From the IMG/VR virus record IMGVR_UViG_3300032524_000110, positions 1 through 26,995 of that record: a stretch of 26,995 bases of DNA; one strand, 5' to 3'. The stretch comes from a virus. The position numbers and the translations under genes are program-made. This document shows positions 1 through 26,995 of the stretch, in pieces. Within the stretch, counting starts at the first letter, position 1; each line of letters begins with the position of its first letter. The notes under the pieces were generated by a model, which did no database searches, was not told the origin of the DNA, and saw only the letters and a program-made list of their open reading frames with translations.

Positions 1-173
1 ACGCAGTGGGCGCCGTTCGCCACCGTGCAGAGCCGATGAGTCTCCTCAGCATGGGCCACAGCCAGAGCGGCCGCCCTCGGCAGCAGCGCATCGCGGACCC
101 AGGGTCGTTCGTGCAGCGGGGTCACGACGCCGCTCCGGGCAGCAGCCAGCAAGGTGTCGTCGCGGTCGGTCAT
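1..173 (-). CDS. Hypothetical protein, 3' end beyond window
   Basis: The gene starts at an ATG at 173 and stays open to the left edge, giving 57 residues and no stop. The start overlaps the TGA of the upstream gene in an ATGA junction, typical of translational coupling in this minus-strand run. The visible part begins MTDRDDTLLAAARSG and is mostly helical, with many Ala, Leu and charged residues and two cysteines near the edge. I recognise no family. The tight overlap and consistent frame support a real gene, but it is too short here for a function. Confidence 0.55.
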   Translation of the reverse strand, partial: MTDRDDTLLAAARSGVVTPLHERPWVRDALLPRAAALAVAHAEETHRLCTVANGAHC

Positions 174-379
174 CGGGTCGGTTCCTCATCAGGGTGGTGG
201 TTGTGGCAGGGCAGGCGGTCGCCCACGGCGGGGAAGGGGTCGCCCCCGCCCCGAAAGACGTTGCGGTAGACGCAGCCGCAGGACAGGTGCAGGAGCGCGC
301 GGCGCATCCCCGGCGGGCACAGGCCGACAACTTCGAGGTGGAGGAGGTAGGCAGCTTCTGCTGCGGGATACGGGGTCAT
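170..379 (-). CDS. Small Cys/His-rich hypothetical protein (69 aa)
   Basis: An ATG at 379 overlaps the stop of the upstream methyltransferase gene (ATGA) and the TGA overlaps the start of the next gene, so it sits in a coupled chain. A GTG at 388 is an alternative start but is less well placed. The 69-residue product has an N-terminal helix and two possible metal-ligand pairs, SCGC near residue 39 and PCHNHH near residue 60, compatible with a small zinc-binding protein. No family was recognised. Confidence 0.6.
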   Translation of the reverse strand: MTPYPAAEAAYLLHLEVVGLCPPGMRRALLHLSCGCVYRNVFRGGGDPFPAVGDRLPCHNHHPDEEPTR

Positions 380-969
380 CGCTGCCACCGCCGGAGGTCT
401 TCCTCCAGAGCGGCAGCATCGTGCCAGCGGAACTTCGTCACGTCGTAGCCCAGACCATCAGCAGCCTGGATGTGGACGACCCGACGACGGAAGTGGGCCG
501 ACGCCTCGATGAAGCGCCTGCCCTCGTGCTTGTACGTCTTGAGCGACCAGCGGGGCCGGACGAAGGTGTTGAACACCAGCTTCCCGCCCGGCTTCAGAAT
601 CGCCCTGAGCCAGCCGAGCATGAAGACGTGCCAGTCCAGGTACGCAGCCGCCTGTCGGCACACGATCAGGTCGTACCGCCCGTGGCAGCCGGGCTGGTCG
701 CCCTTGAACACCTCCCCTAGCTGCGTGGCATCCCCCTTGAACTGGGTGATGCGGTCGTCGGGGCAGCGAGGGTTGAGGTCGAGCAGGTGGATGGTCGAAG
801 GATCTGCACCACGTCGCAGGCACTCCAGCGAGACGGCTCCTGTGCCGCCAGCGAGGTCGAGCACCATCTGACCGGGCATGTACCCGGCGTGGTCCAGCAG
901 AACACCCGGCTGGGTCAGCCAACGGGCGTACAGGGCGTCGTACTGGTCTGTGGTGCAGCTCAGGTCCAT
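376..969 (-). CDS. Class I SAM-dependent methyltransferase
   Basis: The 197-residue product has a Rossmann-type motif I, VLDLAGGTGAVS at about residues 36-47, followed by an acidic strand end (LLDLNP) and a motif IV-like YDLIVCRQAA. A later LKPGGKLVFNTF matches the post-motif strand common in class I methyltransferases. The substrate cannot be told: there is no DPPY or SPPY motif, so it is unlikely to be an exocyclic-amine DNA methyltransferase. It is probably a small-molecule, RNA or protein methylase. I chose the ATG at 969 because it overlaps the upstream TGA (TGATG); an earlier start at 990 would overlap the upstream gene further. Confidence 0.8.
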   Translation of the reverse strand: MDLSCTTDQYDALYARWLTQPGVLLDHAGYMPGQMVLDLAGGTGAVSLECLRRGADPSTIHLLDLNPRCPDDRITQFKGDATQLGEVFKGDQPGCHGRYDLIVCRQAAAYLDWHVFMLGWLRAILKPGGKLVFNTFVRPRWSLKTYKHEGRRFIEASAHFRRRVVHIQAADGLGYDVTKFRWHDAAALEEDLRRWQR

Positions 970-1445
970 CAGTCGCCCTTTGCAGCCCACTCGGGGCAGT
1001 CAGAGGAAGCCCGGAGCCTGCCCTCTGGAGCGGCGTTCCCCAGCCACTTACGGGCGGCCATCCATCGCTTGTCCGACCGGCTGAAGGGCTCGCAGAAGTG
1101 GTCAGGGTCTTTGAACTGAGGCTTGCCCGGTGTGGCGTACTTGCACGTCCGGCAATCCTGGTAGAGGGGGGTAGCCTCGTGGCTACCCTGAGCACGCTCG
1201 GCGTCATCACACGCCCGTTCCGTGAACGTGATCGTATCCACCCCGACGTAGAGGGTGTTCGGGCTCGGGGGGTGCTCTAGGAAGTAAGTGATGGCGTCAT
1301 CAGACACCCCCTGAGATCGCCAGTGCTCCCGAAGGAGATCCCGATCAAGGGTTGTGCCGAGTCTGCCCAGCCCGCCCGAAACGATCTGGACCCCGCTCCA
1401 TGCGGCGTCGTCGTGGGGCGATGGGCTGGGGGACGCGGTGAACAT
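969..1445 (-). CDS. Hypothetical cysteine-containing protein
   Basis: The 158-residue product is not recognised. The first 25 residues are low complexity (MFTASPSPSPHDD). The C-terminal half has a cysteine cluster (DCRTCKY near residue 97, HFCEP near 117 and DCPEW near 149), suggesting a metal-binding or redox site. It follows the membrane-protein gene by two bases and overlaps the methyltransferase start by one base, so all three are probably co-transcribed. Confidence 0.65.
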   Translation of the reverse strand: MFTASPSPSPHDDAAWSGVQIVSGGLGRLGTTLDRDLLREHWRSQGVSDDAITYFLEHPPSPNTLYVGVDTITFTERACDDAERAQGSHEATPLYQDCRTCKYATPGKPQFKDPDHFCEPFSRSDKRWMAARKWLGNAAPEGRLRASSDCPEWAAKGD

Positions 1446-1447
1446 GC

Positions 1448-1762
1448 TCAGATGCCGTCGTGCCCCTTGAGGATGAGGGGCGGGCTCTCAGCGCAGTAGT
1501 GGACCGCGCTGCTGTGCTGGATCGGGTGCTTGGTGAGCTGGATGTCGTAGGCCGTGCCTACGCTACAGCCGAAGCTGATACAGACCATCACGACGAAGGC
1601 ACCCCAGACCAGGACCTTGCCCTCGCCCGTGTACTCACTGGTCTTCGCCCAGTGGTAGGCCCGCAGAGTGATGATGAGCAGGAGGATGAGGAACACGAAG
1701 TCCCACTTGACTGACGTTCCGGCGGCAAGACGGATGGCTTCGAGGTACTGGTCACAGGTCAT
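1448..1762 (-). CDS. Two-helix membrane protein
   Basis: The 104-residue product has two hydrophobic segments: roughly residues 20-38 (WDFVFLILLLIITLRAYHW) and 50-70 (around VWGAFVVMVCISFGCSV), with a short charged loop between. The ATG at 1762 is preceded by AGGAG five bases upstream, so it is preferred over the start at 1780. It is the first gene of the leftmost minus-strand run and faces the plus-strand glutamine synthetase-like gene. Function is unknown; the topology would allow a holin-like or superinfection-exclusion role, but no family motif supports either. Confidence 0.7.
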   Translation of the reverse strand: MTCDQYLEAIRLAAGTSVKWDFVFLILLLIITLRAYHWAKTSEYTGEGKVLVWGAFVVMVCISFGCSVGTAYDIQLTKHPIQHSSAVHYCAESPPLILKGHDGI

Positions 1763-1847
1763 CGGGACTCCTAGCCCCACAACTACTCGCGGGGTGGTCA
1801 GTCTGAGCCTTCAATCCAGCGGGTAGGGTGAGCGACTGGAGGCTCGT
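1763..1847. promoter_or_regulatory. Divergent intergenic control region
   Basis: These 85 bases separate two divergent genes. On the plus strand, 1820-1836 reads CGGGTAGGGTGAGCGAC, which matches 16 of 17 bases of an element upstream of the DnaQ-like gene (15884-15900, minus strand). It ends 11 bases before the ATG at 1848 and is followed by a GGAGG ribosome-binding site. I infer a phage promoter or operator element. No convincing sigma-70 -35/-10 pair is seen. Confidence 0.45.
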
Positions 1848-2789
1848 ATGGCTCATCTTCAGGTGATCAAGGGTGGCGAAGTCATGGGCATGGGCCTGGC
1901 GGACTACGTCTGGCTCACCGACGACGGCTCGCTCAACTTCAAGAAGAAAAGCGTCCTCATCGCACAGGACAAGGCCGGTGACCCCGCCCCGCTGGCGGAA
2001 CGCTGGACGTTCTCGCACTGCCCGAAGTGCTTCGACGGCTGCGACTGCGAAGACGCTGTGACCCGCGTGCTGGTGCCCTGCTTCTACCTGCCTGACCCGA
2101 CCCGTCCGCAGCCGAACTACATCGTGCTGTGCGAGGTGCGAGACGCCGACGACCAGTGTGTCGAGTCGAACTGGCGAGCGAAGCTGCGAGCAGCCATGGA
2201 GGAACGGGGGCCGGGGGCGAACCTCGTCTACTTCGGCTTCGAGCAGGACTACTGCCATGTCGAGGCCGGGAGCAGCGAGGAAGACGGCTTTGAGGCCCGC
2301 CGGTTCACGTCCACGGAGCGGCACATCGGGGCCATGTTCGACTCCGGCCTGCTGTTCCACAGCGCATGGAACTCGCCGGGCTGCGACACCTGGGACTTCA
2401 AGGTCGGCGTCCGGGGCTTCCCGCACGACCTCGACCCCGACCCGCCGAACGCCCTGATCGTGGCCGACCACCTGGTCATTGCCCGCTACCTGATGGAGAA
2501 GGTCTGCGGGAGCCACGGCCTCCTGCCGGAATGGACAGACCTGACCGCCTTCGTATCGACGGATGCTCTGCGGCAGCCGGGTTCGGACTTCGCGGCTGAG
2601 ACAGATCGGCTCGATGAAGCCCTGGCCGGACTCGGGCGGACCCGCCGCGTGCCGCACCCGACCAGAGGGGGGACGATGTGCATCGAGATGTCACAGGATG
2701 CCCCTGCGAACCCCTACAAGCTGGCCATGGAAGTGCTCTGCGCTGCGTGGCCCCTGTCCTTCTTTGAACTCACCATGAAGCCGGAGTAG
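1848..2789 (+). CDS. Degenerate type II glutamine synthetase-like protein
   Basis: The 313-residue product aligns by eye along most of eukaryotic-type glutamine synthetase: ADYVWL (19-23, compare AEYIWI), RPQPNYIVLCEV (86-97), FGFEQDY (129-135, compare FGMEQEY), TWDFKVG (181-187, compare QWEFQIG), ADHLVIARY (206-214, compare GDHLWVARF), VSTDALR (236-242, compare FSTKAMR) and DAPANPY (284-290). Metal-binding Glu residues are kept as E132, D134 and D183. The ammonium-site DGSS loop is replaced by a cysteine cluster (CPKCFDGCDC, 58-67), the catalytic His before the FSTK segment is Leu, and the late GFHET glutamate is absent. It is also about 60 residues short. Ordinary glutamine synthesis is therefore unlikely; it may ligate another amine or be non-catalytic. 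GGAGG lies five bases before the ATG. A deoxynucleoside kinase follows two bases after the stop. Confidence 0.78.
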   Translation: MAHLQVIKGGEVMGMGLADYVWLTDDGSLNFKKKSVLIAQDKAGDPAPLAERWTFSHCPKCFDGCDCEDAVTRVLVPCFYLPDPTRPQPNYIVLCEVRDADDQCVESNWRAKLRAAMEERGPGANLVYFGFEQDYCHVEAGSSEEDGFEARRFTSTERHIGAMFDSGLLFHSAWNSPGCDTWDFKVGVRGFPHDLDPDPPNALIVADHLVIARYLMEKVCGSHGLLPEWTDLTAFVSTDALRQPGSDFAAETDRLDEALAGLGRTRRVPHPTRGGTMCIEMSQDAPANPYKLAMEVLCAAWPLSFFELTMKPE

Positions 2790-2791
2790 CT

Positions 2792-3502
2792 GTGCCTGGA
2801 CCGAAGTGCAAAGTCGTCATCGTCGAAGGCCTGATCGGGTCAGGCAAGACCACGCTGAGTCGGGAGCTGGGCGTGGCCTTGGGGGCAGAGACCCTCACCC
2901 TCTTCGAGCCCGATGAGAAGGGAGCGGGGAATCCGTACCTCGCCGACTACTACTCCGACCCCGCCCGCTGGTCGTTCGTGCTCCAGGTCCACCAGCTCCA
3001 GGCCCGGTACCGGATGCACCTCCAGGCTCAGTGGCACGCCCTTCAGGGCATGGGCCATGCCGTCCTCGACCGGAGCTACTTCGGGGACACCGCGTTCGCC
3101 CGCCTCCAGCTCAAGGGCGGGATGATGAGCGAGCGGGAGTTCGCCACCTACTCCAGCATCTACCAGGCCATGACCGCCGGGGTGCTCCTCCCCTCTGTCT
3201 GCGTCCGCGTGCTGGCGTCGCCGGAGATCTGCGAGCGTCGCGTGGCGAAGCGGATGGAGAAGGAGACGGGCCGGAAGTGCGAACAGGCCATCGACCTCGA
3301 CTACCTGCGAGGACTGGAGACCGAGATCGACCACATGGTCGGGGTTCTTCGAGGCATGGGTGTCGTAGTCATCGACATGGCGTGGGACGAGACTCGTCCA
3401 GATCCAGAGAGTAGAAGGGATGCAGTGGCTTCCCTTGCTTCTCGAATCAACTCTCTGACGATCCCTGACCTGTTTCTGGACATGCACCGCAGAACGATTT
3501 GA
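2792..3502 (+). CDS. Deoxynucleoside kinase family protein
   Basis: The product (236 residues) phosphorylates deoxynucleosides to monophosphates in family terms. Visible are a P-loop GLIGSGKTT (13-21), the FEP segment (38-40) that helps hold the substrate, the DRS motif (93-95), and a lid-like basic stretch with ERRVAKR (148-154). The GTG start has GGAG five bases upstream, inside the end of the glutamine synthetase-like gene, so the two are co-translated. The preferred base cannot be read from the sequence. The last residues (DMHRRTI) coincide with a direct repeat that bounds the adjacent HNH insertion, so the C-terminus may have been rewritten by that insertion. Confidence 0.85.
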   Translation: MPGPKCKVVIVEGLIGSGKTTLSRELGVALGAETLTLFEPDEKGAGNPYLADYYSDPARWSFVLQVHQLQARYRMHLQAQWHALQGMGHAVLDRSYFGDTAFARLQLKGGMMSEREFATYSSIYQAMTAGVLLPSVCVRVLASPEICERRVAKRMEKETGRKCEQAIDLDYLRGLETEIDHMVGVLRGMGVVVIDMAWDETRPDPESRRDAVASLASRINSLTIPDLFLDMHRRTI

Positions 3503-4088
3503 TGGCGGTATCCAGTCGTGGGTTTTGCGCCACCGCTCGACACAGGTGCAGAAACTCCGCGAGGGTGAACTCCTGCTTTGCTGTGTTCACTCCCCAGCAG
3601 CACAACACCACGTTGGCCTTCGTATAGCCCTGATCAGGAAACACCCGATCTAGGGATACCCCATAGGGGTCCCGCTGGCGGCCTGTTGTGCTCATCTCCA
3701 CGCCCGAATAGAAACACTTATGGCCTTGCTTGACCCACAGCATCAGAAGGTGCTTCTGGGTCAGATCGAACTCGTAGCCCTTCTCCTTCGCCCTGTTTTT
3801 CGCTCGATGGAATAGGGCTCGGATGTAGTGCTTCGGGGCTTCTGCCTGCCGTTTTCTCAAGGCATTGAAACAAGGGGAGCAGTAGTTCCCTGTGTACGTC
3901 GGAACACCAGCGAGGCCTGCTGGGCAGGCCCAGCAGGTTCTCTCATCGCGTGGTAGGCGCTGGATACCCAGGAAGTGTGCAATCCGGGTGGCCTTCCCTC
4001 GCGTGATACCAAACTCCTCCATCAACGGTGGGGCTCCGTAGTTGGGGTAGAGCCGGGTGAATGCCGCATGGTACTCGGGATAGCGCAT
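3447..4088 (-). CDS. HNH-type homing endonuclease
   Basis: This 213-residue protein has an N-terminal zinc-binding part (C52, C55, C70, C73) and a C-terminal nuclease-like region with CFYSG (125-129), SLDR (145-148), GYTKANVVL (154-162) and a late N...K (GVNTAK), the pattern of phage free-standing HNH endonucleases. It is antisense to its neighbours, more AT-rich than them, and overlaps the kinase 3' end by 56 bases. An 11-base direct repeat (GACATGCACCG at 3479-3489 and 4130-4140) brackets nearly all of it. In family terms it would cut an empty allele and spread by recombination. The exact catalytic His is not obvious, so activity is uncertain. Confidence 0.8.
   Translation of the reverse strand: MRYPEYHAAFTRLYPNYGAPPLMEEFGITRGKATRIAHFLGIQRLPRDERTCWACPAGLAGVPTYTGNYCSPCFNALRKRQAEAPKHYIRALFHRAKNRAKEKGYEFDLTQKHLLMLWVKQGHKCFYSGVEMSTTGRQRDPYGVSLDRVFPDQGYTKANVVLCCWGVNTAKQEFTLAEFLHLCRAVAQNPRLDTAIKSFCGACPETGQGSSES
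3479..3489 (+). repeat. Direct repeat copy 1 bounding HNH cassette
   Basis: GACATGCACCG, identical to 4130-4140. It lies in the last codons of the deoxynucleoside kinase gene (DMHR). Confidence 0.6.
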
Positions 4089-4129
4089 GGTCCCTCCGAA
4101 TGCCCATCCACATTTATAGGGGATCTATC

Positions 4130-4140
4130 GACATGCACCG
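4130..4140 (+). repeat. Direct repeat copy 2 bounding HNH cassette
   Basis: GACATGCACCG, identical to 3479-3489. Read in the kinase frame it continues as DMHRRATP and a TGA, so joining the kinase to this copy would give a slightly different natural-looking C-terminus. Confidence 0.55.
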
Positions 4141-4185
4141 TCGAGCAACCCCCTGACCAACTGCCCGTTCAACGTGGCAAGCGTC

Positions 4186-4253
4186 AAACCCTTGTGGGGT
4201 AAGGGTTTGTGGTCTGGAGAATCGTGGTTTCTCGACCCTAAACCCCTTCGGGG
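4186..4253 (+). promoter_or_regulatory. Mutually exclusive hairpins, attenuator-like
   Basis: Segment 1 (AAACCCTT, 4186-4193) pairs perfectly with segment 2 (AAGGGTTT, 4201-4208). Segment 2 can instead pair with segment 3 (AAACCC, 4240-4245) through an extended stem that also uses GGTC 4211-4214 with GACC 4234-4237 and GAGAA 4217-4221 with TTCTC 4229-4233. Segment 3 overlaps CCCC 4243-4246, which pairs with GGGG 4250-4253. This 1:2, 2:3, 3:4 topology is that of an attenuator. There is no U-tract, so a terminator is not proven. Confidence 0.35.
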
Positions 4254-4448
4254 CGGTGAAATCTGCACGCCCCTGAGAAACGGGACTTCCTGAGTGCAGA
4301 AAACTCCTCCACAGGGCCACCTAAAAAATCTGATGCCACTCCTAATGGGGAAAACGACCCACAGAGCCTCATTCTCACCGCCAGATGAGCAGCTCCACAC
4401 GATTCTCTAGCGAGGCCTACCGACAAAGAATCTGCCGTGAAATGCACT

Positions 4449-4468
4449 GATCCTCGTATACGAGGGTC
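4449..4468. repeat. Short palindrome (operator-like)
   Basis: CCTCGTATACGAGG at 4452-4465 is a perfect 14-bp palindrome, extended to 4449-4468 with one G.T position. It could be an operator site or a short RNA hairpin. Confidence 0.4.
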
Positions 4469-4538
4469 GGAAGGGGGCGTCGCCTTTCTCACTCAATGGG
4501 GCGGAACTCCCGGAGAAATGTTGATCCGCCACCACAAT

Positions 4539-4575
4539 GACCCTCATCGGCCCCGAAGATCGGGGGGTGAGGGTT
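4539..4575 (-). terminator. Stem-loop downstream of methyltransferase operon
   Basis: ACCCTCA (4540-4546) pairs with TGAGGGT (4568-4574), and CCCCG (4551-4555) pairs with CGGGG (4561-4565). On the minus strand it lies about 20 bases past the stop of the last methyltransferase gene. There is no U-tract, so it may be a transcript-end stabiliser rather than an intrinsic terminator. Confidence 0.4.
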
Positions 4576-4594
4576 GCATGGTTGAACGGGTGGA

Positions 4595-6085
4595 TCAGCC
4601 GAACAGGTCGCTGATCAGGTCCGATTCGGGCTCCCCCTTCGACGGGGCCTTCCGTCCCTGGAGGCGAGCTTCTGCGAGGTCGAGGTAGTCGCCTTGCAGG
4701 TCACAGCCGATGTAGTTGCGCCCCAGCCGGAGAGCTACCGCCCCGGTCGTTGCTGACCCGCTGAAGGGGTCCAGCACGGTGCAGGGCACCACGTCAGCCT
4801 CGCACTCGCAGGTGGCATCCCACCCCGTCGTCTTGAGGGGGTTCGCGTCGAGCTGGTTCTGGTACGCCTGCCCGAGCAGGCGATGAGCGTCATGGGCACG
4901 TCCGATGATGCTGTCCTTGCCCTGCATGTACTGAGAGTCATCCGACCGCCCCGCGTCCACGGGCACCGTTCGTTCGACCCGGCGGACGTAGGGGGCTCTG
5001 CACTCAGAGCAGCAGCCGTGTGCGCTGCTGCCTGCCAGCACCATCGGTTCGACCAGGGCTTCGGGCCAGGTGGCGAAGTGGGCACCCTGATAGGGCTTCG
5101 GGTTGATGGTCCAGACAGTCCGCTTGTTCCGCCCCTTGAGGGCGTCACCGAGCATCGCCCCAGGGGCCGTCGTGAAGCCATCTGTGCGACCACCCCGGTT
5201 GCGTGTGCGAAGCGCCTTGTTCGCTTCATCATCTCCTAGAAGCGGGTTCTGCATGGACGAGGCACTGAAGGGCTCCCGGATGGCGTCCTGATCGTAGAAG
5301 TAGTGGTCGCTCTTCGTCAGCAAGAAGATGTACTCATGTGCCCGTGTCGGCCGGTCCCGCACACTCTCCGGCATACAGTTCGCCTTGGCCCACACGATGT
5401 CCGACCGAAGCCACCAGCCGTCGTCCTGGAGCCCGAAGGCCACTCGCCATGGGATGCCCACCAGATCCTTGGGCTTGAGGCCGGTGACCCGGCGGTTGCC
5501 CTGAATCCCGTCCTTTCGGCCTTCTGTGCTGGACCCCCGCTCGCCCTTGCTACGGGCCTCGCGGACACCGGGATGCCCACCCCAGTTATGTCCCCCGACC
5601 CCGTTGTAACTGTCCCCCAGGTTCAACCACGCGATGCCATCGGGCCGGAGCACTCGACGGATCTCCTCGAAGACCTCGACCATGTGCTCGACGTACAGGG
5701 CCGGGGTCGGCTCCAGACCGAACTGACCGAGCCACGCACCGCACAGCTCGCACCACGACTGCGGAGCCGCTGTGGCGTCCGCCTGCTGGGGGTAGGTCTC
5801 GTTGCTCTGCCACTTCGTCTGCGGCACCTGACCACGGTTCCCACGATGCCCTTGGTAGCCCTCCTCCTGGCCCCACTCATGCTCACATGCTTCGCTACCA
5901 CCCCACACCGAAGGCTCCCCACCGTAGTCTCGAAGCCCCCAATAGGGAGGCGAAGTACAGACCACCTGGACACTCTCGGCCTCCAGGAGCCGCAAGCTCG
6001 CACGGACATCCTGCCCGTACAGCAAGCGAGCCTGTGGTGGATCATCACCGAGGGGGTGAAGGACAACACGGTCGATGAGGCTCAT
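4595..6085 (-). CDS. SPPY-type DNA methyltransferase (beta class)
   Basis: The 496-residue enzyme transfers a methyl group from SAM to an exocyclic amine in DNA. The catalytic motif TSPPYW (44-49) comes before the SAM-binding motif VLDPFSGSATTG (437-448), the beta-class order. The Ser form suggests N4-cytosine methylation, though some N6-adenine enzymes have it. Two cysteine-rich patches are seen: CEHEW at 67 paired with CELCG, and CCSEC in the C-terminal part. It is a paralogue of the next gene upstream and keeps the site where that gene carries an intein (IVWAKANCMPESV) intact. It overlaps that gene by ATGA and ends in LISDLFG, a tail shared with both neighbouring methyltransferases. Confidence 0.9.
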   Translation of the reverse strand: MSLIDRVVLHPLGDDPPQARLLYGQDVRASLRLLEAESVQVVCTSPPYWGLRDYGGEPSVWGGSEACEHEWGQEEGYQGHRGNRGQVPQTKWQSNETYPQQADATAAPQSWCELCGAWLGQFGLEPTPALYVEHMVEVFEEIRRVLRPDGIAWLNLGDSYNGVGGHNWGGHPGVREARSKGERGSSTEGRKDGIQGNRRVTGLKPKDLVGIPWRVAFGLQDDGWWLRSDIVWAKANCMPESVRDRPTRAHEYIFLLTKSDHYFYDQDAIREPFSASSMQNPLLGDDEANKALRTRNRGGRTDGFTTAPGAMLGDALKGRNKRTVWTINPKPYQGAHFATWPEALVEPMVLAGSSAHGCCSECRAPYVRRVERTVPVDAGRSDDSQYMQGKDSIIGRAHDAHRLLGQAYQNQLDANPLKTTGWDATCECEADVVPCTVLDPFSGSATTGAVALRLGRNYIGCDLQGDYLDLAEARLQGRKAPSKGEPESDLISDLFG

Positions 6086-8556
6086 CCGAACAGCTCCCCG
6101 ATGAGGTCCGGCTCATCATCATCCTGCGGAGCCTTCCGGCCTTCCAGACGAGCCATCGCCAGCTCCAGGTAGTCCGGGTTGAGATCCAGACCCGTGTAGT
6201 CCCGACCGAGTCGCATGGCGACCACCCCGGTCGTCCCTGACCCGCTGAAGGTGTCCAGCACGACACAGGGCTCTGGGTCATGCGGGCCGCACTCGCAGGT
6301 CGGCCCCCACCCCGTCGTGATCCGCTTCTTCGGCTCGATGCCCCCCGCCCCCTTGAGCTTCAGCCGGTCGTAGTCGAGGGGGTCGTCACACTTGCGGTCG
6401 CCCGTCAGGTTCTCGCCGGTCCCCTCGTTCTTGATGCTCCCACCCTCCGTCTCCATGAGACGCTTCCATGGGCTCCGGCACATCGGGCAACGACCCCTCT
6501 CGCTGCTGCCCGCCTTGATGAACCGCTCGACCAGGGCAGGGGGCCAGACCGCGAAGTGAGCCCCCTTGTAGCCCGTCGTCGCCACCGCGAAGATGTCGCC
6601 CGGATTCTTGCCGGAGGTGTTGAACAGCCCGCGACCCACCCGCCGGGGACTGCCCGCCAGCGCACCGAGCTGCCCCTCCGTCTTGTCCATCTTCCGGCTG
6701 CCTTCACCGGACTCGAACCACTGCTGGGCCGGGGTGAAGTCACCATCGTCGTCGTAGCTGCCGTACTCCAGAGGGACACGGACGGCTTCGAGGTCGAAGT
6801 AGTACCGGGCCTGCTTGGCGAACAGGAAGACGTGCTCGTACTTGCAGGAGAAGCGGTCGGCCACGCTGCTCGGCATAGCGTTGCTATTGTGGGTCAAAAG
6901 ACCCGATGCCGTGCTGAACAGGTGGGGTTCATCCGCCACCTCGATGTCGTAGAAGATCCGCCCTTTCGCCTTACGGATGGCGAGGACCTCGGCCCTGGCC
7001 TTCTCGTTGTGGTGTCCGCTGCGGCTCCACCGCCACTCGCCTCTGAAGGTCGCCTTCCGACCCCCCTGATAGCTCGCGAACGCGGGCTTGAGCGTGAGAG
7101 TTGCCCCCAAACGAGCAGCCAGAGTTCGGAGATCGCTGGCGAGGTTCCTGTTCCGACAGAAGCCCAAGCGGAAACGGGGGTTCAGCGGGTCATCGTGCCC
7201 GTCGCCATGCAGGTAGCCCTCAACCACGGCCTTGAGGAATGAATCGCTTCGCTCCCAGCACCGCATGGACAGGTGCTTGTCCTGTGCCAACCTTCCGCTG
7301 ATGTAGATGTCGATGATCCCATGCAGGACAGGGCCATACAGGTTGATCGAAGCCGCTTGCCCTGTGGTCGGGTACATCTGGCAAGTGCCGTGGTACTTCG
7401 CAGCGATCCGGCAAAGCCTCTTGTAACGAGCCGTCTCCTTGACGTGGCTGGCGATCTGGATCGCCTTGCCATCGTCACCCTTGCTGCCCTCAGCCAAGTA
7501 CAGGCCACAGAACCAGCCCACATCCTCATCCGGCAACAGGGCTGGCTTCGTCGTGTTGTCGGGGAGTCGGGTGGAGGAGATGACATCCCCTGCAACAAGC
7601 TGACCGGCCTCTACCAGCCCTCGCTGAGTCGGCCATCGGTGCTCTGCCGTACAGGTGACCTTCTCTCCCGACCGGAACTCGATCTCCAACCCCTCTGCCT
7701 GGACCTTCTCCCACCGCACCACTTGAGTCCAGCTTGACCCACCCCACAGCTCCACTGTCGCGGGGTCAAGCCGCACCAGATCCTTCAGCATCGCGGGCAT
7801 CTCGCCCTTCTGCGTGCGAGCGTACAGCCGAGTTCCTGCTCCAAGGCACTTCTGCCAGATGATGTCGTTCCGCAGCCACCAGCCGTCCGCCTGCAAAGCC
7901 AGAGCGACCCGCCAGGGCACCCCCACCAGATCCTTGTCCTTCAGGCCCTCCACGCGAGGCTTCCCGATGATGATGTTGTCGCGGTAGTCCTCGTCGTCCT
8001 GCTGTCGCTGACCCTCCCGACCACCGAGGTTCGTGTAGTCCTTGGCCGCGTGGCTCATGTAGCTGTCGCCGAGGTTCAGCCAGAACGTCCCGGACGGGTG
8101 CAGCACCCGGTTGATCTCCCGCCCGATGAGGACGATGTGCTTCACGAACAGGTCGGGCGACGGCTCCAGCCCCAGACAGCCTCTCCAGCCGTCGCACTTC
8201 AGACAGAACGCGCTGGTCCGGGGAGTGAACCGGGACCGCTCCAGCGACCGCTGGATGCCCTCTGGGCTGATGGCGTTGCCACCGCTGGCTGCCCCGAGCG
8301 TGCTGCTGGACAGACCGCCTCCCTGGCTGATGCCCGGAAGCTCGTTGCCCCAGTCGTGTTCGCAGTCGGGGTCACCACCCCACACCTGCTGTTCGACCCC
8401 GTAGTCCCGCAGGGACCAGTAGGGGGGCGAGGTGCAGCAGACGTTGATGCTGTCGTCGGGCAGCAGCCGGAGAGCGTCGAGGACGTTCAAGCCGTAGTAG
8501 AGGTTGGCCTTGGGCGGGTCGTCCCCCAGGGCTCCTAGGACGATGGTCGGCTTCAT
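6082..8556 (-). CDS. SPPY-type DNA methyltransferase with LAGLIDADG intein
   Basis: The precursor has 824 residues. The exteins together make 503 residues, close to the 496 of the paralogue downstream. TSPPYW lies at 42-47 and VLDTFSGSGTTG at 766-777, a beta-class N4C/N6A DNA methyltransferase. Cysteine pairs FCLKC and RCPMC match those of the paralogue. An intein spans residues 237-557; removing it joins IIWQK to SNAMPSSV, which aligns with AKANCMPESV in the paralogue. The protein overlaps both neighbours by four bases (ATGA), so the methyltransferases are translationally coupled. It ends in LIGELFG. No restriction enzyme is seen nearby, so protection of phage DNA is the likely role. Confidence 0.92.
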   Translation of the reverse strand: MKPTIVLGALGDDPPKANLYYGLNVLDALRLLPDDSINVCCTSPPYWSLRDYGVEQQVWGGDPDCEHDWGNELPGISQGGGLSSSTLGAASGGNAISPEGIQRSLERSRFTPRTSAFCLKCDGWRGCLGLEPSPDLFVKHIVLIGREINRVLHPSGTFWLNLGDSYMSHAAKDYTNLGGREGQRQQDDEDYRDNIIIGKPRVEGLKDKDLVGVPWRVALALQADGWWLRNDIIWQKCLGAGTRLYARTQKGEMPAMLKDLVRLDPATVELWGGSSWTQVVRWEKVQAEGLEIEFRSGEKVTCTAEHRWPTQRGLVEAGQLVAGDVISSTRLPDNTTKPALLPDEDVGWFCGLYLAEGSKGDDGKAIQIASHVKETARYKRLCRIAAKYHGTCQMYPTTGQAASINLYGPVLHGIIDIYISGRLAQDKHLSMRCWERSDSFLKAVVEGYLHGDGHDDPLNPRFRLGFCRNRNLASDLRTLAARLGATLTLKPAFASYQGGRKATFRGEWRWSRSGHHNEKARAEVLAIRKAKGRIFYDIEVADEPHLFSTASGLLTHNSNAMPSSVADRFSCKYEHVFLFAKQARYYFDLEAVRVPLEYGSYDDDGDFTPAQQWFESGEGSRKMDKTEGQLGALAGSPRRVGRGLFNTSGKNPGDIFAVATTGYKGAHFAVWPPALVERFIKAGSSERGRCPMCRSPWKRLMETEGGSIKNEGTGENLTGDRKCDDPLDYDRLKLKGAGGIEPKKRITTGWGPTCECGPHDPEPCVVLDTFSGSGTTGVVAMRLGRDYTGLDLNPDYLELAMARLEGRKAPQDDDEPDLIGELFG
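6886..7848 (-). mobile_element. Intein with LAGLIDADG homing endonuclease
   Basis: This 321-residue in-frame element begins at Cys237 (CLGAGTRLY) and ends GLLTHN557 before Ser558. Block B is TCTAEH (301-306), with the expected T-x-x-H. Two LAGLIDADG-type helices are visible: GLYLAEGS (351-358) and VEGYLHGDG (445-453). Block F is YDIEV (536-540) and block G is the terminal HN. All residues for class 1 splicing (C1, block B His, HN, +1 Ser) are present, so splicing should work. It sits in a conserved segment of the catalytic domain, as inteins usually do. Confidence 0.93.
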
Positions 8557-9239
8557 CCGAACAGGTCTCCGATGGGGTCAATGGTCAGCCCACGCAGGTA
8601 GACCAGCTCGTCATGTTCCTTGCCCGCTGCGGCGAACACCGTACAGAGACGCTCGAAAGGCAACCACGACGCCCCTACCCCTTCACAGGCGATGACAGCC
8701 CCCTTGCGAGCCTCCACCCACCGGGCCAGGGCTTCGTAGTCGATGGCATCGCTGCCGTGGCGATAGCCCGTGCCGGGCTCACCTTGGTAGGGCGGGTCGA
8801 TGAACCAGGTGGCTTCCACGTCCGGGGCGTCGGTGTAGTCGCCCTCGATGAGAGTCCAGTGCTTCACCTTGTAGAGGTTGGCAGCCATGTAGGTCTTGCT
8901 GGCCCGCCAAGCATCCATCAAGAACGGTGTCGCCGTGACCTTGTTGTAGGTGAACCACCGCTTGCTCGCCATGTGGATGATGTGCAGGAACTCCGTCGTG
9001 ATCTCCCCCTCCACTGGGTCAGGGAAGGCTCTGATGTCCCCCTCCGTGGCCTCATCGATCAGCCACCGCCACAGGGCAGCGACCTGCGGGTCCTTCTCGA
9101 TCAGGATGACCTGGTGAGTCCACCGACTACCGAACAGGGAGTAGGCCGCCGAGCCTGCGAAGGGCTCCACGATGACCTGATGAGGTGGGTGGGGGTAGAC
9201 CCCGGCCAGCCTCTTCTTCCTGCCGTAGTAGTAGAACAT
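8553..9239 (-). CDS. D12-class N6-adenine DNA methyltransferase (Dam-like)
   Basis: The 228-residue product has the alpha-class order: an N-terminal YYGRKKRL (4-11), SAM motif EPFAGSAAY (25-33) and catalytic DPPY (148-151). Family knowledge makes it an N6-adenine methylase of the Dam/D12 type; the site cannot be read off. It is coupled to the downstream SPPY methyltransferase by ATGA and to the upstream MazG-like gene by TGATG. Its last residues, PIGDLFG, copy the tail of the two beta-class enzymes although the folds are different. Confidence 0.9.
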   Translation of the reverse strand: MFYYYGRKKRLAGVYPHPPHQVIVEPFAGSAAYSLFGSRWTHQVILIEKDPQVAALWRWLIDEATEGDIRAFPDPVEGEITTEFLHIIHMASKRWFTYNKVTATPFLMDAWRASKTYMAANLYKVKHWTLIEGDYTDAPDVEATWFIDPPYQGEPGTGYRHGSDAIDYEALARWVEARKGAVIACEGVGASWLPFERLCTVFAAAGKEHDELVYLRGLTIDPIGDLFG

Positions 9240-9754
9240 CAGGCTCGCTTGCCGCCGTGACGGAAGGGGCGAGTCTGGTTGAAGGCGTGCTTCTCGGCCA
9301 TGATCGCCTGAAGGTCGATGCCCACATGCCCGCAGAAGTCGAGCACCCGGATCACGATGTCCGCCAGCTCGCTCGGGACACCCTCCGGCTTCGTGGGCTT
9401 CTCCGGCTTGTAGTACGTCTCGGTGATCTCGTGACCGTCCCGGTACTCCTCGAACGCCTCGGCGACCTCGCAGGTCATCATCAGCATCAAGGCAGCGAAG
9501 TCCGGCTCACCCTCCCGCCAGCCCTTGCTGACGGCGTAGTCGTCCACGGCCTGCTGCCACTCGCGGATGGTCTGGGGGAGGTCAGCAGCGGTGGCGTTCA
9601 GCTTCCGCCAGAGAGCCTGCTTGTCGGCCTCTACCTTGAAGGCCCGCAGCTCTCTGAGCCACTTGGCGAGCTGCTCGTGCTCTGCTCCACAGGGGGCGTC
9701 CCCGTGCTCTGCGGACTTCTCCTCCGCGTGGTCAATGGCGTCATCCAGGGTCAC
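9239..9754 (-). CDS. MazG-like nucleotide pyrophosphohydrolase
   Basis: The 171-residue product joins an N-terminal helical segment ending in EQLAKWLREL (27-36), seen on many phage proteins, to a MazG-type domain. The metal-binding pattern is CEVAEAFEE (95-103) followed by ELADIVIRVLDF (129-140), matching EExxE plus ExxD. It would hydrolyse (d)NTPs or related nucleotides to monophosphate and pyrophosphate; phage members may clean the nucleotide pool or lower ppGpp. The start is GTG with GGAGG five bases upstream. Confidence 0.82.
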   Translation of the reverse strand: MTLDDAIDHAEEKSAEHGDAPCGAEHEQLAKWLRELRAFKVEADKQALWRKLNATAADLPQTIREWQQAVDDYAVSKGWREGEPDFAALMLMMTCEVAEAFEEYRDGHEITETYYKPEKPTKPEGVPSELADIVIRVLDFCGHVGIDLQAIMAEKHAFNQTRPFRHGGKRA

Positions 9755-9784
9755 GGGAGCCTCCGTCGAACGGTTGTAGACCGT

Positions 9785-10327
9785 CTACCCGGTGGCGTCG
9801 TACCAGCACCCCCGACACCGGGCCTCGTACTGCGAAGCCCCGACCTCGATCTGCTGCACCTTACCTGTGAGGTGGTAGCTCCTATTGGCCGGTTCCCCAC
9901 ACTGGATGCAGACCGCGTGCAGCTTCGCCACCGTCTCCGCGATGGCCATCAGACCGGGGATAGGACCGAACGGCTTGCCCGAAGAATCCAGGTCCAGACC
10001 CGCCACGATGACCCGAACACCGAGGTTCGCCCACCGCTCGCAGAAGTCCACGAGGTCCAGCCCGAAGAACTGAGCCTCGTCGATGCCGATGACCTCGAAG
10101 CCACGGGCGTTCCGCTCGATGGCCGCGATGGTCTTCAACGGATGGGCGTCGAAGGTGACCCCGGTGTGGCAACCGATCTGGGCGGTGTGGTAGCGGTCGT
10201 CCGATGCGTGCTTGAACGCCTTGACGGCCTTCTGCGCGATCTTCGCTCGCCGGAGCAGGCGGACCAGCTCTTCGGACTTGCCGCTGAACATGCAGCCGGT
10301 GATGACCTCGATGCGACCTCGGTACAC
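9785..10327 (-). CDS. tdk: Thymidine kinase (type II)
   Basis: The 180-residue enzyme phosphorylates thymidine to dTMP with ATP. It has the P-loop GCMFSGKSEE (11-20), the Walker B-like IDEAQFF (about 92-98), and the four-cysteine zinc site CIQC and CRGC in the C-terminal lasso region. Length is typical for bacterial and phage type II kinases. The start is GTG with GGGAGG five bases upstream. The stop codon lies in CGGGTAG, 30 bases before the next gene, one of several such junctions. Confidence 0.95.
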   Translation of the reverse strand: MYRGRIEVITGCMFSGKSEELVRLLRRAKIAQKAVKAFKHASDDRYHTAQIGCHTGVTFDAHPLKTIAAIERNARGFEVIGIDEAQFFGLDLVDFCERWANLGVRVIVAGLDLDSSGKPFGPIPGLMAIAETVAKLHAVCIQCGEPANRSYHLTGKVQQIEVGASQYEARCRGCWYDATG

Positions 10328-10350
10328 AGACGCCTCCCGTCAGGTGGAAT

Positions 10351-10818
10351 CTACCCGCTGCGCTCGATCATCCGGTGGGGGCAGACCGTGTTCGCAGCGA
10401 TGAACCGAGAAGCGACCCGGCTCACTGACGGTCGGGGGTCGGATACACCCTTGACCAGCTCCTTGCGGATGCCACGGATCTCCTGCGCGATCAACGGCAG
10501 GGGTCGGTCGTCATGGAACTCTTCCAACCACGTCCGGGCCATGTCCGCCATGGCCTCACCGAACTCGCGGTAGGTACCCACCTTGTCCAGCGTGGTCGCC
10601 TCCTCCGCGAACGCCTCGATGGTCATCAGGTGCTTGCAGATGCAGTCGGGACAGTGCTTGTACGGGTGCTGGAGGTGATCCTCCAACAGGAGCATCTGCT
10701 TGGCGATCTCCCGCAGGTTGAACAGCGGGTCCATCAAGCTCAGTCGCTCGACCTGCTCGCCACAGGCAGCCTTGAACCGGAGGGCAGCTTGACGACGCTG
10801 TGCGATGCGGTTGTCCAT
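10351..10818 (-). CDS. Conserved-looking phage protein with CPDC motif
   Basis: The 155-residue product is helical. Its centre reads LLLEDHLQHPYKHCPDCICK, with a Cys trio followed by KHLMTIEAFAEEA, and a further Cys near the C-terminus (TVCPH). The LLEDHL...C..C..KHL pattern resembles a conserved phage protein of unknown role. The ATG at 10818 is six bases after GAGG, better than the TTG at 10821. It ends GGG TAG 23 bases before the thymidine kinase start. Confidence 0.7.
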   Translation of the reverse strand: MDNRIAQRRQAALRFKAACGEQVERLSLMDPLFNLREIAKQMLLLEDHLQHPYKHCPDCICKHLMTIEAFAEEATTLDKVGTYREFGEAMADMARTWLEEFHDDRPLPLIAQEIRGIRKELVKGVSDPRPSVSRVASRFIAANTVCPHRMIERSG

Positions 10819-10850
10819 CAACTACCTCGCAGGATAGGCGGACTAGCGGG

Positions 10851-11504
10851 TCAGTCCAGGTCGGGAGCCTCGAACCCCTTGTCGGTCTTCTTGACCTCGT
10901 AGCCTGCGTCCTTCGTTGCCTTGACGATCTTCCGTACATCCTCTGCACGGTTCACTGCCTGAGCCGTCTCCAGCTCCCGGAGGGCCTTCCGCTGCTTGGC
11001 GTCGAGCTTCATGTTGCCCCGTGCCGTCATCTCGCCCGTGTCCTTGTCCTGACGACGGGAGGTGAGCCCCAGGGTTCCGGGCTTGAGCAGCTTCACCAGG
11101 CGGGGGTCCATGCTGTGCATGGCGATGTCCCACTGGAGGTCCAGGAACACGCCCGCACAGACGTTCACCGGCTGGCCGTTGAGGATGGTCGGGAGCCGTT
11201 CCTTGACCAGACTGATGCCCGTCCGGGTCTTCAGCTCCAGGTCGAGGAAGTAGAGCGGCATGGGGGCGGCGGGCTGGTTGAACGTCAGCTTGAACTGGAC
11301 GCCGATCCGGTGGTCACCCACAAGGAACCGGGGCCTGTCCAGCGTGCCCCAGCCGTGGATGATGAGCTGGATGTCCTCGGCCTCGACAAGCCGGTGGATG
11401 ACCTCCTGCTCGTCTTCCGACATGGGGACGTACAGCCCTCGGCGATTGCCACCGCCGAAGATGTTCTTGCCGCCGTGCTTGCCGATCTTCTTGTCTTTGC
11501 TCAT
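10851..11504 (-). CDS. Hypothetical protein (217 aa)
   Basis: No family was recognised. The N-terminus is basic and Gly-rich (KHGGKNIFGGGNRRG), suggesting contact with nucleic acid. The middle is beta-rich (QLIIHGWG, VGVQFKLTF, LYFLDLELKTRTG) and the last 60 residues are charged and helical with many Lys and Arg. Three ATGs are clustered at 11525, 11510 and 11504; the last forms ATGA with the upstream stop and has an AGG at proper distance, so it is preferred. Confidence 0.72.
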   Translation of the reverse strand: MSKDKKIGKHGGKNIFGGGNRRGLYVPMSEDEQEVIHRLVEAEDIQLIIHGWGTLDRPRFLVGDHRIGVQFKLTFNQPAAPMPLYFLDLELKTRTGISLVKERLPTILNGQPVNVCAGVFLDLQWDIAMHSMDPRLVKLLKPGTLGLTSRRQDKDTGEMTARGNMKLDAKQRKALRELETAQAVNRAEDVRKIVKATKDAGYEVKKTDKGFEAPDLD

Positions 11505-11986
11505 CGACATACCTGGACGTGACATGCGCGGGGACGGCCTTCCCGCAGGCCAGGGAAGAAGATGACCTGCTTGCCTGAGATCGGTAGTCGTCCATCGACG
11601 ACTTCGCTCTCGTGGAGGTGATAGCTCACGCGGTCGTTTCCCATGACGAAACCGTACCGACGTTGCGTGTCGAACGACTCAACTTCTCCAACGAGCATCA
11701 CCGGAGCTGTCACCCGTTCCACCCGATCTGCCCGTGGGGCCTTACCGCCAGGCTCACCCGCCGGAGCTTCGACATCCACCAGCTCGCCAAGAATCGGCGG
11801 GGGCGGGTCTGCCGTGATGGAGCAGCGGGGGGAGCCGGGACAGCCCGGACACCGAGCAACCTCGACATCGCTGCCGGACTGGAAGGTGGCCAGGTGGAAG
11901 AAGACCTCGAAGCCCGAGTCATCCCGCAAGAAGCCGTACAGCTTCTCGGGGATGTACTTGAGCACCCGCATCCTGAATTGGGGCAC
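11501..11986 (-). CDS. Protein with two cold-shock-like domains
   Basis: The 161 residues look like two cold-shock-type beta barrels. The first covers about 6-35 (YIPEKLYGFLRDDSG then EVFFHLATF), matching the GFGFI...DVFVH pattern. The second covers about 95-158 (GEVESFDTQRRYGFVMGND, then VSYHLHESEV). Between them lies a proline-rich linker with a cysteine cluster (CPGCPGSPRCS). Cold-shock domains bind single-stranded nucleic acids; a phage version could act as an RNA chaperone or an ssDNA-binding accessory. The GTG start has GGAG four bases upstream. Confidence 0.68.
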   Translation of the reverse strand: MPQFRMRVLKYIPEKLYGFLRDDSGFEVFFHLATFQSGSDVEVARCPGCPGSPRCSITADPPPPILGELVDVEAPAGEPGGKAPRADRVERVTAPVMLVGEVESFDTQRRYGFVMGNDRVSYHLHESEVVDGRLPISGKQVIFFPGLREGRPRACHVQVCR

Positions 11987-12000
11987 GGGTCTCCAGACGG

Positions 12001-12639
12001 CTAGGCGAAGTGTGCGTCGAGGGCGGCGACGATGTTCCGCTTGGACTGGCTGCCTTCCACCGTGACACCGTGGTCATCGGCGATGGCGAGCAGGGTCTTC
12101 TTCGTCATGCCCATGTCGTAGGTGGGCTTCTCCGACACCTCGTCGGCGGCCACACCCTCATCGTCCGCCGAGTCGTCGCCGTCGTCATCATCGGTCGTGT
12201 TGTCGGAGGCCGCGATCTCGTCGTCCTCGTCGTCGAACGGGGCGGGCTCGTCCGCATCGGTGTCGTTCGACACCTCTGCCTCGGCCACCAGGGGCTCGTC
12301 ATCGTCCACTTCGGGCTCGCCGTGGTCGTGCTCCTCGTGGTCGATGTCCTTGCCGTGGTCCCGGCCCGCGTGCTTGCCGTCGTGCTTGGCGTCACGCGGC
12401 CCGATGCTGACCTCATCGTCCTCGGTGCCGAACACTTCGTCCTCACCGGGCTTGATGACGACCTCCACGATCCCCACCGGGACGTGGATCTCATCGGCGA
12501 TCTCGACACCGGCAGCCTGCTCCAGGGCAGCCTGCTCGATGGCTGCCATGACGTTCGGGGCGTTGGCGGCGTTGGGGATGGGTGCGGGCGCATTCGCCTT
12601 GATCTGGCGCATACGAGAGGCTGGGGGCTTGTACGACAT
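12001..12639 (-). CDS. Acidic protein with C-terminal SAP/HeH-like domain
   Basis: The 212-residue product has a basic, Ala/Pro-rich N-terminus, a long Asp/Glu-rich middle (about 95-172) also rich in His, and a C-terminal helix-extension-helix-like segment: DMGMTKKTLLAIADDHGV followed by SKRNIVAALDAHF. Such domains bind nucleic acid. The acidic tract may mimic DNA or act as a spacer. AGGAG is seven bases before the ATG. The role is unknown; a virion or histone-like role is possible but unproven. Confidence 0.72.
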   Translation of the reverse strand: MSYKPPASRMRQIKANAPAPIPNAANAPNVMAAIEQAALEQAAGVEIADEIHVPVGIVEVVIKPGEDEVFGTEDDEVSIGPRDAKHDGKHAGRDHGKDIDHEEHDHGEPEVDDDEPLVAEAEVSNDTDADEPAPFDDEDDEIAASDNTTDDDDGDDSADDEGVAADEVSEKPTYDMGMTKKTLLAIADDHGVTVEGSQSKRNIVAALDAHFA

Positions 12640-12653
12640 GGCTGTTCTCCTGT

Positions 12654-13037
12654 TCAGGCGTTGGCGATGAGGCCCTTGATGAGCCCCGCGAAGAGCTGCC
12701 CGAACGTATCGCCGACCTTCACGGCGAAATCCCGAGCCGCGATCTTGTCGTCGGCCTCGGCGTTCTGGAGCTTCGCTACAAAGTCGGAAGCGGTACGAGG
12801 ACTGGCCCAGTCGATCTCGGGCACCTCGTTGTTGATGAGGGAGTCGATGGCCTTGCGAGCCATGTCGATCCCCTCCATGCCGTGTGCGTCCACAGCATCA
12901 CCGAGCAGGGCGAGAGCGGTCGCCTTCCACGGCTGGTCAGCGTCACCAGCCAGGTCGTCGAACTTGTCGGAGAGGGCGTCCACCCCGGCCTGGCCGATGG
13001 TGTCCACGAGGCCGTCGAGAATGCTCTTGAAGTCCAT
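12654..13037 (-). CDS. Hypothetical helical protein (127 aa)
   Basis: The product (MDFKSILDGLVDTIG...) is amphipathic and helical, with a C-terminal LFAGLIKGLIANA segment that could contact a membrane. The ATG at 13037 overlaps the lipoprotein stop by one base (TGATG), making the two genes coupled. No family was recognised. Confidence 0.68.
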   Translation of the reverse strand: MDFKSILDGLVDTIGQAGVDALSDKFDDLAGDADQPWKATALALLGDAVDAHGMEGIDMARKAIDSLINNEVPEIDWASPRTASDFVAKLQNAEADDKIAARDFAVKVGDTFGQLFAGLIKGLIANA

Positions 13038-13468
13038 CACTCACCGCCTTCGGGGGTCGTCGGGGTCAGGTCGGGGACGGGGGCCGCCACCGGGGTCATG
13101 GTCGGGGGGAGTTCCGGGCAGAGCGAGCTGCTCGGCGGGATCTCCGGCGGGATCTTCGGCGGGCGGTCGGTCGTGATGCTCGCGTTGTAGAGCGCCATCG
13201 CCTTGTGCCACGCGGCCCGTGCCCCGATGGTCAGGACGTAGTCAGCGGAGTCGCGGCACGTCTTGGTCTCGAAGACCTGAGCGTCGTCGCACAGACAGCC
13301 GGACTCCATGAAATCCTTGAGCAAGGCCGCCTGCGCGGTGGCCCAGGAGTCGTACTGGTTCAGCTCGGTCTGGTAGACCGTGGAGTCGCGGACGACGTAC
13401 TGCTTCGGACAGCCCGTGAGGGCAGCCACGAAGGCGAGGGAGACCAACAGCAGGATCAGACGCTTCAC
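13037..13468 (-). CDS. Lipoprotein, proline-rich C-terminus
   Basis: A GTG at 13468 with GGAGG five bases upstream gives a 143-residue protein with a clear lipoprotein signal: KR, a hydrophobic run and a lipobox LTGC with Cys20. The mature part has two closely spaced Cys (CLC) and ends in a proline-rich stretch with repeated PPxIPP. It would be lipid-anchored in the cell envelope. Its position beside a two-helix membrane protein suggests a lysis or envelope module; an outer-membrane spanin is possible but it is larger than typical Rz1 proteins. Confidence 0.75.
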   Translation of the reverse strand: MKRLILLLVSLAFVAALTGCPKQYVVRDSTVYQTELNQYDSWATAQAALLKDFMESGCLCDDAQVFETKTCRDSADYVLTIGARAAWHKAMALYNASITTDRPPKIPPEIPPSSSLCPELPPTMTPVAAPVPDLTPTTPEGGE

Positions 13469-13505
13469 GGTGTCCTCCAAGGATTCTTGTTTTCTCGACA
13501 CGACA

Positions 13506-13904
13506 CTACCCGCCTTCCTCGTCATCAGACTCGACGGGATCTCCGGTCGCGGGCTCATCGACAGGAGCCGCGACCGGCGGGGTGGCTGGGGGCTTGTGCT
13601 GGCCGTTCGTGGTGGCGATTCCGCCCATCGAGAAGTTCTGACCAGCCCCGGCCGCGATCTGAGCGATGCGGGTGTACTTGTCCAGCCCCGCCTGCCCGCC
13701 GATGTAGAGGGCTTCGATGGCTCCGGCGATGATGACGATGGCCAGCGCGATGCTGCCGATGAACACGTCGATCTTCGCTTCCTTGATGCCCACCAGGAGC
13801 ACCGCGATGAGCACGACCTTCCAGGTCGCCTCCGACACCAGGAAGGCCACGAACTTCTTGCTCTGGAGCGGGCTCTTGCCCGTGATGTCGTCGGAGTCAG
13901 CCAT
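13506..13904 (-). CDS. Two-helix membrane protein, holin-like
   Basis: The 132-residue product has hydrophobic segments at about 18-40 (ending KVVLIAVLLVGI) and 47-70 (around IGSIALAIVIIAGAIEALYI), then a soluble Ala/Pro-rich tail with an acidic end (ESDDEEGG). Two helices and a charged tail fit class II holins, but no holin family motif is certain. It overlaps the upstream gene (TGATG) and its stop is within CGGGTAG, 38 bases before the lipoprotein start. Confidence 0.68.
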   Translation of the reverse strand: MADSDDITGKSPLQSKKFVAFLVSEATWKVVLIAVLLVGIKEAKIDVFIGSIALAIVIIAGAIEALYIGGQAGLDKYTRIAQIAAGAGQNFSMGGIATTNGQHKPPATPPVAAPVDEPATGDPVESDDEEGG

Positions 13905-14245
13905 CAGTTGCCCCCTCTGCGGGTCCCGCCGTAGCGGCCCGTCGTGTGGACTCCAGGCTTGTTCAAGGCCGACTGGAAAGCGTCTTCGACGGCCTTGTAG
14001 TCGGGAGCCATGAACGTCGCCGACATCATCAGCGCACGCAGCCGGTCCTGCTCGTCGGGGAGCATGTTCGGCACCAGCAGGTTGAACGAGGCACGGGCGG
14101 CGGGGATCGTCCGCAAGAACTGGACGATTGACTCATCAGACAACCGGATGGGGTTGCTCTCGTCGTCGTTGACGCCTTTGAGCAAGTTCAGGCTGCTGTT
14201 GTTGAGCCACCACTCGGCCACAAATACCCCTGGGAGGTAGAGCAT
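13904..14245 (-). CDS. Hypothetical protein (113 aa), start in a hairpin
   Basis: The product has no recognised family (core IRLSDESIVQFLRTIPAARA; tail Gly/Arg-rich GRYGGTRRGGN). The ATG at 14245 and its ribosome site lie inside a 13-bp perfect hairpin (14232-14260). A GTG at codon 9 has AGGGG five bases upstream and lies outside the hairpin, so it is a serious alternative start (14221) that would remove the first eight residues. It is coupled to the membrane protein downstream (TGATG). Confidence 0.65.
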   Translation of the reverse strand: MLYLPGVFVAEWWLNNSSLNLLKGVNDDESNPIRLSDESIVQFLRTIPAARASFNLLVPNMLPDEQDRLRALMMSATFMAPDYKAVEDAFQSALNKPGVHTTGRYGGTRRGGN

Positions 14246-14260
14246 TGTGCTCTACCTCCC
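14232..14260. promoter_or_regulatory. 13-bp perfect hairpin over a start codon
   Basis: GGGAGGTAGAGCA (14232-14244) and TGCTCTACCTCCC (14248-14260) pair perfectly around a TTG loop. On the minus strand the stem buries both the AGGAGG-like site and most of the ATG at 14245. It could control translation or end the transcript of the gene upstream; no U-tract follows. Confidence 0.6.
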
Positions 14261-14287
14261 TAGGCGTATAGGCTCACCACCGGGGGC

Positions 14288-15133
14288 CTAGTCCTCGCTG
14301 GGAATCTTCGGCGGGGGCTTGGCGAGGATGGCGTCAATGTCCACCTCGCTCTCTGCGTTCGCAGCGATGGCCGACAACGACCGACCCATCCGCTTCGGGG
14401 CAGTAGCAGGGGCGGGGGTGCCCCGCTTGGGGGACGCAGGAGTCGGTCGAGGCTTCGCAACAGGAGTCGGTCGAGGCTTCGGAGCCGGTGGGTCATCCGC
14501 GAACAGAGAGTTCAGGTCATCGTCCTCATCGTCCTCATCGTCCCCATCGACTTCCAGCGGGATGACGTTGCGGCCTACCAGCTTCACGGGCACCGCTGGG
14601 GTGATCGCCGGGGCCGTCTTGACTCGCTTCGGGGCGGGAGCATCAGGGGCGGGGGATACGACCGCCTTGGCAGCATCAATGGCCGCGATGATCTGGGTCT
14701 TGTTCTTGCCGTAGGGGGCCGGGTCGATGCCTAGAAGGACGGCCTCGCGGCGGATCTCAGAGATGGGTGGCATCTTCAGCTTCTTGGGCTTGGCAGGTAG
14801 GGGCTCGCCCACGACGACGTAGTGGATCTCCAGCATCACATCGCCAGAGCTGGCGACGACCACCGTGGGACGGCCACGACGACCTGCGAGACGGGCTGCG
14901 TGCTCTGCGATGATCTCCATCAGAGGGTTCGCGGCCAACACCTGGTTCGCAGCGACCGTGGCTGCCTCCAGCTCCGCTTTCGCTGCGGTCAACCGCTGGC
15001 CGATGCTCTGGTGAAACTCCGGCTGTGAAGCAACCTCGGCATCGAAGGGCACGTTCAGGAGAGCCGCTGCCAGGTCGGCGGGGAGCATTTCTCTGTGAAC
15101 GCGAGGATTTTTCTTCACTGTCGTCCCTGCCAT
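14288..15133 (-). CDS. AT-hook and SAP-like DNA-binding candidate
   Basis: The 281-residue protein has an N-terminal helical region (about 20-70, AKAELEAATVAANQVLAAN), then an AT-hook-like GRRGRP (about 84-89), a SAP/HeH-like segment (PPISEIRREAVLLGIDP with YGKNKTQIIAAIDA), and a low-complexity C-terminus with an Asp/Glu run and PKPRPTP repeats. These suggest a chromosome-binding or H-NS-like role; it is inference from motifs. The ATG at 15133 is preceded by GACTCC, and a six-base stem (15136-15141 with 15152-15157) may fold over the ribosome site. Confidence 0.68.
   Translation of the reverse strand: MAGTTVKKNPRVHREMLPADLAAALLNVPFDAEVASQPEFHQSIGQRLTAAKAELEAATVAANQVLAANPLMEIIAEHAARLAGRRGRPTVVVASSGDVMLEIHYVVVGEPLPAKPKKLKMPPISEIRREAVLLGIDPAPYGKNKTQIIAAIDAAKAVVSPAPDAPAPKRVKTAPAITPAVPVKLVGRNVIPLEVDGDDEDDEDDDLNSLFADDPPAPKPRPTPVAKPRPTPASPKRGTPAPATAPKRMGRSLSAIAANAESEVDIDAILAKPPPKIPSED
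14437..14481 (-). repeat. Tandem 24-bp repeat inside coding sequence
   Basis: A 21-base block at 14437-14457 is repeated exactly at 14461-14481 with a 24-base period. It encodes two copies of PKPRPTP separated by VA. This is a low-complexity coding expansion, not a mobile element. Confidence 0.75.
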
Positions 15134-15214
15134 TTTGGAGTCAGAACCTCTACTCCACCCACCTAGAGGCGAACCCCCGGCCCTGAGAATCGTTCGTAAG
15201 TGGAAAAGAACACG

Positions 15215-15862
15215 TCAGCGGACGGGCCAGACTTTCGGCCTGCCCGCCACTTCCCAGGCCTCCAGCCGGGCCGGAATGAGTCTGGCCCACTCTGCCTGCT
15301 GGGTGTTCGTGGCTCGCTTCAGGTGCATGTTCACCGCCATCGCCAGCCGCACGTCCGCCATCGCCCGGTGGGCGTTCTCGACCGGGATGCCCAGCGCGAC
15401 ACACACGGGCGTCAGGGAGACGCTGGAGAGCCACGGGTGGAGGTGCTCGATGGCCAGTGTGCAGGTGTCGTAGACGTGGTAGTCCACGCGGTAGGGCTTG
15501 CCCTTGACCATGACCCCGTGCCGCTTGAACGTCGCGTTGAGGAACCCCGTGTCGAACTTCACGTTCTGACCGGCGATGATGCAGTCCGACAGCATCCCGT
15601 TGTCGGCGACCTTCTGCCAGAAGACAGCCGGGTCCGCCGCATCGGCCCATGCCTCCTCCGTGTAGCCGTTGATCTCCAACGCCTTCGGGTGGGCGTTGTC
15701 GGGCCGCTCCATCTTGACCTTGGACTCGTTCAGCCACTCGCTGCCGTCCGGCATGATGCGGATGGCTGCGATCTCGATGATGTCGTTCTCGACTTCATCG
15801 AGTCCGGTGGTCTCGGTGTCCAGCCAGACGAAGGGCAGGCGGTAGACGGGAATGAAGGCCAT
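15215..15862 (-). CDS. DnaQ-like 3'-5' exonuclease (DEDDh)
   Basis: The 215-residue protein has Exo I WLDTETTGLD with D15 and E17, an Exo II region (IAGQNVKFDTGFLN) with an Asp, and Exo III AHRAMADVRLA with the His-x4-Asp of the DEDDh class. It is a proofreading-type exonuclease, active on 3' ends of DNA or RNA, and could assist replication or repair. The polymerase in this window has its own exonuclease domain, so proofreading is not its only possible job. I chose the ATG at 15862 (GGAG seven bases upstream) over 15892. Confidence 0.9.
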   Translation of the reverse strand: MAFIPVYRLPFVWLDTETTGLDEVENDIIEIAAIRIMPDGSEWLNESKVKMERPDNAHPKALEINGYTEEAWADAADPAVFWQKVADNGMLSDCIIAGQNVKFDTGFLNATFKRHGVMVKGKPYRVDYHVYDTCTLAIEHLHPWLSSVSLTPVCVALGIPVENAHRAMADVRLAMAVNMHLKRATNTQQAEWARLIPARLEAWEVAGRPKVWPVR

Positions 15863-15883
15863 GTGGGTGCTCCAGGGTGAAGG

Positions 15884-15900
15884 GTCGGTCACCCTACCCG
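15884..15900 (-). promoter_or_regulatory. Conserved 17-bp element upstream of DnaQ-like gene
   Basis: The minus strand reads CGGGTAGGGTGACCGAC, differing at one base from 1820-1836. It begins in the last codons of the upstream gene and ends 21 bases before the ATG. Shorter relatives precede the polymerase gene (25441-25455) and the gene at 22385 (22411-22425). Confidence 0.5.
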
Positions 15901-16289
15901 GCCAGTGACGGTGCCGTGTTCCCGTGTCGATCCGTGAACGCTCGTCGGGCTCCCGGCTTCCGCACGAAGGCGAGGTGGGCGAAGTCCTCGCCCTTGGACT
16001 CGTAGACCTGGACCGTCACCTGGTCCTCACGCAGCGTATCGGCCATCGACTGGTTCGCGGCATCGAAGGCGTTGCGACGACTGCTGGTGATCAGCACCGT
16101 GCAGGGCTCCCACTGGTCGCCACACTGGACGCGGAACAGACCACCCTCGGGGATCTCATCCAGCGTGAACAGGCAGGCGGCTACACGGGCCTCCTCCAGC
16201 TCCCGCCGGGTGCGGGCAGCAGCCTGCTCGGCCTCGTCGTCGAGATACTCGGCGATGCTCAGGCCAGCCGTTCGGTCACGTCGTCCCAT
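15894..16289 (-). CDS. Hypothetical protein (131 aa)
   Basis: The product has a charged helical N-terminus (DDEAEQAAARTRRELEEAR), two cysteines in FRVQCGDQWEPC, and a basic C-terminus. No family was recognised. The ATG at 16289 follows a leader that is mirrored in front of the divergent gene at 16401. The stop lies in CGGGTAG, inside the 17-bp element. Confidence 0.65.
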   Translation of the reverse strand: MGRRDRTAGLSIAEYLDDEAEQAAARTRRELEEARVAACLFTLDEIPEGGLFRVQCGDQWEPCTVLITSSRRNAFDAANQSMADTLREDQVTVQVYESKGEDFAHLAFVRKPGARRAFTDRHGNTAPSLAG

Positions 16290-16296
16290 GGTCTAT

Positions 16297-16391
16297 CCGT
16301 CCTTCACCTCTACTACGGAGGAGATTCGTGTTCTGAGCCTAAAATGGGGGCTCAGAACCGTCTCGATGCCAGTAGTAGGGGGGAAGGACGG
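16297..16391. promoter_or_regulatory. Nested dyad between divergent genes
   Basis: An outer imperfect inverted repeat (16297-16315 against 16373-16391, 17 of 19 positions) and an inner perfect nine-base one (TTCTGAGCC 16331-16339 with GGCTCAGAA 16349-16357) share the same centre at 16344. Each outer arm reads TAGTAG then a G-rich stretch and AAGGACGG just before its own start codon. The arrangement suggests a shared operator or bidirectional promoter. Confidence 0.6.
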
Positions 16392-16400
16392 AACGACACC

Positions 16401-16706
16401 ATGACGCGACCGACAATGACGACCATCGGCCTGGGAACACCCTTCCCGATGGACGTGAGTACCGACCTGGTGCAGATCGACCAGAACGGCGTGTGGGGTC
16501 GAGTGGCCCGCAGCAAGGAAGGCATCTACATCGAGGTCGCCCCGCAGTACAGCGCGGGTGGCGTCCCCACCCCGGAAGCCTGCGAGTGGACCGAGCCGGA
16601 GATGTGGGCGGACGACATGCCGCTCCAGTACGCTTCGGTAGAGCTTGCTCAGAAGGCGCTGGAGAACGTGGCGTCGGGCAACATCATCATCACCTTCGAG
16701 GGCTAG
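16401..16706 (+). CDS. Hypothetical protein (101 aa)
   Basis: It starts at the ATG at 16401, nine bases after GAAGGACGG, and ends two bases before the next gene. The product is soluble-looking and rich in acidic residues (CEWTEPEMWADDMPLQY), ending in a short beta-like SGNIIITFEG. No family was recognised. A later ATG at 16416 is possible. It is the first gene of the plus-strand trio. Confidence 0.62.
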   Translation: MTRPTMTTIGLGTPFPMDVSTDLVQIDQNGVWGRVARSKEGIYIEVAPQYSAGGVPTPEACEWTEPEMWADDMPLQYASVELAQKALENVASGNIIITFEG

Positions 16707-16708
16707 AC

Positions 16709-16918
16709 ATGGACAAGCGATACGACTGGATCTGGATCGCCCTCATCATCATCTCCCTCGGCGGGAGCACCCTCTACTGGTTCGACCAGTACGTCGGCCC
16801 CAAGGACAGAGTGCTCATGGCAGCGAGCGAGTGCAGCGAGAATGAGACGTGGGACCGCTGTTTCACGGCGGCTGACGCGGAGTATGCAACGCCCCTCCTG
16901 CGGATGGTGGGGTACTAG
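16709..16918 (+). CDS. Small single-pass membrane protein (69 aa)
   Basis: The ATG at 16709 lies two bases past the previous stop, after a GAGGG. Residues 6-25 (around IWIALIIISLGGSTLYW) form one transmembrane helix with a short basic N-terminus, so the tail is probably outside. The C-terminal part has two Cys (SECSENETWDRC). No family was recognised; small membrane proteins of this kind in phages often alter the host envelope. Confidence 0.65.
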   Translation: MDKRYDWIWIALIIISLGGSTLYWFDQYVGPKDRVLMAASECSENETWDRCFTAADAEYATPLLRMVGY

Positions 16919-16923
16919 GACGA

Positions 16924-17042
16924 CTGTGCTGCCTTGAAGTTGAACCCGGAGTCGCCGGTCAAAACAGGCCCCCGTCTATCCTTTCAGGACGATGGGGTGG
17001 AGGTAGGGAAACCTCACCGGGTTCAACTTCAAGGCAGCACGG
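16924..17042 (+). ncRNA. Long inverted repeat with structured loop
   Basis: The arms 16926-16949 and 17017-17040 are perfect reverse complements over 24 bases; a G.U and a C-G pair extend the RNA stem to 26. The 67-base loop can form further hairpins: CCCCGTC (16971-16977) with GATGGGG (16991-16997, one G.U), and GAGGT (17000-17004) with ACCTC (17011-17015). It lies between two genes of one operon. It may be an RNase III processing site, a small RNA or a hairpin element. Strand is inferred from the flanking genes. Confidence 0.55.
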
Positions 17043-17060
17043 CAAGGACTGGAGGACGCG

Positions 17061-17393
17061 ATGATCACGGCGACGACGGATGAACAGGGATGGTTGGCGG
17101 GCGTCGTCGCGGAGTGCCAGGCACACAGCGACGCGGCAGGAATCGTGCAGGATGCGATGTACGCCGAAGCACGAGACGCGCGAGAGGCCGCCCGGACGGC
17201 ACGAGAGGCCGAGGGTTGGCAGCACTGGCACACGGCGAGCATGAAGCGCGACGCGGTGGACCAGGCCGGGAACCACGCCTACCAGGCGGTGTTGCGACGC
17301 CACCGTGACGAGAGGATCGCACGGGATGACCGAGAGCGGGTGGCAGCGATGCTCGCGCGGAAGGCGGCAGACCGGGTCACCTACAAGGACTGA
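17061..17393 (+). CDS. Helical charged hypothetical protein (110 aa)
   Basis: The ATG has GGAGG five bases upstream. The product is almost wholly helical, with Ala/Arg/Glu-rich stretches (YAEARDAREAARTAREAE), and is probably a coiled coil. There is no recognised family. It is the last gene of the plus-strand trio, after the long inverted repeat. Confidence 0.65.
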   Translation: MITATTDEQGWLAGVVAECQAHSDAAGIVQDAMYAEARDAREAARTAREAEGWQHWHTASMKRDAVDQAGNHAYQAVLRRHRDERIARDDRERVAAMLARKAADRVTYKD

Positions 17394-17519
17394 TTCTGAC
17401 GCAGGTTTGGAAGCTGGTGGGATGTGTGGCCGACACCGGGAGAGGGGAGCACACCCCAGACCCCACCGGGAGCCCCCGCCCTTGGAGGATTCGATTCCCT
17501 CCCCTGCGTTCCCTTCACG
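17394..17519 (+). other. Structured non-coding stretch with tRNA-like 3' part
   Basis: ACGCAGG (17399-17405) pairs with CCTGCGT (17503-17509), and directly before the latter GGAGG (17484-17488) pairs with CCTCC (17498-17502) around a loop holding TTCGATT. This imitates the acceptor and T arms of a tRNA, but the loop is nine bases, and no anticodon arm with U33 or D arm is found. I do not call a tRNA. It may be a tRNA remnant or a tRNA-like RNA fold. Confidence 0.25.
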
Positions 17520-17566
17520 GAACGACGCCCGCTCCTGTCGCCAGGAGCGGGCGTCGTTCGTTCTTC
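17520..17566. terminator. Bidirectional intrinsic terminator
   Basis: An 18-bp perfect stem (17520-17537 with 17542-17559) closes a TCGC loop. It sits between the converging genes ending at 17393 and 17578. A T-rich stretch (TTCGTTCTTC) follows on the plus strand. The position and strength make it the clearest terminator in the window. Confidence 0.88.
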
Positions 17567-17577
17567 TGCGGGTCGGG

Positions 17578-18636
17578 TCAGCTTGCCTGGGAGGCCTCGG
17601 CGAGCTTCTTCAGCTCGTCCTTCCAGTTGTTCGGGCGGTGCCCGAGCAGGCCGATGTACCAGACCTTGCCCACGGCCGGGTTGAACGAACGCGGCAGGAA
17701 GGTGTCGCCGCCACAGGTCTTGGCGTCGATGTCCATCCGCTGCTGCGGGTAGCCCCGGAAGTAGTAGCCGTTCTTGCCGGTGGCGGCCATGACGATGTGG
17801 CCGGTGTAGTACCCACCCGACCGCTTCTCGGTGCCGCGTCCACGACCGAGGTAGGCGTCCACGACGATGATCGCGTCCGACGTGGGCTTGCCGCCCGCGT
17901 GGTAGTACATCTCGATGGCTGCCGAGCCCTTGAGGGTGTAGGCCGCGCTGTACTTGTAGACGCCGACCCCTCGGGCCTTCATGCCGTTCTCGAACCGGAT
18001 GGGAGCGGGCTCCCCCTTGATCGCCAGCATGAGGTCATCGCCCTCGGAACCGACGCAGGTGCCGGTCTTGTTGTCATAGAGCTTGTAGGTGCCCAGGCCC
18101 GGCCCCTTGTGCTTGGACGCGCAGACGATGACCTGATCGCCCCTCTGGAAGCGCGGCCCGCTCCGACCCTTCTGCGGGGGGAGGGTCTTGACGCCCAGCG
18201 TCCGGCTCACGAAGCTCTCGACCTCGTTGGGGGACATGATCGACTGCGTGGACATGACCCACTGACCAAACGCCTCGGTCTCCGGCTTGACGGCGACCTT
18301 GCCGACGCTGGCCTTCTTGTCGTCCTTGTCGTCGCCCTTGCCCTTGAACTTCTCCAGCAGCTCCGGCGGCATCTTGTCGCCCTTGGCCAGCTTGGCGAGC
18401 AGCTTCGAGGCGGTCGCGGCCTTCTTGGGCTGGCTCGTGTCGGCGGCGATGGCCGTCAGCATGGCCGCAACCCGCGTATCGGCGGCGGTCTTGGGCGCCG
18501 CCAGCTTGCTCACGTCCACGCCCAGCTTCGTCAGCATGGGGAAGACGGTGGCCCGCTTCTCGGGGTGGTCGTGGGCCAGGCGGATCAGCTTCTTCCGCAA
18601 GGATGTCTTCGTCTCGGCTGCCGTTCGCGTGCTCAT
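17578..18636 (-). CDS. Conserved-type phage protein, unknown role (352 aa)
   Basis: The N-terminus has LRKKLIRLAHDHPEKR (about 13-28), a basic helix of a kind I recall at the start of several proteins in some large phages. A Lys/Ala-rich helical section with KGKGDDKDDKK follows, then a beta-rich C-terminal half (about 170-330) with YYHAGG, IVVDAYLG and GYYTGHIVMAATG. No enzymatic motif is obvious, and a virion or nucleoid-type role is a guess. GGAG is eight bases before the ATG, and a nested hairpin lies in the leader. The gene ends at the bidirectional terminator. Confidence 0.78.
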   Translation of the reverse strand: MSTRTAAETKTSLRKKLIRLAHDHPEKRATVFPMLTKLGVDVSKLAAPKTAADTRVAAMLTAIAADTSQPKKAATASKLLAKLAKGDKMPPELLEKFKGKGDDKDDKKASVGKVAVKPETEAFGQWVMSTQSIMSPNEVESFVSRTLGVKTLPPQKGRSGPRFQRGDQVIVCASKHKGPGLGTYKLYDNKTGTCVGSEGDDLMLAIKGEPAPIRFENGMKARGVGVYKYSAAYTLKGSAAIEMYYHAGGKPTSDAIIVVDAYLGRGRGTEKRSGGYYTGHIVMAATGKNGYYFRGYPQQRMDIDAKTCGGDTFLPRSFNPAVGKVWYIGLLGHRPNNWKDELKKLAEASQAS

Positions 18637-18648
18637 CGTGGTGTCTCC

Positions 18649-18683
18649 ACAGGTGGGTCAGGGGGATCTCCCCTGTTACCTGT
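18649..18683 (-). promoter_or_regulatory. Nested hairpin in 5' leader
   Basis: ACAGGT (18649-18654) pairs with ACCTGT (18678-18683), and CAGGGG (18659-18664) with CCCCTG (18670-18675), on the minus-strand leader of the gene starting at 18636. The ribosome site (GGAG) is just downstream and free. It may be a transcript stabiliser or the end of the zinc-ribbon gene's transcript. Confidence 0.45.
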
Positions 18684-18712
18684 CGAGCCGTATAGAGAGA
18701 CTAGCGTGACGA

Positions 18713-18946
18713 TCAGCCGTAGCCGTCCGAAGCCCAGCCCGCACCCTTGAGGTGGAACGTGCTCAAGCTGATGACCCTCTCGGTCGGGCAACCACAGAGC
18801 CAGGTGTTCTCCACCGGAGGTCCATCCGGCTGCGAGTCCTTGGTCACCATGATGGTCTTGGAGCACGTCGGAGGTGGGTCGGACACCTTCTGGAGCTGCT
18901 CGAACTGGTGCCCGCACTGCTGGCACTTGAACTCGTAAATCGGAAT
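18713..18946 (-). CDS. FmdB-type zinc ribbon protein, apparent ATT start
   Basis: The frame reads (I/M)PIYEFKCQQCGHQFEQLQ, an unmistakable FmdB/putative regulatory zinc-ribbon N-terminus (normally MPIYEYRC). C8 and C11 form the first knuckle and C51 and C53 the second. The product has 77 residues. There is no ATG, GTG or TTG at the right place: an in-frame TAG lies three codons upstream of the ATT at 18946-18944, and AGGAGG is five bases before that ATT. The family is poorly characterised, with a proposed regulatory role. The GIY-YIG gene ends only nine bases upstream. Confidence 0.85.
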   Translation of the reverse strand: MPIYEFKCQQCGHQFEQLQKVSDPPPTCSKTIMVTKDSQPDGPPVENTWLCGCPTERVISLSTFHLKGAGWASDGYG

Positions 18947-18955
18947 GGCGGCCTC

Positions 18956-19549
18956 CTATTTCGTTTCGTATCGGAAGGTCCATCCCGAACGGGTCCTTTG
19001 GCTGTACCCATTGAGGATGTTCTTGACCGAAGTCCTTCCGAGACCCAGGTATCGGGCTGCCTGGGCGGCGTGGGTGAAGCTCAGCACCCTACCGTCCGAA
19101 TGCTCTGCAACGACCTGGTTCGAGTACCTTGCCACTCGTGAACCCGCAGCCTCCTGCGCCCAGGTGTTTTTGCCCCCCTTGTTCCAAGCAGGCTTCCCCT
19201 TGTTCCCGAGGCTGATCGCAGCATTGTGCTCTGGGGTATTCCGATGACCCAGCCTCGTACCTCCCTGAGCCAGCAGGGCCAGGTTGTAGAGGCAGCCGGA
19301 GGGGGCTCGGTCGAGGAACTCCTGCTCCCTGGCTAGCAGGCAGTCTGGCGTGCAGGGCAGCACCACCGAGAAGGTGAAGCACTGAGCCCCATGCTTCTCC
19401 CAGGACCGTTGGAGGTGGTGGTTGTGGTGGACCCCCAACCTCAAGTCCCTTCGGTGCCGCCACCACCGCTTGTTGATGTTCTGGGAGGACCCGAGGTACA
19501 CCATGCCCGTCCGGGTGTTCCTGATCTCATAGATTCCACAGATACTCAT
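18956..19549 (-). CDS. GIY-YIG homing endonuclease with NUMOD-like modules
   Basis: The 197-residue protein has the GIY-YIG module: GIYEIRN (5-11), YLGSSQNINKRWWRH (18-32) and an EQEFLD segment with the catalytic Glu (about 76-81). A NUMOD3-like segment (RNTPEHNAAISLGNKGKP) and a C-terminal NUMOD1-like helix-turn-helix (SFTHAAQAARYLGLGRTS) follow, the usual DNA-recognition parts of phage homing enzymes. No host gene is visibly interrupted, so it is a free-standing intergenic endonuclease. The flanks are slightly AT-richer, consistent with insertion. The ribosome site is weak. Confidence 0.9.
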   Translation of the reverse strand: MSICGIYEIRNTRTGMVYLGSSQNINKRWWRHRRDLRLGVHHNHHLQRSWEKHGAQCFTFSVVLPCTPDCLLAREQEFLDRAPSGCLYNLALLAQGGTRLGHRNTPEHNAAISLGNKGKPAWNKGGKNTWAQEAAGSRVARYSNQVVAEHSDGRVLSFTHAAQAARYLGLGRTSVKNILNGYSQRTRSGWTFRYETK

Positions 19550-19590
19550 ACCCAGGTGGGGCTATAAGCGGGTTATCGTAGATGGGCATC

Positions 19591-19881
19591 TCAGCTCTCC
19601 CGACCAAGACGCTCGTTTCGGATGGCCAGCATCTCGTCGTCCTCGACCTCGGTGTGGCGTTCAACCCGAGCACCGATCAAGGGTCCCTTGACCCATGCCT
19701 CGACGCTGGCCGCCTCATCATCAGTACCCACCATCTTCCAGAGGGTCGTCCGACCATCGTGGTTGAGGGCTGGACTCAGGGTGTTCTTGATCTTGAGGTC
19801 GAAGGGCTCACCGCCCCTGATGATGAACGTCCAGACGCCTACGCGGCCCGGCTCACCGTCCTGCTTGCTGCTGTCCGCCAC
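19591..19881 (-). CDS. Hypothetical protein (96 aa)
   Basis: The body (VGVWTFIIRGGEPFDLKIKN, then LWKMVGTDDEAASVEAW) looks like a small beta-containing protein followed by an acidic C-terminal helix. No family was recognised. The GTG at 19881 with GGAG eight bases upstream is preferred; the GTG at 19920 has no ribosome site. Either start overlaps the end of the upstream gene in another frame, by about 43 or 82 bases. Confidence 0.55.
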   Translation of the reverse strand: MADSSKQDGEPGRVGVWTFIIRGGEPFDLKIKNTLSPALNHDGRTTLWKMVGTDDEAASVEAWVKGPLIGARVERHTEVEDDEMLAIRNERLGRES

Positions 19882-20159
19882 CGTGCCATCTCCTGTGCCT
19901 GAGTCGTCTTCCCGCCCCACCCCGCGAACATGACGTGGAACGGCTGGTCCTCCGGCAGGAAGTTCGGGTTCGTCGCCTGCACCAGGGAGACGCAGCCGCC
20001 ACGAGGTAGCCGGAGCGTCCGACCGCCGAACTGATGCCCGTTGGCTACAGCCACCAGCGCGTTCTGTGCCTCATTGAGCGCCTCGGGCGGGACCACCACA
20101 ACGACCCAGACCTGCTTGTCCTCGGCGTACTCGCGGGCGTAGATGAAGTCATCGATCAT
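19839..20159 (-). CDS. Hypothetical protein (106 aa)
   Basis: The protein has an alternating hydrophobic strand (KQVWVVVVVPPEALNEAQNA) and a later QPFHVMFAGWGG. No family was recognised. The ATG at 20159 lies eight bases past the upstream stop, which is set in CGGGTAG. The last 40 bases overlap the next gene. Confidence 0.62.
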   Translation of the reverse strand: MIDDFIYAREYAEDKQVWVVVVVPPEALNEAQNALVAVANGHQFGGRTLRLPRGGCVSLVQATNPNFLPEDQPFHVMFAGWGGKTTQAQEMARWRTAASRTVSRAA

Positions 20160-20166
20160 GCCTGGT

Positions 20167-21234
20167 CTACCCGGCCGCCGGAAGAATCGGGTCCCCCGAC
20201 CGCAGACGACCCGCCCAGCCCACCGACCGGATGTCCACTGTGTTGATGGGCATGACCTCCAAGGTCACCCGACCACGCCGGTCACCCATCGTCCGGGTCA
20301 ACCCCTTGGCGATGCTCACCGCCGCGATGTCGATGAGGCTGAAGGCTGGCTGCATCGCACCCGGCCCGTCGATGCCGACCGACCACTCATGGAAGGCCAG
20401 GATGTCCTGTGCCGTGGGGTCGAACCTCTCCACCGTCACGTCGAAGCCCTCGCCCGTGAGCTTGACCTCGATGAGCTGGACCAGACCCGTCAGGGCAGAC
20501 CGACGCCCCTGTGTGGTCGAGAGGAACGTCCAGGCGCTTTGCTTGCGCTCATCAGGCGTCAGAGCCAGCAGGGTAGCGCCGGAGGGCTGTACGACCCGCA
20601 GAGGGGCTGGTACGGCCCCCCTGCGGTACTCCGGTACGTCCACCTGGTCGTCCTTGCCGTCGAACAGCAGATCCCGCTTGGCCTGCTTCGTCAGGGCCGT
20701 ACCCGCTGCCGCGACCAGTGACAAGGTGACGGCATCCCCGATGAGCTTCTGGCGTGCAGGCTCGTTGGCCTCGATCTTCCCGGCCACCTGCTCAGATGCT
20801 TCCGTCAGCATCCGACCAAGAGCCACCGGGTCACGAACCTCCGTGTCCACGGACACCGCCGGAGCGATTCCACGAGGCAACCCGCCCGTCCGCAGCTCCG
20901 GGATGTCGTCATCGAACTGTGCCCGCTCGATCAGGGCCGCCTCGACCAGCGGGTTGAGCCGGGGGAGACCCCGTTTCTTGTGCAGGATCAGCCCGTCATG
21001 GTCGAGGGGCTGTGGCTCGTCCTCCGCTCGCAGAGGGGCCAGGGCCTTCATGGTGACCTTCTGGAACCGAGTGTTCAGCTCCGGGCTGCCTTGCATGACC
21101 TCTGCCAGTGCCCGCATGGCGTCGGATTCGGAGATGCTGCCGTCCTTGGCCTGGTCGAGGATCTCCCGCAGCTCCGGGAACTCGTCGGCAACCTGTTCGG
21201 CGAACTGCTGGAACACCTTGGTCGGGTCAATCAT
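20167..21234 (-). CDS. Hypothetical phage protein (355 aa)
   Basis: The N-terminal part (to about residue 75) is helical and acidic (FQQFAEQVADEFPELREIL). The middle carries an Ala-rich helix (GDAVTLSLVAAAGTALT) and the C-terminal part is beta-rich (LIEVKLTGEGFDVTVERFDP, VTLEVMPINTVDIRSVGW). No motif ties it to a known enzyme. The ATG at 21234 with GAGG six bases upstream overlaps the upstream stop by eight bases, so the two are coupled. It sits in a run leading from the polymerase. Confidence 0.72.
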   Translation of the reverse strand: MIDPTKVFQQFAEQVADEFPELREILDQAKDGSISESDAMRALAEVMQGSPELNTRFQKVTMKALAPLRAEDEPQPLDHDGLILHKKRGLPRLNPLVEAALIERAQFDDDIPELRTGGLPRGIAPAVSVDTEVRDPVALGRMLTEASEQVAGKIEANEPARQKLIGDAVTLSLVAAAGTALTKQAKRDLLFDGKDDQVDVPEYRRGAVPAPLRVVQPSGATLLALTPDERKQSAWTFLSTTQGRRSALTGLVQLIEVKLTGEGFDVTVERFDPTAQDILAFHEWSVGIDGPGAMQPAFSLIDIAAVSIAKGLTRTMGDRRGRVTLEVMPINTVDIRSVGWAGRLRSGDPILPAAG

Positions 21235-21985
21235 CGAGCACCTCTGCTGTTCCACCCGCCCCGAACCGAACCGTCGCTCCGGGCTTGACCACCCGATGCT
21301 TCGCCTTCGGGGCCGGAGCCCAGGGGTCTACCTCCGGGGTGGGGTGAGCCCGCCCACTCGCCATCGGAGCACCACCGATCATCACCTCACCACGGTCAGG
21401 TGTGTTCCGGCCCACAGGCCGGGCCTGCTGGGCGTTTCTTGACGGCGGCGGGGCATCCGTGGGTTCCTCTGAATCCCCTGCCGTTGCTGGGGTATCGCTG
21501 ACGGGCGGTGGGGGCGGGTTCGATAGAGGCTCTGGGCGATCCGGTGCTTCCGATGAACCCACCTCCTCTGGTGCAGGAGCCAGCTCTTGCGCTGGATCAA
21601 GTCGGTGGCTGAGCGCCCGGACGGCTTCCTCCACCTGGAGGGCCGTGTCCTGATCCGTCTGAATGATGCGGCCATCGGTGATGGCGATCTCGGGGACCGA
21701 CCAGTCGCCTCGACGTGCGCTGATCTCCAGCCGCATGGCCTTCTGGATGAGGTTGGGGAAGTCGAGCTTGGCGATCTGCGCGAACTTCGGGATGCCCAGG
21801 TCCGCCTGCTCGGCGTTGAAGAAACGGTCCTGCCAGGTGGCGTTGCGGATCGCCATCGGGTCGTTGTTGGCGTAGCCCGCTAGGTCGCAGCCCCGCTGAG
21901 AGCATCGGTCGCACCAGGTCGTCGTGAACGTCTTGGGATCGATCCGCAGATCGCCGCTGTTGCACTCGGAGAGGTGGTCACTCAT
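21227..21985 (-). CDS. Cys-containing protein with Pro-rich tail (252 aa)
   Basis: The first 45 residues contain a cysteine cluster (C8, WCDRCSQRGCDLAGY at 24-38) likely to bind metal. A helical middle follows (AKLDFPNLIQKAMRLEISAR) and then about 120 residues of Pro/Ser/Glu-rich low complexity. No family was recognised. The ATG at 21985 overlaps the upstream gene's stop by eight bases. Confidence 0.7.
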   Translation of the reverse strand: MSDHLSECNSGDLRIDPKTFTTTWCDRCSQRGCDLAGYANNDPMAIRNATWQDRFFNAEQADLGIPKFAQIAKLDFPNLIQKAMRLEISARRGDWSVPEIAITDGRIIQTDQDTALQVEEAVRALSHRLDPAQELAPAPEEVGSSEAPDRPEPLSNPPPPPVSDTPATAGDSEEPTDAPPPSRNAQQARPVGRNTPDRGEVMIGGAPMASGRAHPTPEVDPWAPAPKAKHRVVKPGATVRFGAGGTAEVLDD

Positions 21986-22385
21986 CCTCTTCGATGTCCT
22001 TCGCCCATGCCGCCGTCTGGTGTGAACCAGCGGTGCCGGGGCGACGGAAGATGCCTGCCATGTGGCGGTTGCGAGGGGATGCCTCGCTCTGTGCAGAGTC
22101 GATCACAGGCGTCTCTGTGCCATCCGGGGCGAGCAGGTACGGCCCCCTCGTCGCCCAGCCGACCATCCGCCGATGCGGGCAGACCAGGCACTTCGTCGGC
22201 TTCATGGTCATCAGACCGCAGATCTTCTGCCAGGTCTGCAATCGGGTGTACTGGCCGTTGTCGATGACACCGTTGGCACGCAGGTTCTCGACGTTGCCAC
22301 CGGCACCTGGCGGCGGAAACGTCTTCCAGTGGACGCAGATGAACGTCTGCTGGTCTTTGCCGTCGCCTACTTTTAGAGCCCTCAT
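21978..22385 (-). CDS. Conserved-looking Cys protein (135 aa)
   Basis: The product has CLVCPHRRMVGW near residue 66, with an earlier C at FICVHW and one at KICGLM, suggesting a zinc site. The C-terminus is charged. No family was recognised. The ATG at 22385 has GAGG eight bases upstream, and a CGGGTACGGTGCGAC element (22411-22425) lies 25 bases further up, just past the polymerase stop. Confidence 0.68.
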   Translation of the reverse strand: MRALKVGDGKDQQTFICVHWKTFPPPGAGGNVENLRANGVIDNGQYTRLQTWQKICGLMTMKPTKCLVCPHRRMVGWATRGPYLLAPDGTETPVIDSAQSEASPRNRHMAGIFRRPGTAGSHQTAAWAKDIEEDE

Positions 22386-22427
22386 CCGCTACACCTCGCT
22401 ATGCAAGACGGTCGCACCGTACCCGCG

Positions 22428-25415
22428 TCACAAGCCCTGCTGCTGGGCCATCCAGTAGAACATTTGATCGTTGACGATCAGCTCGCCATCCGACCACCCG
22501 CCAAGCACCGTACCGTCTGGCAACAGCAATCGTAGCTTCCGTGTGCCACCATTTCGACAGGCGACGATGACCTTGGCCAGCTTGACGCACGTGATGGTGG
22601 TCATCGGAGCCCGCAACGTGAAGTCGTAGAAGCCCCCAGACTGATTCCCCTTCGGAGGGTTGAACGTCGGCATCTCGGCCGCTGGTAGCTCCACCGCCGG
22701 GGCAACCTCGACCCCCCTCTCAGCCACCAGGGGCTCATCCGGGGCGGCCTCCCGCTCCGGCTCCGGTGTGGCCTCCACTGGCTCCGGGGTGGCCTCCACT
22801 GGCTCCGGCTCCGGCTCCGGGGTGGATGCCTCGGCCTCCAGGTGGCCGTCTGCGTGCAGGCTCTTGAACACCTTGCGAAGCGTGGTCGGGAAGGTGTGGG
22901 GCATCGCCTCCCAGTCCGCTGCGCTCTGCTCGTATGCCCCGAGGGCGTCCTTGTAGTCGGCGGGGGAGTCGAAGTCCTTGAGCGCAGGCTTGCGGGGCTC
23001 CTTGACCTTCTTGTCGCCGTCGAACCGGACCTCGCGGTTCAGCATCTCGTTGAGGTCCCACTTGACGGTCCAGTCCTGACCGATCTCCGTGTCGCAGGTC
23101 AGCGGGACGGGCCATCGCTTCGCCATCACGAACTTGTTGCTCGTCATCAACGGGACGATGAGGGCGATGGCCTCCTCGATGATGTCGTCGCGGATCTCGA
23201 AGACCAGCTCGTCGTGCATCGAGGCGATCAGGCGGCAGATGTCGAGCCAGCCCTTCTTCTTGCAGAGCTTGTAGATCAAGGCCATCGCTACCTTGATCAC
23301 GTCGGCACCGGACCCCTGGATGGGGCCGTTCACCGAGTTGCGCTCTGCCTTGCTGCGGAACCCGCCGTCCGCCGACCAGATGTCCGGCACGGGGTACTTG
23401 CGGCCGAAGGCCGTCAGCACGAAGCCGTGTTCGTTGGCGAAGCGATGCTGTCCGGTCCACCACTGCTTGAGCCCGGTGTACGTCCCGTCGAACTGGTTTT
23501 TGATCCGCCAGCCCTCGTTCTTGTCCACCTTGCAGGCCCGGACCACAGCGTTCCCGCCGCCGCCGTAGCAGAGGGCGAAGTTCACGCCCTTGGCGTTACC
23601 CCGGAGCTGCTTCCACTCCGGGCGGGTCAAGGCATCGTTCCCGTAGATGGAGAGGGCCGTCAGGGTGTGCAGGTCACCGATCTTGTCGGAGCCGCAGTTC
23701 GGGCACCGGGTCGGGGGCGGGGCGGGCGTCTTGCTGCCGTCACCTCGCGGGAAGGCACGGGTGCAGCCGGAGCAGCGGAAGAACTCCGTCAGCCACAGGG
23801 GCTCGCGGGAGAGGTTGGTGACGAGCCGAAGCTCCTCGCCCGCGAAGTCGATGGCGACCAGCTTGTAGCCGGGTCGGGCCACGATGCACTCCCGGAGCCG
23901 GGTCATGCAGGCCGGGCGGCGGGGGTCGTAGGTGGCGGGCATCGACTGGAGGTTGATCTCTGGCCAGCCGGGGATGCGCTTGGTCTTCTTGGAGGCCAGC
24001 TCCTTCTCTTTCGCTGGGGTGGAGAAGCGGCCCGTGTCTACCTTGTGGGCGTTGAAGTTGATCCGCATCGTGAAGTCGTTGGGGTCAACGTCTTCAAGCA
24101 TCGGGAACAGGTAGTTGGAAAGGGCCTTGTTGGTCTCACGGAACCGCTTGATCAGCCCCATGAACGGGAAGCGGGCCTCGGCCTCCTTGATGACCCCCTC
24201 CAGCACCTCCTTGCTGGTCTTGACCTGACCGGACTTCTCCGTGCGGACCAGCCCCGGCACACCCATCTCATCGAACATCATCCCGAGCTTCTGGGGCGCG
24301 TTCACGTCGTAGATGAGGGGCCACACCTGACCCCGTGTGTCCGCCTTGCCGACCGGGTTCGGGTAGAAGCGGTCCTCAAGGCTCTTGGCTCGGAGCACCT
24401 GATCCGGCAGCAGGTTGAGGGGGTCGTCGTGGACCCAGTTGTCCCGCAGCACCTTGTAGTAGCCGGGCATCACGTCGCGGCCGAGGATCTCGCTGGCGGC
24501 CCGGTATACCTCCATGATCGAGTCGAACCACTCCTGCTGGCCGAGCTTGATCAGCTCCATGACCTTCTCGGGGCTCGTCGGGATGAGGTTGCGCTCCATC
24601 CAGCGACAGGCGATCACGCACGCCTTCTCGACGCGGTAGATCTGGAGCTGGCTGAAGCCATCCTTCGGGCTGACGATCTCCGGCAGCAGCAGGTCGCACA
24701 GCAGATAGGTGCAGATGGCGTCGGAGCAGCCGTAGATGAGCGGCCCCTTGTCCGAGGGGTTGACCAGCGAGTAGTCGTACTTCGACTTGGGGTGGTCTTC
24801 GGGGAACAGATCCGCCAGCTCCAGCATCTTCATGCCGAGGCCGGGGCCACCGCAGACGTGGGAGTTGTCCGCGTCGGTCGGGGCCTCTGAGAGTGCCTTC
24901 AGCCCCTTGCGGCGGGACCGACTGTGCCGCAGGTAGGCGAGGATGAGGGTGTCCTCCCACCGGGCCACACCGTCCCACTTGCCGAACGGCTCGCCGCCGT
25001 GGAACTCCAGGAACTCCATGTCGAACTTCCCGTTGTGGAAGATCGCCACGACCTCGTTGGCGTCCACCGCAGCCATCAGTCGCCGGAACTGCGGCTCGAA
25101 GACCGACCACGGGACGTTGTGCTCCTCGCCCTCCTGGTGGAACAGCGGGATGTACCAGCCGGTGATTCCGTCCCCGGACAGGCAGACGCCGACGATCTTG
25201 TCCTTCGTCGCCCGGGTGGCCTTGTCCACCCGGTTGTCGATGCCCGTCGTCTCCAGGTCGAGCGCGAAACGCTTGTTCACCCCGTTGATGCAGGCGTCGA
25301 TGCACTCCCCGATGTTGTCGGGGGTCACGAGGATGAAGTTGAAGTCCCCCGACTCCATCCAGGGCTGGAACTCGATGGGCTTCCGGTCGTCGAGGATGTC
25401 GAACAGTCCTTGCAT
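22428..25415 (-). CDS. polA: DNA polymerase I (family A) with zinc ribbon insert
   Basis: The roughly 995-residue enzyme (numbering here counts from a TTG one codon upstream) replicates DNA. The proofreading domain has ALDLETTG (52-59; D54, E56), NGKFD (129-133) and CSDAI (231-235). The polymerase domain has motif A VAIDFAGEELRL (521-532, D524), motif B RGNAKGVNFALCYG (606-619) and motif C MHDELVFE (734-741). There is no 5' nuclease domain. Two additions stand out: a CSGC...CPNC zinc ribbon (549-575) between motif A and DLHT, and a C-terminal extension (about 860-996) with PEP/VEAT repeats and a small beta-rich domain. The TTG start at 25418 has better ribosome-site spacing than ATG 25415. 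Confidence 0.97.
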   Translation of the reverse strand: MQGLFDILDDRKPIEFQPWMESGDFNFILVTPDNIGECIDACINGVNKRFALDLETTGIDNRVDKATRATKDKIVGVCLSGDGITGWYIPLFHQEGEEHNVPWSVFEPQFRRLMAAVDANEVVAIFHNGKFDMEFLEFHGGEPFGKWDGVARWEDTLILAYLRHSRSRRKGLKALSEAPTDADNSHVCGGPGLGMKMLELADLFPEDHPKSKYDYSLVNPSDKGPLIYGCSDAICTYLLCDLLLPEIVSPKDGFSQLQIYRVEKACVIACRWMERNLIPTSPEKVMELIKLGQQEWFDSIMEVYRAASEILGRDVMPGYYKVLRDNWVHDDPLNLLPDQVLRAKSLEDRFYPNPVGKADTRGQVWPLIYDVNAPQKLGMMFDEMGVPGLVRTEKSGQVKTSKEVLEGVIKEAEARFPFMGLIKRFRETNKALSNYLFPMLEDVDPNDFTMRINFNAHKVDTGRFSTPAKEKELASKKTKRIPGWPEINLQSMPATYDPRRPACMTRLRECIVARPGYKLVAIDFAGEELRLVTNLSREPLWLTEFFRCSGCTRAFPRGDGSKTPAPPPTRCPNCGSDKIGDLHTLTALSIYGNDALTRPEWKQLRGNAKGVNFALCYGGGGNAVVRACKVDKNEGWRIKNQFDGTYTGLKQWWTGQHRFANEHGFVLTAFGRKYPVPDIWSADGGFRSKAERNSVNGPIQGSGADVIKVAMALIYKLCKKKGWLDICRLIASMHDELVFEIRDDIIEEAIALIVPLMTSNKFVMAKRWPVPLTCDTEIGQDWTVKWDLNEMLNREVRFDGDKKVKEPRKPALKDFDSPADYKDALGAYEQSAADWEAMPHTFPTTLRKVFKSLHADGHLEAEASTPEPEPEPVEATPEPVEATPEPEREAAPDEPLVAERGVEVAPAVELPAAEMPTFNPPKGNQSGGFYDFTLRAPMTTITCVKLAKVIVACRNGGTRKLRLLLPDGTVLGGWSDGELIVNDQMFYWMAQQQGL

Positions 25416-25440
25416 CAACCAGTCGCTCCGTCCGGGGTTC

Positions 25441-25455
25441 TGACACCCCTACCCG
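25441..25455 (-). promoter_or_regulatory. CGGGTAGGGGTG element upstream of polymerase gene
   Basis: The minus strand reads CGGGTAGGGGTGTCA, related to the 17-bp element of 1820-1836. It ends 25 bases before the ATG at 25415 and starts right after the stop of the upstream gene. Confidence 0.42.
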
Positions 25456-25923
25456 TCAGACGACGAACTCGTCCCCCTCCACGACCACGACGTACCGATT
25501 CTCAGCCCAGGTCAGGGTCACGACCGCCATCGCTCGCCGGGCCGCCTCCTCCGCCTCGGGCCACCAGCACTCCGGCAGTTTCTTGCTACGAGGGTGGCAC
25601 CGCTTCGCGTCGTACATCACGCACTCGCCTGCCAGGCTGCACACGTCGAAGGGGGCGGGGATGCGGATGAGCTGGTGCTTCGGCTCCGGCCCGATCTGCT
25701 CCATCAAGGGCCTCATGTGCCCGTGCAGAGCATGGCTCATGGTCGGCCCGCTCACCACCGGGATGAGCGTGGCGAACTCCGGGACCTCCCGCAGAGGAGC
25801 CAGGTCACCCCACGGGTCGATGGTCATCGTGTCCCCATCCCGTGTCTCACGAGGGATGGGCTTGAGGATCTGCACCGTCCCGCCGAGGGAGCCCGCGTAG
25901 ATGGTGAACCGCTGGAGCTTCAC
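25456..25923 (-). CDS. Cysteine-cluster hypothetical protein (155 aa)
   Basis: The first half is beta-like and plain. The second half has four cysteines, FDVCSLAGEC, RCHP and PECWWPE (about 94-119), a pattern suggesting a zinc knuckle or iron-sulphur site. A helix and strand follow. The ATG at 25923 overlaps the primase-like stop (ATGA). No family was recognised, but co-transcription with primase and polymerase hints at a replication role. Confidence 0.7.
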   Translation of the reverse strand: MKLQRFTIYAGSLGGTVQILKPIPRETRDGDTMTIDPWGDLAPLREVPEFATLIPVVSGPTMSHALHGHMRPLMEQIGPEPKHQLIRIPAPFDVCSLAGECVMYDAKRCHPRSKKLPECWWPEAEEAARRAMAVVTLTWAENRYVVVVEGDEFVV

Positions 25924-26537
25924 GACTGGAGGTGCTCCAAGAGCACCTCTGCCATGCGGTCACGCAGCCCTGCAAGAACCTTCCGGCCCTTCGTCTCGCC
26001 CCACACCCCGCCGTCCCCACGGGGGCCTCTGACCATGTAGACGGCCTTGTCGAACCCCTCCCAGAAGGAGAGCAGGCGGTCGAGCGGTAGCTCCCGGTCG
26101 ATGGTCATGGCGTCAAGGGTGGCCCTGGTACGGGTCTCCTCGTCAGCGAACGTCGTGTACGTCTCAAGAATGTGGCCGACCGCAGACAAGGCCGCGTGGC
26201 CCTGGTCATCCGCGTCGTAGTCGATGGGGAGGGGGTCGAGTCCGTGGGCCACCTCCAGCAGCTTGACCGCTGCCCAGAAGCCCACGCCCTGCTTGACCTG
26301 CACCGTCTCGATGGCGTCACGGGTCACCCCGCAGCCAAAGCAGTACCAGGAGTTGGAGTCGGGGTAGACCCGTGCAGAGGGGGTGTCGTCATGGCCTGAG
26401 CCGTGGAGGTCACAGCGGAACTGCTGCTCGCGGTCCCCGCCGTCCTCGCGCACGTCGAAGCCCAAGGTCGAGAGGATCTGGACGATGGATACCGTCTCGT
26501 TGATCCGCTTGACGCTGTCCTTGACCCGCTTGCTCAT
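25920..26537 (-). CDS. CHC2-type primase zinc-finger protein
   Basis: The N-terminal 90 residues match the DnaG zinc-binding domain: VSIVQILSTLGFDV, then C42-x2-H45 (RCDLHGSGHDD), a TPSARVYPD strand, and C66-x2-C69 in WYCFGCGVTRDAIETV. The remaining 115 residues are helical and charged, with no TOPRIM or helicase motif. It would recognise a primer initiation site on ssDNA; the catalytic part may be another protein. The ATG at 26537 follows CGAGTAGAGTCAGGGC, related to the AGTAGAGG leaders at 15133 and 16289. Confidence 0.85.
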   Translation of the reverse strand: MSKRVKDSVKRINETVSIVQILSTLGFDVREDGGDREQQFRCDLHGSGHDDTPSARVYPDSNSWYCFGCGVTRDAIETVQVKQGVGFWAAVKLLEVAHGLDPLPIDYDADDQGHAALSAVGHILETYTTFADEETRTRATLDAMTIDRELPLDRLLSFWEGFDKAVYMVRGPRGDGGVWGETKGRKVLAGLRDRMAEVLLEHLQS

Positions 26538-26557
26538 GCCCTGACTCTACTCGGCGG

Positions 26558-26995
26558 TCAGGTCTTGTCGGCCCCCGGGTCGGCACTACGGATTGCTGTC
26601 GCCTGAGCCCATCGTTGTTCCAGCACCACCAGGTACTCATCGAAGGTGAACTGGCCGACATCGAACATCCGGGGTCGATGATCCCACAACCCCCGACAGG
26701 TCGGGCACTGGAACCAGCCACGCAACATCGTCGGCTCGCTGTCCCCCTCGTGCTTGCAGGGCACCCCTTCCTGGGAGGACAGGGCGTTGAGCATCTTCCA
26801 TGCCCCTCGCGGGGCATGGCTCCCACAGGTAGAGCACTCTCGCCAGCGGGGCGGGGCTGATCCCCTCTTGTGGTATTCGGGTCGGAAGCAGCACCGGGCG
26901 GCCTCTGGGTCCGGGTTCGGCAATGGGTTTGGGCAGCCGTGGGTGGCGTTCTGGTGACAGATGGGCCGGGGCTCCGAGTGGTAGCTCGTGTAGCC
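26558..26995 (-). CDS. Cysteine-rich zinc-binding protein, 5' end beyond window
   Basis: The frame is open from the right edge to the TGA at 26558, at least 145 residues. It holds many possible zinc ligands: ICHQNATHGCP, RCCF, ECSTCGS, VPCKHEG and QCPTCRGLWD. The last is zinc-ribbon-like. A TTG at 26923 could start a shorter form, but the upstream residues have the same Cys/His character and look coding. No family was recognised. Confidence 0.65.
   Translation of the reverse strand, partial: GYTSYHSEPRPICHQNATHGCPNPLPNPDPEAARCCFRPEYHKRGSAPPRWRECSTCGSHAPRGAWKMLNALSSQEGVPCKHEGDSEPTMLRGWFQCPTCRGLWDHRPRMFDVGQFTFDEYLVVLEQRWAQATAIRSADPGADKT

Follow-up and report, generated by a model that had tools for sequence, protein, structure and literature searches.

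A probable type II glutamine synthetase-derived pseudoenzyme family, mostly encoded alongside deoxynucleoside kinases, in a lineage of large phages

The locus and its gene family

The window analysed here, 26,995 bases long, comprises an entire IMG/VR virus record and represents a linear piece of a larger phage. Its genes include those for DNA polymerase, primase, thymidine kinase, methyltransferases, and a deoxynucleoside kinase (dNK). Between about 10.8 and 22 kb, the window genes are 62–97% identical to those of a 141,696-base contig (L083), indicating that the window is a piece of a large phage. The contig of this close relative stops short of the locus described below. A marker protein encoded at 10851–11525 (minus strand) points to a group of contigs of up to 485 kb, of which L083 is one.

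The open reading frame (ORF) at 1848–2789 on the plus strand starts with the ATG at 1848, encodes 313 residues, and has a stop codon that ends at 2789. Purine-rich sites like the GGAGG upstream of it also precede the genes of most other family members. The features of the locus are as follows.

1838–1842, plus strand: Shine–Dalgarno-like GGAGG, 5 nt upstream of the ATG at 1848
1848–2789, plus strand: pseudoenzyme gene derived from type II glutamine synthetase (GSII), on the basis of the ORF, GSII homology, the glutamine synthetase (GS) fold, and six further distinct members
2019–2048, plus strand: cysteine cluster C58-x2-C61-x3-C65-x-C67 (CPKCFDGCDC), which occupies what was the DGSS ammonium loop and lacks conservation across the family
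2235–2252, plus strand: GFEQDY, residues 130–135, the former GxEQEY metal motif (Gly and Gln in 7/7 members; the two acids vary)
2253–2321, plus strand: residues 136–158, a shortened stretch corresponding to the GS PxGxP...PQGxYYCG inter-ring loop, by length comparison
2409–2465, plus strand: family-defining loop, residues 188–206 (xRxxPxxxDxxPPxA), with R189 and P200 invariant
2529–2573, plus strand: former DWNGxGxHxNFSTxxMR segment (EWTDLTAFVSTDALR, residues 228–242), with Asn and His lost, and Ser237 and Arg242 in 6/7 members
2574–2711, plus strand: residues 243–288, in which the GS helix and the loop for glutamate and ammonia (human R299 to E305) have been deleted or can no longer be recognised, by hhalign, alignment, and length comparison
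2792–3502, plus strand: dNK gene (PF01712, 2.9e-30), 236 residues, with the P-loop GLIGSGKT and a DRS motif

Two minus-strand ORFs lie further downstream. The one at 3447–4088 overlaps the end of the dNK gene and contains a CxxC-rich stretch; a 59% identical relative occupies the same place in L063, and the product is possibly endonuclease-like. The one at 6082–8556 encodes an 824-residue DNA methylase with an insert of ~320 residues (CLGAGTRLYA...GLLTHN, then S) that resembles an intein and is absent from the 496-residue neighbour (4595–6085); the relative in L062 has 510 residues.

The pseudoenzyme family has seven distinct members, namely the window protein, L062 (65% identical to it), L072 (64%), L065 (36%), L063 (35–36%), L120 (33%), and L121 (30%). 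The relatives were reached through the neighbouring dNK, by profile, and through the records that bear the lineage marker. When the window protein was used on its own, direct scans of viral and genome contigs yielded no relatives. Two genome-contig scans likewise produced no cellular relative, searching DNA for the W-x-F-K-V-G...PP motif gave already known contigs only, and a search with the seven-member profile recovered no further family member. All seven members come from one lineage of large to huge phages, with contigs of up to 435 kb: L120 lies in a 402 kb record and L121 in a 435 kb record, and the L072 sequence is also present in a second contig. A tree that includes 26 GSII sequences places all seven members, on long branches, in a single group (support 100/100).

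The pseudoenzyme gene is under purifying selection and is less constrained than the adjacent dNK gene. Between the window and L062, pN is 0.245 and pS is 0.462 for the pseudoenzyme (dN/dS about 0.4), as against 0.093 and 0.495 for the dNK. Among the pseudoenzymes of the window clade pN/pS is 0.36–0.53; for most other member pairs dS is near saturation. These values bear on whether the gene is a decaying GS pseudogene in the course of being lost. The absence of many active-site residues and an evolution faster than that of the neighbour gene would fit decay, but the frames are full-length in seven divergent genomes, pN/pS stays within the range above, 33 columns are invariant, and an insertion has a constant length. 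The conserved open frames thus largely refute decay, which we consider extremely improbable.

Descent from type II glutamine synthetase and loss of the active site

The ORF encodes a true GSII homologue, with homology far beyond chance, as proposed in the initial annotation. A phmmer search of the PDB with the single sequence returns glutamine synthetases only (best GSII, 8.2e-7), and a profile of five family members matches yeast GS (1.5e-25) and Streptomyces GlnII (4.4e-23). Alignment of the family with GS by hhalign gives E-values of 2.7e-42 (global) and 3.9e-33 (local). The NCBIfam GlnII model matches all five members tested (best 1.8e-19), with the window protein scoring 46.5 bits, below the curated cut-off of 500 bits. 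Every sequence match is to class II GS, and none points to descent from class I. No Pfam amidoligase or GS model, which distant members can escape, matches the window protein at E-values up to 1; Pfam and PADLOC give no match, and PHROGs gives matches at chance level only.

Predicted structures resemble GS as well. The AlphaFold model of the window protein, built from five family rows only, has a pTM of 0.77 and a pLDDT of 72; its best Foldseek match is GSII (1.1e-15), and VIA-align superimposes 264 residues on GSII with Z 22.9 and an rmsd of 3.3. The model of the divergent member L063, built from seven family rows, has a pTM of 0.81 and matches GSII in Foldseek at 1.5e-17 and in VIA-align with Z 24.6 and an rmsd of 2.9 over 257 residues. 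Because both AlphaFold alignments lack any GS sequence, the fold match is independent of any GS alignment. A fold search of viral models returned two significant matches without names and a weak amidoligase row.

The catalytic set of GS is absent from the family. We compared 15 catalytic columns, each invariant in 26 reference GS sequences, and none of them is kept in all seven members. The columns, in human numbering, include the DGSS Asp, both GxEQEY Glu, the NAE Glu, the QWE Glu, Asn248, His253, Arg299, Glu305, Arg319, Arg324, Glu338, and Arg340. No metal ligand (the two GxEQEY Glu, NAE, QWE, HET, and His) is present in all seven members, and neither metal site is complete in any member. 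The first GxEQEY Glu column reads E, E, E, C, R, I, Q across the family, and the His253 column T, T, S, S, S, M, A. The glutamate-binding residues R299, H253, and R340 (PMC5485471) and the E305 loop are lost or deleted; in GS, R299 and E305 belong to a loop that serves as the gate for glutamate and ammonia (PMC12236511). Other parts of the active-site region persist. The structural Gln between the two GxEQEY Glu is present in all seven members, and six members retain Ser237 and Arg242, which align with GS Ser257 and Arg262. The two GS positions are putative ATP contacts.

The 15 catalytic columns are kept in 0.93 of seven members on average, versus 2.53 for 58 other GS-invariant columns (permutation p = 0.019), a moderate result; an earlier five-member test of catalytic versus other invariant columns was weak (Fisher p = 0.065). 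The claim of active-site loss rests on the direct residue counts. Pseudoenzyme status is well supported by these counts, and, judging from the residues present, glutamine synthesis by the window protein is almost certainly impossible.

The initial annotation had described a loss of ammonia chemistry from the window sequence alone, and the column alignment supports a loss of both the ammonia and the glutamate chemistry across the whole family. That the window copy alone is mutated was rejected, since its direct homologues lack the active site too (7/7). In detail, the glutamate of GFHET was said to be missing, and the HET glutamate does fall in the deleted segment; a look-alike AET at residues 249–251 of the window protein is not conserved. 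The catalytic His had been read as Leu; the aligned residue is Thr in the window and Thr, Ser, Met, or Ala across the family, in an uncertain register with no His present. Three remaining metal-site acids had also been noted. E132, D134, and D183 are indeed acids in the window protein, L062, and L072, but they are not kept in L065, L063, L120, and L121, where the GxEQEY glutamates are C/P, R/G, I/G, and Q/P and the QWE glutamate is D, S, S, and F, respectively. The cysteine cluster had been correctly placed at the DGSS loop; it is restricted to the window protein and L062, which retains three of the cysteines, and so does not define the family. In the remaining five members, this loop contains no cysteine. 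A conserved zinc site at the cluster was accordingly rejected (absent in 5/7).

Remodelled segments, neighbouring genes, and possible roles

The family also departs from GS in the lengths of several segments. The segment after GxEQEY has 15–23 residues, versus a GS median of 42, and the segment before DWNGxGxH, a second inter-ring contact segment, has 23–26, versus 34 in GS. The stretch from Arg262 to DPY has 42–72 residues, versus a GS median of 81. By contrast, the loop after QWExQxG has exactly 19 residues in all seven members, versus 8–10 in GS. This loop (residues 188–206) is 11 residues longer than the GS median and lies beside the former metal site. Trp145–Tyr157 (plant numbering) is the stretch listed for the inter-ring contacts of the GS decamer (PMC3975887). 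We place it on the PQGxYY loop, within the segment after GxEQEY. As the inter-ring segments are lost, assembly into a GS decamer is unlikely.

This loss bears on a takeover of host nitrogen metabolism, in which the protein would mix into or cap host GS rings or titrate a GS regulator. Descent from GSII, the intact GSII of related huge phages (a sign that nitrogen metabolism matters to the group), and fast evolution, as suits a host-facing protein, are in line with such a role. However, both the PQGxYY inter-ring loop and the stretch preceding DWNGxGxH have become shorter (interface, PMC3975887), bacteria do not commonly have GSII, and such a role does not account for the pairing with dNK. A regulator of host nitrogen metabolism, one of two roles put forward in the initial annotation, is weakened, as far as it would act by joining host GS, by deletion of the segments that hold the two decamer rings together, and we judge the takeover quite unlikely.

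The other proposed role was a nucleotide-linked ligase, in which a new active site would link an amine with either a carboxylate or a nucleotide, as might occur when phage nucleotides or DNA are modified. Nucleotide enzymes are encoded nearby, DNA methylases are close by, the conserved new loop with R189 adjoins the old metal site, and E132, D134, and D183 are retained in the window clade. Nevertheless, no member has three ligands at either metal site, and the GxEQEY acids are gone in four of seven. In addition, the family has few invariant polar residues of its own (R114, D165, and R189) and no invariant His or Lys, so that a new catalytic site common to all members is improbable. A gene for thymidylate synthase-type hypermodification (PF00303) was not found in related records, many of which are fragments. 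With neither Mg site holding three ligands and no new conserved catalytic set visible, a re-purposed ligase is disfavoured, and we regard it as unlikely.

The dNK gene starts two bases past the pseudoenzyme stop codon in the window and lies downstream of the pseudoenzyme gene in six of the seven genomes, directly so in the window, L062, L063, L065, and L120; the two genes overlap shortly in the latter four. In L072, an HNH endonuclease gene (PF14279; 6975–7853, plus strand) sits exactly between them. The 435 kb record of L121 contains no dNK gene; there, the end of a nucleoside 2-deoxyribosyltransferase-like gene (PF15891; 311–1501, plus strand) overlaps the start of the pseudoenzyme gene. The pairing with dNK and the link to nucleotide metabolism, both noted at first for the window, thus recur across the family. 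Upstream of the L120 pseudoenzyme gene and divergent from it, a single ORF (125–1399, minus strand) matches both cytidylyltransferase-like (PF01467) and dephospho-CoA kinase (PF01121) models. No separate active GS was found in records that carry the pseudoenzyme gene; related large phages encode intact GSII at other genome positions. Relatives of the dNK in phages beyond the lineage (L064 and L066–L069) occur without the pseudoenzyme and without other window genes, indicating that the pseudoenzyme is dispensable for kinase activity in general.

The conserved gene order also bears on an anti-defence or other host-interaction protein built on a GS scaffold and placed beside dNK by historical accident. 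Rapid divergence and the lack of a good match to any Pfam, PADLOC, or PHROGs family would suit such a protein, although PADLOC covers defences rather than counter-defences, so that its lack of a match says little. The order with dNK is nevertheless kept in six divergent genomes, even with the HNH insertion, and this reading is very doubtful.

Purifying selection, together with the co-encoding of dNK in most members, leads us to propose that the GSII-derived pseudoenzyme may take part in deoxynucleoside salvage by the phage as a non-catalytic partner or sensor, to which we give a probability of roughly 0.45. A GSII copy would have entered an ancestor of the phage lineage. Sequence and models show that both of its Mg sites have since gone, along with the arginines that bind glutamate, the catalytic His and Asn, and the ammonium loop, and that the beta-grasp plus barrel fold is retained. 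The protein could then bind dNK, or a nucleotide or metabolite that regulates dNK, and act as a non-catalytic subunit or sensor. The best candidate for the interacting surface would be formed by the residues 188–206 loop beside the dead active site, together with Ser237 and Arg242. In a more specific version, which we consider rather unlikely, the GS fold would have become a nucleotide- or glutamine-sensing regulatory subunit of phage dNK, through which the nitrogen status of the infected cell would be linked to dNTP salvage. Several observations speak against the partner or sensor role. Adjacency to dNK is no proof of contact, the seven genomes represent one lineage with shared gene order and thus few independent pairing events, dNK relatives in other phages do without the protein, and the pseudoenzyme evolves faster than dNK (pN 0.25 versus 0.09 between the window and L062).

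Comparison with known systems

To our knowledge, a conserved class II GS pseudoenzyme of large phages would be the first viral case. The literature searched contains no viral GS pseudoenzyme; GS-derived pseudoenzymes are rare, and the nearest precedent found is lengsin, from an animal class I GS. The position of the pseudoenzyme gene beside deoxynucleoside salvage genes offers a testable link between a GS scaffold and nucleotide metabolism in infection. It also carries a warning for annotation. Weak GlnII matches could pass as auxiliary genes for nitrogen assimilation, for a protein whose residues make glutamine synthesis very probably impossible.

The phage family shares the two-domain fold of GSII/GlnII (NF041605; S. 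coelicolor 4bax, yeast 3fky, human 2ojw; Z 22–25) and the structural residues Y20, W22, W53, C95, N108, R110, Q133, D207, R213, and Y290. Unlike GSII, it lacks a full complement of metal, glutamate, ammonium, or catalytic His/Asn residues, its E305 loop and two inter-ring segments are shortened or missing, and it has an 11-residue insertion and a new N-terminal LxxIxGG stretch in a protein of ~310 residues. GS-type amidoligases and gamma-glutamyl ligases (e.g. GmaS, 9qur) have the same superfamily fold. Active GS-type amidoligases depend on the metal sites, which are lost in the phage family.

Intact phage GSII proteins (L122, L123, L125, L126, and L128) are also encoded by large phages, and their records share the lineage marker gene. 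They keep the catalytic residues, are not encoded at the pseudoenzyme locus, and form separate, fully supported groups in the tree. GS genes have been reported in nine moraphages (PMC12619734).

Lengsin is a "pseudo-glutamine synthetase" of the vertebrate lens, a catalytically inactive remnant of GSI (PMC2667176). Both are GS-fold proteins: lengsin is reported to be inactive, with a non-enzymatic role (PMC2667176), and the phage family is probably inactive on the basis of its residues, with such a role proposed. Lengsin is derived from GSI, forms dodecamers, and keeps functionally important regions of GSI (PMC2667176). Unlike lengsin, the viral family described here descends from GSII and no longer possesses the catalytic set.
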